From Parvularcula bermudensis HTCC2503 (lineage in GTDB: Bacteria > Pseudomonadota > Alphaproteobacteria > Caulobacterales > Parvularculaceae): a stretch of DNA of 64,000 nt. Position numbers and translations under genes: made by a program. The DNA is taken from the NCBI RefSeq assembly GCF_000152825.2, contig NC_014414.1, positions 1,674,001 to 1,738,000 of the forward strand. Direction: 5' to 3'. The notes beneath the pieces were generated by a model. It saw nothing but the letters and a program-made list of their open reading frames with translations. It ran no database searches and was not told the DNA's origin. Of this stretch, positions 1 to 64,000 are shown piece by piece. Numbering within the stretch: position 1 is the first letter of the stretch; the number at the start of each line of letters is the position of its first letter.

Positions 1-503
1 AGGGCGAGAGTCATGGTCGTCGAACTGGTGGGCGCAAGGCCATTGGGGCAGGCCTCCGGGGTGCGAGGGAGCAGCAGGGTGACCTCCGCCCGTTTCGCCA
101 AAAAGCTGTCGGGCCTGGCCGTCATGGCAATGAGCGGTACATGCCGCCGATTGGCATAGAGCAGAATGTCGCGCAATTCGCGGGTCTCGCCGGAATTGGA
201 AATCGCAATCAGCACGCCCTTGGGGTCGAGCATGCCCAGATCGCCGTGGCTGGCCTCTGTTGGGTGGACAAAGAACGATGGTGTTCCCGTCGAGGCAAAG
301 GTCGCGGCCATTTTTCGGCCGATGTGACCTGACTTTCCGACCCCGGTCACCACGGTAAAGCCCGATGTCGCTGTAAGGTGACGCACGGCTGCCGCGAAGG
401 CGTCGTCGAGCTGCTCCCCGAGCGTGTGGAGCGCGTTCGCCTCCGTGGTGAGAACGGCGCGGCCTGTTGCGATGGTATCCGATGCAGAAACGTTTGTGGG
501 CAT
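1..503 (-). CDS. kdsD: Arabinose-5-phosphate isomerase (KdsD/KpsF), N-terminal part
   Basis: Partial gene running off the left edge; 167 residues are visible. The family interconverts ribulose-5-phosphate and arabinose-5-phosphate, the first step of KDO synthesis for lipopolysaccharide, in the cytoplasm. The visible part is a SIS (sugar isomerase) domain: GVGKSGH at residues 54-60, SHGDLG at 85-90 and SNSGET at 102-107 are typical phosphosugar-binding segments, and EACPNGLAPTSSTT near residue 149 is characteristic of KdsD/KpsF. The ATG at 501-503 (read in reverse) is preceded by AGAAGG seven bases upstream, which supports the start. The C-terminal CBS domains expected for KdsD lie outside the window, so a GutQ-type paralogue cannot be excluded. 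The upstream region points into a long, relatively AT-rich intergenic stretch. Confidence 0.9.
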   Translation of the reverse strand, partial: MPTNVSASDTIATGRAVLTTEANALHTLGEQLDDAFAAAVRHLTATSGFTVVTGVGKSGHIGRKMAATFASTGTPSFFVHPTEASHGDLGMLDPKGVLIAISNSGETRELRDILLYANRRHVPLIAMTARPDSFLAKRAEVTLLLPRTPEACPNGLAPTSSTTMTLA

Positions 504-972
504 TATCCAACCTTCTTGTCGCTGGAGAGCTTACCGGAGATGCGCCGGACGGCTCAACCATACATCGCTGCCCCCAATAGCGCGTCCGTTATGTGTCGTG
601 AAACTGTCATCTTTTCCCATGGTGCCGCCAATTTCCGTCGATAGCTAAACGGAACATCTGTAAGCAGATAAAAGATGGGAACTGTGATGAACGAATATGT
701 CATCAGATAACGGAGGAGGTTGGAGAAAGCCTCGTATCCGGGAGCTCATCAAGGGCGATGTTTCCTCGCAGAATGCCACTTTTGCGCGAATTGAGCGATT
801 GGCCGAAAGAAAGCATAATTGTGGGATATTAGACACGATTATGCTCCGTGAGTCGGCGTAACGCATTTTTTTGCTAGATCGTGTTGCGGCGCAAAGTTTC
901 TTAGTATTAAGTTCCCGTCATCGGCATGACCTGAGGAGCAGGGGGCATGCGTGTGCTAAAAAGGGGTTGACG
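504..972. other. AT-richer intergenic region between kdsD and the TonB receptor
   Basis: About 470 bases separate the divergent kdsD and TonB-receptor starts, so both promoters should lie here. The stretch is visibly richer in A/T than the genes around it. A short open frame at 697-861 on the plus strand could encode 54 residues beginning MSSDNGGGWRKPRIRELIKG, but it has no convincing ribosome-binding site and its third codon positions are only about half G/C, unlike the neighbouring genes. I regard it as unproven. No clear repeat or RNA gene is visible. Confidence 0.5.
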
Positions 973-3567
973 ATGTCATCATCGAAACTGACAGTATCGC
1001 TATTATCCGCAGTCAGTATGGTCGCGTTGGGGGTTTCCGCCCCGGCGATGGCCCAGGACGAGACCGAGGGGACAATTGCCCCGGTTGCGGAGGATACGAT
1101 CGTTGTAACGGGCGCGCGGGGTAAGCCGCGGACGGTGAAGGAATCGCCAGTCCCGATCGACGTCTTTGATTCCGAAGATCTTGAGGATGTGTCGTTCACG
1201 GATGCGAATGACATTCTCCGGAATTTGGTTCCGTCATATTCGTTGAGCCGGCAACCGATTAGCGACGGGGCATCGTTCATTCGCCCGGCCAGTATGCGGG
1301 GCCTTCCCACCGATAAGACCCTGGTTCTTGTCAATTCCAAGCGGCGCCACCGGGCCGCTCTCGTGTCGATCGGGGGGTCGGGTACGCAGGGGCCGGACGT
1401 CGCCACTATTCCGGCCATTGCTCTCGAAAATATCGAAGTGCTGCGCGATGGCGCGGCGGCCCAATATGGCTCGGACGCCATTGCGGGGGTCATTAACTTC
1501 ATTCTCAAAGAGGATCGTGAAGGCTTTAAGCTGACCAGTCAGATCGGGGAATTCTACGCCGGTGACGGGGAAGAGTGGATCGTGTCGGCGAATGCCGGCC
1601 TGCCCCTCGGACCGGACGGTTTCTTGAATGTGTCGGTCGAAGTCTCCGATGCTGAGAAGACCGATCGGAGTGAGCAATATTGCGAATCCTGGTGGTGCGT
1701 CGAAGAACAGGCGGCCATTGATCCTGTTTATGCGGCGGGGGTCGAATCGCTGTTCGGCGGCGAGAATGTGCAGCCCTGGGGCCGGCCCGAGGCAGAAGCC
1801 CTCCGGACCTTTTTCAACGCGGCGCTGCCCCTTGGGGGCGGGACCGAACTCTACAGCTTCGGGAACTATTCTGAGTCCGAAGCGACGGGGAACTTCTTCT
1901 ACCGGTATCCAGGAAATGGGGTGATCGAAGATGTGCGTCTCGAGGACGGATCGATTTACAACCCCACGGAAATATATCCGGGGGGGTTCACGCCACTCTT
2001 CTCCGGCAAGGTCCTCGACTACTCCTTGGTCCTGGGGCTGAAAGGTGAGTCGGATAAGTTTGCGTGGGATCTGTCGGCACGGAACGGTCAGTCGGAAATC
2101 CAGTACAGCCTTGCCAATACGCTGAACCCGTCCATGGGGCCGATGAGCCCAACACGGTTCGAGCCCGGCAATCTCATCAACGAAGAAACCCAAATTCAGG
2201 CGGATTTCTCCTATTTGATGGAGGTGGGGCTCGCCAGCGAGATGGTGTTTGGCTTTGGTCTTAGTTATCTTGAAGAAAGCTATGAGATTGAAGAGGGCGA
2301 ACCGGCTTCCTATGAAACTGGCCCGTATGTACAGTCCGATCCCTATGATTTCTGCCTTGAAGACATGTCCGGGCCGACGGCGGCTGGCGCGGGGATCGCC
2401 GATCTCGATTGTACGGATGCAGATGACCCCGTCTATAGACAGGTCGTAGACGGATCGAACGGATTTCCCGGCTATTCTCCTGAATTTTCAGGCATTTATG
2501 AGCGCGACTCCTATGCCGTTTATCTCGATCTGAGTACGGATATTACCGAAAAACTGTTCGTTCAGGGAGCGGTACGGTTCGAGGATTATTCCGACTTCGA
2601 CAGTGAGCTGATCTATAAGGTCGCGGCGCGATACGCGCTCAGCGACGCGGTGGGGATCCGCGGCTCCTTCGGAACCGGCTTCCGCGCGCCGACACCGGGT
2701 CAGCAGGGGACGACCAATGTGTCGACCCGCTTGCCAAACGGGATCCCCGTGGCGACGGCCCTTTCCCCCCCCTCTAGTCCTTTAGCGCAAGCGCTTGGCG
2801 CGACACCGCTTGAGCCTGAAACATCCACAAACTACACGGCCGGTGTTACGGCGACGATCGGTGCCTTCGATGTCACCCTCGACTTCTATCGGATCGAGCT
2901 TCAGGACCGGGTAAACGCCATCTCGACTATTTCGATTGTCGATGATTGCGATGAGGAGACGGGTGGTATCCAGACAGACTGTCTTGGTTTCCGCGACAAT
3001 CTGATCGATGCCGGGGCCGTTGGAGCTGAAACGATTGATGCGGCCTTCTACTTCACCAATGCCTTCGATACCATTACGGAAGGGTTCGACCTCGTTGTCA
3101 CCACCGACAAGGATTGGGGCACTTACGGGTCGACCGACTTTACTCTGTCCGCAAACTATAATGAAACGGAGTTCGACGGCGAAGTAGACGAGCTCTTCAA
3201 TGACGAATCGCAGTACGATTTCGTCAATGATGAGCCGAATTGGCGGGGGGTCTTTACGGCCAAGCACGAGGTTGGGGATATATCCGGTCTTCTGCGCCTC
3301 AATTATTGGGGGCCGTATGATAACTCAAATGGTAGCACGGCGCCGTTGACCTTCCAGGAATTCGATCCTGAACTCTTTGTCGATGCCGAGCTGAGCCTCG
3401 ATGTCAACGATACCACACGGTTCAGCGTCGGCGCCCGGAACCTCTTTGACAATTACCCGGATGAGGGGGAACTCGGTGAGACCTGCTGTGGTCGGATCTA
3501 TCGCTCCGACTCGGTCGTCGACTGGCAGGGCGGCTATTACTACGCCAAAGCAACCCTGACCTTCTGA
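973..3567 (+). CDS. TonB-dependent outer-membrane receptor
   Basis: 864-residue TonB-dependent receptor that would import an unknown substrate across the outer membrane using TonB-ExbBD energy. A Sec signal peptide occupies residues 1-27 (cut after APAMA, before QDE). A TonB-box-like segment DTIVVTGARG follows, then a plug domain at roughly 50-190 with the usual IEVLRDGAAAQYGSDAIAGV segment. A long beta barrel ends in a terminal aromatic residue (ATLTF), as expected for BamA-assembled proteins. The ATG at 973 is chosen because the signal peptide begins there; the frame stays open further upstream. Downstream come a HisC-like aminotransferase and an FAD oxidase with Tat-type signals, so the receptor may feed an amino compound to them. 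The substrate is not readable from the sequence. Confidence 0.93.
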   Translation: MSSSKLTVSLLSAVSMVALGVSAPAMAQDETEGTIAPVAEDTIVVTGARGKPRTVKESPVPIDVFDSEDLEDVSFTDANDILRNLVPSYSLSRQPISDGASFIRPASMRGLPTDKTLVLVNSKRRHRAALVSIGGSGTQGPDVATIPAIALENIEVLRDGAAAQYGSDAIAGVINFILKEDREGFKLTSQIGEFYAGDGEEWIVSANAGLPLGPDGFLNVSVEVSDAEKTDRSEQYCESWWCVEEQAAIDPVYAAGVESLFGGENVQPWGRPEAEALRTFFNAALPLGGGTELYSFGNYSESEATGNFFYRYPGNGVIEDVRLEDGSIYNPTEIYPGGFTPLFSGKVLDYSLVLGLKGESDKFAWDLSARNGQSEIQYSLANTLNPSMGPMSPTRFEPGNLINEETQIQADFSYLMEVGLASEMVFGFGLSYLEESYEIEEGEPASYETGPYVQSDPYDFCLEDMSGPTAAGAGIADLDCTDADDPVYRQVVDGSNGFPGYSPEFSGIYERDSYAVYLDLSTDITEKLFVQGAVRFEDYSDFDSELIYKVAARYALSDAVGIRGSFGTGFRAPTPGQQGTTNVSTRLPNGIPVATALSPPSSPLAQALGATPLEPETSTNYTAGVTATIGAFDVTLDFYRIELQDRVNAISTISIVDDCDEETGGIQTDCLGFRDNLIDAGAVGAETIDAAFYFTNAFDTITEGFDLVVTTDKDWGTYGSTDFTLSANYNETEFDGEVDELFNDESQYDFVNDEPNWRGVFTAKHEVGDISGLLRLNYWGPYDNSNGSTAPLTFQEFDPELFVDAELSLDVNDTTRFSVGARNLFDNYPDEGELGETCCGRIYRSDSVVDWQGGYYYAKATLTF

Positions 3568-3590
3568 TCTCGGTCTAAGGGGGAGCGTAG

Positions 3591-3627
3591 GGTGAGGCGG
3601 TATCGTCGGGGGGCGGACCGCCTCACC
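3591..3627 (+). terminator. Stem-loop after the TonB receptor
   Basis: Perfect 11-base inverted repeat (GGTGAGGCGGT at 3591-3601, ACCGCCTCACC at 3617-3627) with a 15-base loop. It is followed only by TTCGTTTGT, so it is a weak intrinsic terminator at best. It may instead be an mRNA-stabilising hairpin separating receptor expression from the aminotransferase gene. Confidence 0.5.
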
Positions 3628-3719
3628 TTCGTTTGTGAGTTCCAGTGTGTATATAGCCGGATTAGTGGTGGACCTGGTCCGGTATCTTGCTCAAGATCGA
3701 TCTTGGAAGGGACCAAATT

Positions 3720-4853
3720 ATGAGCGTATTTCTCAGTCGTCGGAATCTATTGAAGGCCGGTGCGGCCGGGGCCGTTGTGGGCAGTGCCGGGATGGGGGGG
3801 CTCGCCGCCGCGGAGGTCGCGGCGAAAACCGCCCCCGCCGTCAAGCTGGGCCCAACAAAAGGCATGGCGCGCCTTCAGAGTAATGAGAATCCCTACGGTC
3901 CTAGTGAGAAAGCCCAAAAAGCGATCGCCTATGCCGGCGAAATGGGGGCCTATTATGCCGGTGCCGCGAATATGCAGCTCGCGGAAATGATCGCCGAGCG
4001 GAATGGGATCACCCCTGAACATATCGCCTTGTCGACGGGGTCCGCCGAAGTGCTGTGTGCCGCGGCGCTCGCCTACGGTAAGAAGGGCAAGATCGTGGCG
4101 CCCGCTCTCTTCTTCGATCCCACGGTCCGGTATGCGGAACGTAAAGGGGCGACGATCGTTCGGGCGCCCATGGGCCCTGACCTCAGTGTCGATCTCGACG
4201 CCCTTGAGGCCATGGTCGATGACGAAACGGCCCTCGTACAGATCTGTAATCCAAATAACCCGACCGGTGAGCTGATTGATGCGGATGCCTTGCGGGCGTT
4301 CACCAAGCGGGTGTCGAAGAAGACGACGGTTTTGATCGACGAAGCCTATAATGAGATCACTGACGATTCCGATACGAACTCCATGGTTGATCTCGTGCGT
4401 GATGGGCACGATGTGATCGTTGCCCGGACATTTTCGAAGATATATGGTATGGCGGGGATCCGTCTTGGCTATACGATGGCCGCGCCGGAAACATCGGCCA
4501 TGCTGCGTGACCATGTCATGTCCTGGGTCTCTGGACCGGCCCTCGCGGGGGCGATTGCCTGTTACGAAGATCCGGCTTTCATGAGCTTCTCTCGGGCGAA
4601 AATTGTCGAAGCGCGCGATATGGTTTCCACGGCCTTGGCCGAGAATGATCTTGAAGCCTTGCCCTCCGCAACGAACTTTATGTTCGTCAAACTGCCAGGG
4701 GACGCGAATGTCTTCCGAGATAAAATGGCAGAGCAGGGGGTATCGATCCGCGGTGTTTATGGCGACCACGTCCATTATTCGCGGGTATCCATGGGTTTCA
4801 TCAAGGATGTCGAAAAATATTGTAACGCGTTGCCGAAAGCGCTCGAAGCGTAA
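3720..4853 (+). CDS. Tat-exported HisC-like class I/II aminotransferase
   Basis: 377-residue fold-type I PLP aminotransferase resembling histidinol-phosphate aminotransferase. SNENPYGPS at 54-62, CNPNNPTG at about 176-183, DEAYNE at 207-212 and the PLP-lysine segment ARTFSKIYGMAGIRLGY (Lys240) are all visible. It begins with SRRNLLK at residues 6-12 followed by a small-residue hydrophobic stretch, a twin-arginine signal; this fits export of a folded, cofactor-loaded enzyme. Cytosolic HisC proteins lack such a leader, and no his genes are near, so a biosynthetic HisC role is unlikely. The gene lies 152 bases after a TonB receptor and just before a short FAD oxidase, suggesting periplasmic processing of an imported amino compound. 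The substrate is unknown. The start at 3720 is preceded by GGAAGGGA. Confidence 0.88.
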   Translation: MSVFLSRRNLLKAGAAGAVVGSAGMGGLAAAEVAAKTAPAVKLGPTKGMARLQSNENPYGPSEKAQKAIAYAGEMGAYYAGAANMQLAEMIAERNGITPEHIALSTGSAEVLCAAALAYGKKGKIVAPALFFDPTVRYAERKGATIVRAPMGPDLSVDLDALEAMVDDETALVQICNPNNPTGELIDADALRAFTKRVSKKTTVLIDEAYNEITDDSDTNSMVDLVRDGHDVIVARTFSKIYGMAGIRLGYTMAAPETSAMLRDHVMSWVSGPALAGAIACYEDPAFMSFSRAKIVEARDMVSTALAENDLEALPSATNFMFVKLPGDANVFRDKMAEQGVSIRGVYGDHVHYSRVSMGFIKDVEKYCNALPKALEA

Positions 4854-4918
4854 TCGGTCCGACATCAGATAATCATGACCAAAATGGTCGTTCAAGGCCG
4901 CCGATGAGGAGGCGCGAT

Positions 4919-6010
4919 GTGTCCTTTCCCGGGCGACGGGCATGGATCAAAGGCGCGCTTGGCGGTCTTGCTGCCTTTTCTGTGGTTGGGAGTGGGGGGT
5001 CGTCTCTCCATGACCGGCCGGAGAGGGGGCACTCAATCCTTGGCGGGGGAGTGGTCAGGCCCTTGGCCGGGCGACAGGTTCTCGTGCTGGGGGCGGGCAT
5101 TGCCGGTCTCAGCGCCGCCTATCTGCTCGAAGCCGCCGGTGCGTCGGTCACCTTGGTCGAGGCGCGCAATAGAATTGGGGGACGGAACTTTTCCGTTCGC
5201 GATGGCATGCTCTTGCCCCACCCGGACGGCACGCGCATTGCGCGGCTGCCCACTGCGGGGAGGGTCGAGGCGGGCCCGACTATCTTCCTCCCGTCGCACC
5301 GCCACGCGCTTTTCTATGCACAGGCCTTTGAGGTGGCGCGGGAGCCGATCGGCGGCGGCGCGTACAGTCGAGAGGCAGAGCCCTGGCGGCCCATCGCCGG
5401 CATGGCGGCGTTTGCAACGGCGTTTCATGACCGTCTCGCCGCAAAGACCTTGTTCATGCAGGAGGTTCGTCGCATCGATCAGTCTGCTGAGCGGGCCGAC
5501 GTCACGCTACAGGATCGGCTGACAGGACACGTCCAAGCGGTGTCGGCGGACTTTGCCGTCGTGACGTTCCCCGTGGCCCTCCTGGCGTCATTGCCGATGG
5601 CGATAACCGACGAATTTCGCCATTTTCTCCGGATGCGGTCTGCACAGACGATCTCCCTTGTGAGCGATGGCAGTCGAACAGCGTCGCGGTTCGAGGGAAG
5701 TTCACTTGCGACCCCGCTTTTCCGATCCGTCCGCGGCATGGGGAGGGAAGGGCGCGGCCCGCGGGGGGGCGACGTCGTCGTGGACTGGCAGGCCCAGCCC
5801 TATTCGCGTGGGGCCTTCGTTCAGGATGGGGGCACAGGGCGAAGAGGGCCCGCGGCAATCGGGCAGGGGCGCCTTCTTTTCGCCGGGGATGGGGTCTCGG
5901 ATCTGCCCGGCTGGCAGGAGGGGGCCCTGCGCTCTGCCCATGCTGCAGTGAGTCAGATCTTCAGCCATGCGCCGGTGCAGGCATTACATGTGCCGGTGCA
6001 GGCGTTATAA
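4919..6010 (+). CDS. Short FAD-dependent amine-oxidase-like protein with Tat-type signal
   Basis: 363-residue flavoprotein of the amine oxidase/monoamine oxidase class. A dinucleotide-binding beta-alpha-beta unit starts at about residue 52 (VLVLGAGIAG, glycines near 58-63) and runs to EARNRIGGR at 81-89. The C-terminal FAD motif GRLLFAGDGVSDLPGWQEGA is present. The GTG at 4919 is preferred because AGGAGG (4907-4912) lies six bases upstream; it gives the leader MSFPGRRAWIKGALGG, a plausible twin-arginine signal. An in-frame ATG at 4904 has no ribosome-binding site. Family members are usually about 450-500 residues; roughly 100 are missing from the middle substrate domain, and no frameshift restores them, so this is a deletion variant or a divergent subfamily. 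The extreme C-terminus contains a short duplicated APVQAL/VPVQAL tail. Confidence 0.75.
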   Translation: MSFPGRRAWIKGALGGLAAFSVVGSGGSSLHDRPERGHSILGGGVVRPLAGRQVLVLGAGIAGLSAAYLLEAAGASVTLVEARNRIGGRNFSVRDGMLLPHPDGTRIARLPTAGRVEAGPTIFLPSHRHALFYAQAFEVAREPIGGGAYSREAEPWRPIAGMAAFATAFHDRLAAKTLFMQEVRRIDQSAERADVTLQDRLTGHVQAVSADFAVVTFPVALLASLPMAITDEFRHFLRMRSAQTISLVSDGSRTASRFEGSSLATPLFRSVRGMGREGRGPRGGDVVVDWQAQPYSRGAFVQDGGTGRRGPAAIGQGRLLFAGDGVSDLPGWQEGALRSAHAAVSQIFSHAPVQALHVPVQAL

Positions 6011-6163
6011 GTCCGCCAGGAAAGGCTCGCCTTCCGTCGGACGGGGGGCATTTTTCCCCTAAGGGGAGGCGCGGCAGATGATCGAACTCGAATGGCCTGG
6101 AAAATTGACCGGGCTTGTTGGGGATGGCTTGGATACAACTCCCCCTGACAGAAGCACAGACGC

Positions 6164-6757
6164 GTGACACAGCAACGGCCACCCCCCGGCAGGCGCGCTT
6201 CGTCAAACGCCACCTACCGCGCTATGGGAGCTAATGAGCTGCAGTCCGTTCTGAGGGAGTGTTTTGCCGCATATGACGGCCGTTCGCCCGCCCTTTTGTC
6301 GGAGACCGCGGACCGCTTTCGTGAACGCGAAGGCTTTCTTCAAGCTGTCCTTCTGCTGGTGGCTGATGAGCACCGAATGATCTCTGAAGGGGCGACATGG
6401 GTTCTCAAATCTGAACTTGAGAAGGGCGCATGCTTGGACCGGGCGCTTATGGCCCGGCTCATCGCTGATTTAGACAAGTTGACCGCCTGGCAGGCGAAGC
6501 TTCACATCTGTCAGATCGTCGGCCATTTCGTTGTGCCGGAAGGCGACCGGGAGACGCTGCGGAGATGGCTGATTGGGCTGCTCGATGCAGACCGACCGTT
6601 CTTGCGCGCCTGGGCGCTCGACGGTTTATGCACCCTCCCCGATACACCGGTGGAAATGTTCCTGGACCGATTGGAACAGGATGACGCCGCCTCGGTTCGG
6701 GCCCGGGTCCGCAAGATAAAGCAGCGGATTGAAAGACGCGGCCCAAAGCGTTCTTGA
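6164..6757 (+). CDS. Hypothetical helical protein
   Basis: 197 residues from a GTG start, or 177 from the ATG at 6224 (MGANELQSVLRECF), which may be the true start because the first 20 residues are basic and low in structure. The rest reads as successive amphipathic helices (for example LLVADEHRMISEGATWVLK and RAWALDGLCTLPDTPVEMFL), reminiscent of HEAT-type repeat proteins, with a basic C-terminus KIKQRIERRGPKRS. No catalytic motif, membrane segment or signal peptide is visible. It stands alone between the oxidase gene and the tRNA. Function unknown. Confidence 0.6.
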   Translation: MTQQRPPPGRRASSNATYRAMGANELQSVLRECFAAYDGRSPALLSETADRFREREGFLQAVLLLVADEHRMISEGATWVLKSELEKGACLDRALMARLIADLDKLTAWQAKLHICQIVGHFVVPEGDRETLRRWLIGLLDADRPFLRAWALDGLCTLPDTPVEMFLDRLEQDDAASVRARVRKIKQRIERRGPKRS

Positions 6758-7004
6758 GCGCCATTCACGAAGAGTTTCGTTCGTCTCTCAAAAAGCGAAT
6801 GGCATGACGCCGAAAGATGTCTGGGGGGACTGAACGGAGAGCCCCCGGAGCCATGCGCTCAAGTAGGCGAAGCCGGTAGCGCAAGATGGAAATTGGCGGA
6901 CGGAGAGGGAGTAAGTTCGAACTCCAGTATCCAAAGACGCGACTGCGTCCCGGCAGGTCAGGCCGCCCCCGCGGAGCGCCTTCGGCGCGTGAGCGAAAAA
7001 GCGC

Positions 7005-7094
7005 TGGCGGACAGGAAGGGATTCGAACCCTCGAGACGATTCCTCGCCTACTCCCTTAGCAGGGGAGCGCCTTCGACCACTCGGCCACCTGTCC
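7005..7094 (-). tRNA. tRNA-Ser (anticodon GCU)
   Basis: Reading the minus strand from 7094, the acceptor arm GGACAGG pairs with CCTGTCC, followed by discriminator G and an encoded CCA (7005-7007). The anticodon arm CTCCC-CTGCTAA-GGGAG gives anticodon GCU, reading AGC/AGU serine codons. The long variable arm (TAGGCGAGGAATCGTCTCGA region) is typical of serine tRNAs, and the T arm GGGTTCGAATCCC is perfect. Total length is 90 bases including CCA. Confidence 0.96.
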
Positions 7095-7233
7095 ATCGCC
7101 CAGAAACCAGCTATTGCGATGGTTGGCAAGCCGCCTTGCGATTGCCGACCGGGTAAACTTGCGTGCCGAGGTCGCGATCTGGGGCCGTCCAACCCCGCTG
7201 GCAGAAGAGCTGTGGATCGGCTAGCTCCTCGCG

Positions 7234-8400
7234 GTGACCGACTCTCAAGCCCAAGAAGCCAATCGCCTCGCCGCGCTGCATCGAACCGGTATTCTCGACA
7301 CCCCGCCGGAGGAGACCTTCGATCGGTTCTGCCGGATCGCGGCCAATGCGATCGATGTCCCGGTGGCGCTGGTCTCCTTGGTCGATGACCACCGCCAATG
7401 GTTCAAGGCGCGGCTCGGCATCGATGATCCCGAAACCCCGCGCGAAATCGCCTTTTGTGCCCATGCCATTCAGAACGACGATCCGTTGGTGGTCGAGAAT
7501 GCCCTCGAGGATCCCCGGTTTCGCAGCAATCCGCTGGTGACGGGGGACACCCATGTCCGGTTTTATGCGGGCGCACCGATTATCCTGTCGGGGGGATATC
7601 GCCTTGGCACTGTGTGCGTCCTTGACACCAACCCCCGGCAAATATCCGAGGGTCAGCGACAGATCTTGGTGGACCTCGCTGGGCTGGCGGCCCGAGAACT
7701 GGAGATCAGGGCCGGCGCGGCGTTTGCCGAGGAACGCCGGGAGATCGCCGAGGAACGGGCGATGTCCGCTGAATTGGTCGCGAAGGAAATGAACCACCGC
7801 ATGGGCAATCTTTTTGCCCAGGTGTCCGGCCTCGTTTCCATGGCCGCGCGGGAGCACGATTCACCGGCGGATCTTGTCAGTGCCGTCAGAGAGCGGGTGA
7901 TCGCGCTTAAGTCCGTGAACGATCTGCTCGTGGAGCAAAAATTTCGCGGCGCCAGCCTGCGGGATGTGGCCGAGGCCGCCCTCGCGCCTTTGATCGGCGA
8001 AAAGCTCGGTGAAACGGGGTTGGTCATCTCCGGCGACGATCTGCCGCTGAACGATAAGGCCGCGTTCAATATTGCGCTGGTGCTGTCCGAGCTTGGCACG
8101 AATGCCCTCAAATATGGGGCGCTGTCCGATCGGGGGGGGCGGGTCAGCCTGTTCTGGCAGCGCGAAGGCGAGGTGCTTCGCCTGGTTTGGCAAGAAAGCG
8201 ATACCGGCGATTGGGGCGCCCGCCCCCCGCACCGGCAGGGCTTTGGCTCCTTGCTTCTCGATCGGGTCGCGCCGGCGGGCCTTATGGGACAGGCCGCGCG
8301 GCGCTTTACAGAAGCGGGGTATTCCTATGAGCTCACGGCCAAGCTTGCCCATATCACGCAAGAAGGTCTGCTGGCCGACAGCGTGATCACCTCGTCATGA
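7234..8400 (+). CDS. GAF-domain HWE-family sensor histidine kinase
   Basis: 388-residue soluble sensor kinase without membrane segments. An N-terminal GAF domain spans roughly residues 25-160 (FDRFCRIAANAIDVPVALVS at the start, ARELEIRA at the end). A short helical linker leads to the phosphoacceptor segment KEMNHRMGN (His188). The kinase core has an N box ELGTNALKYG (Asn290), LVWQESDTG (Trp319, Glu321) and GFGSLLLDR at 336-344. The His plus W-x-E combination is the signature of the HWE family, common in alphaproteobacteria and often part of general stress or light signalling. No receiver or response regulator lies beside it, so its partner is elsewhere. The start codon is GTG at 7234. Confidence 0.88.
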   Translation: MTDSQAQEANRLAALHRTGILDTPPEETFDRFCRIAANAIDVPVALVSLVDDHRQWFKARLGIDDPETPREIAFCAHAIQNDDPLVVENALEDPRFRSNPLVTGDTHVRFYAGAPIILSGGYRLGTVCVLDTNPRQISEGQRQILVDLAGLAARELEIRAGAAFAEERREIAEERAMSAELVAKEMNHRMGNLFAQVSGLVSMAAREHDSPADLVSAVRERVIALKSVNDLLVEQKFRGASLRDVAEAALAPLIGEKLGETGLVISGDDLPLNDKAAFNIALVLSELGTNALKYGALSDRGGRVSLFWQREGEVLRLVWQESDTGDWGARPPHRQGFGSLLLDRVAPAGLMGQAARRFTEAGYSYELTAKLAHITQEGLLADSVITSS

Positions 8401-8414
8401 TCGGGGCATCATAA

Positions 8415-9413
8415 TCAGGGCATCGTAATCACGAGTTTTCCCGTGGCGCTCCGGCTCTCAAGTTTTTTGAGCGCCTCCGCCCCCCGTTCGAGGGGGAAGG
8501 TCTCGGTGACCCTCGGCTGGATGGCGCCATCGGCCACGAGTTTCTTTAAGAGAGTGAGATTGGCCTCATGTCCCTTGGGGTCGCGTTGCACCGCCGCCCC
8601 CCAGAAGACCCCAACGATCTGGCAGCCCTTGAGCAGCGGCAGATTGAGCGGGAGTGTGGGGATGCCGGCCGGGAAGCCGACCACGAGATAGCGGCCTTCC
8701 CACGCAATCGCGCGGAGGGCGGGTTCGGCATAGGGGCCGCCGACGGCGTCGTAGATGACATCCGCCCCGTTTTTCCCGCAGGCTTCTTTGAACGACGCCG
8801 ACAGCGCTTTTTGATCGTCGCGGGACAGGTCACCTTTTGGATAGACGATAGCCTCATCGGCGCCGAGCTCTTTGACGAAGTCGGCCTTTTCTGTCGACGA
8901 CACCGCGCCGACGACGCGGGCGCCTATGGCCTTGCCGAGTTCGATCGCTGCGGATCCAACGCCCCCCGACGCCCCAAGAATAAGCAGGGTTTCCCCCTCG
9001 GCCAGGGCCGCCCGATCCTTCAGGGCGTGCAAGCTCGTGCCATAGGTCATGACAAGGGCGGCCGCCTCCTCGAAGGGCATGTCGCCGATGGGAAAGGTCG
9101 CTGCGGCCGGTGCGGCGGCATGGGTGGCAAAGCCGCCGCAAGGGGCCAAGGTGGCGGCGACCCGGTCCCCCACCGATAGATGGGTCACGCCCTCGCCAAG
9201 GGCTTCGACCACCCCCGCCACCTCATTGCCCGGCGCAAAGGGCCGCGGCGGTTTGAACTGATAAAGATCCTTGATGATGAGGGTGTCGGGGTAATTCACC
9301 CCGGCCGCTTTCACGGCGACGATGACTTCCCCTTTGCGTGGAGAGGGCGTCGCTTGCTCGATCAGGCTGAGCGTTTCGGGCCCGCCGGGGGCCGTCGACA
9401 TGAGTGCTTTCAT
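8415..9413 (-). CDS. Zinc-independent quinone oxidoreductase / enoyl reductase (MDR family)
   Basis: 332-residue medium-chain dehydrogenase/reductase of the NADPH:quinone oxidoreductase group. The N-terminal GroES-like fold includes AAGVNYPDTLIIKDLYQ and PFAPGNEVAGVVEALG; the Rossmann half has LILGASGGVGSAAIELGKA and a GADEAIVY segment. No zinc-binding cysteine cluster is seen. The ATG at 9413 is preferred (AGAGGAAATC just upstream) over an upstream in-frame start. It is divergent from an MFS transporter gene with about 70 bases between the two starts, so they may share a control region. The electron acceptor or carbonyl substrate cannot be told from the sequence. Confidence 0.87.
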   Translation of the reverse strand: MKALMSTAPGGPETLSLIEQATPSPRKGEVIVAVKAAGVNYPDTLIIKDLYQFKPPRPFAPGNEVAGVVEALGEGVTHLSVGDRVAATLAPCGGFATHAAAPAAATFPIGDMPFEEAAALVMTYGTSLHALKDRAALAEGETLLILGASGGVGSAAIELGKAIGARVVGAVSSTEKADFVKELGADEAIVYPKGDLSRDDQKALSASFKEACGKNGADVIYDAVGGPYAEPALRAIAWEGRYLVVGFPAGIPTLPLNLPLLKGCQIVGVFWGAAVQRDPKGHEANLTLLKKLVADGAIQPRVTETFPLERGAEALKKLESRSATGKLVITMP

Positions 9414-9485
9414 GATTTCCTCTCTTTTCCGCAGCAAGGTAAAGCAGGGGACCGCGCGCCCCAAGATCCGGACCGAGGAGAATTC

Positions 9486-10754
9486 ATGCCCGCTGTCCAG
9501 TCTCGATCCTATGTGCTGGGGTTGTTGACCCTCGTCTATGTGTTCAATTTCGTCGATCGCCAGATCTTGGCGATATTAGGGCCGGCCATCATTGCGGATT
9601 TGGGGCTGACCGACGGGCAGTTCGGATTGCTGACCGGCTTTTATTTCGCCTTTTTTTACACGGCCTTGGGCCTGCCCATCGCTTGGCTGGCCGACCGGAT
9701 GGACCGGGTAACGATTGTCTGTATCGCCTTGGCGGTATGGAGCGGCTTTACGGTCTTGACCTCCCTCGTTCAGAGTTTTGCGGTTCTGGTCCTTCTGAGG
9801 ATCGGGGTTGCGATCGGCGAAGCGGGGGGAAGTCCACCGAGCCACTCAATCCTCTCTTCCCTTTACGCCCCTCGGGAACGGGGGCGTGCCTTGGGGATTT
9901 ATGCGCTCGGCATCCCCTTGGGCGGGATGACGGCCTATTTCATCGCGGCGGCCATGGCGAGCGGGGGGACAATCGATTGGCGCGCCCTGTTCGTCCTGAT
10001 CGGCCTGCCTGGAATTGTCCTTGCGATTGTGTTGCGGCTTACCGTGAAAGACCCGCCGCGGGGCGTCACCGCGGGAGCCGCGAGGCCGCCCTTTTTCGCC
10101 GCGATGATCAATCTCCTGAAGATCAGATCCTATCTCGGCGCCACACTTGGCATCGGATTGGCGAGTTTTACCGGCTATGCGGTGGCGAGCTTCATCGTGG
10201 TGTACGCCGCCAGGACCTATGACCAGCCGCTATGGTTGGTGCTCACCGCTTTCGGTCTCATCAACGGTCTTGCCTATGGGGGCGGCACCTATCTGGGGGG
10301 CGTGCTCGCCGATCGCTTTGCGGCGCGCTCGGTCGCCTATTATGCGCTGGTGCCTGCCGGCGGGTTGATGCTGTCGGTGCCGTTTTTGCTATTGACGCTG
10401 TGGACAAGTCACTGGGGAATTTTTCTCCTCAGCTTCTCAATCTTCATTCTGGCGACCGGCATCTATCTCGGTCCGACTTTTTCCCTAGCTCAGACCTTGG
10501 CCCCCCCAGGGCTTAGAGCCTCCTCCTCAGCGGTGATGTTGTTCTTACTGAACCTTATCGCCCTCGGTCTGGGACCGACCTACACGGGATGGATATCGGG
10601 CGTTTTACAGGCCGGAGGGGAGGGGGCCGCCCCCGCCGAGGCCTTGCGTATCGCCCTGACAACCCTGTGCATCGCCTCGGCGGGGGGCATCGGCGCCTAT
10701 TTGTGGACAGCAAAATGTCTACCGCAGGACTGGACAGCGGAGACAGGGGAATAA
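9486..10754 (+). CDS. MFS transporter (spinster-like family)
   Basis: 422-residue integral membrane protein with about 12 hydrophobic segments. The pattern FNFVDRQILAILGPAI near the N-terminus, the loop ADRMDRVTIV after the second membrane helix (the MFS motif A region) and RIGVAIGEAGGSPPSHSIL in helix 4-5 are typical of spinster-like/ACS-type major facilitator proteins that move lipophilic or anionic metabolites. The ATG at 9486 has GAGGAG six bases upstream; reading frame upstream of it overlaps the divergent oxidoreductase gene and is not coding. Substrate unknown. Confidence 0.88.
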   Translation: MPAVQSRSYVLGLLTLVYVFNFVDRQILAILGPAIIADLGLTDGQFGLLTGFYFAFFYTALGLPIAWLADRMDRVTIVCIALAVWSGFTVLTSLVQSFAVLVLLRIGVAIGEAGGSPPSHSILSSLYAPRERGRALGIYALGIPLGGMTAYFIAAAMASGGTIDWRALFVLIGLPGIVLAIVLRLTVKDPPRGVTAGAARPPFFAAMINLLKIRSYLGATLGIGLASFTGYAVASFIVVYAARTYDQPLWLVLTAFGLINGLAYGGGTYLGGVLADRFAARSVAYYALVPAGGLMLSVPFLLLTLWTSHWGIFLLSFSIFILATGIYLGPTFSLAQTLAPPGLRASSSAVMLFLLNLIALGLGPTYTGWISGVLQAGGEGAAPAEALRIALTTLCIASAGGIGAYLWTAKCLPQDWTAETGE

Positions 10755-10918
10755 ATCCTTTACATATTGGGCTGAACATCTGGAAAACATCGAGCTATTG
10801 AAGCTGGCGAATCGAAGTCCAACATAGTGAAGACCGCGCTGTTATGGCGCTCCCTTTGTTGGACAATGCGCTTTTGTGGTGAGGCGTTGTTCGAAAACTG
10901 CCTATTTAAGGAGTTTGC

Positions 10919-13330
10919 ATGACTGAGCAGTTCCGCACTTTCCCCGTTCTGCCTCTGAGGGATATCGTGGTCTTCCCCCATATGGTCGTCCCCCTTTTTG
11001 TCGGCCGTGAGAAGTCCGTTCGCGCCCTAGAGGTTGTGATGGAGGCGGATCGCGAGATCCTGCTGGCCGCCCAGAAGGATGCCAGCGATGATGATCCGGG
11101 CGGCGATGATATCTACACGGTCGGCGTCATTGCCCGCGTCATCCAGCTTCTCAAACTTCCCGACGGAACGGTGAAAGTGCTGGTCGAAGGCGGAAGCCGT
11201 GCTCGGATCGTCTCCTACGAGGACAATGACGATTATTTCGAAGCGACCGCGGAAACCCTCGAAGAAGCCGAGGGCGACAGTGTCGATGTCGAGGCCCTCG
11301 TTCGATCCGTAAACACCCAATTTGAGAACTATGTTAAGCTGAACAAGCGCGTCAGCCCCGAGGTGATTGTGTCGATCGGACAAATCGAGGATGCGTCCAA
11401 GCTCGCCGACACCGTCGCCTCGCATCTCAATCTAAAGATCGCCGAGAAGCAAGAATTGCTTGAGATCGCCGATGTCGCCGCCCGATTGGAAGCCGTTTAC
11501 GGTTTCATGGAAGGCGAGATGAGCGTGCTTCAGGTCGAGAAAAAGATCCGCGGGCGTGTTAAACGTCAAATGGAAAAGACCCAGCGTGAGTATTATCTGA
11601 ATGAGCAAATGAAGGCCATTCAGAAAGAACTTGGCGAGGGCGATGACGGCAAGGACGAACTGGCGGAGATCGAACAAAAGATCGAGAAAGCCAAGCTGCC
11701 GAAAGAAGCTAAGGCTAAGGCCGAGGCAGAGCTGAAAAAGCTGCGTCAGATGTCGCCGATGTCGGCGGAGTCCACCGTGGTACGTAATTACCTCGATTGG
11801 CTGACGTCTATTCCGTGGTCGTCTAAATCCAAGATCAGGATCGATCTCGACAAGGCAATCAGCCAACTCGACGAAGATCATTATGGGCTGGAAAAGGTCA
11901 AAGAACGGATCTTGGAATATTTGGCCGTGCAAAAACGGACCAACAAGTTGAAGGGACCGATCCTGTGTCTCGTCGGGCCGCCCGGCGTCGGGAAGACGTC
12001 CCTTGGCAAGTCGGTGGCAAAAGCCGTCGGTCGCGAATTTGTCCGGGTCTCCCTCGGGGGGGTGCGCGACGAAGCGGAAATCCGTGGCCATCGTCGGACC
12101 TATATCGGCTCCATGCCCGGTAAGATCATTCAGTCGATGAAGAAGGTGAAGAAGTCGAACCCCCTCTTTCTGCTCGATGAAATCGACAAGATGGGCCAAG
12201 ACTTCCGTGGCGATCCCGCCTCGGCCCTCCTCGAAGTGCTCGATCCGGCGCAGAATGATACTTTCTCCGATCACTATCTCGAGGTCGATTACGATCTGTC
12301 CGACGTGATGTTCGTGACGACGGCGAATTCGCTGAACATGCCGCAGCCCTTGCTCGATCGGATGGAGATCATCCGGATTCCGGGTTACACGGAGGATGAG
12401 AAGGTTGAGATCGCCCGCCGCCACCTCATTCCGGCCCAGTTGGAAAATCATGGCCTGAAAGAGGGGGAGTTCGAACTGACGGATGATGGTCTGCGCAATT
12501 TGATCCGTCTGTACACCCGTGAAGCCGGGGTTCGGAATCTGGAACGCGAATTGGCGAATTTGGCGCGTAAGGCTGTGCGGCGTCTCGAACAAGGGGACGA
12601 AGCGGGGACGGTGGTCGTCAATGCCGACTCATTGCCCGATTTCTCCGGGGTGACTAAATATCGCTATGGCGAGATCGAAGGCGATGATATCATCGGTGTC
12701 GTGACGGGGCTTGCCTGGACCGAAACCGGCGGCGACATCCTCAAGATCGAGGCTGTGAAAATGCCCGGTAAGGGGCGTATGACCCCCACGGGCAATCTGA
12801 AAGACGTCATGAAGGAGAGTGTCTCTGCTGCGGCGTCCTATGTGCGGTCGCGGGCGATCGAGTTCGGCATCAAGCCGACCGAGTTTGATCGTCGGGATAT
12901 TCACATTCACGTGCCGGAGGGGGCAACGCCAAAGGATGGCCCTTCCGCCGGGGTGGCGATGGCTGCGGCTATCGTCTCGACGCTGACGGAAATTCCGGTG
13001 CGGAAGGATATCGCGATGACCGGTGAGATTTCCTTGCGCGGACGGGTGCTGGCTATCGGGGGGCTGAAGGAAAAGCTTCTGGCGGCGCTCAGGGCCGGGA
13101 CGAAAACCGTCCTGATCCCCGCGGAGAACGAAAAGGATCTCGCGGAGATTCCCGATAATGTCAAAAATGTGCTGGAGATCATCCCGGTGGAACATGTCGA
13201 CGATGTGTTGAAACACGCCCTGACCGGGCCTTTGACGCCGATTGAATGGGATGAAGCGGCAGAGGAGCTTGCGGCTAAGGCGCGGGCGGCACAGACGGTC
13301 GATGACGGTCCGGTCGTTGTGACGCACTAG
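10919..13330 (+). CDS. lon: ATP-dependent protease Lon
   Basis: 803 residues, the usual length for bacterial LonA. It degrades misfolded and regulatory proteins in the cytoplasm; in Caulobacter its targets include cell-cycle regulators. Domains in order: substrate-recognition N domain (about 8-205), coiled-coil region, AAA+ module with Walker A GPPGVGKT at 353-360 and Walker [11 protein letters not shown], then the protease domain with the Ser-Lys dyad in [10 protein letters not shown] (Ser676) and [10 protein letters not shown] (Lys719). AAGGAG lies eight bases before the ATG. I saw no clear sigma-32 promoter in the 164 bases upstream. The usual clpX and hupB neighbours are not here; it stands alone and is followed by hairpin repeats. 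Confidence 0.98.
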
Positions 13331-13331
13331 A

Positions 13332-13437
13332 GCATTTTCAAGCGAAGTGGGCACCGGTTCGCGTCAAGAAAATGCGGCAAACGAAGACTCGGCGCATTTT
13401 CAAGCGAAGTGGGCACCGGTTCGCGTCAAGAAAATGC
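13332..13437. repeat. Two copies of a palindromic intergenic repeat
   Basis: Two near-identical 44-base elements, 13332-13375 and 13394-13437, 62 bases apart. Each has outer arms GCATTTTC/GAAAATGC and inner arms GCGAA/TTCGC around GTGGGCACCGG, so it can fold into a two-part hairpin. Variants of the same element with changed but still pairing arms lie at 26620-26783. Similar elements are widely scattered between genes in alphaproteobacterial genomes (from memory of related genomes). They follow lon directly. Confidence 0.85.
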
Positions 13438-13452
13438 GATGAAAAAGAACGC

Positions 13453-13493
13453 TAGAGCCGTTTCACAGCTAAGCTTGATGTGAAACGGCTCTA
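13453..13493. repeat. Perfect 15-base inverted repeat
   Basis: TAGAGCCGTTTCACA at 13453-13467 and its exact complement TGTGAAACGGCTCTA at 13479-13493, with an 11-base centre containing AAGCTT. It lies just after the two hairpin repeats and probably belongs to the same mosaic repeat. There is no T-run, so it is not an obvious terminator. Confidence 0.85.
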
Positions 13494-13538
13494 AGCTGGT
13501 CCGTGAGGGATCAATATTTCTGACACTTTAAGGATCAT

Positions 13539-13570
13539 GGCCGCCCCCCTTCGGGCGGTCTTTTTGTTTT
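13539..13570 (+). terminator. Intrinsic terminator downstream of lon
   Basis: Stem GGCCGCCC (13539-13546) with GGGCGGTC (13553-13560), one G-T wobble and a six-base loop, followed by TTTTTGTTTT. It ends transcription coming from lon through the repeat region. Confidence 0.8.
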
Positions 13571-13641
13571 GCCTTGGCTGGCGAAGGGGGGGCTAGCGAA
13601 GGGGGTTGGTACCTGGTGCAGGAGAGTTCCTGGTGAGGGCT

Positions 13642-14799
13642 CTACCGTCGACCGGCGATTCGTCCGGGCTGGCGTAGCAATAGGCGGTGGGCCAGATAGT
13701 CTGGGTCCGCATCGATCAACCCATCGGCAATGAACGGCGCCTCGGAGAAATGGGCGAGGGCGACCCCCGCCTCGAAACAGCCTGAGATAGCGGCCCCGAT
13801 CCGGCGCGACGTGTCGAATTTGGTGATAATGGCCCGCCTCACGCCCACATCGGCAAAGGCCTGGATCCAGTCGACATGCTCCTGAAGGTCGCCGGAGGCC
13901 GGGATGACGAGGATCGGTTCGGCCCCCAGAACATCTCGAAAGGCGCGCATCGCCGCGACATCGGCATTCGCATAGGGGCTGACCCCCGGGGTATCGAGAA
14001 CCAAAGGTTCGGCGGGGCGGTCATGACGGAGGATTTCCGCGACATGGTCCGGGTCCTCAATCGCCCAGAACCGCGTATCAAGGGCCTCGGCATAGGTTTG
14101 CATCTGCTCGATGGCGCCGGCGCGACCGATATCGGCACTCATGAAGGCAATCCGCCCGCCTTCATCCGCGGCGCGCGCCGCCAATTTGGCGGCGCAGGAG
14201 GTTTTGCCCGCCCCCGTCTGGCCCACCAACATGATCGGCGCCGGCGGAAGGGGGGCCACCGGCGCAAATCGCAGGGTGTCGGCTAAGGCATCGGACAGGC
14301 GTTCGGCGTCGGTCCGGCCCGTGCTCTTTTCAATCGTTGTGGCCAGGCGATCGAGAAGGCCGGCAGAGAGGGATTGCCGCCCGATCAGTTCCTCAAGATA
14401 GCTCCGCGCGGGATTGGCGTAACGGTCAGAGCGGTCGAGATGGCGGCTGAAATCTCCGCGCAGGGAGGACATCGCGCCCCGGCGCGCGCCCTGCTCAACG
14501 CGGCTGCCGAATTCGCGTTGATCGCCGAAACGGGTCGCCTCGACGGTGACGTCTTCCCCGCCGCCAAGGGAGGGGGCGGGTTTGGGCCGTGGAGCTCGAC
14601 CGAACAGACCGCCGCTGCCCTCGCCGTCGAGGGGGGTGCCCTTGCGGATTGCTCTTAATTCTACCTGACCATCGCTGTGTCGTCGGGTGGAGAGCACAAC
14701 GGCGTCGTCGCCAAGGGCGGCGCGCATTAACCGCTTCGCCTCGTTCACCGTCTCGCCTGTGAAGGTCTGGTAGCTCATGTCCCCGCCATGGTGTGACAT
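13642..14799 (-). CDS. flhF: FlhF-like SRP-type GTPase
   Basis: 385-residue SRP54/FtsY/FlhF-class GTPase. The N-terminal YQTFTGETVNEAKRLMRAALG (residues 10-30) is the short conserved start of FlhF, followed by a low-complexity linker to about residue 125. The NG domain carries G1 GQTGAGKT at 193-200, G3 DTPG at 269-272 and G4 TKFD at 326-329. FlhF positions the flagellum or its basal components at the pole. The start at 14799 has AGGAAG about four bases upstream; the internal Met at 14778 is an alternative. No other flagellar gene lies nearby, so here it is separated from any flagellar operon. G4 is TKFD rather than the more usual TKLD. The paralogue could serve polar placement of another machine; FlhF is the best single call. 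Confidence 0.8.
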   Translation of the reverse strand: MSHHGGDMSYQTFTGETVNEAKRLMRAALGDDAVVLSTRRHSDGQVELRAIRKGTPLDGEGSGGLFGRAPRPKPAPSLGGGEDVTVEATRFGDQREFGSRVEQGARRGAMSSLRGDFSRHLDRSDRYANPARSYLEELIGRQSLSAGLLDRLATTIEKSTGRTDAERLSDALADTLRFAPVAPLPPAPIMLVGQTGAGKTSCAAKLAARAADEGGRIAFMSADIGRAGAIEQMQTYAEALDTRFWAIEDPDHVAEILRHDRPAEPLVLDTPGVSPYANADVAAMRAFRDVLGAEPILVIPASGDLQEHVDWIQAFADVGVRRAIITKFDTSRRIGAAISGCFEAGVALAHFSEAPFIADGLIDADPDYLAHRLLLRQPGRIAGRR

Positions 14800-14853
14800 T
14801 ATCTTCCTAACGTCTCTACGGCAGGGATGGAAGGGAGGGCGTTCTATCAAGTA

Positions 14854-14901
14854 AATTGAAAAAGCTGCCCCGTCCCAAGGGACCAGGCAGCTTTTTCAAT
14901 T
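14854..14901. terminator. Bidirectional intrinsic terminator
   Basis: Perfect 16-base arms: AATTGAAAAAGCTGCC at 14854-14869 and its complement at 14886-14901, with an inner GTCCC/GGGAC stem in the loop. The A-run on one side and T-run on the other allow termination in both directions. It lies just after sciP on the minus strand and separates it from the flhF-like gene. Confidence 0.85.
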
Positions 14902-14918
14902 TTCTAACGCCGATCCGG

Positions 14919-15209
14919 TCAACGATATTGTTGAATTCGCGTCGCTCTCAGCCCCTGCATGCCATGCCGATCGATGGCTTTCTCCCAGGAAGCGTATTCC
15001 TCGCTCGTGAGGTTATATCTTTGACAGGCGCTTTCGAGGCTTAAGAGTCCGCCCCGAACCGCTGCCACCACTTCCGCCTTTCGGCGGATCACCCATCTTT
15101 TCGTCGAGGCCGGTGGAAGATCCTTGATCGTTAGCGCGCTCCCATCGGGTCCGATAACGAAAGGCTCTTTTTTCTCCACTCGGACCTGTCTAGCGAACGC
15201 ATCCATCAT
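14919..15209 (-). CDS. sciP: SciP-type CtrA inhibitor (DUF1153)
   Basis: 96-residue small DNA-binding regulator. In Caulobacter SciP binds CtrA-controlled promoters and blocks CtrA-dependent activation in G1 cells. The family core is nearly intact: EPFVIGPDGSALTIKDLPP, then TKRWVIRRKAEVVAAVRGGL, LSLESACQRYNLTSEEYASW as a helix-turn-helix, and IDRHGMQGLRATRIQQYR at the C-terminus. The ATG at 15209 (MMDAFARQV) gives the usual length; the frame remains open upstream but those 54 residues are unlike the family. The ribosome-binding site is weak. It is divergent from aspS and followed by a strong terminator, so it is a single-gene unit. Its presence places the organism among alphaproteobacteria with a CtrA cell-cycle circuit. 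Confidence 0.93.
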   Translation of the reverse strand: MMDAFARQVRVEKKEPFVIGPDGSALTIKDLPPASTKRWVIRRKAEVVAAVRGGLLSLESACQRYNLTSEEYASWEKAIDRHGMQGLRATRIQQYR

Positions 15210-15521
15210 GGCTACTACACAACTCCCACTGATCCCAAGTTCGTCAGTCTTGACTGGATCATCTCTACAGAATTGCTCTGAAGAAACGGCTAAGTTGAAT
15301 GGTAAACAAAGAGTATGTTTAACGGCCTTTTCTAATATATTTGTTCCACAGAAGAACACTTGTCTCGTCACAGGTCACCAAATCTTGCCGAAACATGAAT
15401 AGCGGCCATGCGCGGCCGGATGGTCGCGAAGAAAAAATCAGTGATGGCGAGCGAGTTGACGCTCCCCCCGGCGGGCGCCATGGGTCGTGTTCAATCCATG
15501 GATCAGGATGAGGAGACGGGC
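15210..15521. other. Divergent control region of sciP and aspS
   Basis: About 310 bases between the sciP and aspS starts. The middle (15290-15350) is A/T-rich, including TTTAACGG and TCTAATATATT, and should hold the two promoters. I searched for the CtrA full site TTAA-N7-TTAA by eye and found none exact here. The open frames that extend upstream from both genes into this region lack family similarity and are treated as non-coding. Confidence 0.55.
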
Positions 15522-17330
15522 ATGACCCCCTATCGAACCCACACTTGCGGTGCCTTACGAAAAGGCGATGTGGGGTCCAATGTGACACTCTCTGGTTGGG
15601 TTCACCGAAAGCGCGACCATGGGGGACTGTTGTTCATCGATCTTCGGGACCATCACGGCCTTACCCAATTGGTGATCGAGCCCGAGGCGCCTTTTTTCGC
15701 CGAGGTCGAAGCGGTCAGAGCCGAAAGCGTGATTTCCGTCGAGGGCGAGGTGATCGCGCGCGGGGACGAGGTCGTCAATCCGTCGCTGCCGACTGGAGAG
15801 ATCGAAATCCGGCTGAGCCGGTTTGAGGTCTTGAGCGCGGCGGGGGATTTACCGCTGCCGGTTTTCGGCGAACCCGACTATCCAGAAGATATCCGCATGC
15901 GCCATCGCTATCTCGATCTGCGGCGAGAGACGATGCACAAGAATATCGTCCTTAGGTCCCGCGTGATCAGCCAATTGCGCAAGGGGATGGAGCAGCGGGA
16001 ATTCACCGAATATCAGACGCCGATCCTCACCGCCTCTTCTCCCGAAGGGGCACGGGACTTTCTTGTTCCCTCCAGGTTGCATCCCGGCAAGTTCTTTGCG
16101 CTGCCACAGGCGCCGCAGATCTTTAAGCAATTGATCATGGTGTCGGGGTTTGACCGCTATTTCCAGATCGCCCCCTGCTTCAGAGACGAGGATGCACGGG
16201 CTGACCGTTCGGCGGGGGAATTCTATCAGCTCGATCTCGAGATGAGCTTCGTTGAGCAGCAGGATGTCTTCGATGCAACGGCGCCTGTCATCCATGAGGC
16301 CTTTGCCCTGTTCGCAGGCGACCGCCGTGTCGATCCTTACAAAGAGTGGCCGCAAATTCCCTATGCGGAATCACTACTGAAATACGGCAATGACAAGCCT
16401 GATCTCCGCCTGCCGTCGAGCCTCGACATGCAGGTGGTGACCGAGCATTTCAAAGGGTCGGGCTTCAAGATCTTTGCCTCGATCGCCGAGGATCCCGAAC
16501 AGCAGATCCGGGCCATCCCCGCGCCCGGCGGCGGCAGCCGGGCCTTCTGTGACCGGATGAATAGCTGGGCCCAGAAAGAGGGGCTGCCGGGCATGGGATA
16601 TATCATGTTCGATGAGGCCGATGGCAAAGGCCCGGTGGCCAAGAATATCGGCCCTGAACGGACGGCCGCCATCAAGGCGCAACTCGGCCTTGGGGCCGGC
16701 GATGCGGCCTTTTTCGTCGCGGGAAAGGTCGAAAGCTTCGAAGCCATTGCGGGCAGGGCGCGGGTCCAGATCGGGCGGGAACTTGGCCATCTCGACGAGG
16801 ACCGGTTCGCTTTTGCCTGGATCGTCGATTTCCCGATGTATGAATGGGACGAAGAGAATAAAAAGGTCGAGTTCGGCCACAATCCCTTTTCAATGCCGAA
16901 AGGGGGACTTTCGGCGCTGGAAAAGGCCACGACTCCCGAGGCGCAACTCGCCCTTAAGGCCAATCAATATGACCTTGTATGCAATGGCTATGAGCTGGGG
17001 TCGGGGGCGATCAGAAACCACCTGCCGGAGGTTATGTATCGTGCCTTTGCGATTGCTGGATACGGTGCCGATGTGGTCGAGGACAAATTCGGCGGTATGC
17101 TGAATGCCTTCCGCTACGGGGCGCCCCCCCATGGCGGCGCGGCCTTCGGTGTGGACCGCATCGTCATGCTTCTGGCAGGTGTTGAGAATATCCGAGAGGT
17201 GACGATGTTCCCCCTGACGCAGAATGCGGAGGACTATCTGCTCGGCGCACCGGCGGAGGCGAGTGCCGAGCAGCTCAAAGAGCTTCACATCAGGCTTGCC
17301 AAACCAATCGCTGAGAAAAAAGTCCCTTAA
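15522..17330 (+). CDS. aspS: Aspartyl-tRNA synthetase, probably non-discriminating
   Basis: 602-residue class II synthetase, the bacterial-type length with the inserted GAD domain. It charges tRNA-Asp with aspartate. The N-terminal OB-fold anticodon domain has [20 protein letters not shown]; motif 2 is [10 protein letters not shown] and motif 3 [15 protein letters not shown]. His33 in RDHGG corresponds to the residue that is His in non-discriminating bacterial enzymes and Leu in the E. coli enzyme, so it may also charge tRNA-Asn for later amidation by GatCAB (inference). The ATG at 15522 has GAGGAG nearby and begins the family-like sequence TPYRTHTCG; upstream in-frame residues do not belong. 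It is transcribed divergently from sciP and lies 35 bases before a TonB-receptor gene. Confidence 0.96.
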
Positions 17331-17365
17331 GTCGCGACGGCGCGAAGGGGATAGGAGAGACGTCA

Positions 17366-19618
17366 ATGACTTTTATGGTATGGGCCGCCCTTCTGTTTGC
17401 GGCTTCGCAGGATGTGTCGGCTGAGGGGCCCATGCCGGCTCCTCAGGACCGGATCGTGGTGACCGCGACCAAGCGCCCCCAACCCTCGACGGCGGTGCCG
17501 GCGAGCCTCGATGTTCTCACCGGAGAAAGCCTTAGGGCCGGCGCCCCTCTCATTCACGGCGAAGAGCTGGCCAATCGACTGAGCGGCGTGCAGGCCGTGG
17601 TCGCCAATGGCAGTCAAATCGCGTTTCAGATCCGCGGCATCGGGGCGATCGATCACCAAGCGCTGACGCCAGGCGCGGCAGCGATCTATCGGGACGGGGT
17701 TTTCCTTGCAACGAATGTCCAGACCGGCCCGCTGCTCTATGATCTCGACCGGGTCGAGGTGCTGAAGGGGCCGCAAGGCACGCTCTATGGGCGGAACGCG
17801 TCGAGCGGGGCGATCAATCTCGTCAGCGCCGGGCCCGATCGGACGGCAGGCGGCTATCTCGAAGGCACGATCGGGACCGACGATCTTTTCGATGTCAGCG
17901 CCGCCGTGACCGGCCCGCTGACCCCGGCCCTTGCCGGAAGGGTGGCGATCCGCGCCGTTTCCCAAGGCCCGACCCTCGACAATGTGGCGGTCGATCCCGA
18001 TCAGCCTCTAGGGGGGGACGATGCGGGGGGGAGGACGGAAGATATCGGGGTGCGGACCAGCCTCGCCTGGCAGGGAGGCGAGGGGCAGCGCGCCCTCTGG
18101 CTGGCTCACTACGAACATGCCGGCGGGGTCAATCCAGCGCCGCGCAATTCTTCCCTTGGACTTGAGGACCATGACATCTCGATCGGGCCCGATGGTATTC
18201 AGGACCGTGACAATCATTTCTACGGCACAAGCCTTGAGTGGACGGCGCCCGTCTTCGGCGGACAAGTCGTGTCCCTTTCGGCGTTTGAAGGCTATGACCA
18301 GGCCTACGGATTCGATTTCGACGGGACCCAGGCGCCCTTCGGCGATCCGACACTGAACGCCAATCTCTTCTACGACCGCGAGTTCTGGCAGGTCAGTCAG
18401 GAGGTGCGCTTCGACAAAGAGACGGCCTGGGGTCACCTGTTGGTGGGGGCGCAGACATCCGCCGATGATTTCCGTCAGGATTATCTCATCTGGTGTGGCG
18501 AGTTGAATCCAACGACGCTGTTGGGGACGTGTCGCTATGTGGGGGCGCCGGGGCGGGTCGGCTCGACCCCCGCATCGCCGGGAACGGCGACGACCCTCCT
18601 GACGGAGATTGACCAAGAGCGTCTGACGGCTGCCCTGTTCACGGACAATGAGATCGCGCTGACGCCTCGTCTGTCACTCCTGCTCGGAGCGCGCTATAGC
18701 TGGGAGCGGATCGAGGGGGAGGGGTCGGGGCGTCACATCTTCGACGATGGCACTGTCGCGTTCAACAATCGTGACGACGTCGGACCGGCAGTGGGGGCCA
18801 ATTCGATCATTGAGAGCCGCGTCAACGGCAATATCGGCTTGAGCTATCGCCTCGCCAATGACGGGCTCTTCTACGGCCGGATCTCCACAGGGTATAAGAG
18901 CGGCGGCTTCAATGGGGAGGTCCAGAACAATGCGACCCATTTCCAGGACGAAGGGCTGTTCGCGGCGGAAACGGTGACCGCCTATGAGGTGGGGGGAAAG
19001 GGCCCCCTTACCGATAGTCTGTCGGTGGACCTGGCGGCCTTCTTTCTCGATTACGATTCGCCGCAGGCCAGGATATTCGTGACCTTTCCGCTTCCGGACG
19101 AGACGTCGATTACATCGAATTCCCTGTCCAATCTGGACGCGGCGATCGCCTATGGCCTTGAAGGAAAGGTCGATTGGTCGCCCAATGACACCGATTATGT
19201 TCAGCTTGGCTTGACGCTTTTGACAACGGATATTCGTCAGGCGACGAACGTCTCCGGGAATGCCGAGGCATTTGACGGCAATGATCTCCCTTTTGCGTCC
19301 GACACAACGGCCACGCTGCTTGCGCATAAGGAAATCCCCTTGCGGGCGGGCGTTACGCTCTCGCTGGATGCCGATGCGAAATACCAAAGCGCCTTCTTCC
19401 TCGATGCCGAAGGGCTGAACGAGCGACGGCAGGACGCCTACACCCTTTTGGGGGCCAGTATGGGGCTGCGCTTTGACGGTCCGGGGGTCGAGGCCAGCCT
19501 TTGGGGGCGTAACCTGCTGGACGAGGATTACGCCGTCTCCGGCTATGGCTTTATCGGGTACAATGTCTTTGTCGGAGACCCGCGGGTGATTGGAGCAAGC
19601 CTCAGAAAAGACTGGTAA
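17366..19618 (+). CDS. TonB-dependent outer-membrane receptor
   Basis: 750-residue receptor. Signal peptide at residues 1-19, TonB-box-like DRIVVTATKRPQ at about 29-40, plug domain to about 170 with FQIRGIGAIDHQALTPGAA and RVEVLKGPQGTLYGRNASSG. The barrel contains the family segment ISTGYKSGGFNGE. The overall pattern is that of the large sphingomonad/caulobacter group of TonB receptors of unknown substrate. AGGAG precedes the ATG by eight bases. It follows aspS after 35 bases and may be partly co-transcribed; a dienelactone hydrolase gene follows on the same strand. The final residues are RKDW, an aromatic end. Confidence 0.92.
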   Translation: MTFMVWAALLFAASQDVSAEGPMPAPQDRIVVTATKRPQPSTAVPASLDVLTGESLRAGAPLIHGEELANRLSGVQAVVANGSQIAFQIRGIGAIDHQALTPGAAAIYRDGVFLATNVQTGPLLYDLDRVEVLKGPQGTLYGRNASSGAINLVSAGPDRTAGGYLEGTIGTDDLFDVSAAVTGPLTPALAGRVAIRAVSQGPTLDNVAVDPDQPLGGDDAGGRTEDIGVRTSLAWQGGEGQRALWLAHYEHAGGVNPAPRNSSLGLEDHDISIGPDGIQDRDNHFYGTSLEWTAPVFGGQVVSLSAFEGYDQAYGFDFDGTQAPFGDPTLNANLFYDREFWQVSQEVRFDKETAWGHLLVGAQTSADDFRQDYLIWCGELNPTTLLGTCRYVGAPGRVGSTPASPGTATTLLTEIDQERLTAALFTDNEIALTPRLSLLLGARYSWERIEGEGSGRHIFDDGTVAFNNRDDVGPAVGANSIIESRVNGNIGLSYRLANDGLFYGRISTGYKSGGFNGEVQNNATHFQDEGLFAAETVTAYEVGGKGPLTDSLSVDLAAFFLDYDSPQARIFVTFPLPDETSITSNSLSNLDAAIAYGLEGKVDWSPNDTDYVQLGLTLLTTDIRQATNVSGNAEAFDGNDLPFASDTTATLLAHKEIPLRAGVTLSLDADAKYQSAFFLDAEGLNERRQDAYTLLGASMGLRFDGPGVEASLWGRNLLDEDYAVSGYGFIGYNVFVGDPRVIGASLRKDW

Positions 19619-19684
19619 GGCCGGGGGGCTGGAAAGCCCCTCTCTCGGGCCTAAATCACAGCCGAAGACGTCTGGGAGCCTTTT

Positions 19685-20404
19685 ATGACCATCGAAACGC
19701 GGACGATCGATTATACGCTGGACGACAACGTATACGAAGCGCTGATCGCCAAGGACAAAGATCTGACGGGGCCGCGCCCCGGGGTCATGGTCTGCCACGC
19801 TTGGGGCGGACGGAAATCCCACGAAGAGATGGCCGCCAAGCGCTTGGCTGATCTTGGCTATGTGGGATTTGCCGCGGATGTCTATGGCAAGGGCGTGCGG
19901 GGCGACACGATCGAAGAAAACCAGGCGCTGATGACGCCGCTGATGGAGGATCGTGAGGGACTTCAGGCGCGGCTGCGGGCAGGGCTTTCGGCCCTCGCCG
20001 CCGACCCCGCCGTGGATGAGAAAAAGCTTGCTGTTGTGGGGTACTGCTTTGGCGGTCTGTGTAGCCTCGATATGGCGCGCACCAACGCGCCGGTTCTGGG
20101 ATGCGCAGCCTTTCACGCGGTGATTGGTCAGCCCGGCGTCCCCGGCGGGGAGCCGATCAAGCCGAAGGTCATCGCCTATCAGGGCTATGAGGACCCCATG
20201 GCCGATAAAGAGGCGCAGCGGGGATTTGCTGACGAGATGACCGAGCGCCAGGCCGACTGGCAACTCCATTTGTTCGGCGGCGTGAAACATGCCTTTACCA
20301 ATCCGGATGCGGATAATGATGAGCTGGGCCTCAAATACAACGCCCTGGCTGATGCGCGGTCCTGGTCCAGCTTCACGCGGTTTCTCGACAATCTGTTCGC
20401 GTAA
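19685..20404 (+). CDS. Dienelactone hydrolase family protein
   Basis: 239-residue alpha/beta hydrolase. The nucleophile elbow is GYCFGG (Cys121), the acid is probably Asp170 in GYEDP, and the histidine is His202 in GVKHAFTNP, the Cys-Asp-His arrangement of dienelactone hydrolases. The N-terminal VMVCHAWGGRK forms the oxyanion region. No signal peptide is visible, so it is cytoplasmic. It probably hydrolyses an ester or lactone; the true substrate is uncertain because the family is broad. It lies 66 bases after a TonB receptor, with a short GGGGCT/AGCCCC hairpin between them. Confidence 0.88.
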   Translation: MTIETRTIDYTLDDNVYEALIAKDKDLTGPRPGVMVCHAWGGRKSHEEMAAKRLADLGYVGFAADVYGKGVRGDTIEENQALMTPLMEDREGLQARLRAGLSALAADPAVDEKKLAVVGYCFGGLCSLDMARTNAPVLGCAAFHAVIGQPGVPGGEPIKPKVIAYQGYEDPMADKEAQRGFADEMTERQADWQLHLFGGVKHAFTNPDADNDELGLKYNALADARSWSSFTRFLDNLFA

Positions 20405-20432
20405 GGGGCTCTTTGCCTAACGGGGGCGTCGC

Positions 20433-20942
20433 TTACCGGGCGATCAGGGTCAGCCGCCCTGTTCCCGGCGCGGGGGTATGGTCGGCCGCGGGGACATTTC
20501 TGGACATGGGGCTTGGGGGTAAGGGCAGCCTCAAAAGGATCCCCTCGAAAGCAAGACACTCCGCTGCGACCAGGCCGGTCTCGATCAACGCTGTCTGATG
20601 AGGGGGGTGAACGAGCCATTTACACGTATGGCTTGCCAGAGAGCTCTCTTGGCGTTGCAGGGCACTGATCATCTGGACGAGGGCGATCTCGTCCTGTGAC
20701 GCGCTCAGACTGGCGGGCGCATGAAGACGGATACGCTTGCGGCATCCACGGTCAAGCGCTCGGGCCAGGGCGCCGATGGAGCGGGCGAGGCCGGCCCCGT
20801 CCGCCCCGCGGAGGCAGAGGCCATGGGCGCAGCGGTTCTCGCCATCTTGCTCCGTCACAATCACCCGCAGGAGATAGAGGAAGAGCGTCGACCCCCGGTC
20901 GAGGGACGGTGGGCCGTCCGCGGGCCTGTCAGAACTGAGCAT
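20433..20942 (-). CDS. Hypothetical protein behind a Fur-like site
   Basis: 169-residue protein that I do not recognise. AAGGAGG stands seven bases before the ATG at 20942, an excellent ribosome-binding site, and a Fur-like palindrome overlaps the likely promoter at 20961-20979, so iron-dependent expression is plausible. The protein is soluble, without signal peptide; it has helical segments around residues 20-35 and 95-110, four cysteines spread along the chain (for example NRCAHGLCLRG), and a proline-rich tail LRLPLPPSP. No catalytic motif is visible. It is transcribed towards the dienelactone hydrolase gene and ends 28 bases from it. It could be an accessory factor for iron or siderophore metabolism, but this rests only on the operator-like site. 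Confidence 0.65.
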   Translation of the reverse strand: MLSSDRPADGPPSLDRGSTLFLYLLRVIVTEQDGENRCAHGLCLRGADGAGLARSIGALARALDRGCRKRIRLHAPASLSASQDEIALVQMISALQRQESSLASHTCKWLVHPPHQTALIETGLVAAECLAFEGILLRLPLPPSPMSRNVPAADHTPAPGTGRLTLIAR

Positions 20943-20960
20943 AGCGACCTCCTTTTTGCT

Positions 20961-20979
20961 ATTAAGAATGACTCTCAAT
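20961..20979 (-). promoter_or_regulatory. Fur-like operator
   Basis: ATTAAGAATGACTCTCAAT on the plus strand. Fourteen of 19 positions are symmetric about the centre, and it matches the general Fur-type pattern AATGAGAATNATTCTCATT at most positions. It lies 19-37 bases upstream of the start codon of the minus-strand gene, where a repressor would block transcription. This is inferred by pattern only. Confidence 0.5.
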
Positions 20980-21384
20980 ATAAAGGCAAGGGGAAAGGGC
21001 AAGGGGAAATGCCGGTGAAGGGGAAGAATAGAGAGACCGGACGACGTGCCCGACCGAGAGCGCGCGGCGGGCGAGGGAAAGGAAGGGCGGCCTGTGCCCT
21101 GGGGGGGGCGGGAGAAGGGCACCGATACTGAGGGGGGAACCGGCTATTTCTGTCGTTGCGACATGGACAGAGCCCGGCATCTTGGCCGAAACCCCATGGG
21201 GCGGCGGCGTCAGCAAGGCCCTAAAGGGACACCGTGACAATACACGAGGATGAGACAATAGGACGAGCCCGACCGTTCAGCCCTCGTCACAGTGTCTTCC
21301 TTAGGTGAAAGAGGGCCACTCGCTGAGGCCCTTCATTCCTATTGGCCCGATAGACGAGATTTTATCGACGATCCATCGGCGCGA

Positions 21385-21400
21385 TTAACGCCTCGGTAAC
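21385..21400 (+). promoter_or_regulatory. CtrA-like binding site upstream of ftsZ
   Basis: TTAA-CGCCTCG-GTAAC, one mismatch from the CtrA consensus TTAA-N7-TTAAC, 52 bases upstream of the ftsZ start codon. In Caulobacter CtrA represses ftsZ, and a SciP gene in this window shows the regulatory circuit exists. A GANTC site follows at 21411-21415. Confidence 0.5.
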
Positions 21401-21451
21401 GCTATTCGCCGATTCTTTAAGGCGGGAAGCCTTTTCTTTGCGAGGAATCAT

Positions 21452-22864
21452 ATGCCACTCAACCTCACCGCGCCGGATCTCACCGAGCTTTCGCCCCGAA
21501 TTAGCGTGATCGGCGTTGGCGGTGCGGGGGGCAATGCGGTCAACAATATGATCGAGGCGGAACTCGACGGTGTCGAATTTATCGTGGCGAATACGGACGC
21601 CCAGGCCGTCGGTCTCGCAAAAGCTCAGCATCGGCTTCAATTGGGCACCTCCACCACCCGTGGCCTTGGCGCCGGATCGCGGCCCGATGTCGGGCGTGAA
21701 GCGGCGATGGAAAGCCTCGACGAGGTGATGGACCTCATCGACGGGGCCAATATGCTGTTCATCACCGCAGGGATGGGCGGCGGCACCGGGACGGGGGCAG
21801 CCCCCGTCATTGCGGAGGCCGCGCGGGATCGGGGGATTCTGACCGTCGGTGTGGTGACCAAGCCGTTCCAGTTCGAGGGCGCTCGCCGTATGCGGATAGC
21901 TGAGGCGGGTATTGAGGAGCTGCAAGATAAAGTCGATACGCTTCTCATCATTCCCAATCAAAATCTTTTCCGGCTTGCGGACGAAAACACCACCTTCGCC
22001 GATGCCTTCGGCATGGCAGACCAAGTTCTCCATCAAGGGGTCCGGGGGATCACCGATCTGATGATCGTGCCTGGGCTCATCAATCTCGATTTTGCCGACG
22101 TCCGGTCGGTGATGAGCGAGATGGGCAAAGCCATGATGGGCACCGGCGAATCGTCCGGTGAAGGACGGGCCACAGAGGCTGCGCAGGCGGCAATCTCGAA
22201 CCCGCTCCTCGACGAGACGTCGATGAAGGGCGCCCGAGGGGTCCTTATCAACATCACCGGCGGTCTCGACATGAAACTCTTCGAGGTTGACGAAGCGGCC
22301 AACCGTATTCGGGCAGAAGTTGATCCGGACGCCAATATTATTGTCGGCTCGACCTTCAACCAAGAGCTTCAGGGAACAATGCGCGTTTCCGTGGTCGCCA
22401 CCGGGATTGAACGGGCGACCGCACCGGCGGAAATCGTGACCACGACGGCTCGGGCATCGACATCTGGCGACCAGCGCGCCGCCCAGGCGGGCACAAGCGC
22501 GACGGTCACTGCGGGGCGGGCGCCCGCCCCGGTGTCCGATGGCCGGTCGGGCCGTCCTGTGCCCCCTGAACCGCCGATTGGCGAGGTTCACGACCGTATC
22601 CGCCGGATGCTGACCGAAGATGCTCCGGTCCCGTTGAAGCCAGAACAGGCGCTTCCAGAACAAAAGCCCAATCCGTTCCGGAAATCCGCCGCAACGACCA
22701 TCGACCAGGCCATCGGTCTTCTGAAGGAGACCTTTGTCAAAGGAGTTGGCCCCTCCGAAGCCGAGGGTATCCGGCCGACCCCGGTGACCCGCGATGCTTT
22801 CGCCGATCATGAGGAGGAAGATCTCGACATCCCGGCATTCCTCCGCAAGCAGGCGCAGAAATAA
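21452..22864 (+). CDS. ftsZ: Cell division GTPase FtsZ
   Basis: 470-residue tubulin-like GTPase that forms the division ring at midcell. The GTP-binding core covers about residues 14-325, with [11 protein letters not shown] near 23-33, the tubulin signature [10 protein letters not shown] at 109-118 and the T7 loop NLDFADV at 211-217. A linker of about 130 residues rich in Ala, Pro and Thr follows, ending in the conserved C-terminal peptide [11 protein letters not shown], which binds FtsA and other partners, so the protein looks fully functional. AGGAA precedes the ATG. Unlike the usual alphaproteobacterial order, no ftsQ, ftsA or mur gene is adjacent; the gene stands alone with its own terminator, so it may be a relocated or second copy. 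A CtrA-like site lies upstream. Confidence 0.96.
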
Positions 22865-22888
22865 GACGCCTGGATGATCCTTCCCAAA

Positions 22889-22916
22889 AAAAAGGCGGGC
22901 CGCGGCCCGCCTTTTT
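22889..22916. terminator. Bidirectional terminator between ftsZ and the siderophore receptor
   Basis: AAAAAGGCGGGCC followed by GC and GGCCCGCCTTTTT: a perfect 8-base GC stem with flanking A and T runs, placed between two convergent genes. Confidence 0.92.
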
Positions 22917-22937
22917 CGTTTGTGATCACTCCACCAA

Positions 22938-25079
22938 TCAGAACTGGGTTCTGAGGGTCAGGCGTGCATTCATCGGCTCGCCGGTCGAGATATTGTTTTG
23001 ATTATGCGCAGACGGATAATAGGTCTCATCCGTCAAATTCTCCACGTTGAGCTGGAGTTCCAAACGGTCATTGACCAGATAATAGGCCGCCGCGTCGACC
23101 CGCGTATAGCTGGGCAGTTCAACGCTGTTGGCGATCGTCGCATATTGAGCCGATTGGTGATGCACCCCGAGGCCAAGGCTGAATGCGTCCGACAGATCAT
23201 ACCGGTTCCATAGGCTGACCATGTGCTCGGGCACCTGCGCCAGATCCCGATCGGCGTCTTGGCCATCGACGACGCGCCCGTCCTCCTTGGCGTCGAGATA
23301 GCTGTAACCCGCACTCACCGTCCATTGCGGTGTCAGCCGCCCGGCAAGCTGGATCTCTGCACCGTGGGTCAGTCCACTGATCAAGATTGTGTTATCCGGA
23401 TCGTCGGGATCGACGGTGGTGCCGCTGTCTCGCTCAAGACGGAACACGGCCCCGGTGAGGCTGAGATCAGGGCGGAGATCCCATTTGAACCCAACCTCGA
23501 TATTTTCAAAAACTTCGGGGTCGAGCGCTTCGCTGCTCGGGGTAAGGCTGAGGAACTGGTCCCCAGAGCGCGGCAAGAATGACCGGCTAAAACTTGCATA
23601 GAGCGAGGCTGAGTCTTGCGGCTTGTAGATCACCCCCAGCCGTGGGGAGACTTCCTCGTCAGACCGGCTGAGGCGCCCATCATTGCCGTCCGCACTACCA
23701 TCGAGCAGCTCAAGCCGATCCAAAGCGTCGATATCGAAGCGATCATATCTCAGCCCGCCGATGAGTTTGACGCGGTCGGTCAGATCGATCTGATCCTGAA
23801 CGTACAAAGAGGAAACCTGGACGTTCGACCGTCTGTTTCGTGTGTCTGACGGGAAGGAAAACGTCGGAATAGACAGGGGATCGCTCAATCCAAAGGTGAT
23901 TTGGTCATCTGCTGTATCCGCAAAAAAGACATCCCGGCGGGCATTGTCGGTATCTTGATCGGTAAATTCCGTCCCGATGAGGAGGGTGTGCTGCAAGGGG
24001 CCTGTGGCGAACTCGCCGACCAGATTGGCCTGGGCGATAAAGTTCTGCCTGTCGGTCTCATCGCGGTAACCGTCGAGGGAGACGGTCGCCGCGGCCGGGT
24101 CGATCCCGATCGGGTAGAGGTTTTGATAGAGTTTGTCATAGTCGGCATATTGAAGGGTCAGATTGCTTGACCATCCTTCGGCCAGGCTGCGGTCGATCCG
24201 GCCTCTGAAAATATGAGCCTTGAGCGTTGTCGTATTGGCGTCGGGACTGCCGAAAAAGGTGTCGTGGAAGCCCTCGACCGGCTCACCGCCCAGGGACGGA
24301 ATGCCCCGGTCAACGACACGCTCATCCTCGACGAATTCGTAGGAAAGAAGAAGCGTGGTGTTGGGGTCGAGGTCCGTGGAGAATGTCGGATTGATGGCAT
24401 AGCGATCGCCCTCGAACACATCTCGATGATTTTCGAGATGCTCAGCATAGGCATTGAACCGTAACGCCCCGGCATCGGTGGTGGCGATATTCGCATCGAC
24501 TGCCACCATCGCGCCACCGAAGCTGTCCGCCGAGACCTCTCCCCGGGCGAATGTCGTCTCTGCGACGGGCGTCTTGGTCACGCGATTGATGACGCCGCCC
24601 CCGCCGCCGCGACCGAACATCAGCGCGTTGGCCCCCTTCAGGATCTCGACGCGCTCCAGATTATAGAGGGGACGGAAATACTGAACATCGTCGCGGAGAC
24701 CGTCGATAAAGAAGTCGGCTGTCGTGTTCTGTCCCCGGACGGTAATCTGATCGCGGTGACCTTCGCCCTGACCGACGGAGACGCCGGGGACAAAACGGAC
24801 CACATCCGCAAGATCGGTGAAGGCTTGGTCATCGATCTGTTCTCTTGAAAGGACGGTGATGCTTTGCGGAACATTGACCAAGGCTGTCGGGGTTTTGGTC
24901 GCGCTTGATAAATCGGTCGCCCGGTAATCGCCGCGGACCGTGATAATATCGGTGGTGCCGTAAGGCGCCGGCTCGTTCGACGCTGCGGCGGCGCCCCCCG
25001 TCGCCATGGTGGCGAGGGCAAGGCTGGAGACGAGGGAGGCGGATAGGAGGGAGGGGGGGAAAGGAGTGGGCAATGACAT
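22938..25079 (-). CDS. TonB-dependent siderophore receptor
   Basis: 713-residue receptor of the ferric-siderophore class (Fiu/FhuA-like group). Signal peptide at about residues 1-33. The plug has the class hallmarks TPTALVNVPQSITVLSREQI, FVPGVSVGQGEGHRDQITVR, FFIDGLRDDVQYFRPLYNLE and VEILKGANALMFGRGGGGG. The barrel ends MNARLTLRTQF with a C-terminal Phe. The ATG at 25079 is preferred over an upstream TTG. Two Fur-like palindromes lie directly upstream, consistent with iron repression. It converges with ftsZ and shares the terminator. The siderophore type (catecholate or hydroxamate) cannot be fixed from the sequence. No adjacent siderophore biosynthesis or ferric reductase gene is present. 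Confidence 0.93.
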   Translation of the reverse strand: MSLPTPFPPSLLSASLVSSLALATMATGGAAAASNEPAPYGTTDIITVRGDYRATDLSSATKTPTALVNVPQSITVLSREQIDDQAFTDLADVVRFVPGVSVGQGEGHRDQITVRGQNTTADFFIDGLRDDVQYFRPLYNLERVEILKGANALMFGRGGGGGVINRVTKTPVAETTFARGEVSADSFGGAMVAVDANIATTDAGALRFNAYAEHLENHRDVFEGDRYAINPTFSTDLDPNTTLLLSYEFVEDERVVDRGIPSLGGEPVEGFHDTFFGSPDANTTTLKAHIFRGRIDRSLAEGWSSNLTLQYADYDKLYQNLYPIGIDPAAATVSLDGYRDETDRQNFIAQANLVGEFATGPLQHTLLIGTEFTDQDTDNARRDVFFADTADDQITFGLSDPLSIPTFSFPSDTRNRRSNVQVSSLYVQDQIDLTDRVKLIGGLRYDRFDIDALDRLELLDGSADGNDGRLSRSDEEVSPRLGVIYKPQDSASLYASFSRSFLPRSGDQFLSLTPSSEALDPEVFENIEVGFKWDLRPDLSLTGAVFRLERDSGTTVDPDDPDNTILISGLTHGAEIQLAGRLTPQWTVSAGYSYLDAKEDGRVVDGQDADRDLAQVPEHMVSLWNRYDLSDAFSLGLGVHHQSAQYATIANSVELPSYTRVDAAAYYLVNDRLELQLNVENLTDETYYPSAHNQNNISTGEPMNARLTLRTQF

Positions 25080-25096
25080 CGTACTACCGCTCAAGA

Positions 25097-25147
25097 TTGC
25101 GAATGACTTGCAAAATCACCTCGCGAAAATGAGAGCGATTGTCAATT
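25097..25147 (-). promoter_or_regulatory. Two Fur-like operators upstream of the siderophore receptor
   Basis: Site one, 25097-25113, TTGCGAATGACTTGCAA, has six of eight symmetric pairs and resembles the alphaproteobacterial Fur pattern with flanking TGCAA arms. Site two, 25128-25147, begins AATGAGAGCGATTGTCAATT and resembles the AATGAGAATNATTCTCATT type, with weaker symmetry. Both lie within 70 bases of the receptor start codon. Confidence 0.5.
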
Positions 25148-25200
25148 GCAAATAAGGGACCCAGATAGCGCGAAGCTGATCCCGCGCCCGGCGCTCAAGT

Positions 25201-25245
25201 TTGGTGAGGGCGAGGCCGGTGAGGGCAAGTCCGGTGGGGGCAAGT
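25201..25245. repeat. Three 15-base tandem units
   Basis: TTGGTGAGGGCGAGG, CCGGTGAGGGCAAGT and CCGGTGGGGGCAAGT follow one another exactly. They lie between the Fur-like sites and the GST gene. Fifteen bases is a multiple of three, but no convincing gene crosses it. It looks like a small imperfect minisatellite. Confidence 0.7.
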
Positions 25246-25284
25246 GGTCTCGCCCGTGCCCTCGGGGAGTGGTAGAGGCGAGGG

Positions 25285-25935
25285 ATGAGTGAACTTTCCC
25301 TTCTGATCGGCGATAAATTTTCCTCGTCCTGGTCGTTCCGCCCATGGTTCTTACTGACGGTCGCAGGTATTCCTTTTGCGGAGGACGCCATTGAACTTGA
25401 CCGTCCGACGACCAGAGAGACCCTCAAATCGCGGTCGCCGACGGGCTTGGTCCCCGTCCTCCGGATCGGCGATCTTGCCGTCTGGGACTCCTTGGCGATC
25501 ATGGAAACCATCGCGGATCGTTTCCCCGAGAAAGCCCTATGGCCCGCCAATGCCGATGCGCGCGCCATAGCGCGGTCGCTGGCGGCGGAGATGCATTCGG
25601 GCTTTTCTGCGCTGCGCACCGTCTGGCCGATGATGTTCCACCGTCGGGACTTGCGTCACCTGACGATGGGCGGGGTTCAAAAAGACATCGACCGTATCGA
25701 GACGATCTGGACCGAGGCCAGGGACACATATGGGGCCGGGGGACCGTTTTTGTTTGGGGCGTTTTCCGTCGCCGATGCGATGTATGCGCCGGTGATCTCT
25801 CGTTTTGAGACCTATGGCCCGGTGGATCTCAACCCCACCTGCCGCGCCTATATGGCAGCGGTGAAGGCTTTGCCGGCCTGGGCCCAATGGGCAACTGAGG
25901 CCAGTGAACAAGCGCACGCACGGGGGCTATTATGA
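25285..25935 (+). CDS. Glutathione S-transferase family protein
   Basis: 216-residue soluble protein. The N-terminal thioredoxin-like half contains DKFSSSWSFRPWF with a serine run in the usual catalytic region (SSSWS, about 13-17), TGLVPVLRIGDLAVWDSLAI with the cis-Pro and the Ser that contacts the gamma-glutamyl group, and an all-helical C-terminal half with PFLFGAFSVADAMYAPV (the N-capping box). It probably conjugates or reduces a substrate with glutathione; the specific role is unknown. Its stop codon overlaps the rpiA start (ATGA), so the two are translationally coupled. A glutathione reductase gene lies about 1.6 kb downstream on the same strand. Confidence 0.9.
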   Translation: MSELSLLIGDKFSSSWSFRPWFLLTVAGIPFAEDAIELDRPTTRETLKSRSPTGLVPVLRIGDLAVWDSLAIMETIADRFPEKALWPANADARAIARSLAAEMHSGFSALRTVWPMMFHRRDLRHLTMGGVQKDIDRIETIWTEARDTYGAGGPFLFGAFSVADAMYAPVISRFETYGPVDLNPTCRAYMAAVKALPAWAQWATEASEQAHARGLL

Positions 25936-26618
25936 GCGATGACAAGAAACAGCGAGCGGCCGCAGCGGCCCTGGCGCATGTGCGGCCGGGCATGACCCTC
26001 GGTCTTGGGACAGGATCCACCGCCGCGCATTTCGTCAAATTATTGGGCGATCAGGGGTTTGAGGGACAGGCAATCCCGACATCCGAAGAGACCGCTCGCC
26101 TGGCCGAAGCGGTGGGCATTTCCCTGATCACCCCGGACGAGACCACCAGGATCGATCTGGCCGTCGATGGCGCCGACGAGGCTGACCCAAGCGGCGCCCT
26201 GATCAAAGGCGGGGGCGGGGCGCTGTTGCGTGAGAAGATCATCGCCCAGCAGGCGCAGACATTCATCGTGATCGCCGATGACGGCAAGGATGTGGTCCAG
26301 CTCGGACAGTTTCCGCTGCCGGTCGAAGTGACGGGGTTCGCCGTCGGTTTGACGATCCAGGCAATAAGATCGACTCTCGCCGCCCTCGGCTATGAGGACC
26401 CATCGCTGACCCTGAGGAGGGGGGAGGGCGGTTTTTTCCAGACCGACGGGGGACATTTGATCGTCGATATCGCCTTGGGCCGGATCGACGAGGCCGAGCC
26501 GTTGGATGCCGCGTTGACCATGATCCCCGGGGTGGTCACCACGGGATTGTTCGTCGGGCTTACCGACCTGATGATCTTCGGCACCGAAAGCGGTGTGCGG
26601 GAAGCGGTTCCCACCTAG
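25932..26618 (+). CDS. rpiA: Ribose-5-phosphate isomerase A
   Basis: 228 residues. Interconverts ribose-5-phosphate and ribulose-5-phosphate in the pentose phosphate pathway. Family landmarks: LGLGTGSTAAHFV at about 23-35, DLAVDGADEADP with the two catalytic-region Asp residues, LIKGGGGALLREKIIA, and FQTDGGHLIVD, followed by IPGVVTTGLFVG. It overlaps the GST gene by four bases. The stop is followed at once by an array of hairpin repeats. The kdsD gene at the left edge of the window uses its product ribulose-5-phosphate, but the two are far apart. Confidence 0.96.
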   Translation: MSDDKKQRAAAAALAHVRPGMTLGLGTGSTAAHFVKLLGDQGFEGQAIPTSEETARLAEAVGISLITPDETTRIDLAVDGADEADPSGALIKGGGGALLREKIIAQQAQTFIVIADDGKDVVQLGQFPLPVEVTGFAVGLTIQAIRSTLAALGYEDPSLTLRRGEGGFFQTDGGHLIVDIALGRIDEAEPLDAALTMIPGVVTTGLFVGLTDLMIFGTESGVREAVPT

Positions 26619-26619
26619 A

Positions 26620-26783
26620 GCATTTCCAAGCGAAGTGGGCACCGGTTCGCGTGAAGGAAATGCGATCACATAATCCAGCGCATTTCCAAGCGAAGTGGGC
26701 ACCGGTTCGCGTGAAGGAAATGCGATCACGTAACTCAGCGCATTTCCAAGCGACCTGGGCACCGGTTCGTGGGAAGAAAGGCG
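26620..26783. repeat. Three copies of the palindromic intergenic repeat, 60-base period
   Basis: Units at 26620-26663, 26680-26723 and 26740-26783, exactly 60 bases apart. The first two have outer arms GCATTTCC/GGAAATGC and inner arms GCGAA/TTCGC around GTGGGCACCGG. Compared with the copies after lon, the arm changed from TTTTC to TTTCC and the opposite arm changed to match, which keeps the hairpin. The third copy has decayed (inner arm GCGACC, right arm GAAAGGCG). They lie between rpiA and a hypothetical gene. Confidence 0.88.
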
Positions 26784-26873
26784 ATCAACCCAAAACCTAG
26801 GACGTTTCACGGCTCCGATTGACCAGAAACGATGCGAGATCGCTGTGCGAGGCGCCTGCTTGAAAGGAGCGGT

Positions 26874-27404
26874 ATGGAACAGACAAAGGGCGAGACGACG
26901 CCTTATGACGAGTTGCTGGCCGCCATGCGCGCCTATGGCGACGCCGCGATGGAGAATTTGGTTCGGTGTCGTGCCCTTGGTCGGGCGCTGTCCGATGGTT
27001 TTTCGGCCTATCTTGGGGCGCCGGGGCCCTGTACCTCCCTGGTCCCGCCCACCGGCCCCTTCGACCCAAGCAGGGATTACGGCGATGAGGCATTCTCCTT
27101 CAGCCAGCGGGAGGTCGTGCGCCTTGAGCCTATCGTCTTTGGCCTCTGCGTGATTGTACCGCATGAAGAGGACTCCGGGACTTTATGGCTTCGGACCGGA
27201 ATCAAGGCGGAGGTAAGGGGAGGGCGGTTTGACGTTTATATCGCCCATCAGCCGCGCCTCCGTGTGCCGCTTGAGTTCGGCGACCATCTGACCCCGGTTT
27301 ATGACACCGTGAAGACCGAACTCTTGTCGCTGTTCAATCAGGATCTGATGCACTTCAACGACGAACGGTATAATGGGGGTATCGGGTTCGTGCCGCAGAC
27401 TTAA
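26874..27404 (+). CDS. Hypothetical protein
   Basis: 176-residue soluble protein, unrecognised. The ATG at 26874 has GGAG five bases upstream, better than an in-frame start 42 bases earlier. The N-terminal third is helical (YDELLAAMRAYGDAAMENLV), then an aromatic segment DEAFSFSQREVVRLEPIVFG, a strand-rich middle (LCVIVPHEEDSGTLWLRTGI) and a C-terminus ending GGIGFVPQT. There is no signal peptide or membrane segment. The gene lies between the repeat array and glutathione reductase, 90 bases before the latter, and may share a transcript. Function cannot be inferred. Confidence 0.7.
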   Translation: MEQTKGETTPYDELLAAMRAYGDAAMENLVRCRALGRALSDGFSAYLGAPGPCTSLVPPTGPFDPSRDYGDEAFSFSQREVVRLEPIVFGLCVIVPHEEDSGTLWLRTGIKAEVRGGRFDVYIAHQPRLRVPLEFGDHLTPVYDTVKTELLSLFNQDLMHFNDERYNGGIGFVPQT

Positions 27405-27493
27405 CGATCTCGCGGGCTCGATTCTCATTATCGGCGAGGTCGATTGGGGCTTCGCCGGTTCTCGGCTATGCCCCGCTGCAGGAGGAATTCTTG

Positions 27494-28867
27494 ATGGCCT
27501 ACGATTACGACCTCTTTGTTATCGGTGCCGGTTCGGGGGGGGTCAGGGCGGCCAATCGGTCGGCGAAGTTCGGGGCGAAGGTCGCCATTGCCGAGCAAGC
27601 CGATGTCGGGGGCACTTGTGTCATCCGGGGCTGTGTGCCGAAGAAACTGATGGTCTATGCTTCTGAATTCAACGACATGATCGGCGACGCGGCGGGCTAT
27701 GGGTGGGAAATTCCCGACGCCCGTTTCGACTGGGCGACCTTACGCGACCGGATCCAAACGGAGTTGGGGCGTCTCTCGAGCCTTTATATCAAAGGGCTCG
27801 AAGGTAACGGTGTGACCCTTTTTCAATGCCGTGCCATCGTAAAAGATCCGCATACAGTCCACCTGGCCAGCGAAAATCGTGATGTCACGGCGGAGAAGAT
27901 CCTCGTCGCGGCCGGCGGCGTGCCCTTCCGAGATGATGAGGCGGATCCCGATAGATTGGGAATTGTTTCGGACGATGTCTTTCACCTCGACAAGCGGCCC
28001 GACCGATTGGTCGTCGCCGGCGGCGGGTATATCGCGATTGAGTTCGCCCATATTTTCGCCCGGCTCGGGACCGAAGTGACCCTCGTCTATCGCGGTCATC
28101 GCCTGCTCCGTGCGTTTGACCGAGAAATCTCCGAGCGGGTGGAACAAGATCTTATCGCGAGCGGCATTCGTTATATTCCGAATACGATCTTTGCGAGGAT
28201 CGACCGTGACGGCGATGATAAGACGGTGGAGCTGACAACGGGGGAGGTTCTTCGGACCGATGAAATTCTGTGGGCGATCGGTCGCCGTCCTCGGACCTCT
28301 GGCCTTGGCCTTGAGGATTGCGGCGTCGAAAAGACCGCGAATGGCGCGGTGATCGTGGACCAGGATTATCGTACTGCTTGTCCCAGTATCTTTTCCCTTG
28401 GGGATGTCACCGACCGGATAAACCTCACACCGGTGGCGATCAGGGAGGCCATGGCCTTTGCGTCGACGCAATTCGGCGGCGAGCCGAAGCGGATGGATTA
28501 TCGCCATGTTCCGAAGGCGGTCTTTTGTCAGCCGCCGGTTGGTTCCGTCGGGATGACCGAGGATGAGTGCCTTGACGAGGGGCATCGGATCGACGTGTTC
28601 GAGGCCGATTTCCGACCGATGAAGAATGTGCTCGCGGGCAATGACAAGCGCATGTTGATGAAATTGATCGTCGATGCGGAAACCGACCGTGTTCTTGGGT
28701 GCCATATGGTCGGGGAGGCGGCGCCGGAAATGGTGCAGATTGCGGCGATCGCCGTAAAGGCGGGGCTTACTAAAGCGCAGTTCGACGAGACCTGCGCCCT
28801 TCACCCGACCTCCGCCGAGGAACTCGTGACCCTGTCATCGAGCCGGCCGGGGAAGGCGTCGACCTAG
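27494..28867 (+). CDS. gor: Glutathione-disulfide reductase
   Basis: 457-residue pyridine-nucleotide disulfide oxidoreductase that regenerates reduced glutathione with NADPH. FAD-binding GAGSGGVRAANRSAKFGAKV begins at residue 11; the redox disulfide is GGTCVIRGCVPKK (Cys42, Cys47), the form typical of glutathione reductase. The second nucleotide-binding fold has VVAGGGYIAIEFAHIF, and the C-terminal catalytic histidine lies in ALHPTSAEE. The ATG at 27494 is chosen; GGAGGAATT lies eight bases before it, and an in-frame TTG three bases earlier is possible. With the GST gene upstream it suggests glutathione metabolism is clustered here. Confidence 0.94.
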   Translation: MAYDYDLFVIGAGSGGVRAANRSAKFGAKVAIAEQADVGGTCVIRGCVPKKLMVYASEFNDMIGDAAGYGWEIPDARFDWATLRDRIQTELGRLSSLYIKGLEGNGVTLFQCRAIVKDPHTVHLASENRDVTAEKILVAAGGVPFRDDEADPDRLGIVSDDVFHLDKRPDRLVVAGGGYIAIEFAHIFARLGTEVTLVYRGHRLLRAFDREISERVEQDLIASGIRYIPNTIFARIDRDGDDKTVELTTGEVLRTDEILWAIGRRPRTSGLGLEDCGVEKTANGAVIVDQDYRTACPSIFSLGDVTDRINLTPVAIREAMAFASTQFGGEPKRMDYRHVPKAVFCQPPVGSVGMTEDECLDEGHRIDVFEADFRPMKNVLAGNDKRMLMKLIVDAETDRVLGCHMVGEAAPEMVQIAAIAVKAGLTKAQFDETCALHPTSAEELVTLSSSRPGKAST

Positions 28868-28984
28868 GGGGCGCCGATCTCGCCGGGTCGGGGCCGGTTA
28901 GGGGCCGGTTCGTCATTGCCCCCTGGCGTCCTTTGCCATAGCGTGCTGAGGGTATGCGGGATCTTGGGGTGGCGGGGCGCAACA

Positions 28985-30268
28985 ATGACCTCTGAAATTG
29001 TGTTGATGAACCGGCAGGCCGTGGCCATGGCCGCCGACAGTGCGGTCACGATTTCGGGCCCGAATTATCTCAAGACCTATCAGAGTGTCGATAAGCTCTT
29101 TCCGCTGGTGACCGATCAGCCCGTCGGCGTCATGATCTACAATAATGCCGAACTGATGGGCATGCCTTGGGAAACGATCATCTCCATCTATCGGGACCAG
29201 GCGCAGGGGCGAAATCTCGACAGCGTCGATGCCTATGCCCGGGATTTTATCGCCTTCTTGAACGGCAATACGGACCTTTTCCCCCAGGACCACCAGGACA
29301 AGGAATTTTTCAAGCACATTGCCGTGGTGATGAGCCTGATCGCCAGCGATTTTGACTATTACGTCGCGCAATTCACCGCCGCCCAGGCCGGCAGCCTGAG
29401 GGACCATGTGTCCGCGATCTTCGAATTCGTGGTGGCCCAATTGCACGACGATTATCAGATCAATCTCGATGACAGCCCGCGGGAGGATCTGCCGGCCTTT
29501 CCGAAGGGCACGGGGGACCAATTGCGACGGCGCTATGGCGGGCCCATCGCCGACATTATCGACAGCCTCATTCTCGCCCTGCGCCAGGATCATCCGGCCC
29601 TGTCCGTCTCCGAAGGGACGCGGCGCCAACTCGAAGAGATTGCGGTCCTCTCGGTCGTGAAGGATGCGTTCTTCGAGCACTATACCGGGGTTGTCTTCGC
29701 AGGGTTCGGCGCGCGGGAGACCTTTCCCTCCATGCGCAGCTATCTGACCTCGACGGTGGTGCTCGGGACGGTGAAGAACCGGCAGGACCGCACCGCCGCC
29801 GTGACAGCGGAGAGTGGGCCGGTGATCCAGCCCTTCGCCCAGGATCGCATGATCAGGACGTTCTTGACGGGCATGGATCAGGGGCTTCGCTATTTCCTCT
29901 TCGGTCAGACCCTTCGCCTGGCCACGACCCTGGTCAGTGATGTCGTTCAGCAAACGCCGGGCTTGTCCGAGGAACAGCGTCAGCGCCTTGCGTCTGACTA
30001 TTCGGAGGGAGATTTGGGACGGTCGATCCAGGCTTTTTTCGGGTCGATCGACGAATATTCCTACCTCTCCCACACAGGCCCGATCCTGCGCGCAATCGGC
30101 AGCCTGCCGAAGAAAGAGCTGGGGGAGACGGCGGCTTCCCTCATCAAGCTCAACGGGTTCCAGCAAAAGGTGATGCATTCGGTGGAAACGGTTGGCGGGC
30201 CGGTGAGCCTTGCGACCATTACCCGCAATGAGGGTCTCGTTATGGGCAAAGAAAAAGCGGAGCTCTGA
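28985..30268 (+). CDS. Proteasome/HslV-like Ntn-hydrolase fold protein
   Basis: 427 residues, no signal peptide. The N-terminus MTSEIVLMNRQAVAMAADSA aligns by eye with HslV and proteasome beta subunits: after Met removal Thr would be residue 1, the AADS aspartate falls at position 17 as in HslV, and SVDKLFPL places a lysine at 36, close to HslV Lys33. A strand VGVMIYNNAELMG follows, then a long helical insertion (about 110-240), then TGVVFAGFGARETFPSM and the end strand ETVGGPVSLATITRNEG. This matches a widespread uncharacterised family as far as I remember, but length and insertion differ from known peptidases. Enzyme activity is not shown. A small basic protein gene follows after two bases, so the two are co-transcribed. 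The upstream start (28916) would bury the Thr and is not preferred. Confidence 0.65.
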   Translation: MTSEIVLMNRQAVAMAADSAVTISGPNYLKTYQSVDKLFPLVTDQPVGVMIYNNAELMGMPWETIISIYRDQAQGRNLDSVDAYARDFIAFLNGNTDLFPQDHQDKEFFKHIAVVMSLIASDFDYYVAQFTAAQAGSLRDHVSAIFEFVVAQLHDDYQINLDDSPREDLPAFPKGTGDQLRRRYGGPIADIIDSLILALRQDHPALSVSEGTRRQLEEIAVLSVVKDAFFEHYTGVVFAGFGARETFPSMRSYLTSTVVLGTVKNRQDRTAAVTAESGPVIQPFAQDRMIRTFLTGMDQGLRYFLFGQTLRLATTLVSDVVQQTPGLSEEQRQRLASDYSEGDLGRSIQAFFGSIDEYSYLSHTGPILRAIGSLPKKELGETAASLIKLNGFQQKVMHSVETVGGPVSLATITRNEGLVMGKEKAEL

Positions 30269-30270
30269 GC

Positions 30271-30744
30271 ATGACTAAGGATCGTCTCGCCCAGATTTGG
30301 CAAGGGTTTAGCGAGCGCAGCCGTCTCGATCTTTCCGGGGTGAGGATTGAGGAGGGGACAGCCCCCCTTGATCGGCCCAGTGCCCGTCAAGAGCAGCCCT
30401 CGTTTCAGATGCCCGACGCCGCCGGCCAGCGGCGGCGCAGCGTCGGCGCTCCTGACCAAAGAACCAAGGCACCCGATCCCGTGGCGGCGGCCCTGATGGC
30501 CTTGCACGCCGATGACGGGGCGCCGAGGCGACGCGGCGGACGACAGCGCACACCCATGGCCGCCGCCGGAGATGACGTCACGGTCCCCCCGGCACCCGCC
30601 GTCGACGCGCGGGTGTTCGCCGACCTCGCCGCGACCCGGAACAAGACGACCCGGCGGCCGGCGGATTACCTCACCTATGCCGCGGCCCGACAAGAAGAGT
30701 GGCTGGCCAAACGTCGCCGCAAAAAATTCCTCGGCCTGTTTTAG
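30271..30744 (+). CDS. Hypothetical basic, disordered protein
   Basis: 157 residues, two bases after the Ntn-like gene and surely in its operon. An ordered start (TKDRLAQIWQGFSERSRLDL) is followed by a long low-complexity stretch rich in Arg, Pro and Ala, then a helical C-terminus RRPADYLTYAAARQEEWLAK and the basic end AKRRRKKFLGLF. No enzyme motif is visible. It could be a substrate, adaptor or regulator of the preceding protein; the basic tail might bind nucleic acid or membrane. All such roles are guesses. Confidence 0.65.
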   Translation: MTKDRLAQIWQGFSERSRLDLSGVRIEEGTAPLDRPSARQEQPSFQMPDAAGQRRRSVGAPDQRTKAPDPVAAALMALHADDGAPRRRGGRQRTPMAAAGDDVTVPPAPAVDARVFADLAATRNKTTRRPADYLTYAAARQEEWLAKRRRKKFLGLF

Positions 30745-30782
30745 GCGGTTTCCAGACAACCGATGCTTGGGGGGCGTTCGCC

Positions 30783-31586
30783 TTACCCCGCAAAATGGGT
30801 CATGAGGGACGGCAGCAGGAACACAGCGCCGATCCCAAGGGCGAGATAGGGACCAAATTTGACGGCGGTATCGCCCCTCAAGCGGCTCCGTTGGCTGAGC
30901 AACGTGCCGATCAACGCTGCCAAAGAGGCGATGAGGAGGGCGGGCGGCAGGCCGAAGGGCCCGAGAAACGCCCCCCCTAGGGCCACCATCTTCACATCCC
31001 CGCCGCCCAACCCTTCACGACCGCGCAACAGACGATAGCCGCCCGTCAGGGCAAGCATCATCCCCCCGCCGATCGATAGGCCAAGAAGCGCCTGGAGGGG
31101 GGAAACAAAGACCCCAAACGCGCTGGCGCCAAGGCCAAGAGCGATGAGCGGTAAGGTGAGGGCATCGGGCAGATAGCCGATCCGCGCATCGATGACCCCG
31201 AGGGCGAGTAGCCCGAGGAGGAAGAACAGACCGATCACCAGCGCCGGAAGGTCGTCGACAAAGGCGAGACCGGCCAGGAGGCCAAGGGCGGCGCCCGCAG
31301 CTTCCAGCAACGGGTAGAGAGCGGGCACCGATACCCCGCAGGCGCGGCATCGCCCACGAACCAGGAGATAGCCGATCACCGGCAAGACGGCAGTCCACGG
31401 CAAGGGCGTCAAACATGCCGGGCACCGGGACCGCGGCCCCCATAACGACCATCCGCCTCTTGGGGGGGGGCCCTCGAGAAGGCCGAAAACATAAGGGCCT
31501 CTGGTGACGAGCACCGTCAGAAAGCTCCCGCCAAGGAGCCCTGCCAGGGTGGAAGCCGTCAGAAGAAAGACAAGCGCTGCATGCAT
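30783..31586 (-). CDS. gspO: Prepilin peptidase (type II secretion, GspO/PilD)
   Basis: 267-residue multi-pass inner-membrane aspartic peptidase that removes the leader from pseudopilins and methylates them. The cytoplasmic zinc loop has CPAC at 55-58 and CRAC at 80-83, typical of bifunctional enzymes. The catalytic aspartates are Asp133 in VIDARIGYLPD and Asp197 in GGGDVKM. About eight hydrophobic segments are visible. The ATG at 31586 has AGGAG nearby; an in-frame TTG upstream is less likely. It is transcribed away from the T2SS operon and lies about 6 kb from gspC, with the lipoprotein and TonB receptor between. It should process GspG, H, I, J and K encoded downstream. Confidence 0.93.
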   Translation of the reverse strand: MHAALVFLLTASTLAGLLGGSFLTVLVTRGPYVFGLLEGPPPRGGWSLWGPRSRCPACLTPLPWTAVLPVIGYLLVRGRCRACGVSVPALYPLLEAAGAALGLLAGLAFVDDLPALVIGLFFLLGLLALGVIDARIGYLPDALTLPLIALGLGASAFGVFVSPLQALLGLSIGGGMMLALTGGYRLLRGREGLGGGDVKMVALGGAFLGPFGLPPALLIASLAALIGTLLSQRSRLRGDTAVKFGPYLALGIGAVFLLPSLMTHFAG

Positions 31587-31822
31587 TCTGACTCCTGTGA
31601 ACAAGCGTCGGGAGGGGGATGGGGCAGGATGGCCCGACGTGGCGTGATCTTTTTATCACGAATGTCAGAAGTGGCAGTGGCGGAAAAGGGAAATTGCCGC
31701 GGGAGGTGAGAATGACGGATGGATGTCACAAAAGTGAGAAGAAGGATCCCTAAGGGGCACATTGGAGGGGGGGCTTCCCCTTGTCATCTGTTCATTCTGC
31801 AATCTGCCTTAGGGGGCATCGC

Positions 31823-34780
31823 ATGACATCCATCAATTCTATCCGCGGCGGTCTTCTTCTTACCTCCGCCTGCGCCGTATTGGCGGCCTGCTCCGGCAGT
31901 GGTGAAGTCGCAAATTCCGGTGAGACCGGCGACGTCATCATTGGCGGTGGTTCCGGCGGTGGAGCACCCGTCGTCGCCGACGGTGAAATTAACTTCGTGA
32001 CGTCCGGCTGTCCCGACCAAACGGTTGAGGAAACGGTGACCATCGATGCTGGCAACAGTGAGACGGTCGACATCACCGCCTGTGTGATCCGCGGGACGAT
32101 CCTCGAAGATACGACCCTCGACAATGGCAACCTCTACGTCATCGACGGCCGCGCCTTTGTGGGCCAGCAAGCGATTTCCGGCGGGGTCCTGACCTCGACG
32201 ACCCCCGTCACCCTCACCATCGAAGACGGCACCGTGGTGGCCGGTCTGACCCGCGGCGACGGGTCGACGGACGGCTCGATCGGCACGCTGATCGTGACCG
32301 CCGGCTCGCAAATCGACGCCGACGGCACCGCGACCTCGCCGATCATCTTCACCTCGATCCAAGACCTGGTCGACGCCGATCTCGCGGCGGGTGACATTTC
32401 TGCGGTTGAGGCAGCTTCGGACGGTCTTGTCCTCGGTGAATCCGACGTCGTCGGCCAGTGGGGTGGCCTCGTCATCAACGGGTTCGCGCCGATCAACGAT
32501 TGCGCCAATGGCGATGAGACGCCGCAAGATGCCCAGGCTGAGTGCGTCAAGGACGGCGAAGGCGGTTCGGGCTTCTTCGGCGGCGACCAACCGGCAGACA
32601 ATTCCGGGACCCTTCGCTATGTTCGCGTTCAGTATGCCGGCTTTGGCATCACCGCGGATGACGAGCTGAACGGGATCGCCTTCCAGGGCGTCGGCAGCGG
32701 CACGACCGTCGACTACATCCAAGTTCACAATAACGACGATGACGGGGTCGAATTCTTCGGTGGGACGGTCAATGCCGACCACGTGGTCATCACCGGCGCC
32801 GGCGACGACTCGATCGACTGGACCGATGGCTGGACCGGCTCGATCCAATATGCCGTCGTTGTGCAGACCGACACCCCCGCCACGAACCGTGGGATCGAAG
32901 GCGACAACCGGAACGGCGATAACGACGTTCTGCCGCAATCCGACCCGGCCATCGCGAACTTCACCTTCGTGACGAATTTCGCCGGCGATGCGCCGACCGA
33001 TGCGGATGACGGCATCAAGCTGCGCCGCGGGACCCTTGCGACCCTCGCAAACGGCATCGTGGTTGGCTTCGAAGGTCAGGGCTGTGATTTCGACGATCCG
33101 TCGGCGGCCCAGGACAATGGGGAACGCCCCGAGCTCTTGTCGATCTTCACCGCCAATAACGACGCGGCCTTTGACGGCGATTGTGAGCCGCTCTTCACCG
33201 CGACGGGCAATGGCAATGTCGCGTCGGCCGGGACGACGCTGAACGGTCTCTTCTCCGGGCCCACCGAACAAGCGGTTGCGGCGGCTGACCTCAGCGCCTT
33301 CACCCAGTTCGACAATGTCGACTACATCGGCGCCTTCGACGACTCTGTTCAGACGATCGAAGCCAGCTGGCTCGCCGACTGGGTGCTGGCGACGCCGCTG
33401 CCGAACGAAACCTCCGATGACTGCCCTGTCGGCACCACCGAGAGCACCGAGGCTGTGCCTGCTGGCCGGACCGAGGCAAATATCTGCGTCCTGCCGAAAA
33501 CCATCACGCAAGACACCACGCTGACCCGCGGCAATCTTTATCAGATTGCTGAGGACTCCACCTTTGTGGGGACCGATGCCGGCCCCGACGGGGACAACCC
33601 CTTCGCCGGTGCGGTGTCTGTGACCCTCACCATCGATCCGGGCGTCACCGTGTTCGGCGAAGCCCGTCCGGGCGTCAGCGCCGACGCGCTGATCGTCACC
33701 CGCGGCAGCATGATCGAATCCAACGGGACCTCGGCCAATCCGGTCATCTTCACCTCCCGCCAGGATGTCGAAGGCACCGTCGGTGAGTTCGAAGTCGGCC
33801 AGTGGGGCGGCATCGTGATCAACGGTCGCGCGCCGATCAATGACTGCGCCAATGGCGATGAGACCCCGCAGGATGCGCAGGTCGATTGCGTCAAGGACGG
33901 CGAGGGCAGCTCGGGCTTCTTCGGCGGCAACAAAGCCGACGATGACTCCGGCAACCTCACCTACACCCGGGTTCAGTATGCGGGCTTCGGCATCACCGCC
34001 GATGACGAGCTGAACGGGATCGCCTTCCAGGGCGTCGGCAGCGAAACCGATGTGAACTACATCCAGGTCCACAACAATGACGATGACGGGGTCGAATTCT
34101 TCGGCGGGACGGTCAGCGCCAAATATGTTGTGATCACCGGTGCGGGCGACGACTCGATCGACTGGACCGATGGCTGGATTGGCAACATCCAATACGCCAT
34201 CGTCGTGCAGACCGATACGCCGGCCACCAACCGCGGTATGGAAGGCGACAACCGGAACGGCGACAACGACGTTCTGCCGCAATCCAATCCCTGGATCGCG
34301 AACTACACCTTGGCCACCAACTTTGCGGGCAGCGCGCCGACGGATGCCGATGACGGGATCAAGCTTCGTCGCGGGACCCGTGGCCTCTTCGCCAACGGCA
34401 TTGTGGTGAACTTCGAAGGTCAAGGCTGTGACTATGACGATCCGTCGGCGGCCCAGGACAATGGTGAGCGTCCCTCGCTGTTCTCCAACTACATGGCCGG
34501 CAATGCGGCAGCCTTCGACGGCGATTGCTCGCCGCTCTTCAGCGCCACAGGTGCCGGGAACGTTGCCGGGACCGACTCCACGCTCCTGGCCGATACGGAC
34601 GGCACGGATGCAGCCCTGCTGCCGAACACCGAGATCACGACCTCGGTGACGGCCTATGACACGGATGGCGCCGCGACCGGTATTTCGGGTCGCGACGGGT
34701 TCTTCGATGACGCGGATTATCCGGGTGCCATCGAAAACGACGACGACAATTGGTACGTCGGTTGGACCTTCGGCCTGTAA
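31823..34780 (+). CDS. Internally duplicated beta-helix surface lipoprotein
   Basis: 985-residue lipoprotein. The signal peptide ends in a lipobox LAAC (lipidated Cys23), followed by a Gly/Ser-rich spacer. Two long copies of about 260 near-identical residues, offset by exactly 448 residues, each contain WGGLVINGFAPIN, FGITADDELNGIAFQGVGS and VHNNDDDGVEFFGGTV, a run of short Asp/Asn/Gly-rich turns as in right-handed parallel beta-helices. Paired cysteines (DCANGDE, ECVKDGE, GCDFDDP, DGDCEPL) probably form disulfides. The family is met in many marine bacteria beside TonB receptors, from memory. The gene lies between the prepilin peptidase and a TonB receptor within the T2SS cluster, so it may be a T2SS-exported surface protein. 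The start at 31823 begins the signal peptide; in-frame codons upstream are not used. Confidence 0.85.
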   Translation: MTSINSIRGGLLLTSACAVLAACSGSGEVANSGETGDVIIGGGSGGGAPVVADGEINFVTSGCPDQTVEETVTIDAGNSETVDITACVIRGTILEDTTLDNGNLYVIDGRAFVGQQAISGGVLTSTTPVTLTIEDGTVVAGLTRGDGSTDGSIGTLIVTAGSQIDADGTATSPIIFTSIQDLVDADLAAGDISAVEAASDGLVLGESDVVGQWGGLVINGFAPINDCANGDETPQDAQAECVKDGEGGSGFFGGDQPADNSGTLRYVRVQYAGFGITADDELNGIAFQGVGSGTTVDYIQVHNNDDDGVEFFGGTVNADHVVITGAGDDSIDWTDGWTGSIQYAVVVQTDTPATNRGIEGDNRNGDNDVLPQSDPAIANFTFVTNFAGDAPTDADDGIKLRRGTLATLANGIVVGFEGQGCDFDDPSAAQDNGERPELLSIFTANNDAAFDGDCEPLFTATGNGNVASAGTTLNGLFSGPTEQAVAAADLSAFTQFDNVDYIGAFDDSVQTIEASWLADWVLATPLPNETSDDCPVGTTESTEAVPAGRTEANICVLPKTITQDTTLTRGNLYQIAEDSTFVGTDAGPDGDNPFAGAVSVTLTIDPGVTVFGEARPGVSADALIVTRGSMIESNGTSANPVIFTSRQDVEGTVGEFEVGQWGGIVINGRAPINDCANGDETPQDAQVDCVKDGEGSSGFFGGNKADDDSGNLTYTRVQYAGFGITADDELNGIAFQGVGSETDVNYIQVHNNDDDGVEFFGGTVSAKYVVITGAGDDSIDWTDGWIGNIQYAIVVQTDTPATNRGMEGDNRNGDNDVLPQSNPWIANYTLATNFAGSAPTDADDGIKLRRGTRGLFANGIVVNFEGQGCDYDDPSAAQDNGERPSLFSNYMAGNAAAFDGDCSPLFSATGAGNVAGTDSTLLADTDGTDAALLPNTEITTSVTAYDTDGAATGISGRDGFFDDADYPGAIENDDDNWYVGWTFGL
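32450..34576 (+). repeat. Long internal direct duplication within the lipoprotein gene
   Basis: The block beginning 32450 (GTCGGCCAGTGGGG) recurs at 33794 with an offset of 1344 bases, exactly 448 codons, and the match continues to about 33232 and 34576. Third-position differences show the copies have diverged under selection for the same protein. It is a gene-internal duplication, not a mobile element. Confidence 0.88.
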
Positions 34781-34793
34781 TCAACGGGCGGGT

Positions 34794-34821
34794 GAGTGGC
34801 GCCTCTTCGGGGGCGCCACTC
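34794..34821 (+). terminator. Intercistronic stem-loop without T-run
   Basis: GAGTGGCGCC (34794-34803) and GGCGCCACTC (34812-34821), a perfect ten-base stem and eight-base loop, between the lipoprotein and TonB-receptor genes. There is no following T-run, so it more likely sets relative mRNA stability than ends transcription. Confidence 0.5.
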
Positions 34822-34868
34822 CTCATATTCGGTGCACATTTCGCCCGAGGGGCATTTAGAGGTAGGTC

Positions 34869-37463
34869 ATGAAAAACGTTAACTTAGTGCCTTCGTTGGC
34901 GCTTGCCCTCGCGATCAGCGGGGCCTTTGGCACGGTCGCGGCGCAAGACGACGTGATCGTCGTGCGCGGCGCGCTCGTTCCCGACGAGAAACGCGCGACG
35001 TCGGAGATATCGAGCCTTCTTGAGGCGGAGGATTTCCAACGCCAAGGCGACTCCGATATTGCGGCGGCGCTGCGGCGGGTCACGGGTATCTCCGTCATCG
35101 ATGGGAAGTTTCCCGTCGCGCGGGGCCTGAACGAGCGATATTCCTCAGCGACCCTGAACGGCATTCCGCTTCCGTCGCCCGAGCCGCTTCGCCGGGCCGC
35201 TCCCCTCGACCTCGTGCCGACCAGCGTTCTTGCCGGATCTTTGGCCCAGAAAACCTTCTCGCCTGAATTTTCTGGTGAGTTCGGTGGTGCCGCCATCGAC
35301 CTTCAAACCGTTGGTGTGCCGGACGAGACTTACTTCTCAGCGTCGATCGGCTTCGAGATCGATACCGTCAGCACGATGCAGGATGGCTTCTTCTATGACG
35401 GGTCCGACACCGATGTGTTCGGCTTCGACGATGGCCTCCGTAACCTGCCGGGCCTGGCGGATGCCGCCTTCCGGAACGGGGTTTCCTCGGTGGGACAGGA
35501 CACCCTCGACCTGGCTTTCGATCAAGACAAGACCCTGCTGATTACCGGCGAAGACGTGCCGGCGAGCGGGTCGTTCAGTCTGACCGGTGGCCTCGTCGTC
35601 GTCGACAATGGCGATCTGCGGATCGGGACCACGACCTATCTTGGCTATTCCAATGAGTGGGAAAACCGCGACGGGTTCCAGAACCGGACCGAAGACACCG
35701 ATTTCAGTGACATCCAGACTCGGGTCGAACAGGATTTCCTCGAAACCCGTCAGACGATCGATCTGAACGCGTTCAACACCACCGGATTCGAATTCGGCCC
35801 GGATCACGAACTCAACCTCACCTCCTTCATCCTCCGCAGCACGCTGAAGCGGGCGCGGATCAGCGAAGGCTTTGATGAGGACCGGACGTCCGACCTTATT
35901 CGTCGTGAGTTCAGCGACTATATCGAGCGTGAAGTGTGGCAAGCGCAGCTGTCCGGTGAGCATTTGTTCCCGGATCTTGCGGATCTCGAAGCCTCTTGGC
36001 GCGTGGCTTATGGTGAGGCCGAGCGGTCCTCGCCCTATGAGCGTCTGACGAGCCGAAGCCAGGCGGTGGGGTCGGATGAGGCCTTCGCGATCCGTCAGGG
36101 TCTCGGACGTCGCGCCGGTAACGAGCTGAACTTCGCTGAGCTGACCGACGAGAACTTCTACGCCGGGGTCGATTTCGTTTTCCCGGTGATGCTGTTCGGC
36201 GGCGAAAGCAGCATTAAGTTCGGCGGCGCCTATGAAGAGCGGGATCGGACCAATCTCCGTCGCGACTTCAGCGTCTTTATCGATGTCGAAGATGCCCTCG
36301 CCGACAGCCGGATCGATCTCATCTACTCCGACCCGGTGGTCTCGACGGATCGGGTGAATTTCGTGCCTGATGCCACCAACCAGTTCCCGGATACGTCCGA
36401 GGCCTCCCTCGAGGTTCTCGCGGCCTATTCGGCGTTGGATGTCGAGTTCAACGAGTTCCTTCGCGCCTCGGTCGGGGTTCGTTTCGAAGACTCCACCGAG
36501 GAATCATCGGTGGGCCTCACCAGTGATCCGGCACTCACCTCCTTCGAACCGCTTGAGGAAGAGTACTTCCTTCCGGCGGTGACGGTGACCTGGAACCCGG
36601 TCGGTAACATCCAGGTTCGCGGGGCGTATTCGCAAACGATCACGCGGCCGCAATTCCGGGAATTGGCCCCGACGGACTTCATCGATCCCGATATCGATGT
36701 GACTCTTCAGGGGAACCCGTTCCTCACCAACTCCGAGATCGAAAATTTCGACGTGCGCGCCGAGTGGTATTTCGGTCGCGGTCAGTTCGTGACCGTCGGC
36801 GCCTTCTATAAGGACATCGATAAGCCGATCGAACAGTTCTTCACCGGCCAGGAAGGCGGCGCGACCTCCTTCTTGAACGCGCCGAAAGCGACCCTCTGGG
36901 GCTTTGAAGCTGAGTTTGAGCGGACCTTCGACCTGAGCGCGGCGTTCGAAAACGGGTACTGGATCGGTAAGGAATTGTTCCTGTCGACCAACTACACCTA
37001 CTCTGACTCCGAGGTTGAAGTGGAGGATGGGGAGACCGTCATTCTCAACAACCGAGTGGACAATACCCCGCTCGTTGTCGATGCCACGGACTTCGTCGTG
37101 GACGGACGGTCCTTGGTGGGACAATCCGACCACCTCTTCAATTTCCAGCTCGGGGTTGAAAATGTCGATACCGGTGCTTCCGTCACCGGCCTTTTGAACT
37201 ACGCCTCCGAGCGGGTGCTGTTCGCTGAAGGTAACGACGCGTCGGCCCTTGCGGTGCTGGAACAGCCGCCGGTCACCCTTGATCTGGTCATCAACCAGCC
37301 CCTCGAGGTTTCGGGTGGCACGTATGATCTGGGGATCAAGGTGCAGAATATCCTCGGCGACGACTTCGATGCCTACCGCGAAGACGATGCCGGGACGAAG
37401 GCCACCTTCTTTGAGTATGACAAGGGCACCAAATTCTCGGTCAGCCTCAGCCGCGATTTCTAA
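34869..37463 (+). CDS. TonB-dependent receptor of the T2SS-linked locus
   Basis: 864-residue outer-membrane receptor. Signal peptide at residues 1-25 (cut before QDD), TonB-box-like DDVIVVRGA, then a plug with FQRQGDSDIAAALRRVTGI, GLNERYSSATLNGIPLPSPE and LAGSLAQKTFSPEFSGEFGG. The barrel contains YSQTITRPQFRELAPTDF and ends with Phe (SVSLSRDF). The plug type is that of large receptors without a siderophore signature. GAGGTAGGTC lies just before the ATG. It is 88 bases after the lipoprotein gene, and 217 bases before gspC with a terminator between. Co-location suggests it works with that lipoprotein, for example importing what it binds; this is inference. Confidence 0.92.
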   Translation: MKNVNLVPSLALALAISGAFGTVAAQDDVIVVRGALVPDEKRATSEISSLLEAEDFQRQGDSDIAAALRRVTGISVIDGKFPVARGLNERYSSATLNGIPLPSPEPLRRAAPLDLVPTSVLAGSLAQKTFSPEFSGEFGGAAIDLQTVGVPDETYFSASIGFEIDTVSTMQDGFFYDGSDTDVFGFDDGLRNLPGLADAAFRNGVSSVGQDTLDLAFDQDKTLLITGEDVPASGSFSLTGGLVVVDNGDLRIGTTTYLGYSNEWENRDGFQNRTEDTDFSDIQTRVEQDFLETRQTIDLNAFNTTGFEFGPDHELNLTSFILRSTLKRARISEGFDEDRTSDLIRREFSDYIEREVWQAQLSGEHLFPDLADLEASWRVAYGEAERSSPYERLTSRSQAVGSDEAFAIRQGLGRRAGNELNFAELTDENFYAGVDFVFPVMLFGGESSIKFGGAYEERDRTNLRRDFSVFIDVEDALADSRIDLIYSDPVVSTDRVNFVPDATNQFPDTSEASLEVLAAYSALDVEFNEFLRASVGVRFEDSTEESSVGLTSDPALTSFEPLEEEYFLPAVTVTWNPVGNIQVRGAYSQTITRPQFRELAPTDFIDPDIDVTLQGNPFLTNSEIENFDVRAEWYFGRGQFVTVGAFYKDIDKPIEQFFTGQEGGATSFLNAPKATLWGFEAEFERTFDLSAAFENGYWIGKELFLSTNYTYSDSEVEVEDGETVILNNRVDNTPLVVDATDFVVDGRSLVGQSDHLFNFQLGVENVDTGASVTGLLNYASERVLFAEGNDASALAVLEQPPVTLDLVINQPLEVSGGTYDLGIKVQNILGDDFDAYREDDAGTKATFFEYDKGTKFSVSLSRDF

Positions 37464-37485
37464 GGCGGTCTGATCTCTATTGAGA

Positions 37486-37514
37486 AAGGCGGGCCCATGA
37501 GGCCCGCCTTTTTT
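37486..37514 (+). terminator. Intrinsic terminator before gspC
   Basis: AAGGCGGGCC, loop CATGA, GGCCCGCCTT and a continued T-run (TTTTTT). It separates the lipoprotein/TonB-receptor unit from the gsp operon, so gspC needs its own promoter in the following 160 bases. Confidence 0.92.
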
Positions 37515-37680
37515 GTATTCGGCTGTCGGCCGCCTCTGTCTCGCCCTAAAGAGGGCGCTGTCATCTGTCCTCTCTGGAAAAAAGAGATGTTTACCGTCTT
37601 GACGTACGAAAAACTCACAAAGTTTTGAGTGGCGAGCGGGGGAATGACATGAGAAGGCAATCGGGCAGTGCGCAGGAGAT

Positions 37681-38595
37681 ATGAGCTTGTCGCAGGACAG
37701 TAAGTCGGCGCGCGAGCAAGCGCTTGGAGGGGGGAGAGCGCTTTTCTCCCTCACCGCGCGGCCTTTGCCGTCATCGCTGTCGCCGTCGCGCCTGCTTACT
37801 GGCGTCAAGATCGGCTTGGTCGCTCTTCTCGCGATCGTCGCTGCGGACTTTGTGTTCGCCCTGCTGACGCCGTTGCCCAAGCCGTTGGCCGAGACCCCGG
37901 CGCTGGATGCCGAGGGGGAGGTCGATTTGTCGATTTTCGCCCGTTACGACCCGTTTTTCGGTCAACCGGATCCCCCCCTTCCTGAAGCGCCTGCGCCGGT
38001 GACTGAAGAAACCAGTCTCGACCTCATCCTCTTTGGGACCTTTGTGGGCCCCAATGCGTCGGCGATTATCGGGCCGAACCCGCAGACCCAAAAACTGATC
38101 CGTCCCGAAGAGGAGGTCGCCCGTGGGACCGTTCTTGAGGAAGTGCACACGACCTATGTGGTGTTACGCCGGGACGGCCGGCGAGAAACGTTGACCCTGG
38201 AAAATCGAGAGCGGCGAGAGGCTTATCGCGATGCGCCGCCCCCGCCTCAGCCCCCGTCGTCGGTGCGCAGGGCGACTGGTCAGGAAGTAGTAACCAATTT
38301 CACCCCAGAAGAGGCAGAGGCGTTCGGGGATTTTTCAACCTTTCTTCGGCTTCGGCCCGATCCCGATGGCCGGGGCATCCGTCTCTATGCGGGGGAGCAG
38401 CCCCAGCTCTTCCAGGAATTCGAACTTCAAGATGGTGACCTTTTGGTCGCGATCAACAACCGGCCGGCGAGCGATATGCGGATTCTCAGTACCCTTCCCG
38501 ATGCCATGTTACAGAACGGTGGTGTGACGATCACCGTAGAACGGAACGGCCAGCCGGTCTCTCTCACCCTCGACCCGGCGAGCTTAATCCAGTGA
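37681..38595 (+). CDS. gspC: Type II secretion protein C
   Basis: 304-residue inner-membrane protein that links the inner-membrane platform to the secretin. One membrane helix at about residues 39-62 (LLTGVKIGLVALLAIVAADF), a proline-rich linker, a homology region at about 105-165 (SLDLILFGTFVGPNASAIIG), and a C-terminal PDZ-like domain from about 225 (QEFELQDGDLLVAINNRPAS). AGGAG precedes the ATG. It is first in the gsp operon and overlaps gspD by four bases (GTGA). Confidence 0.9.
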   Translation: MSLSQDSKSAREQALGGGRALFSLTARPLPSSLSPSRLLTGVKIGLVALLAIVAADFVFALLTPLPKPLAETPALDAEGEVDLSIFARYDPFFGQPDPPLPEAPAPVTEETSLDLILFGTFVGPNASAIIGPNPQTQKLIRPEEEVARGTVLEEVHTTYVVLRRDGRRETLTLENRERREAYRDAPPPPQPPSSVRRATGQEVVTNFTPEEAEAFGDFSTFLRLRPDPDGRGIRLYAGEQPQLFQEFELQDGDLLVAINNRPASDMRILSTLPDAMLQNGGVTITVERNGQPVSLTLDPASLIQ

Positions 38596-40802
38596 TTGTT
38601 CAGCGTTCGGCCTTACTCCCCACCGCCCTGTCTTTGCTCCTGGCTTCAGCCGCGGCAGCGCCAATGACGGCGGGGGCTACCCTCGTCGTCGCGCAACAGG
38701 GGGCCTATCAACTCAATTATGAGGGCGCGGACCTTGCCCAGGTCGCCCAGGATGTGGCGTTTCAAACGGGCCGGGTCTTTGTGATCGATCCGCGCGTTTC
38801 GGGGCGGGTCAATATCGTCTCCCCGCCGGGCAGCGCTTTGAGCTCTGACGAAGTTTGGGCCGTCTTTCTGGCGACCCTCCAGGTCAATGGCTTTGCGGCA
38901 GTGCCGATCGGCGAGCGCGAATATAAGATCATTCCGGCGAACCAGGCTTCCCGAGATGGGGCGGCGGCGGGCAGCGCAGCGGTGGGAACGACGGTGACCC
39001 GAGTGGTCCCCCTGCAATTTGTCCCGGCGGGGACGGCGGCGGCCAATCTCCGCGCTCTTGCGGGAGAAAACAGCCTCGTCACCCCCATCGTCGAAAGCAA
39101 TTCACTGATTATCGTCGATACGCCGAACAATGTCAGCCGTCTGTTGAGCGTCGTGGATCGGATTGATGTCGATAAGTCCGTCGTCCGCTCAATTCCCCTG
39201 GATAACGCCGCCGCCAGTGAAGTCGCCGCCACCTTGTCGGAGATCGTCAATCGGCCGGGGGGCCAGGGCAGCCGACAATCATCGGTGAGCATCGTCGCCG
39301 TCGATGCCTCGAACAGTGTGGTGCTGCGCGGTGAGCCCGAAGAGATTTCTCGCCTCGTGCCGATCATCCGCGAACTCGACAGTCCTTCGCGCAGCCAGGT
39401 GGCCCTCGACACGATCTATCTCAACCATGCCAATGGGGCCCAGATCGTCCCCCTCATCCAAGCGCTCCTCAATGAGCCGATCACCGTTGCCGTAAGCGGA
39501 GAGGATGATGAAGGGCGGGTCACGACCACGCAAAGCGGTCGGCAAAACAGCGGACCGCGCGCCAGCTCGATCGCTTTCCATGCGCCCACCAATTCTCTGG
39601 TGATCAAGGCGCCCCCCGAGACACAGCGGCTGATCCGGGGCATCGTCAGTCGCCTCGATATCCGCCGTCCGCAGGTGTTGATCGAGGCGGTGATCGTCGA
39701 AATCGCCGATACCACGGCCCGCGAACTTGGCGTGCAATATGTGTCGGGCGGGGCGGGCCTGCCGCTCTCGGCGGCCAGCTTCAGTTCGACCCGGCCGAAT
39801 GTCGTGTCGGCGGCGGGCGCGGCCCTGTTCCTGAACGAGCAGGACGATAACGACAATGTCACCACCATCACGACGACTAGTGCGAATGGCGACGTCACGG
39901 TGACGGAGGGGCAAAGCTATGATGCGAACGATCCCGACCTCGCGATCGCCGGCCAATTGGTCGAGGCGGCGGTGCAGGAGCTGCTGAATTTCAATGGCTT
40001 TTTGTTCGGTGCCGGGGGCGAGACGGGGGATGGCGGCGTTTATGGCGTGCTCTTGTCCGCGCTACAGTCTGACAGTCAATCGAATGTGCTTCAGGTGCCC
40101 TCAATCGTGCTTCTCGACAATGAGGAGGGGACCATTCAAGTCGGCCAAGAAGTGCCCGTGGTCACGGGCGAGGCCGTGGGCTCTGATTTCCAGGGCGGCT
40201 TCCGGCAGATCGAGCGGAAGAATATCGGCAACATCCTTCAGGTAAAGCCGCAGATTACTGCCGGAAATACGGTCCAGCTCAAGCTCAATCTAGAAGTGTC
40301 CTCGCTCGGCGCTTTTGCGCCCGATGCGCAGGGGCCGATCACCAATGAGAGTATCCTCGACCTCACCGTGTCAGCGGAGGATGGACAAACCCTTGTCCTC
40401 GGCGGGCTGGTCGACAAGGACCGTCGGCAGACGGAGAGCAAGGTTCCGGTGCTCGGCGATATTCCGCTGCTTGGCAATCTCTTCAAGGGACAAGCACAGT
40501 CGGATCAAGAATCGACGCTGATGATCTTTATTCGCCCGACGATTCTTCGGGATGCGCAGGCAGCGGACAGCGTCACGGCGCGCAAATATGATTATGTCCG
40601 GCAGCAACAAATGCGACGCTTGAGAGAAGGGCAAAGGCCGCTTCTTGATACGGTGGTTCAGGACTATATCGGTCCTGGGGCGGATTATGTGCCGAGCCAG
40701 CCGGCCCCCGATCGTGCCGCCGAAATTGGGATTGCCGACCCCGCCGCCACGGACGCCGCCGACACCGCCGGCGCAGATGGGGCCGCACCGGAGGCGGAAT
40801 GA
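38592..40802 (+). CDS. gspD: Type II secretion secretin D
   Basis: 736 residues from a GTG start overlapping gspC. It forms the multimeric outer-membrane channel. Signal peptide at about 1-35, N0 domain (YQLNYEGADLAQVAQDVAFQ), N1-N3 ring domains including VPLQFVPAGTAAANLRALAG and LDTIYLNHANGAQIVPLIQAL, and the secretin domain at about 490-655 with VLQVPSIVLLDNEEGTIQVG and GQTLVLGGLVDKDRRQTESK before VPVLGDIPLLGNLF. The C-terminal tail beyond the secretin core is rich in Ala, Asp and Pro. A pilotin is usually needed for targeting; the lipoprotein gene at the end of this operon is a candidate. Confidence 0.95.
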   Translation: MIVQRSALLPTALSLLLASAAAAPMTAGATLVVAQQGAYQLNYEGADLAQVAQDVAFQTGRVFVIDPRVSGRVNIVSPPGSALSSDEVWAVFLATLQVNGFAAVPIGEREYKIIPANQASRDGAAAGSAAVGTTVTRVVPLQFVPAGTAAANLRALAGENSLVTPIVESNSLIIVDTPNNVSRLLSVVDRIDVDKSVVRSIPLDNAAASEVAATLSEIVNRPGGQGSRQSSVSIVAVDASNSVVLRGEPEEISRLVPIIRELDSPSRSQVALDTIYLNHANGAQIVPLIQALLNEPITVAVSGEDDEGRVTTTQSGRQNSGPRASSIAFHAPTNSLVIKAPPETQRLIRGIVSRLDIRRPQVLIEAVIVEIADTTARELGVQYVSGGAGLPLSAASFSSTRPNVVSAAGAALFLNEQDDNDNVTTITTTSANGDVTVTEGQSYDANDPDLAIAGQLVEAAVQELLNFNGFLFGAGGETGDGGVYGVLLSALQSDSQSNVLQVPSIVLLDNEEGTIQVGQEVPVVTGEAVGSDFQGGFRQIERKNIGNILQVKPQITAGNTVQLKLNLEVSSLGAFAPDAQGPITNESILDLTVSAEDGQTLVLGGLVDKDRRQTESKVPVLGDIPLLGNLFKGQAQSDQESTLMIFIRPTILRDAQAADSVTARKYDYVRQQQMRRLREGQRPLLDTVVQDYIGPGADYVPSQPAPDRAAEIGIADPAATDAADTAGADGAAPEAE

Positions 40803-42343
40803 GCGAAGCGACAGCATCCCCTTCGTCGGATCCGGCTGAGCCGGATATCCGCTTCACCTATGCCTTTGCCAAGGAAAATGGCCTCATTTTATTGGGGAAA
40901 GAGCCTGACGGTCAGTTGGCGATCGGCGCACGGGCAGGGGAAGACGGCAAAACCGCGGCCAGCCCATGGTCCCTGGCGGAGGCTTGGCGGGTGGCCGGTA
41001 ATCGCGCCCGGATCGATCTCTTGCCGGCCGACATTTTTGAGCGGAAGCTCTCCGAAATCTATTCCGCCGAAGGGCTGACCGCCGCGACCTTCGACGGCGC
41101 GGATGATGAAAATGATTTGACCGAGTTGGCCACAGGCCTGCCGACTGCCGCGGATCTTCTCGATACTGAGGATGACGCGCCGATCATCCGGTTGATCAAT
41201 GCGTTGATTGCCGAGGCCGTAAAGACCCGTGCCTCGGACATTCACATCGAACCCTATGAGACAGAGCTCTCGATCCGCTTGCGGATTGATGGTGTGTTGC
41301 GTGAAGTCCTGTCTTTGCCGCCAAAGCTCACGCCCGTTCTGACGAGCCGCATCAAGGTGATGGCCCGCCTCGATATTGCCGAAAGCCGAGTGCCGCAGGA
41401 CGGCCGGATCAGCGTCGCCCTCGCCGGGCGTCTTGTGGATGTCCGCGTCTCGACGCTGCCCTCCCGGTTTGGAGAGCGCATCGTGATGCGGTTGCTCGAC
41501 AAGGCGCAGGCCAAGCTCGATCTCGACACGCTCGGCATGCCGCCCGACATTCTCAATCGGTTCAAAGGCTTGATCGGTCGGCCGAATGGCATCGTTCTGG
41601 TTACCGGCCCCACGGGGTCGGGCAAGACCACCACGCTCTATGCCGGGCTCACCCTCCTCAACAATCCAGGGCGCAATATCCTGACCGTTGAGGATCCTGT
41701 CGAATATGCCCTCGATGGGGTTGGTCAGACCCAGGTGAACGCTAAAGTGGGGATGACCTTCGCCACGGGGTTGCGCGCGATCCTTCGTCAGGACCCTGAT
41801 ATTGTCATGGTCGGCGAGATCCGCGATGTGGAAACGGGCCAAATTGCGGTCCAGGCGTCTCTGACCGGCCATTTGGTGCTGTCGACGGTGCACACCAATT
41901 CCGCCGTCGGTGCGATTACCCGCCTTAAGGATATGGGGGTTGAGCCGTTCCTTTTGTCCTCAACGCTCGCCGGGGTTCTTGCGCAGCGCCTTGTGCGCCG
42001 ATTGTGCGAAGCCTGTAAGACACCCTACACAGCCTCACCTGCCGATCTTGAGCTTCTCGGACAGCCGAGCGGGGCCGACGAGGTCACGCTTTACCAACCG
42101 GTCGGGTGTGCCCGGTGCGGCGGTGTTGGCTTTGAAGGGCGGATCGGCATCTATGAGCTGATTGTGGCGGATGAGACCTTCAAATCCATGGTGCATGACG
42201 ATGCTTCGGAACAGGAGATCGCCGCCCATGTCTTCACTGACCACCCGACCCTGGCGCAAAGCGGGTTTGCTCACGTTCTTGCCGGTCGGACTTCCCTGCA
42301 GGAGGTGCTTCGCGTGGTGAAGGAGGGAGACCTCGCCCTGTGA
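40799..42343 (+). CDS. gspE: Type II secretion ATPase E
   Basis: 514-residue cytoplasmic hexameric ATPase that drives pseudopilus assembly. N-terminal N1E region (FTYAFAKENGLILLG), central domain with HIEPYETELSIRLRIDGVLR, Walker A GPTGSGKT at 270-277, Asp box and Walker B in QDPDIVMVGEIRD, and His box VLSTVHTNSA. A zinc-binding tetracysteine module is complete: Cys403, Cys406, Cys437 and Cys440. ATGA overlap with gspD and GTGA overlap with gspF. Confidence 0.96.
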   Translation: MSEATASPSSDPAEPDIRFTYAFAKENGLILLGKEPDGQLAIGARAGEDGKTAASPWSLAEAWRVAGNRARIDLLPADIFERKLSEIYSAEGLTAATFDGADDENDLTELATGLPTAADLLDTEDDAPIIRLINALIAEAVKTRASDIHIEPYETELSIRLRIDGVLREVLSLPPKLTPVLTSRIKVMARLDIAESRVPQDGRISVALAGRLVDVRVSTLPSRFGERIVMRLLDKAQAKLDLDTLGMPPDILNRFKGLIGRPNGIVLVTGPTGSGKTTTLYAGLTLLNNPGRNILTVEDPVEYALDGVGQTQVNAKVGMTFATGLRAILRQDPDIVMVGEIRDVETGQIAVQASLTGHLVLSTVHTNSAVGAITRLKDMGVEPFLLSSTLAGVLAQRLVRRLCEACKTPYTASPADLELLGQPSGADEVTLYQPVGCARCGGVGFEGRIGIYELIVADETFKSMVHDDASEQEIAAHVFTDHPTLAQSGFAHVLAGRTSLQEVLRVVKEGDLAL

Positions 42344-43554
42344 CCTCGTTCCGATACGAGGCCGTTGACGCCGGCGGCCGCCGCCGAAAAGGCACAATCT
42401 CCGCTGACACGCAGCGACGCGCGCGCAAGGACCTAATGGGCAAGGGGCTGACGCCTATCACGGTCCAATCTGTAAGCAATCGGACAAAATCCTCATCCGA
42501 GCGTCATCGACGGGGGCCACGGGCACAGCCCACGGAGGTGATTGCCGCGACCCGGCAGCTTGCAACCCTTATCGACGCCTCCCTGACGGTGGAGGAGGCG
42601 CTGAACGCGGTTGCCGGACAGAGCAAGGGCAAGCCCATCGCCGACATTCTGTTGTCTGTCCGCATGCGTATTATCGAAGGGTGGAGGTTGTCGGATGCGC
42701 TGGGCGAGTATCCCAAGGCGTTCTCGCCGCTCTACCGGGGGATCGTTGCGGCGGGGGAAAGCGCAGGCAATCTGGGGCCGGTCATGTTGCGCCTCGCCGA
42801 TATGCTCGAGAAAAACCGGGCCATGGCGTCAAAGGCGATGTCTGCCCTGATCTATCCGGCAGCCATCATGGTGGTGGCTGTGCTGGTCGTTGTCGCCCTG
42901 ATGAACTTTGTCGTTCCCCAAGTGGTGGAACAGTTTGTGGGGATGGGGGAGGACCTGCCCGCCGTGACCAAGCTTGTCATCGGCGTGTCCGACCTCTTTC
43001 GGGAGTGGGGGCTTCTTCTCCTCGTGCTTGTCCTGGCTCTTGGCGCCGGTGTCTGGCAGATCCGGCGACGGCCTGAGACCCGTTTGAGATCTGATCGCCT
43101 CCTCTTACGGCTGCCGATCCTTGGGGGGCTGCTACGTGAACTCGACGCCGCCCGCTTTGCGCGGACCTTGGCGACCCTCTTCGCCTCCGGCGCGCCCCTC
43201 CTCGATAGTTTGCGGGCGGCGAAGCGGACCGTCACGAATGCCTATATCGCCGATCGGCTTGACCTGACCATGACCAGCGTGCGTGAGGGGGCGTCTCTTT
43301 CGCAAAGCTTGCGGCGCGCCGATGTCTTTCCGCCGATGATGGCGTCAATGGTGGCGGCGGGGGAGCGATCCGGCCAGCTCCCTGATCTCCTGGACCGGAC
43401 GGCAAGCCAGATGGAGGAGGGGTTCGACCGCACCGTCACTGTTGCCCTAAGGCTTCTCGAACCGGCAGTTATCGTATTGTTAGGCGGCGTGGTCCTCCTC
43501 ATTGTGCTCGCGATTATGCTACCGATCCTGCAAATCAACAGGATGCCGCTCTAG
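42340..43554 (+). CDS. gspF: Type II secretion platform protein F
   Basis: 404-residue polytopic inner-membrane platform protein. Two cytoplasmic repeats (about 60-180 and 265-380), the first with VIAATRQLATLIDASLTVEE and the second with LDAARFARTLATLFASGAPL, and membrane helices around 178-205, 225-245 and 372-398. GTG start overlapping the gspE stop. The AGE/SAGNLGP and AGERSGQLPD motifs of the family are intact. Confidence 0.95.
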   Translation: MTSFRYEAVDAGGRRRKGTISADTQRRARKDLMGKGLTPITVQSVSNRTKSSSERHRRGPRAQPTEVIAATRQLATLIDASLTVEEALNAVAGQSKGKPIADILLSVRMRIIEGWRLSDALGEYPKAFSPLYRGIVAAGESAGNLGPVMLRLADMLEKNRAMASKAMSALIYPAAIMVVAVLVVVALMNFVVPQVVEQFVGMGEDLPAVTKLVIGVSDLFREWGLLLLVLVLALGAGVWQIRRRPETRLRSDRLLLRLPILGGLLRELDAARFARTLATLFASGAPLLDSLRAAKRTVTNAYIADRLDLTMTSVREGASLSQSLRRADVFPPMMASMVAAGERSGQLPDLLDRTASQMEEGFDRTVTVALRLLEPAVIVLLGGVVLLIVLAIMLPILQINRMPL

Positions 43555-43581
43555 GGATCGCGCGGCACCGGAGGCGTATTC

Positions 43582-44025
43582 ATGGCTAGCTCTATTCCCC
43601 ATCGTCGACAGGCCCAGCGGGGGGTGACTCTGATCGAATTATTGGTCGTTATCGTCATTATCGGCGTGTTATCGACCATCGTTGCGGTCAATGTGCTGCC
43701 TGCCGGCGAGCAGGCGCGGCAGCGCACAACTGAGACCCAAATCGACATGATCCGCAGTGCGATGCAGCAATATCGCCTCGACCTTGGGACCTATCCTAGT
43801 CAGGATCAGGGGCTTGAGGCCCTTATCCGGGCGCCCCAGGGCCTTACGCGCGGCGAGCGGTATCGTCCGGGGGGCTATCTCGACGGCACCCGTGTGCCGG
43901 AGGATCCATGGGGAAATCCCTATCAGTACATCATTCCCGGGGAGAACGGGGTGCCCTTCGAAATTTACTCGTTCGGACCCGATGGGCGCGCAGGCGGTGG
44001 TGACGATATCAGCTCGCTCCGATAA
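43582..44025 (+). CDS. gspG: Major pseudopilin G
   Basis: 147 residues. The 14-residue leader MASSIPHRRQAQRG ends in Gly and is followed by VTLIELLVVIVIIGVL, with the conserved Glu at mature position 5 (Glu19). The C-terminal domain has the GspG calcium-loop pattern DPWGNPYQYIIPGENG and FEIYSFGPDGRAGGGDDI. It is the chief subunit of the pseudopilus piston. GGAGG lies nine bases before the ATG. Processed by the prepilin peptidase encoded upstream on the other strand. Confidence 0.96.
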   Translation: MASSIPHRRQAQRGVTLIELLVVIVIIGVLSTIVAVNVLPAGEQARQRTTETQIDMIRSAMQQYRLDLGTYPSQDQGLEALIRAPQGLTRGERYRPGGYLDGTRVPEDPWGNPYQYIIPGENGVPFEIYSFGPDGRAGGGDDISSLR

Positions 44026-44551
44026 GGCGGCCGCGCGCGGCGTCACTCTGGTCGAGCTCTTGGTGGTCATGGCCATCCTGGCGCTTATGACGGGCGTGAC
44101 CCTGACGACGATGAGGCCGGGGCGGGAGACGCTTGAGGAGGACGCGCAGCGCCTCGCTGTTTCGATCAAGACCCTCTCCGATCTTGCGGTGACGACGGGC
44201 CGGGCTTTTGGCCTCGATATCGAGGAGGGCGCGGTGATGCGATACAGCTATGGCTCTGAGGGGTGGAGCCGGGCCGGGACGGAAACGGCCCCGTCCGATG
44301 TGACGCTGACGCTTCTGACGGCGGAGAGCTTCGATTATGGCCGACGGGCCGAGGACGACACGGCCGATCGCTTCTTTCTTCAAGATCGGGCGGATGAGGC
44401 CGACACGTCCCCCCCCGTGCCGCCACGGGTCATCCTCTCCCCCGTCGGCGAAATAACGACGTTCAGCTTACGGCTCGAAAAAGGGGATAGGGCCATGCTT
44501 ATCGTCAGCACAGAGACCAGTCAGGTGGAGATTCGCGATGCGCCGCGCTGA
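44000..44551 (+). CDS. gspH: Minor pseudopilin H
   Basis: 183 residues from a GTG at 44000, overlapping gspG by 26 bases. The start is chosen because it gives a 14-residue leader MTISARSDKAAARG like that of GspG, then VTLVELLVVMAILALM with Glu at mature position 5; an ATG at 43982 would give a 20-residue leader. The rest is the beta-rich minor-pseudopilin domain. It forms part of the pseudopilus with I, J and K. The first base is uncertain, the product is not. Confidence 0.88.
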   Translation: MTISARSDKAAARGVTLVELLVVMAILALMTGVTLTTMRPGRETLEEDAQRLAVSIKTLSDLAVTTGRAFGLDIEEGAVMRYSYGSEGWSRAGTETAPSDVTLTLLTAESFDYGRRAEDDTADRFFLQDRADEADTSPPVPPRVILSPVGEITTFSLRLEKGDRAMLIVSTETSQVEIRDAPR

Positions 44552-44912
44552 ACGGGGCCTCACGCTGTTGGAAGTTTTGGTCGCGATCCTGGTCCTGTCG
44601 TTTGCGGTGGGGGCCACACTCCGGCTCATCGGCCAGGAGACCGCGAATAGTGTGGCGCTACGGACCAATATGCTGGCCCGCATCGCCGCGGAAAACGTCA
44701 TGGTCGATGTCATGCTCGCGGCCCGTCAAGGTCAGATCCTTGAAGAGGGAAGCACGCAAATCGGTGAGCGGACTTTTCTTTGGGCGGTCGAGCGGACGCG
44801 GCTCTTAGAGGGGGTCGATGAAGTCACCGTGGTCATTCGCGATCCGGAGACAGACCAGGATCGATCCCTTGCCAGCCTTTCCACGCTTGAGATCGGGCGG
44901 CGGGCGCCATGA
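44538..44912 (+). CDS. gspI: Minor pseudopilin I
   Basis: 124 residues. Short leader MRRAERG, then LTLLEVLVAILVLSFAVGA with Glu at mature position 5. The remaining sequence (IRDPETDQDRSLASLSTLEI near the end) matches the small GspI fold. It initiates pseudopilus tip assembly with GspJ and GspK. It overlaps gspH by 14 bases and gspJ by four. Confidence 0.92.
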   Translation: MRRAERGLTLLEVLVAILVLSFAVGATLRLIGQETANSVALRTNMLARIAAENVMVDVMLAARQGQILEEGSTQIGERTFLWAVERTRLLEGVDEVTVVIRDPETDQDRSLASLSTLEIGRRAP

Positions 44913-45541
44913 CCGGACAACGGGGCCTGACCTTGATCGAATTGCTCGTTGCCCTTGGGATCTTTGCGGCGATCAGCGCTGCCATGGTCGGGACCATGGA
45001 CCTGGCGACGGGGGCAAAGGAGAGAACGGAGACCGTCGCCGAGCAGCTCAAAGGGGTCGAGCGTATGCGGGGGATCCTTCGCGCGGATCTACAGCAAATC
45101 GTGGTTCGGCCGGTGCGGGAGCCCGATTTTGCCGCACCAGTGCCCGTCATCCTTGGCGGTCTCGACGCCCAGACCGTCTTTCCCGAAGGGGAGGAGGGCG
45201 AAGTCGTCCATCTGGCCTTCGTGACCAATGGCTGGAGCAATCCTGGCTACCGCGAACCGCGCGCGTCTCTGCAGCGGGTCATCTATCTCAGCCGGGGCGG
45301 TCGGTTGATCCGCCGAACCCGCCCCTATCTCGATGCGCTGCGGGAGACCCCAAGTCGAGATCAGATCCTGTTATCCGGGGCCGAAGACATCGCGTTCAGT
45401 TTTCCTGGCGCAACATTGGGGACGTGGGTCCCAGACTGGTCCGAGTCGGGGAGCACCATTCAGCTCAAGGCGGTTCGGGTGCGCACGGTGTTGCCGGAGC
45501 TTGGGGCCATCGATCATCAATTCTGGGTGGGGGGGGGATGA
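44909..45541 (+). CDS. gspJ: Minor pseudopilin J
   Basis: 210 residues. Leader MTGQRG, then LTLIELLVALGIFAAISAAM with Glu at mature position 5. The GspJ core includes GVERMRGILRADLQQIVVRP and SAEDIAFSF-like segment LLSGAEDIAFSFPGA. Part of the GspI-J-K tip complex. ATGA overlap with both neighbours. Confidence 0.93.
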   Translation: MTGQRGLTLIELLVALGIFAAISAAMVGTMDLATGAKERTETVAEQLKGVERMRGILRADLQQIVVRPVREPDFAAPVPVILGGLDAQTVFPEGEEGEVVHLAFVTNGWSNPGYREPRASLQRVIYLSRGGRLIRRTRPYLDALRETPSRDQILLSGAEDIAFSFPGATLGTWVPDWSESGSTIQLKAVRVRTVLPELGAIDHQFWVGGG

Positions 45542-46566
45542 CCGACACAGTCACACCGCCGGTTCGCCGGCCACTTCGCGCCCAACGGGGACAGCGCGGG
45601 GCCGCGCTGATCATCGTCTTGATGCTCGCGGCGGTCCTCTCCTCCGTCGGGCTGGCGATCCTGCTCCAGTCTCGGGCGACGACGGAACGCGTGATCGCCG
45701 CCCAGACCCGGGACCAGGCGCATTGGGCCCTCTTGGGGGCGGAGCGGGCGGCGCTCGGCTATCTGGCGCTACAGGCGGTCCAACGGCCGGGGATCGATAT
45801 TCCGTCTGAATCCTGGCTTCAGGGCCCCCGTCGCATACCGGTGCAAGAGGGGGAGCTCGAAATTGCCTTCAGGGACCGGTCGGCCTGCTTCAACGTGAAC
45901 GACCTTGTCAATGCCGGAGAGGATCGGTTGGTCACCGACGAGGCTGCCATTGAGCGCCTTGGCGCGCTGGTCGCCAGTCTCGGCGGGTCGCGCCAGGCGG
46001 GGGAGGCGTTGGGCGCGGCGCTCGCTGATTTCATCGATACGGACAATGAAACGGGCCGCGGCGGGGCAGAGGATGGGGCCTATAGCTTTTTCGACCTGCC
46101 GCACCGGACCGCCGGGACGTATCTAGCAGATGTCAGTGAGGTGCGGGCGGTTTCGGGCTGGTCGGCGACGGTCGTCACGCGCCTTGCGCCGACCCTGTGC
46201 GCGCGGTTCCGTCATGCCGAAACCGGTCCTTTCAACATCAATACGATAACCCCAGAGCAGGCGGTGTTGCTCAGCATCGCGCTCGACCAGCGGGCCGCCC
46301 CCCAGGCACTCTCCCGGGTGATCGAGGCCCGGCCCCCCGATGGATGGGAAACCGTCGCGGACTTCCTCTCCCTCCCGGTATTCAGCCAGCTTGATCCCCC
46401 TTTGGAGGACACGATGGCGGATCGATTGTCGACTGAGGCCACAATCGTAGAGCTTTTTTTGACCTATCGCGCGAACGGAATGGTTTTCGAAATGACCTCT
46501 CAGCTAGAAAAGGCGGCGAATGGGGCCTTCGTCGTGACATCACGGCGGTTGGGGCCGCGGGACTGA
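45538..46566 (+). CDS. gspK: Minor pseudopilin K (tip protein)
   Basis: 342 residues from the ATG overlapping the gspJ stop; the frame is open far upstream through gspI and gspJ but that part is not coding. Leader ends RGQRG, then AALIIVLMLAAVLSSVGLAI; as in other GspK proteins the Glu at mature position 5 is missing. A large globular insertion follows, with FADFIDTD-like segment LADFIDTDNETGRGGAED, NINTITPEQAVLLSIALDQR and WETVADFLSLPVF. It caps the pseudopilus tip. Confidence 0.93.
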   Translation: MTDTVTPPVRRPLRAQRGQRGAALIIVLMLAAVLSSVGLAILLQSRATTERVIAAQTRDQAHWALLGAERAALGYLALQAVQRPGIDIPSESWLQGPRRIPVQEGELEIAFRDRSACFNVNDLVNAGEDRLVTDEAAIERLGALVASLGGSRQAGEALGAALADFIDTDNETGRGGAEDGAYSFFDLPHRTAGTYLADVSEVRAVSGWSATVVTRLAPTLCARFRHAETGPFNINTITPEQAVLLSIALDQRAAPQALSRVIEARPPDGWETVADFLSLPVFSQLDPPLEDTMADRLSTEATIVELFLTYRANGMVFEMTSQLEKAANGAFVVTSRRLGPRD

Positions 46567-46572
46567 GGACGT

Positions 46573-47745
46573 ATGACCAAGGCCATCATCTTACTACCGT
46601 CGGCGCCTGAAGGGGGGGGACTCTGGGCGATCGGAGATCGCGAAGGGGTGACCCAGTCGGGCGACTGGCAGGGGGGGGACGCGCTGCCCATTGAATTGGT
46701 GGTGGCTGACGATCTGACCGTCATTCTGCCCGGTTTGAAGGTGGCGACGCGGCGGCTTGCTTTGCCCGTTACGGGGGACAAGGCGTTGGAAAGTGCCGCC
46801 CGGCTGGCCTTCGAGGATATTCTCGCCGAACCGGTCGACCGTTTCCACTTCGCCTTTGGTGTCACCGGCCATGATGGGCGGCGGACAGTGTCGGCGATCC
46901 CCATCGACCTTATCGAGGGCAGCCTGGCCTATCTGCGGGAGCTGGAATTGGGCCCCACTGCGATAACGGTCGACCATCTCGCCATTGCCGGTGAGGATGC
47001 ACGCGATCATTTGCTGTTCTCGGAAACAGCGACCGTCGCCTATTTGAGTGACGGCGCGTTCACGGTTCCCGCGGAGATGGGCGCGGATCTTTTGGCGCTG
47101 ATGCCCCTTGCGGCCAATGCTGATGTGACCGCCGCCGGTGGTCATCCGCCAAAGGGGGGCGGTGCGGACCGATCCCTGCCGGATCGCGATGCCCTGGCCG
47201 CCTATTGGTTTGGGAAGGTGATGGCACACCGGCCCCCTAATGCCCTTCGCGGCCGCTTTCGTCGTCGCACGGACTGGCGGGGCGTTGGCAAACGGGTGCG
47301 CATGCCTGTCGCGCTGAGCCTTGGGGTGATCGCGCTATGGCTTGGGGGAGTGGCGATCGAGGGGATGAAATATCAGCGGGTCGCCGATCAGCTCTATGAC
47401 GAGGCGGCGGCGCGGTTCAGCGAGGCGTTCCCCGCCACCCCGATCCGTGATTTGTCCCGCCAGGCGAGCCGCCTTGGGGGGGGCGCGACGACCGATCGCT
47501 TTTTGCCGCTCTCCAGTCGCCTCGCCGCAGCGCTCGAGTCCCATGATGAGGTTCAACTCGAAGGCTTAAGATACGGCCAGGACGGAGAACTCGTCGCCGA
47601 TCTCCGCTTTCCGAACACGGCGGCCCTGGAACAGGTTCGCGAAGACCTCAGGACCGGCGGGATCACCGCCCGCGAAGGGGAAACGATACGCCGGGAAGCG
47701 GACGGATCTTCAGTGGGCCAGCTGTTCGTCGGAGGGGCGCAATGA
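46573..47745 (+). CDS. gspL: Type II secretion protein L
   Basis: 390 residues. Cytoplasmic actin-like domain in the first 240 residues that binds GspE, a single membrane helix at about 248-264 (MPVALSLGVIALWLGGVAIE), and a periplasmic ferredoxin-like domain (VQLEGLRYGQDGELVADLRF). It anchors the ATPase to the membrane with GspM. The gene starts six bases after gspK. Confidence 0.9.
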   Translation: MTKAIILLPSAPEGGGLWAIGDREGVTQSGDWQGGDALPIELVVADDLTVILPGLKVATRRLALPVTGDKALESAARLAFEDILAEPVDRFHFAFGVTGHDGRRTVSAIPIDLIEGSLAYLRELELGPTAITVDHLAIAGEDARDHLLFSETATVAYLSDGAFTVPAEMGADLLALMPLAANADVTAAGGHPPKGGGADRSLPDRDALAAYWFGKVMAHRPPNALRGRFRRRTDWRGVGKRVRMPVALSLGVIALWLGGVAIEGMKYQRVADQLYDEAAARFSEAFPATPIRDLSRQASRLGGGATTDRFLPLSSRLAAALESHDEVQLEGLRYGQDGELVADLRFPNTAALEQVREDLRTGGITAREGETIRREADGSSVGQLFVGGAQ

Positions 47746-48197
47746 CGGAATTTTGGTATGCGCGAAGCGTGCGGGAGCAGCGGATCATCCTGGCCGGCGC
47801 TGGGGCGCTCCTGTTGCTGATCTTCGTCCTATTGGTGGTGCAGCCCCTGATCGATTATCGCCGGACGGCAATTGCCGATCATCAGCGTGCCATGGACACT
47901 TATCTGGCGGTGACCCGCGCCGTCAGTCGCGCGTCGGCAGGCCCGGTGCGGGAGCCAAGTGTCCTTCGTTCCACCATTGACCGCGTTGCCCGGGAACGGC
48001 AAATCGTCCTGACACGGACGGCCATCGACGAGGATGCGGTTGTCGTATCGACCGGCGGTGTGACCACGGCGACGTTGATGAATTGGCTCGATACGCTAAG
48101 GGACGAACATCATATCGCCGTGCGCGATGCCCAAATTCGCCCGGCAAGCGCCGGCAACGGGGTGACCGCACGACTGACCCTGGGAGCGACCCCCTGA
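47742..48197 (+). CDS. gspM: Type II secretion protein M
   Basis: 151-residue bitopic protein, one membrane helix at about 15-35 (IILAGAGALLLLIFVLLVVQ), with SVREQRIILAG before it as usual for GspM. The periplasmic part is a small ferredoxin-like domain. It pairs with GspL. ATGA overlap with gspL, and its stop overlaps the gspN start (TGATG). Confidence 0.9.
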   Translation: MTEFWYARSVREQRIILAGAGALLLLIFVLLVVQPLIDYRRTAIADHQRAMDTYLAVTRAVSRASAGPVREPSVLRSTIDRVARERQIVLTRTAIDEDAVVVSTGGVTTATLMNWLDTLRDEHHIAVRDAQIRPASAGNGVTARLTLGATP

Positions 48198-48934
48198 TGA
48201 CCTCTCGCCGGTTCCTGTATTCGGGGCTGTTTGCGGCAATTTTTGCTGGGGCCCTGGCGGTGAAGATGCCTCTGGCTCTCGCCGTCGATCTGGCCGGGAT
48301 CCCCCTTGCGGCCGAAAAGATCGAGGGCACCATCTGGAACGGCCGGATCGAGGGGGCTGCCTATGATGCCTATCCGCTTGGTCGGGTCGACGTTTCGGCT
48401 CGTGCCCTGCCATTGCTGCTGGGTCGCCTCTCGGCGCATATAGACGTCGATGGCCCTTTTTTACGGGGAGGATCGGATATCGCGCTGCGCGGTGAGCTTA
48501 TCACTTTCGCCAAGGCCGAACTGAAGGCGGATATGGCGCCCCTGGCTCTTGATGACGCCTTCGGCCAGCCGATGGACGGTTTTGTGCGGGTCGCCACCGA
48601 CGCTCTCGTCCTCGCGCCCGATGGATGTCGGCGGGGGCGATTGCACCTGGAGACCGATACGTTGGAGCGAAGCGCCAAGCGATATGGCGGGAAAGGCTTC
48701 TCCCTGGCCGGAGAAGGACAGTGCGAGCCGGAGGGGGGACGGTTTGTTCTGCCGCTGACGGGGTCAGGTGAGGAAGGGAAGATTTCCGTCGAAATCGCGG
48801 TGTCGCCTCGGGGATATGAAACCCGTACCGTCATCGCCCCCACCGATCAAAAGCTCGCCTCGGCCCTCGCCGCCTATGGGTTTCAGCGACAGGGCGATCA
48901 ATACAGTCTGGTCCAGCGGGGTGAGGTGTTTTGA
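48197..48934 (+). CDS. gspN: Type II secretion protein N
   Basis: 245 residues from the ATG overlapping the gspM stop. An N-terminal hydrophobic helix at about 5-28 (FLYSGLFAAIFAGALAVKMP) is followed by a beta-rich periplasmic domain with GTIWNGRIEGAAYDAYPLG and a segment AFGQPMDGFVRV, the GspN pattern. Its exact role is not settled; it is present in only part of T2SS operons. The frame extends upstream but those residues are not family-like. Confidence 0.88.
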   Translation: MTSRRFLYSGLFAAIFAGALAVKMPLALAVDLAGIPLAAEKIEGTIWNGRIEGAAYDAYPLGRVDVSARALPLLLGRLSAHIDVDGPFLRGGSDIALRGELITFAKAELKADMAPLALDDAFGQPMDGFVRVATDALVLAPDGCRRGRLHLETDTLERSAKRYGGKGFSLAGEGQCEPEGGRFVLPLTGSGEEGKISVEIAVSPRGYETRTVIAPTDQKLASALAAYGFQRQGDQYSLVQRGEVF

Positions 48935-49452
48935 GAGCGTGCCGGAGATCCCTTGCGCTGGGGGCGCTTTCCCTGACGCTGGTCGCCTGTGCGGGGGGGG
49001 TGGCCACCAATCCGTCCACCGATGTCAGCGCGCGTCTGGCGGCGGTTCTCCCGGTGAGTTCAGCGACCGAGGCGCCGGATCTCGATGCGCTGGGGCGATA
49101 TTCGATCCCTCAAGGCCGCTGCGGCCTCGTTCTGTGGACCCTTGCAGCGGGAAAGGCTGTCCCGGTCTTCCAATCCATTTCCGGTGGGGAGACCACGATG
49201 AAGATCGAGGGGACCCCGGTTCTCCTATTACAGACCGGCCAGGCCGGTGAGGCGCGGGTTGGCATTCCGGCCTTTCAGACCTTTGAGGCGATGACCCCCA
49301 GCAATGGACGTGTCGACATTGAAACCCGGGCCGCCTGGGGCGTGGGCTTTCCCGGCGGCGCCTATGTCGAGCGCGGGACCATCACCCTGACCGGGGAGAA
49401 TGGGTGGAAACGGGTCCTCCCTATCGCTGGAATCGCTGGGTGTCGGGCTTAA
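48931..49452 (+). CDS. Small lipoprotein ending the T2SS operon
   Basis: 173 residues from a TTG that overlaps the gspN stop (TTGA), so it belongs to the operon. A short signal peptide ends in the lipobox LVAC (Cys20). Two further cysteines, Cys64 in QGRCGLVLW and Cys171 near the C-terminus, could form a disulfide. The mature part is strand-rich (VPVFQSISGGETTMKIEGTP). I do not recognise the family; it is not visibly a known GspS pilotin. Its place suggests an accessory role in secretin assembly or outer-membrane targeting, which is inference. Confidence 0.78.
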   Translation: MRACRRSLALGALSLTLVACAGGVATNPSTDVSARLAAVLPVSSATEAPDLDALGRYSIPQGRCGLVLWTLAAGKAVPVFQSISGGETTMKIEGTPVLLLQTGQAGEARVGIPAFQTFEAMTPSNGRVDIETRAAWGVGFPGGAYVERGTITLTGENGWKRVLPIAGIAGCRA

Positions 49453-49552
49453 ATAGGAAGGATAGCTGCGAAAGATCACCTTATCGCAGTGCAGCACGTT
49501 GCTCCTTGGAGGAAGACTAAGTAGCAAGGGAGTATTGGGCGAGAAAAACACA

Positions 49553-50572
49553 ATGCACCATGGCCATCAATGCGCCGGGCACTCCCAAGAGGGGGGCTTT
49601 GGCGGACACCATCATCACGGCAGCGATGATATGATGCGTCTCCGCATCGCCCTGGCGATTATCGTTCTTTTCGCCGCGGTCGAGATTGTCGGCGGGGTGC
49701 TGTCCGGATCCCTCGCATTGCTTGCGGACGCTGGCCACATGGTCACCGACGCGGTGGCGCTCGCCCTGGCGCTCGGCGCGAAATATCTTGCTCAGCGGCC
49801 TGCTTCTGACCGCTTCAATTTCGGTCACCAGCGGACCCAGGTCTTGGCGGCATTTCTAAACGGCGTCGGCCTTTTTCTCCTGATCGCCTATTTGCTGGTC
49901 GAAAGCGTCCATCGGATGGCGGAGCCGGCAACGATCGAGGCATCGACGATGTTGAACGTCGCTGTCATCGGGCTTTTGGCAAACATCGCGGCGTTCTGGG
50001 TCCTGCAAAATGGGACCGACGATGTGAATATGCGCGGCGCCGTTTTGCACGTGATCGGCGATCTCCTGGGCTCGGTCGCGGCGATCGTCTCGGCCATCAT
50101 CATCTTGTTCACCGGCTGGGTCGTGGTCGATGTTCTCGTCACCCTGCTGGTCTGTGGGCTGATCGCGCGTTCGGCATATGCCCTTGTCAAGGAAACCGGG
50201 GTCGTTCTGCTTGAGGGGGCGCCGCAGGAGATCGATCCGACCGATTTGCGGGATGTGATCCGCCGCGATGTCCGCGGCGTTACCGACGTCCACAATGTCC
50301 GCCTTTGGATGCTGACCCCCGGCGCCAATCAAGCCACCATGCATGTCCGGGTGCGTGACCCTTATCAGGGCGACCGTATCTTGGAGGACATCAAATCATT
50401 GCTGGCGGCGCGGGGCATTCTCGATTCGACGATTCAGATCGAAATGTCGCCCCCTTCGGTCTGGTCACCCTCAACGATCTCAGCTCGCCCCGCCGAAGCG
50501 CAGTGTCCGGACGAGGCGGTCAGGGCCCGGGAGGGGACGGACCTCGGGGGCATTGCGCCGATCCCTAGCTGA
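49553..50572 (+). CDS. Cation diffusion facilitator (zinc-type exporter)
   Basis: 339-residue inner-membrane antiporter that exports Zn2+ or similar divalent cations. The histidine-rich N-terminus (HHGHQCAGH, then GGHHHHGSDD) is typical of ZitB/CzcD. Six membrane helices follow; the metal site residues are in LLADAGHMVTDAVAL (Asp59, His62, Asp66) and a second HxxxD set in HVIGDLLGSVAAI. A C-terminal cytoplasmic domain includes VRGVTDVHNVRLWMLTPG. The ATG at 49553 gives the full His-rich start; its ribosome-binding site is weak. It stands alone after the T2SS operon. Confidence 0.9.
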   Translation: MHHGHQCAGHSQEGGFGGHHHHGSDDMMRLRIALAIIVLFAAVEIVGGVLSGSLALLADAGHMVTDAVALALALGAKYLAQRPASDRFNFGHQRTQVLAAFLNGVGLFLLIAYLLVESVHRMAEPATIEASTMLNVAVIGLLANIAAFWVLQNGTDDVNMRGAVLHVIGDLLGSVAAIVSAIIILFTGWVVVDVLVTLLVCGLIARSAYALVKETGVVLLEGAPQEIDPTDLRDVIRRDVRGVTDVHNVRLWMLTPGANQATMHVRVRDPYQGDRILEDIKSLLAARGILDSTIQIEMSPPSVWSPSTISARPAEAQCPDEAVRAREGTDLGGIAPIPS

Positions 50573-50633
50573 ATAAGCGTGAGCGTCGTGGGGGCGCTGT
50601 TCGTCGGTGTGCAGCCTTGCGGTCTTGCGCCAC

Positions 50634-51197
50634 CTAAACCCGGTGACGCAGCAGTCGATCGGTGGCGGCGGGAATGACCCCCTCCACGCCGTCGACTTCG
50701 ACGATATCGGTCATCAATTCGGGGTCGGCAAAACCGCGATCCACCATGTGCTGCAGCAGCGTGACAAAGGGATGCCAATAGCCCTCCACATTGCAGAGGA
50801 TCAGCGGTTTGCGGTGCAGATTGAGCCGTCGCCAGGACAGAAGCTCGACAATTTCTTCCAAGGTCCCGATGCCCCCGGGGAGGGCGCAGATCGCATCACT
50901 GCGATCGAACATCAGCATTTTTCGCTCATGCATGGTCTCCACCACTTCGTGATGGATGTCCTCAAGGATTCCTTCGATTTCGGTCAGGAACCGCGGAATG
51001 ACGCCATAGACCTCTCCCCCGGCATCCCGGGCGGCCGACGCGGTGATTCCCATCAAGCCTTTTTCGCCGCCGCCATAAACAAGCTCGGTGCCGTTCTTCG
51101 CCAATGCTTCACCGAGGGCCCGCGCGGTCTCGCCGAACTGACCATCATCGCCGCTTTTCGAGCCGCAAAAGACACATAGCGATTTTAGTTCGGCCAT
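50634..51197 (-). CDS. LOG family protein
   Basis: 187 residues of the lysine-decarboxylase-like LOG fold (Rossmann). Motifs LVYGGGEKGLMG and ALPGGIGTLEEIVELLSW are complete. Members hydrolyse nucleoside 5'-monophosphates, including cytokinin riboside monophosphate in plants and actinobacteria; in proteobacteria the physiological role is uncertain. The ATG at 51197 begins MAELKSLCVFCGS, the usual family start. It is divergent from the LysM protein gene with about 90 bases between them. Confidence 0.92.
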   Translation of the reverse strand: MAELKSLCVFCGSKSGDDGQFGETARALGEALAKNGTELVYGGGEKGLMGITASAARDAGGEVYGVIPRFLTEIEGILEDIHHEVVETMHERKMLMFDRSDAICALPGGIGTLEEIVELLSWRRLNLHRKPLILCNVEGYWHPFVTLLQHMVDRGFADPELMTDIVEVDGVEGVIPAATDRLLRHRV

Positions 51198-51287
51198 ATC
51201 CAAGGTTCCTGGGTGGTGAAGATGCGCAGTTTGGCGCAGAGATGCTAATGCAGAGTTGGCAAGCAACCAATTAAGGGATCGTCCACT

Positions 51288-52268
51288 ATGCGCGTCCTGC
51301 TTATCCTCGTCGCCCTTGTTGCCATCGGCGCCTTCATTTTTCTCCGCCCCCAAAACGGGGGGGATCAGGAACAGGGGGAGGCGCCGCCGGCTCCCACGGA
51401 AATGGCGTCCGCCCCCGCCGAAGACGATGAGGCACCGTCGACCGAGACGGTGGCGTTACCGCGCTTTGACTTGGTGCGCGTCGATAGGAGCGGGCGGGCG
51501 GTGACGAGCGGTCAAGCCGCGCCGGGGTCCACCGTGGAAATCCTGTCGAACGGAACGGTCGTTCAAGAGATCAGGACCGGCGCGGACGGCAATTTCGCTC
51601 GGGAAATCGATACGCCCCTGTCAGAGGGGGCGGTGGAGCTCAGTCTTCGGATGATTACCGCCGATGGCATGGTGGTAAATGGGCCGGACACCATCATCAT
51701 CTATGTACCCGAACGAGAAGGGGACAGCCCCGTGGTCCTGCGCACCACCCCGGGGGGGGCGACGGAAATTCTGCAACGGGCGAGCGATCCGGCCCCAGGG
51801 CTCGGGCCGCTCTCGATCGAGACCATCGATTACGATGCCGGGGGCAATGCGATTTTCTCCGGCCGGGCAACCCCCAATAGCGTCGTCCAGATTTTTGCGG
51901 GGCGCCAAGCGGTGGGCTCGACCCAGGCGGATGGCCAAGGGCGCTGGACCCTCTCAAGTACGATTCCGCCGGGGCGATACACCCTGCAGATTCTGCAGCT
52001 GAACGAGGACGGCTCACCGGCCTATGCGCTTGAGGTCCCCTTCGAACAGGCCGCGCCCGAAGACATCGTTCTGCGCGATGGCGCCGTTGTGGTTCAACCC
52101 GGCAATTCGCTGTGGGTGATCTCCCGCTCGGTCTATGGTCGCGGCGAGCAATATACCGTCATCTATGAGGCGAATGAGAGCCAGATCCGCGATCCCGATT
52201 TGATCTTCCCCGGACAAATTTTCAGGCTCCCCGAGGAAGATGACACTGACGACGCGACGGCGCCGTAA
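51288..52268 (+). CDS. LysM-domain envelope protein
   Basis: 326-residue protein with an N-terminal membrane anchor or signal (LLILVALVAIGAFIFL, residues 4-19), an acidic, proline-rich stalk to about 55, two beta-sandwich-like repeats (about 60-145 and 180-255, with GSTVEILSNGTVVQEI and NSVVQIFAGRQAVGS) and a C-terminal LysM motif at about 275-318 (VVVQPGNSLWVISRSVYGRG and DPDLIFPGQIFRLP). It should bind peptidoglycan in the periplasm. The following YjbQ gene begins five bases after its stop. Confidence 0.9.
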   Translation: MRVLLILVALVAIGAFIFLRPQNGGDQEQGEAPPAPTEMASAPAEDDEAPSTETVALPRFDLVRVDRSGRAVTSGQAAPGSTVEILSNGTVVQEIRTGADGNFAREIDTPLSEGAVELSLRMITADGMVVNGPDTIIIYVPEREGDSPVVLRTTPGGATEILQRASDPAPGLGPLSIETIDYDAGGNAIFSGRATPNSVVQIFAGRQAVGSTQADGQGRWTLSSTIPPGRYTLQILQLNEDGSPAYALEVPFEQAAPEDIVLRDGAVVVQPGNSLWVISRSVYGRGEQYTVIYEANESQIRDPDLIFPGQIFRLPEEDDTDDATAP

Positions 52269-52273
52269 TTTTC

Positions 52274-52699
52274 GTGACGTGGCGCCAAACTTCGGCCCGC
52301 CTCAGCCTGACGACGCGGGGCCAGGGCCTCACGGATATTACCTCGCGGGTCTCAACCGAGCTTCGGGAGAGCCTTATTCGAGATGGGGCTGTCACCTTGT
52401 TCGTGCAGCACACCTCCGCCTCCCTCATCATTCAGGAGAATGCGGATCCTGACGTCCTTAGTGACCTGTTGAGCGCGTTTGACCGGCTCGCGCCGCGCCA
52501 AGAGCGCTACCGCCACGCGGCCGAGGGGCCGGACGATATGCCCGCCCATATCCGGTCCGCCTTAACGGCAACCAGCCTGACGATCCCCATTCTTTCGGGG
52601 GCCCTGACCTTAGGGCCCTGGCAAGGGATCTATTTGTTCGAGCACCGTGACAGGCCGCATCAGCGTCAGGTCATCTGCCAGTTTATCGGCGAGGTCTGA
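52274..52699 (+). CDS. YjbQ family protein (UPF0047)
   Basis: 141-residue protein of the YjbQ family, whose members show weak thiamine-phosphate synthase activity. The hallmark TLFVQHTSASLIIQENADP (His46) and DDMPAHIRSAL are present, with LGPWQGIYLFEHR near the C-terminus. A GTG start at 52274, six bases after the LysM gene. No thiamine genes are adjacent. The physiological role remains unclear in the family. Confidence 0.9.
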   Translation: MTWRQTSARLSLTTRGQGLTDITSRVSTELRESLIRDGAVTLFVQHTSASLIIQENADPDVLSDLLSAFDRLAPRQERYRHAAEGPDDMPAHIRSALTATSLTIPILSGALTLGPWQGIYLFEHRDRPHQRQVICQFIGEV

Positions 52700-52735
52700 G
52701 CCTGCCTCCGCTTGCTTCCGGGTGCCAATAGATAC

Positions 52736-53389
52736 CTATAGGATCGACTGTCCCGTCGACGCCCAGTCCTTGACGAAGGCATCAAGGCCCCTATCCGTCA
52801 ACGGATGATTGAGAAGCTGCCAGAAGACCTTGGGCGGAATCGTCGCGACATCCGCCCCCAATAGCGCCGCCTGGGAGACGTGATGGGGCCCCCTGATCGA
52901 GGCCGCGAGGATCTCGGTCTCATATCCTTGTGCGTCATAGAGGGCACGGATATCGCCGATCAGCTCCATTCCATCGGCCCCCAGATCATCGAGGCGTCCA
53001 ACGAAAGGGGAAATGTAGGTGGCGCCCGCCTTTGCCGCCAACCAGGCTTGGTTAGGGGTAAAGCAGAGCGTCACATTCGTGTTGATTCCGTCCTCGGACA
53101 GATCCTGGCACGCCTTCAACCCATCCCAGGTCAGCGGCAGCTTGACCACCACATTCTGGGCGATGTCGGCGAGAATGCGTCCTTCCTTCACCATGGTGGC
53201 CGCTTCGGTGGAGGCGACCTCCGCTGATACGGGCCCCTCGGTCATCTCGCAAATGGCGGCGGTGACCTCCTTGAAGTCCCGCCCCGACTTCGCGATCAGC
53301 GAGGGATTGGTCGTCACGCCGTCAACCAGCCCCGTGGCGAAGGCCTCTTTCAGCTCTCCGGTATCTGCGGTATCGATAAAGATCTTCAT
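52736..53389 (-). CDS. tal: Transaldolase (TalC/FSA-type)
   Basis: 217 residues, the exact usual length of the short transaldolase/fructose-6-phosphate aldolase subfamily. It moves a dihydroxyacetone unit between sugar phosphates in the pentose phosphate pathway through a Schiff-base lysine (Lys83 in [11 protein letters not shown]). [15 protein letters not shown] and [18 protein letters not shown] are the other landmarks. The ATG at 53389 ([10 protein letters not shown]) is preferred; an in-frame ATG seven codons upstream is not. It complements rpiA in the same window. Confidence 0.93.
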
Positions 53390-53512
53390 CAGATCGTTCC
53401 CAGGTGACATCGTCGCCCGCTGCTAGCTGATGCCGGCGGAAGACGGAAGGGTGAGGGCGGCGGGGAGATCACACCGCGCGTGCCGTCATCCCGTCGCCGC
53501 CAAGGCAGGCCC

Positions 53513-53998
53513 ATGGCTCAACTCCTCATCGTCTACCACTCCTATACCGGGGGAACGCGTCAAATGGTCGAGGCCGCTGCCGCCGCGGCGCGGGGGGAAA
53601 CAACCGTCGAGGTCAAAAAGGCCGACGCGGCAGGCCCCAATGATCTACTCGCCGCCGACGGGTATATGTTCGCCGCGCCCGAGAATCTCGCGGCCATTGC
53701 CGGCCGGATGAAGGACTTTTTCGACCGCACCTACTACCCCGTCCTCGGCGCCCTTGAGGGACGACCCTATGCGCAAATGGTGTGTGCGGGGTCGGACGGC
53801 GAGAATGCCGTTCGCCAGACGGCCCGCATCGCGCAGGGCTGGCGGCTCAAGGCTGTCCATGCGCCGATCATTGTCTGCACCCATGCCCAAAGCAAAGAAG
53901 AGATCTTGGCGGAAAAGATCATCGCCCCTGAGGATCTCGATCGCTGTGCGGAGATGGGAGCCACCCTCGGCGCCGGCCTTGCCATGGGGATCTTCTAG
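53513..53998 (+). CDS. Flavodoxin-like NAD(P)H/FMN protein
   Basis: 161-residue flavodoxin fold. FMN-binding loop VYHSYTGGTRQM (residues 7-18), then GYMFAAPENLAAIAGRMKDFFDRTYYP, the WrbA-like pattern after the second strand, and VCAGSDGENAVRQTARIAQG. It is shorter than WrbA and the partner quinone or reductase is unknown. It lies between the transaldolase gene (divergent, 120 bases) and a TonB receptor. Confidence 0.82.
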   Translation: MAQLLIVYHSYTGGTRQMVEAAAAAARGETTVEVKKADAAGPNDLLAADGYMFAAPENLAAIAGRMKDFFDRTYYPVLGALEGRPYAQMVCAGSDGENAVRQTARIAQGWRLKAVHAPIIVCTHAQSKEEILAEKIIAPEDLDRCAEMGATLGAGLAMGIF

Positions 53999-54142
53999 GC
54001 GGGGACTTTTAAGCGCGGGACTGGTGTCCTTCCGCAGGCACATCTCCAGGTAGAAGATCAGTATTTGATCCATTCCATATTGTCATTTCCCGCCGTAGCG
54101 CGATAGCGTGCTAACTTCACCGGATAGTGATGGGGGATAATC

Positions 54143-56488
54143 GTGCAAAAATCGATTTCGAGCGGATATATGCTAAGTTGTGCTGCATTTGCGATCTTGG
54201 CGACGCCGATGGCTGCTGCCGCCCAGACAATGCCGGAGGCGACGGCCGCCGGCGCAACCCAGGAAGATAAGGTCATCGTGACGGGGCGTCGGGTGTCCGG
54301 GGTCTTCGATGCCATCGGCGCAGATCAGGCCAGTGTGACCGTCGGCGTCACGCGCGAGGAGCTTCTCTCCGCCCCTGCGGGCATCTCAGGGCTCAAAATG
54401 CTTGAGACCCTGCCGGGCTTTAACGTCCAAACCGATGGGGCCTTGGGCCTTTATGAGTTTGGGAATTCCGTTTCGGTGCGGGCCTTCAGGCTGCCGCAGA
54501 TCGGTTTCGTGCTCGACGGGGTCCCCATGGGACGCTCGGACGCCTTTGGGGGCAGTCCGATCTTCCGGTATGTGGATAACGAAAATCTGGGGTCGGTGAT
54601 TGCGTCGCCGGGGGCGGGCGATGTGTCCCTGCCCAGCTATTCGTCCCTTGGCCCGATTGTCTCCTACAACACCACCGATCCCGCCGAGGAGTTCGGCGGG
54701 GTGCTGCAATACACGATCGGGGATTTCGACCTCGAACGCAGCTTCATCAAGCTAGAGACGGGCCGGATCGGCGGCTTCACCGGCTATATCAGTCGCTCCA
54801 AGACAGACAGCAATCTGTGGCGGGGGCCGGGGTCGATCGACCGGGAACATATCGAAGCCAAAGCGAAATACGAATTCGACGACGATACCTATCTGCGGGC
54901 CATTTATGTCGCGAATGATTTCTTCGACTACGATTCTCCCTCCGGGACGGAAGCGACATTCGATGCCAATTACGGCTATGCCTATCTTGCGACGGTCCCA
55001 AATGATTGTATCGAGCCCGATCCGGGGGTCTTTGACTACAATGGTGACGGGACGATCGATGGTGACGATTTTACCCCCGTTTTCACCCAAGGGTCGTGTA
55101 CGCAATATTTCGAAGACCGGATCAATGTTCGCCAGGATGCGCTTTATGGCGTAACCTTCGCGACCGATATTACGCCGTCGGTCGACCTCGTCCTGACCTC
55201 CTATTTTGAGGACAAAGACGGGTTTGGGGTCTCCCCCGACAGCTATTCCAATTCGCGCGGCATCTATGTCGATCAGGCCGCGGCGGGGCTGCCCGTCACC
55301 CATCCGCGCGGTGTGCAGTACGGCTTGTCCGAAGTCGGGGGCGAGCGCCTTGGCATTCTTGGCGGGGTGAGCGTCGAGGCGGGGAACCATCTCATCGAGC
55401 TTGGCGGTTGGTATGAGGATGAATTCTACAACCGGACACAGCTACGGCTCAATAATTCAGGCGGCAGCGCCGACGGCGAGGTCCTGTTCGATGAGGTCGC
55501 CTATTTCCGCCGGAACTATCAAAGTGTTCGTCAGACGACGCAATTCTACGTCAAGGACACGATCAGCCTGCTGCAGGATCAGCTCACGCTGGAAGTCGGG
55601 GTCAAAAGCCTGAATATCGAGTACACGCTCGACGGCTACCGCGACTACGCCGATTACGAAATCGATGGTATGCCGGGCTATGGACCGCAATATGTCGAAG
55701 CGGAGTATGAGGACAATTTTCTGCCCATGGTCGGCGCGGTCTATCGCCTGACCCCGACGGAACAACTCTTTGCGTCCTACGCTCAGAATTACGCCCTTCC
55801 CCAAGGGGCTGATAGTGTCTTCTCCACCGCCGTCAGTTTCGACGCCCCGCCGCCCGCCGCCGAAGAGTCGGAGAATTTTGAGATCGGGATCAGGACGAAC
55901 AGACCCCAATTCTATGGGACGGCGGCACTCTACTATACCACCTTCGATAATCGCCTGGTGCAAGGGAATGTCCTCAATCCGGCGACGAACGAACCCGAGG
56001 CCTTCTATATCAATGCCGGGGAGACCGAGGCCTATGGTTTTGAATTGGCCGGGGTTTATCAGCCCGCCCTGTTTGAGGATTTGCTCTACTTCAACGCAAA
56101 CCTGACCCTTAATCGCGCGACCACAAAGGATGGGTTCAGCGGCAACGAGGCGGGAAGTTTGCTCGCCGACAGCCCGCAGATTTTGTTCACCGGTGGGATG
56201 ACCTATGAACCGACGGATTGGGCGGTCGCCAATCTGTCGTTAAAATATACCGGCGAGCGCTACGCCGATTATAATGAGCAGTTCGAGATTGATCCCTTCA
56301 CCGTGGTCAGCGGCTATCTCGATCTTGGCGGGCCGAACAGCTTCGGCGTTCCGGAGAATGTCAGCCTGCGGTTCAATGTGGATAACCTCCTCGATGAGGA
56401 AGCGTTGTCCTTTGTCTTTGCCGGCTCTCCTTTCTACCGTCCGTTGAACCCGCGCACCTTTCAGGCGACCTTGCGGGTGGAATATTGA
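54143..56488 (+). CDS. TonB-dependent receptor with EF-hand-like loop
   Basis: 781-residue receptor from a GTG start with GGGGGA upstream. Signal peptide at residues 1-27 (cut before QTMPEA), TonB-box-like DKVIVTGRRV near 48, plug with LKMLETLPGFNVQTDGALGL and the segment VRAFRLPQIGFVLDGVPM. The barrel ends TFQATLRVEY. An unusual insert at residues 298-310 (DYNGDGTIDGDDF) fits a calcium EF-hand/dockerin loop, with Asp298, Asn300, Asp302, Thr304 backbone position, Asp306 and Asp309 in the right places. It would lie in an extracellular loop. Substrate unknown. Confidence 0.92.
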   Translation: MQKSISSGYMLSCAAFAILATPMAAAAQTMPEATAAGATQEDKVIVTGRRVSGVFDAIGADQASVTVGVTREELLSAPAGISGLKMLETLPGFNVQTDGALGLYEFGNSVSVRAFRLPQIGFVLDGVPMGRSDAFGGSPIFRYVDNENLGSVIASPGAGDVSLPSYSSLGPIVSYNTTDPAEEFGGVLQYTIGDFDLERSFIKLETGRIGGFTGYISRSKTDSNLWRGPGSIDREHIEAKAKYEFDDDTYLRAIYVANDFFDYDSPSGTEATFDANYGYAYLATVPNDCIEPDPGVFDYNGDGTIDGDDFTPVFTQGSCTQYFEDRINVRQDALYGVTFATDITPSVDLVLTSYFEDKDGFGVSPDSYSNSRGIYVDQAAAGLPVTHPRGVQYGLSEVGGERLGILGGVSVEAGNHLIELGGWYEDEFYNRTQLRLNNSGGSADGEVLFDEVAYFRRNYQSVRQTTQFYVKDTISLLQDQLTLEVGVKSLNIEYTLDGYRDYADYEIDGMPGYGPQYVEAEYEDNFLPMVGAVYRLTPTEQLFASYAQNYALPQGADSVFSTAVSFDAPPPAAEESENFEIGIRTNRPQFYGTAALYYTTFDNRLVQGNVLNPATNEPEAFYINAGETEAYGFELAGVYQPALFEDLLYFNANLTLNRATTKDGFSGNEAGSLLADSPQILFTGGMTYEPTDWAVANLSLKYTGERYADYNEQFEIDPFTVVSGYLDLGGPNSFGVPENVSLRFNVDNLLDEEALSFVFAGSPFYRPLNPRTFQATLRVEY

Positions 56489-56594
56489 GGAAAGGGGGCA
56501 GGCGGGCGGGGGGCGCCTTGTCCCCCAAGGGGCCTGCCCCCGGCAAGGGGCCTCCTGCCGGATTGTCGAACCGCGGCGGGGGGGGCTGCCTAAT

Positions 56595-57521
56595 TTAATT
56601 GCGTGGGGCAGCAGCTCGACGCAATCGATCGTTGATGGCCTTGCCCAGCCCATCCTCTGGGATGGGCGCAACGGCGATCGGCCTGCCATGGCGATCGAGC
56701 TCTCGCATATGGGCAAACAGATTGGCCGCCGCCTCAATGAGATCACCGCTTGGCGATAGATCGAGGGTCGCCCCGGGGGTGCCGCCAAATCCCAGCAGCA
56801 CCTCGTCTTCTGTCGCCGCCTTGGCGTCGAGGCGGACGGCGGCATCGGGGGCGTAATGACTGGCCATCATGCCGGGGGCATCGATCCCGCCGCCGGGCTC
56901 GGCGAGCGGTTCGCCGAGAATTTCCTCGATTTGCTGGGCAGTGATCCCGCCCGGCCGGAGGAGGGTGGGGCGCTCCCCCGTCAGGCCGACAATCGTGCTC
57001 TCAAGTCCCACTGTGCAGGGGCCGCCATCCAGTACCGGGATGTCGGTGCCGAACTCGGCGACGACATGGCCTGCAATGGTTGGGCTGATCCGACCGGAAC
57101 GATTGGCGCTCGGTGCCACGATGGGGCCGCCAAAGACGGCCAGAAGCGCGCGCGCCACGGGGTGCAGCGGCGCTCTGATGGCCACGGTATCAAGACCGGC
57201 CAAGGCGATATCCGCGACCGGGCCGCCGCGTTTGGAGGGCAAGACCAGGGTCAGAGGTCCCGGCCAGAACCGGCTGATCAATTGGTCCGCGCGGGGCTCC
57301 ATCTCGGTGATATGGGCGGCGTCCCGGCGGTCCAAGACATGAACGATCAACGGATTGAAATGCGGTCGCCCCTTGATTTCATACAGCCTGGCAATGGCTT
57401 CGCCCTGGGTCGCATCCGCAGCGAGGCCATAGACGGTTTCGGTGGGAAGGCCGACAAGACCGCCCGAGCGGAGCTGCTCTGCGGCCTTATCGATGGAAAA
57501 ACGAAACGATACAGTGCTCAT
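56595..57521 (-). CDS. Threonylcarbamoyl-AMP synthase (Sua5/YwlC)
   Basis: 308 residues. Makes threonylcarbamoyl-AMP for the universal t6A tRNA modification. The YrdC domain (about 10-200) has LPTETVYGLAADATQG and KGRPHFNPLIVHVL, and APSANRSGRISPT. A C-terminal Sua5 domain (about 215-308) with GMMASHYAPDAAVRLD distinguishes it from short TsaC. The ATG at 57521 starts the family sequence; the upstream in-frame extension overlaps the divergent acyl-CoA dehydrogenase promoter region and is rejected. Confidence 0.93.
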   Translation of the reverse strand: MSTVSFRFSIDKAAEQLRSGGLVGLPTETVYGLAADATQGEAIARLYEIKGRPHFNPLIVHVLDRRDAAHITEMEPRADQLISRFWPGPLTLVLPSKRGGPVADIALAGLDTVAIRAPLHPVARALLAVFGGPIVAPSANRSGRISPTIAGHVVAEFGTDIPVLDGGPCTVGLESTIVGLTGERPTLLRPGGITAQQIEEILGEPLAEPGGGIDAPGMMASHYAPDAAVRLDAKAATEDEVLLGFGGTPGATLDLSPSGDLIEAAANLFAHMRELDRHGRPIAVAPIPEDGLGKAINDRLRRAAAPRN

Positions 57522-57633
57522 CGACCGCGTTTTATCGCCGCGAAGGCGTTTCGCCCACTCCCCCTTGCGGTGAAGAGCCGCTAAAGCGATCAAGACAGTG
57601 TATAAATGACCGAAATGTCGAGGAGGACACGTT

Positions 57634-59430
57634 ATGCCGTTCGCAACCCCCGTCCGGGACATGCAATTCATACTCGAACATGCGGCGAACTTCGACGCCG
57701 TTCGAGATATCGGAGCCTATGACGATCTTTCCGAAGAGATTATCGATGCCGTTCTGACCGAAGTTGCCAAGCTCGCCGATAATGTGTTTGCGCCGCTGAA
57801 CTGGACGTCGGACCAGCAAGGCGCCCGCTTGGAAAATGGGCAAGTCTACACGACCCCCGGCTTCAAGGAGGCGTATCAGGAGTATGTCGAAGGCGGCTGG
57901 AACGCCGTCGCTTTCCCTGAGGAATATGGCGGGCAGGGAATGCCCTCGACGATCGCTCTTGCGGTCTACGACGCCCTCAGCGCTGCCTGCATCAGCCTCT
58001 CCATGGGGATGAGCCTCACCCAGGGCGCGGTGAAAGCGCTCCTTAAATATGGCACGGACGAGCAGAAAGCGCTTTATCTGCCGAAGATGGCCACGGCGGA
58101 ATGGTCGGGGACGATGAACCTCTCCGAACCCCATGCGGGGTCCGACCTCTCGCAACTGAAGTGTAAAGCAGAGCCGGTCGGTGACGGGACCTTCAAGATC
58201 AAGGGGACCAAGTGCTGGATCTCCTATGGCGACCACGATCTGACCGAGAATATCTGCCACCTCGTTCTTGCCCGTCTCCCAGATGCCCCCGAAGGGACCA
58301 AGGGTATTTCGATGTTCCTGGTGCCGAAATATCGGGTCAATGAGGATGGGTCCCTCGGTTCTCGGAACGATGTCAATATCGTGTCGATCGAGGAAAAGCT
58401 GGGGCAGCATGGGTCGCCGACCTGTGTCATCTCCTTCGGTGACGATGATGATTGCCTCGGGACCCTTGTCGGCAAGGAGAATGAGGGCCTCAAAAACATG
58501 TTCGTCATGATGAACTCAGCCCGCATCGATGTCGGCATGCAGGGAACCTCGGCCTCGGAGGCGAGCTTCCAAAAAGCGCTGCAATATGCCCAAGAACGCC
58601 CCCAGGGGCGGCCCTATGGCGTGCGCAGCGGGCCGCAAGTGCCGATCTACGAGCATCCCGATGTGCGTCGTCAGTTGATGACCATGCGAGCGCTGACCGA
58701 TGCGAGCCGGGCGCTCGGCTATGCGGCGGCTATTGCCCATGACATCGCCGAAAAAGCCACGGACGAGGATGTCCGCCGGGCGGCGAAGGAGCGTGAGGAT
58801 CTGCTGACCCCCCTCGCCAAGGCCTTCCCCACCGACCGGGCGATGGAAGTGACCAATCACGGCATCCAGATCCATGGCGGCATGGGATTTGTCGAGGAAA
58901 CCGGCGCCGCGCAGTTCTATCGCGATGCTCGGATTACGCAGATCTATGAGGGGACGAACGGCATCCAGGCGATCGACCTTGTCGGCCGGAAACTCGGTAT
59001 GGGCGAGGGCAAACTGGCCTTTGACTTCATGGACGATATCAGCGCCCTTTCCCAGGAACTGGCCGACAGTGACAATGCCAGTCTCGTGGCCATCGGGAAA
59101 GCTCTCGACACGGCGGTGAAAGAGCTTCGGGATACGACCGAATACATGATCAAGGCGATGTCTGGCACCGCTGAAGACGGCCTGGCCGGGGCCACCCCTT
59201 ATCTCGACCAGTTCGGCTATGTCGCGGGGGCCTATTATCTGGCGCGCGGGGCCAAGGTGGCGGCGAAGAAATCCGCTGAGGGCGATGATCCTGAGTATCA
59301 CGACACCAAGGTCCATATCACCCGTTTTTATACGGACAATGTGCTGCCCAGGGCGACGGGGCTCATCCCCGCGGTCAAGGCCGGTGCGGAGACTGTGGCG
59401 AAACTCGACCCCGAAAAGCTCGCCAGCTAA
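57634..59430 (+). CDS. Acyl-CoA dehydrogenase, DmdC-type long form
   Basis: 598-residue FAD enzyme of the long acyl-CoA dehydrogenase group that includes DmdC (3-methylmercaptopropionyl-CoA dehydrogenase). N-terminal AcylCoA_DH_N region, EYGGQGMPSTIALAVYD, MNLSEPHAGSDLSQLKCKAE, the FAD segment ITQIYEGTNGIQAIDLVGR with the likely catalytic-region Glu, and the extra C-terminal domain after about residue 470. The assignment to DMSP breakdown is plausible in a marine bacterium, but many DmdC-like proteins act on ordinary fatty acyl-CoA. It begins 112 bases from the divergent Sua5 gene and has its own terminator. Confidence 0.92.
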   Translation: MPFATPVRDMQFILEHAANFDAVRDIGAYDDLSEEIIDAVLTEVAKLADNVFAPLNWTSDQQGARLENGQVYTTPGFKEAYQEYVEGGWNAVAFPEEYGGQGMPSTIALAVYDALSAACISLSMGMSLTQGAVKALLKYGTDEQKALYLPKMATAEWSGTMNLSEPHAGSDLSQLKCKAEPVGDGTFKIKGTKCWISYGDHDLTENICHLVLARLPDAPEGTKGISMFLVPKYRVNEDGSLGSRNDVNIVSIEEKLGQHGSPTCVISFGDDDDCLGTLVGKENEGLKNMFVMMNSARIDVGMQGTSASEASFQKALQYAQERPQGRPYGVRSGPQVPIYEHPDVRRQLMTMRALTDASRALGYAAAIAHDIAEKATDEDVRRAAKEREDLLTPLAKAFPTDRAMEVTNHGIQIHGGMGFVEETGAAQFYRDARITQIYEGTNGIQAIDLVGRKLGMGEGKLAFDFMDDISALSQELADSDNASLVAIGKALDTAVKELRDTTEYMIKAMSGTAEDGLAGATPYLDQFGYVAGAYYLARGAKVAAKKSAEGDDPEYHDTKVHITRFYTDNVLPRATGLIPAVKAGAETVAKLDPEKLAS

Positions 59431-59509
59431 GGGCGAGTGATGCTGCGCAAATCCTAAATGGCCGCGCGCGGCATCGCCTTGAGGCCTATTCCTCAGTACG
59501 GACCATAAA

Positions 59510-59543
59510 GGGCGGGGGGCGATAAGACCCTCCCGCTTTTTTG
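59510..59543 (+). terminator. Intrinsic terminator after the acyl-CoA dehydrogenase gene
   Basis: GGGCGGGGGG paired with CCCTCCCGC-region bases (core GCGGG with CCCGC), then TTTTTTG. It lies between convergent genes, and the stem contains mismatches. Confidence 0.7.
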
Positions 59544-59586
59544 TTCCGCTCGCCCCCCCCCGTGGGTGGAGGGTCAGGGGAAGGGG

Positions 59587-60936
59587 TCAGACCTCCTGAA
59601 TGGCAAAGGGCACGGTCAGCCACAGCGACAGGGTCGCCTTGTCCTCATCGATATCGGTCCGATCGATGGTCACATGGGTCGACATGAACTCGATGATCAT
59701 TTCGAGCTCTTCCTCCGGCGTGGCGGGGGGCTCGTCAAACGTGCTCAAAAGTCTCAGAGCATTTGCGGTGATCGGATCGGCATTTTCCACGACATCTTGA
59801 ATGGCGTTCTGAATGTTCTCGAGCTGATCATCGTCGAGATTGATATTGATGGCATCGGCAATCAACTCGTTCGTAGACGCTTCATTATCAAGACTGGAGT
59901 CAATCGCCAAAAAGACGATCGTTGCAATCGGGCCGAGCAATAGCCCGCCTGGAACGAAAAAGGCGAGGATCGAGGCGATGATAAAGCCATCATTCTGATG
60001 GCTCTGCTCGGTCACGACGGTCTGAATCCCCACAAGGCTGGTGAGGTCCCTGACCCAGTCCTGGGTCATGTTGGACGGCAACATCCGCATTTCGATGGTG
60101 AAATCGAGCTTGCTGTCGAACCAAAGAAACGTATCGGGCGCGATCACCCGGCCTTTGATTTCAACGAAGCCGTCCTTGAAATCGGAGGTGATCGATTCGA
60201 GCCGCTTGCCGCCCTCAAGCTGGGTGCCCGCTTGCTCTTCGATCTGGGCCCGGAAGTTTTCATCGAGCAGCTCGAAACTGAAATTCAAGAGCAGCGGACG
60301 GTAGCGGAATTCGTCGCCGGTGAATTGGCGAATGGGAATAAGGCCTGACCGGTGAAAGACGCGTCCATCGTCCCGAAAGCAGGCGACGATCGCGAATTCT
60401 TCGTAATCGTCCGTAATGTCCTCAATGGAGAAATTGCCGTCTTCGTCGGTTTCCTGGACCTGGATGACGGTCATGAAATCCGCCTGATCGCTGGCGCCCG
60501 CGAATTTGCCGTAGACAAGCACATCGACAGGCTCGCGTATTTTCGCGAACGGCGTCGCGCCATCGTTTGAAATCCGCCGGAAAAACCCGGTCAATGTCCG
60601 GTGATCATCCCCGGCACTCAGCTTGATCGCGCTGTAAACGAGGTCTGAAAACTTATCCTCTCCAAAGCCCGAAATCGTGGAGCGGAACGGCCACGCCGAT
60701 CGAATGAACTCAGCAATCGTCGTCCAGCCGCCGGGCGGCCGCGCATCGAGAAAGCGCTGGGCGACCGTATCGCCGATGGCGCTGCCTTCCCCTTCTTCGG
60801 CCCGGCCAAAGCCAGGGCGGTCGACGATGACGTCAAAGTCGCGCACATCGTTGAAACTGTTGAGAAGGGTGATGATTTTGCGCTCAACGGTCGTGCCGAA
60901 AACGGCAGCGGCCGGAATGAAGCTCTGACGGTCCAT
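59587..60936 (-). CDS. Hypothetical 449-residue protein
   Basis: No recognised family. The first ~230 residues resemble beta-rich domains with aromatic and acidic segments (WTTIAEFIRSAWPFRS, DVLVYGKFAGASDQADFM, HRSGLIPIRQFTGDEFRYRP). A glycine-rich hydrophobic hairpin at about 318-350 (IIASILAFFVPGGLLLGPIA, then TIVFLAIDSS) could cross or enter a membrane. The C-terminal part is acidic and helical with LADAININLDDDQLENIQNA-like segments and ends in a beta-strand pair. It has no signal peptide. The sequence composition is similar to its neighbours. A hydrophobic double segment in a soluble protein is found in pore-forming or channel proteins, but nothing else supports that here. Its start is at 60936. 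Confidence 0.72.
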   Translation of the reverse strand: MDRQSFIPAAAVFGTTVERKIITLLNSFNDVRDFDVIVDRPGFGRAEEGEGSAIGDTVAQRFLDARPPGGWTTIAEFIRSAWPFRSTISGFGEDKFSDLVYSAIKLSAGDDHRTLTGFFRRISNDGATPFAKIREPVDVLVYGKFAGASDQADFMTVIQVQETDEDGNFSIEDITDDYEEFAIVACFRDDGRVFHRSGLIPIRQFTGDEFRYRPLLLNFSFELLDENFRAQIEEQAGTQLEGGKRLESITSDFKDGFVEIKGRVIAPDTFLWFDSKLDFTIEMRMLPSNMTQDWVRDLTSLVGIQTVVTEQSHQNDGFIIASILAFFVPGGLLLGPIATIVFLAIDSSLDNEASTNELIADAININLDDDQLENIQNAIQDVVENADPITANALRLLSTFDEPPATPEEELEMIIEFMSTHVTIDRTDIDEDKATLSLWLTVPFAIQEV

Positions 60937-61139
60937 AGATCACGTTCCCTCACCTTAGGCGCGAAAGTGTCGCACATCTTTCCCGTAAAGAAAGAGATTC
61001 TCGCACTAACCGGCAGCGTGCGGCCCCATCGGTGGCGATTAGGGCCGTAGCTAACCCCCGCCGCTCATGTGAGGGGCGAAGGCTTGGCGAGATCAGCGGC
61101 CCTTTGCCGATGCAAGGATTTGCGCGTAGGAAGCGAGAT

Positions 61140-61958
61140 ATGATCCCCGATAAGGTTAGCCTCGATCTGGCTCTCTTTTTGCCCATCTACGGGTGGCTGC
61201 TGCTTATCATCTGGGCCCGGTATGTGTTCATGGCGGGGATCGTACACAAAAGCCTCTGGCGCCCGGATGCAACGGTCAGGACGGGCAGCGCGCTCACGGG
61301 ACGGGCGCCCGGCGCGGCGGCGATGTGGCGGGAAGCGAAGACGTCAATCGGGGTCTCGCTCATCTATGCGCTGCCCGCGGCGGTCCTCTTCTTTCTCTTC
61401 GAGCAGGGCGGAACGGCGCTGACCAGAGAGATCGGCGGCCTCGGCGACCTGTTCTGGCAACCGGTGGCGCTCATCCTCTACCTCGTGCTCCACGACACCT
61501 ATTTTTACTGGACCCATCGGGCCATGCATCATCCGCGTTTGTATAAGGCGACCCACCACACCCATCACATGTCAAAGCAGCCGACAGCCTGGGCCTCGTT
61601 CTGCTTTTCACCGGCGGAGGCGCTGATCGGGGCGGTGATCGTCCCGGCCCTTGCCTTCGTGATCCCGATCCATGTCGCCACCTTTCTGCTTCTGTTGAGC
61701 CTGATGACCTTCAGTGCGGTGATGAACCACGCAGGCGTGGAGGTCTGGCCGCGGCGGTTCCTGGATGGGCCGATCGGTCGCCATCTCATCACGGCTCGGC
61801 ACCACAACCTCCATCACACGAAGTTCCAGCGCAATTTCGGTCTCTATTTTCGGTGGTGGGACCGCCTGATGGGGACGGACAGTCTGGAGGGGGACCCCGT
61901 CAGCGAGGCGGGACGCGATAAGATGGCGGTTCGGGTGCCGGCAAACGCGCCGCTCTAA
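61140..61958 (+). CDS. Sterol-desaturase/fatty acid hydroxylase family protein
   Basis: 272-residue integral membrane di-iron enzyme. The three histidine boxes are complete: HDTYFYWTHRAMHH (His118, 126, 130, 131), HHTHH (His139-143) and HHNLHH (His221-226), with an additional His197. About four hydrophobic segments are seen. Members hydroxylate or desaturate lipids such as sterols, carotenoids or ether lipids; the actual substrate here is unknown. The ATG at 61140 is chosen because the first hydrophobic segment starts soon after; an upstream in-frame start is weaker. Confidence 0.88.
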   Translation: MIPDKVSLDLALFLPIYGWLLLIIWARYVFMAGIVHKSLWRPDATVRTGSALTGRAPGAAAMWREAKTSIGVSLIYALPAAVLFFLFEQGGTALTREIGGLGDLFWQPVALILYLVLHDTYFYWTHRAMHHPRLYKATHHTHHMSKQPTAWASFCFSPAEALIGAVIVPALAFVIPIHVATFLLLLSLMTFSAVMNHAGVEVWPRRFLDGPIGRHLITARHHNLHHTKFQRNFGLYFRWWDRLMGTDSLEGDPVSEAGRDKMAVRVPANAPL

Positions 61959-61964
61959 GCGGAC

Positions 61965-62909
61965 TTATTCAAACAGGCTCGAGACGCTTTCCTCATTCGC
62001 GATCCGCCGGATGGCTTCGGCTAACAGGCGGGCAACGCTGATCGTCTTGATCTTTTCCGATTGCGCCTTGCGCGCTTGGTTGCCGATGGAATCCGTCACC
62101 ACCAGCCGATGAAGATTGGTCGCCTTATTGATCCGGGCGACGGCCTCGCCGGAGAGCACGCCATGGCTCACATAGGCTGAGACGCTCGCGGCACCTTGCT
62201 TTGTTAGGGCATCGGCGGCGTTGACCAGCGTGCCGCCCGAATCGACGATATCGTCGAACATGATGCAGTGGCGTCCGTCCACTTCGCCGATAATGTTCAT
62301 CACCTCAGCCTCCCCGGGGGCGAGGCGCCGCTTGTCGACGATCGCGAGGTCAACATCGCCCAGCCGCCGCGCGAGAGTGCGTGCCCGCACCACCCCGCCG
62401 ACATCGGGCGAGACGACGCACAGATCGCTGAGGTCGGGGCCGAAGGTCTGGCGGATTTCGTCCTCCATCACCGTCACGGCGTAGAGATTGTCCGTAGGGA
62501 TATCGAAAAAGCCCTGGAGCTGACCGGCATGGAGGTCGACGGTCAACACGCGATCGGCACCGGCTGTGGTAATCAGGTTCGCCACCAATTTGGCACTGAT
62601 CGGGGTTCTCGGCCCGGCTTTCCGATCCTGACGCGCATAGCCAAAATAGGGGATCACCGCCGTGATGCGACTGGCGCTGGCGCGCGACAGGGCATCGATC
62701 ATGATCAGCAATTCCATCAGGTGCTTGTTGGCCGGTTCCGAGGTCGATTGGACGACAAACACATCCTCTCCCCGGACATTCTCGCCGATTTCGACGCGCA
62801 CCTCCCCATCGTTGAAGCTCTTTACCAGGGCCTGGGCGAGGGGCACATCGAGGGTCTTGCCAATGGCTTCGGCGAGGTCGGGGGTCGCGTTACCTGCGAG
62901 GATCTTCAT
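61965..62909 (-). CDS. prs: Ribose-phosphate pyrophosphokinase
   Basis: 314 residues, standard length. Makes PRPP from ribose-5-phosphate and ATP for nucleotide, histidine and tryptophan synthesis. ATP-binding region [16 protein letters not shown]-binding loop [18 protein letters not shown] and the [17 protein letters not shown] segment are complete. It converges with the hydroxylase gene, only six bases apart. Confidence 0.97.
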
Positions 62910-62961
62910 ACCGGCGCTCCGCTAGGATGTGACAAGCCCATGACGTTGCGGCGCCGAACTT

Positions 62962-63744
62962 TCAAGTCCGCCCCGCGACAATGGCCGACATATTTCGCCC
63001 GAACTGCGCCTGTCCCGCTTGCTGCGCGGCCCGATAGCTGAACCAGCGATCGGCATGGGTGAGGGTACAGGCCCCGACAATGTCGATTTGCGCGGTCACC
63101 ACCCCCGCATCGGCCAGCCGATCGAGGGCAAAGCCGACATGGTCATAGGTATATTTTCCCGAAACTGCCCGCGGGACGAGGTGACGCGCGGCCTTGGGGT
63201 CGGCGGCCAGGACAAGATCGGCGAGGTCCTGCCCGGCTTCAAAGGCCGGCGCCCTCAGACAGGGGCCGATGGCGCCGACGATCCTCTCGCGGACCGCCCC
63301 TTTCTCGGCCATCACATCAATGGCCGCCCCGATGATCCCCGCAAGGCTGCCGCGCCATCCGGCGTGGATGGCGGCGACGAGGCCCGTGCCGGGGGCGGCG
63401 AGAAGGAGGGGGAGGCAGTCGGCGGCGAGGACCCCAACGGCAAGGCCTGGGCAGTCGGACACAAGGGCATCGCCTTCCCTGACCGGGGCGTCGGGGGCGG
63501 GGGCCGTCGGCACGAATACAGCCTTTGCGGAATGGGTTTGCTTGAGGGTCACAAGGGCTGTGGCGCCTAACGCTGAGCGCACACGCTCTCGGTTGGACTG
63601 CACCGCGTCTTCACGATCGCCGCTGCCATAACCGGTGTTGAGACGGTCAAAGGGGGGCGTGCTGACCCCGCCCTCCCGGCCGAAAAAGCCGTGGGGGCGG
63701 TCTTTGAGACGATCAGAGCGAACAAAGGGTAGAGGGTCGGTCAT
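62962..63744 (-). CDS. pgeF: YfiH-type laccase-domain protein
   Basis: 260 residues of the DUF152/YfiH family (multicopper polyphenol oxidase-like; some act as purine nucleoside phosphorylases or in peptidoglycan quality control). Conserved LKQTHSAKAVFV, LAADCLPLLLAA, IHAGWRGSLAGIIGAAI and IGPCLRAPAFEAG contain the metal-binding His and Cys. The ATG at 63744 overlaps the stop of the MidA-like gene (ATGA), so the two are co-translated. Confidence 0.9.
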   Translation of the reverse strand: MTDPLPFVRSDRLKDRPHGFFGREGGVSTPPFDRLNTGYGSGDREDAVQSNRERVRSALGATALVTLKQTHSAKAVFVPTAPAPDAPVREGDALVSDCPGLAVGVLAADCLPLLLAAPGTGLVAAIHAGWRGSLAGIIGAAIDVMAEKGAVRERIVGAIGPCLRAPAFEAGQDLADLVLAADPKAARHLVPRAVSGKYTYDHVGFALDRLADAGVVTAQIDIVGACTLTHADRWFSYRAAQQAGQAQFGRNMSAIVAGRT

Positions 63745-64000
63745 GCCATCCCCGGCGGAACCGGGCTCCCTGGGCTCGTCAGGCACAGGACCTGGAACAG
63801 GGTGCCCATCTGATCCTGGCCCACCAGGCGCTCGACTTGCTGTGCGATCGCCGCCTTCGCTGCGGGGTTCGCCCCTGCCAATTGGTCGGCCCGCGCGGGC
63901 AGCCCCAGCGCCGTCAGGAAGCGGCTTTGCGAGATCGGGCCATAGACGCCGAGGCCGCCCCGGCGAGCGGTGTCGGCAAGGGCCGCAAAGTTCACATGGG
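63741..64000 (-). CDS. MidA-like SAM-dependent methyltransferase, C-terminal part
   Basis: The last ~86 residues of a gene running off the right edge. HVNFAALADTARRGGLGVYG, QSRFLTALGLPARADQL and QDQMGTLFQVLCLTSPG match the C-terminus of the MidA/NDUFAF7 family (DUF185), arginine methyltransferases in the complex I assembly pathway in eukaryotes. The catalytic SAM domain is outside the window, so this is assigned from the tail alone. It overlaps pgeF by four bases. Confidence 0.8.
   Translation of the reverse strand, partial: HVNFAALADTARRGGLGVYGPISQSRFLTALGLPARADQLAGANPAAKAAIAQQVERLVGQDQMGTLFQVLCLTSPGSPVPPGMA

What the first reader, a model, noticed from the sequence alone, without database searches (positions are those of the whole stretch)
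28985..30268. Uncharacterised proteasome/HslV-like Ntn-hydrolase with long insertion
The protein starts Met-Thr and, if Met is removed, the Thr, the Asp of AADS (position 17) and the Lys of SVDKLFPL (position 36) fall at or near the catalytic Thr1/Asp17/Lys33 of HslV and proteasome beta subunits. The final strand ETVGGPVSLATITRNEG also fits such a fold. It has a helical insertion of over 100 residues and no nearby HslU, ClpX or proteasome-activating ATPase, so it would be a stand-alone or novel assembly.
Basis: partly seen in the sequence, partly recalled or inferred. Interest (0 to 1): 0.7.

Follow-up and report, generated by a model that had tools for sequence, protein, structure and literature searches.

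The report
Proteasome-like enzyme with small partner
The gene encodes a relative of the proteasome's cutting subunit with extra helical parts, of a kind described in 2021 but with no known job, and it travels, on phages as well as in chromosomes, together with a small neighbouring gene that may be its working partner.

Summary
ORF 28985-30268 encodes 427 aa with conserved Thr2, Asp18 and Lys37. A confident AlphaFold2 model has the proteasome beta-subunit topology plus two helical insertions; all 43 Foldseek PDB hits at E<=1e-3 are 20S proteasome chains. It is no orphan: its family (PHROG 5990) occurs in Parvularculaceae chromosomes, phages, satellite phages and plasmids. Anatomy and distribution fit PMI-4, named by Fuchs, Alva and Lupas in 2021, who reported no telling gene context; identity by sequence could not be tested. 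Apparently new: it is not stand-alone. Nearly every member is followed at once by a short gene: 34 of 37 viral loci against 48 of 234 control genes, then, by the same rule on loci not seen before, 21 of 21 against 21 of 81. These small genes evolve as coding (pN/pS 0.26-0.41), differ between clades and follow the protease tree. In the window the partner is 30271-30744, ending in a basic FLGLF tail whose type a second bacterial family shares. Phage neighbours upstream are often repressor (8 of 30) or lysis genes (9 of 30). I infer a protease-partner pair, used as prophage cargo. Function is untested; a tethered model did not dock the tail.

The parts
28985..30268 (+). PMI-type proteasome-like Ntn-hydrolase, 427 aa plus stop
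   Evidence: (PHROG 5990, E 6e-74)
28988..28990 (+). codon of Thr2 (mature Thr1), presumed N-terminal nucleophile
   Evidence: invariant; one Ser exception elsewhere in the family
29036..29038 (+). codon of Asp18 (mature Asp17)
   Evidence: invariant
29093..29095 (+). codon of Lys37 (mature Lys36; proteasome Lys33)
   Evidence: invariant
29261..29683 (+). first helical insertion, residues 93-233, after helices H1/H2
   Evidence: AlphaFold2 secondary structure
29879..30103 (+). second helical insertion, residues 299-373, between H3 and H4
   Evidence: AlphaFold2 secondary structure
30271..30744 (+). downstream partner gene, 157 aa, starts 2 bases after the protease stop; no Pfam or PHROG match
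30721..30744 (+). codons of the partner's C-terminal tail (KKFLGLF) and stop; the only stop-ended match of the tail pattern in the genome

Best explanation
The gene makes an active-type, proteasome-like N-terminal-threonine hydrolase of the PMI kind. Removal of the first Met exposes Thr1, with Asp17 and Lys36 as helpers (residues shown; activity inferred). It works with a cognate small protein made from the gene just downstream (linkage shown; physical contact inferred). The partner most likely docks on the enzyme through short hydrophobic motifs, in Parvularculaceae a C-terminal basic-FLG[IL]F tail, to control access to the active site or to bring a substrate (inferred). The helical insertions would replace the ring-and-unfoldase arrangement of HslV (inferred). 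On phages, satellites and plasmids the pair is accessory cargo, plausibly for superinfection exclusion or element maintenance (inferred); in Parvularculaceae it has become a nearly fixed chromosomal gene pair.
For: Fold and triad. Wide family: 80 of 299 genomes of the order, 10 of 398 of a phylum sample, own genome included, 13 phage records, 10 plasmid records, 170 confirmed of 213 viral candidate stretches. Partner: a short ATG ORF (28-80 aa) within -25..+40 bases of the stop in 34 of 37 viral loci against 48 of 234 other genes of the same loci; with a relaxed ribosome site 28 of 37 against 30 of 234, with a strict one 20 of 37 against 24 of 234 (this rule was set after looking at these loci). 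The same rule on 21 later representatives, each under 70% identical to every earlier one: 21 of 21 against 21 of 81, relaxed 18 of 21 against 7 of 81, strict 17 of 21 against 6 of 81. Coding constraint: pN/pS 0.26 (54 pairs), 0.41 (4 pairs), 0.31 (24 pairs) (pairs overlap). In Parvularculaceae the pair keeps together while flanks change: a partner of this type follows the protease in 30 of 30 loci, while the window's gor and rpiA are beside it in 1 of 50 loci tested. 14 multi-member partner types on a 55-row protease tree need 13 changes, the least possible. Cargo sites: of 30 upstream genes scanned (of 38), 8 match phage repressors or regulators and 9 lysis proteins. The place after the repressor in L116 holds an MqsA-family antitoxin gene in a related E. 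coli prophage.
Against: No activity or binding was shown. The tethered model of a close relative (L003) did not dock the partner: the tail had pLDDT under 50. The tail exists only in the Parvularculaceae and f5 types; other partner types share no sequence detectable here. The window's own partner finds only 3 of 50 loci by tblastn, so it evolves fast and its kinship to the others rests on order, start and tail. Five of 144 proteases away from a record or contig end lack a candidate: L089, L110, L175, L178, L181. The oxyanion-hole Gly is not conserved; this clade has Asn there by my reading. Presence in 57 of 60 genomes of the family argues against a purely defensive role there. No PADLOC model matches.
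Confidence: 0.5

Rival explanations
1. The partner is the dedicated substrate: the enzyme cleaves or ligates it, as connectase joins tagged proteins, and the products carry the function.
For: Connectase, a proteasome homologue, is a ligase (PMC8665760). Partners are short and highly variable while the enzyme core is conserved, and the tail ends in Phe in 44 of 46 Parvularculaceae and 10 of 10 f5 partners.
Against: No motif common to all partner types was seen, which a single cleavage rule would predict. Nothing was docked.
Confidence: 0.2
2. Toxin-antidote style module acting inside the bacterium: the protease is harmful and the small protein restrains it until infection or loss of the element.
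For: Found on phages, satellite phages and plasmids; upstream gene is a repressor or regulator in 8 of 30 loci scanned; an MqsA-family antitoxin gene occupies that place in a relative.
Against: 57 of 60 genomes of the family hold a match, more like a core gene. No PADLOC match. No toxicity data.
Confidence: 0.2
3. Stand-alone housekeeping protease; the downstream gene is an incidental operon neighbour.
For: None of 10 neighbours scanned is an AAA+ partner; Fuchs et al. found no telling context.
Against: Small downstream gene in 34 of 37 and, on later loci, 21 of 21 viral proteases against 48 of 234 and 21 of 81 control genes; co-inheritance.
Confidence: 0.1

Closest known systems
PMI-4, proteasome homologue with multiple insertions (Fuchs, Alva, Lupas 2021, PMC8665760)
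   Same: Insertions after H1/H2 and between H3/H4, catalytic Thr/Asp/Lys, spread over many phyla and phages; of the PMI types only PMI-4 is marked for phages in Table 1.
   Different: Sequences of PMI-4 were out of reach, so identity is inferred. No partner gene in the parts I saw; 'operon', 'downstream' and 'adjacent' do not occur in the main text.
PHROG 5990 (unknown function)
   Same: Near whole-length match (residues 1-424), E 6e-74.
   Different: The listing gives no function.
HslV-HslU
   Same: Ntn threonine protease gene followed at once by a partner gene; HslU is known to dock by its C-terminal tail (recalled).
   Different: Partner here is a small protein, not an AAA+ unfoldase; two large insertions; no HslV among the 50 Foldseek rows shown of 354 matches.
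Anbu
   Same: Proteasome-like, ranks 44 and 48 in Foldseek; no unfoldase known (PMC8665760).
   Different: An Anbu-like gene lies elsewhere in this genome and is much shorter, 243 aa.
lambda rexAB (recalled)
   Same: Accessory genes just after the prophage repressor.
   Different: Unrelated proteins; a repressor or regulator is the upstream gene in 8 of 30 scanned loci only.

Membership tests
Proteasome-like (Ntn-hydrolase) family | alpha-beta-beta-alpha Ntn fold | tested here: met
   Model pLDDT 87.1, pTM 0.82; all 43 PDB hits at E<=1e-3 are 20S proteasome chains, best 9e-6, but TM-scores are low (query 0.20-0.28, target 0.35-0.54), I think because of the insertions. In the viral library 2 hits at E<=1e-3, one named proteasome beta type-2
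Proteasome-like (Ntn-hydrolase) family | N-terminal Thr (or Ser) with Asp and Lys | tested here: met
   24 of 24 and 52 of 52; one Ser member, L295
Proteasome-like (Ntn-hydrolase) family | Sequence match to Pfam Proteasome PF00227 | tested here: not met
   No hit for the window protein and it is not among the two PF00227 matches of the genome; 3 of 24 members at E<=1, best 0.0063. Not a defining feature for distant homologues, which the 2021 paper found by weak PSI-BLAST matches
PMI-4 | Insertions after H1/H2 and between H3/H4 | tested here: met
   Residues 93-233 and 299-373 against the text
PMI-4 | Occurs in phages and several phyla | tested here: met
   Proteobacterial, streptococcal, enterococcal and Porphyromonas hosts or phages
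PMI-4 | Sequence clusters with PMI-4 representatives (HDY66466.1) | not testable with these tools
   Representative sequence and supplement not held
HslV | Compact subunit paired with HslU | tested here: not met
   Insertions; no HslU among 10 neighbours; HslVU elsewhere
Anti-phage defence system | Match to a known system | tested here: not met
   No PADLOC match; partner not scanned against PADLOC
Anti-phage defence system | Protection against phage | not testable with these tools
   Needs an assay

The most novel reading that the evidence does not exclude
PMI-type proteasome homologues are not lone enzymes but the catalytic half of a widespread two-component system with a hypervariable microprotein, carried by temperate phages, satellites and plasmids as superinfection-exclusion or maintenance cargo and domesticated in Parvularculaceae. 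On rhizobial plasmids it is wired to a multi-ubiquitin/E1 cassette, a possible bacterial ubiquitin-like to proteasome-like link.
Probability: 0.3. Interest if true: 0.85.

Novelty: new variant of a known kind. Interest (0 to 1): 0.6.

Why it matters
Twenty-two new proteasome-like families were described in 2021 with few clues to function and no telling context. A conserved small partner gives one of the larger ones a direct experimental handle: co-purify, test activity with and without partner, and challenge with phage. If the partner gates or feeds the enzyme, it would show proteasome-type catalysis controlled without an ATPase.

Tried and rejected
Docking test: I read the stop codon between protease and partner as Gly in 13 Parvularculaceae loci where the two genes are in frame, aligned them with 19 viral homologues and folded the first, L003. 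The partner was largely low-confidence (tail under 50), so tail docking is unsupported; docking at a subunit interface cannot be seen in a monomer.

Idea that the phage proteases' own KRKHYF C-terminus is replaced in trans by the partner tail (note): only a resemblance, dropped because phage members have both that C-terminus and a partner.

Natural fusions: four of the five members without a visible partner and away from a contig end are long (L089 478 aa, L110 465, L181 451, L175 443), but L178 (403 aa) is not and the extensions do not resemble partners; unproven.

Multi-ubiquitin/E1 link: kept as a lead only. It lies near the protease in 4 of 9 plasmid hits opened (H6 was not opened), all rhizobial. 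The same protein queries found it in no other locus held nor in L186-L191, L194 and L195; many of those loci have short flanks.

PDB sequence searches gave nothing convincing (whose best profile row, E 0.017, is a chimera that I take for coiled coil, and proteasome beta1 only E 0.51). Pfam, NCBIfam and PADLOC scans of the protein were empty. Paper searches listed one paper on the PMI families, PMC8665760; of its six text parts I saw 1-5 and passages, no supplement. For other papers I saw listings only.

Rows dropped: one search lost L154 and L156 (no start). Of 43 viral representatives at 70% identity L160, a fragment, was left out of A2. One search set aside 4 edge loci. Searches used 39 loci picked by hand: 38 of the 43 representatives plus L116, which is close to another representative; L141, L150, L160, L167 and L171 were left out, and 2 of the 39 lay too near a contig end. 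Searches scanned 30 of the 38 upstream genes found (nearest ORF over 250 bases, up to about 1.1 kb away). One search used 101 of 103 later loci, of which 26 were under 70% identical to earlier ones, 22 representatives, 21 testable. In one search f1 was cut to 10 rows and single partners were not counted as types; no shuffled-label control was printed. In one search partners of L158 and L159 were set by hand, and L093 and L071 left out.

Full report
What is there. The ORF at 28985-30268 encodes a 427-aa protein beginning Met-Thr-Ser-Glu. Thr2, Asp18 and Lys37 are invariant in 24 of 24 diverse homologues and 52 of 52 of a second alignment. Among 103 later viral loci, partly repeats of contigs seen before, 98 passed the Met-Thr start test; of the other five, two begin MTAE as well, two lack the N-terminal end (L247 was read, L248 is its twin by coordinates and length), and one, L295, begins Met-Ser. 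The oxyanion-hole Gly (Gly47 in the proteasome) is not invariant: this clade reads MIYNNAE where many phage members read MIYGNAE (the equivalence is my reading).

Fold. AlphaFold2 on the window protein with 51 homologues gave mean pLDDT 87.1 and pTM 0.82. The order of strands and helices is that of a proteasome beta subunit with two helical insertions: residues 93-233 after H1/H2 and 299-373 between H3 and H4. Foldseek against the PDB found 43 chains at E<=1e-3, all 20S proteasome, with Anbu at ranks 44 and 48 (50 of 354 rows shown). TM-scores are low (query 0.20-0.28, target 0.35-0.54); E-values and topology carry the argument. The viral library gave 2 hits at E<=1e-3, one named proteasome beta type-2. 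By sequence alone the link is almost invisible: no Pfam, NCBIfam or PADLOC hit, and PF00227 in only 3 of 24 members at E<=1.

Family. PHROG 5990, function unknown, matches residues 1-424 at E 6e-74. In the order, 80 of 299 genomes have a match. Of the window's own family 57 of 60 do; the 60 is my count of the listed rows, which run by kinship. One of the 57 (G119) has only a divergent copy and one (G248) only fragments. In a sample of the phylum 10 of 398 do, the own genome included. Outside chromosomes it is on 13 phage records, among them Streptococcus satellite phages, on 10 plasmid records and in IMG/VR contigs (170 of 213 candidate stretches confirmed, 80 kept). The genome also carries HslV-HslU and an Anbu-like gene.

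Known or not. Fuchs, Alva and Lupas (2021, PMC8665760) described 22 new proteasome homologues. PMI-4 has insertions at these two sites, 501 sequences at 90% identity, and is the only PMI type marked for phages. [quoted passage not shown]

The partner gene in Parvularculaceae. Two bases after the protease stop begins a 157-aa gene, 30271-30744. The protease's flanks change: the window's gor and rpiA lie near it in 1 of 50 loci tested, L003. A downstream gene of the same type follows the protease in 30 of 30 Parvularculaceae loci (29 of 30 by blastp from one of them, against 26 of 30 for the next neighbour that does not overlap the protease). It evolves fast: the window's copy finds only 3 of 50 loci by tblastn. 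Of 46 distinct partners 44 end in a basic stretch and a hydrophobic tail closing with Phe, mostly FLG[IL]F or RFG[IL]F; the exceptions are L004, which runs off its contig, and L006. The ten partners of family f5 end in the same way although nothing else aligns: hhalign finds the tail alone, probability 84. In the window's genome a pattern for this tail hits once with a stop codon; a second hit ends in TGG.

The partner elsewhere. In phages and plasmids the protease is followed by an ORF of about 34-71 aa, often with a ribosome-binding site and in several records not annotated. I made one rule (ATG within -25..+40 bases of the stop, 28-80 aa) after looking at these loci. On them, 34 of 37 proteases qualify against 48 of 234 other genes; with a relaxed ribosome site 28 of 37 against 30 of 234; with a strict one 20 of 37 against 24 of 234. 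I then fetched further loci with two other queries and applied the rule unchanged to those under 70% identical to any earlier protease: 21 of 21 against 21 of 81, relaxed 18 of 21 against 7 of 81, strict 17 of 21 against 6 of 81, p 5e-11 for the last. Over all first-round distinct loci, any start codon and a strict site, 97 of 134 qualify against 58 of 263 long ORFs and 12% of shuffles. Between related partners amino-acid changes are rarer than silent ones: pN/pS 0.26 over 54 pairs in Parvularculaceae, 0.41 over 4 in f5, 0.31 over 24 elsewhere (pairs overlap). Ten partners scanned match nothing in Pfam or PHROGs beyond weak hits. Fourteen multi-member types lie on a 55-row protease tree with 13 changes, the least possible, so these pairs look inherited together. 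Seven of 144 proteases show no candidate; L084 and L094 end at a record or contig end, five do not.

Setting. Of 30 upstream genes scanned (38 found), 8 match phage repressors or regulators, 9 endolysins, related peptidases or holins (two on the other strand), 4 structural or methyltransferase genes, and 9 nothing of known function. Both kinds of place are usual sites of accessory prophage genes (recalled). In L116 the pair follows the repressor; an E. coli prophage that matches this stretch of L116 in two pieces (33% of it) has an MqsA-family antitoxin gene and a hypothetical gene after its repressor instead.

How it may work. Shown: catalytic residues, predicted fold, gene linkage, co-inheritance. 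Inferred: Met removal exposes Thr1; the enzyme is active; the small protein binds it and controls or feeds it; the insertions cap or replace a ring. A test of docking with a tethered natural pair failed to place the tail, so the binding mode is open. Whether the partner is regulator, substrate or antidote cannot be told from sequence.

Ubiquitin lead. On a Mesorhizobium plasmid and three Rhizobium plasmids, of nine plasmid hits opened, multi-ubiquitin and ThiF genes lie within about 5 kb, in two different arrangements. The Rhizobium cassettes are close kin (E1 78-93% identical), so this is two lineages at most and may be chance clustering.

Verdict. The protein is a new member of a family known since 2021; the small partner gene is, as far as the searches named above show, unreported, and lifts the interest.

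Noticed in passing
L089, L091, L192, L193: Rhizobial plasmids carry multi-ubiquitin and ThiF (E1-like) genes, in Rhizobium also a Clp protease subunit, near the protease gene.
   Followed up: partly
G000 (L001, L002): The genome also encodes HslV-HslU and an Anbu-like subunit, so it has three proteasome-like proteins.
   Followed up: partly
L295: A family member that begins Met-Ser instead of Met-Thr, a possible Ser-nucleophile variant.
   Followed up: no
window 31781-34780: 999-aa ORF without Pfam hit, with what look like two long internal repeats, followed by a TonB-dependent receptor.
   Followed up: no
window 21452-22864: FtsZ-family gene next to a TonB receptor; whether it is the genome's main FtsZ was not checked.
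   Followed up: no
window 26832-27404: 190-aa ORF without Pfam hit, kept beside gor and rpiA in the relative L003.
   Followed up: no
L074 (G119), L071 (G104): Same-genus genomes: G119 has only a divergent copy; G104 has a second, divergent copy besides the usual one.
   Followed up: no
L192, L194, L195: Protease genes on these plasmids look frame-broken or partial.
   Followed up: no
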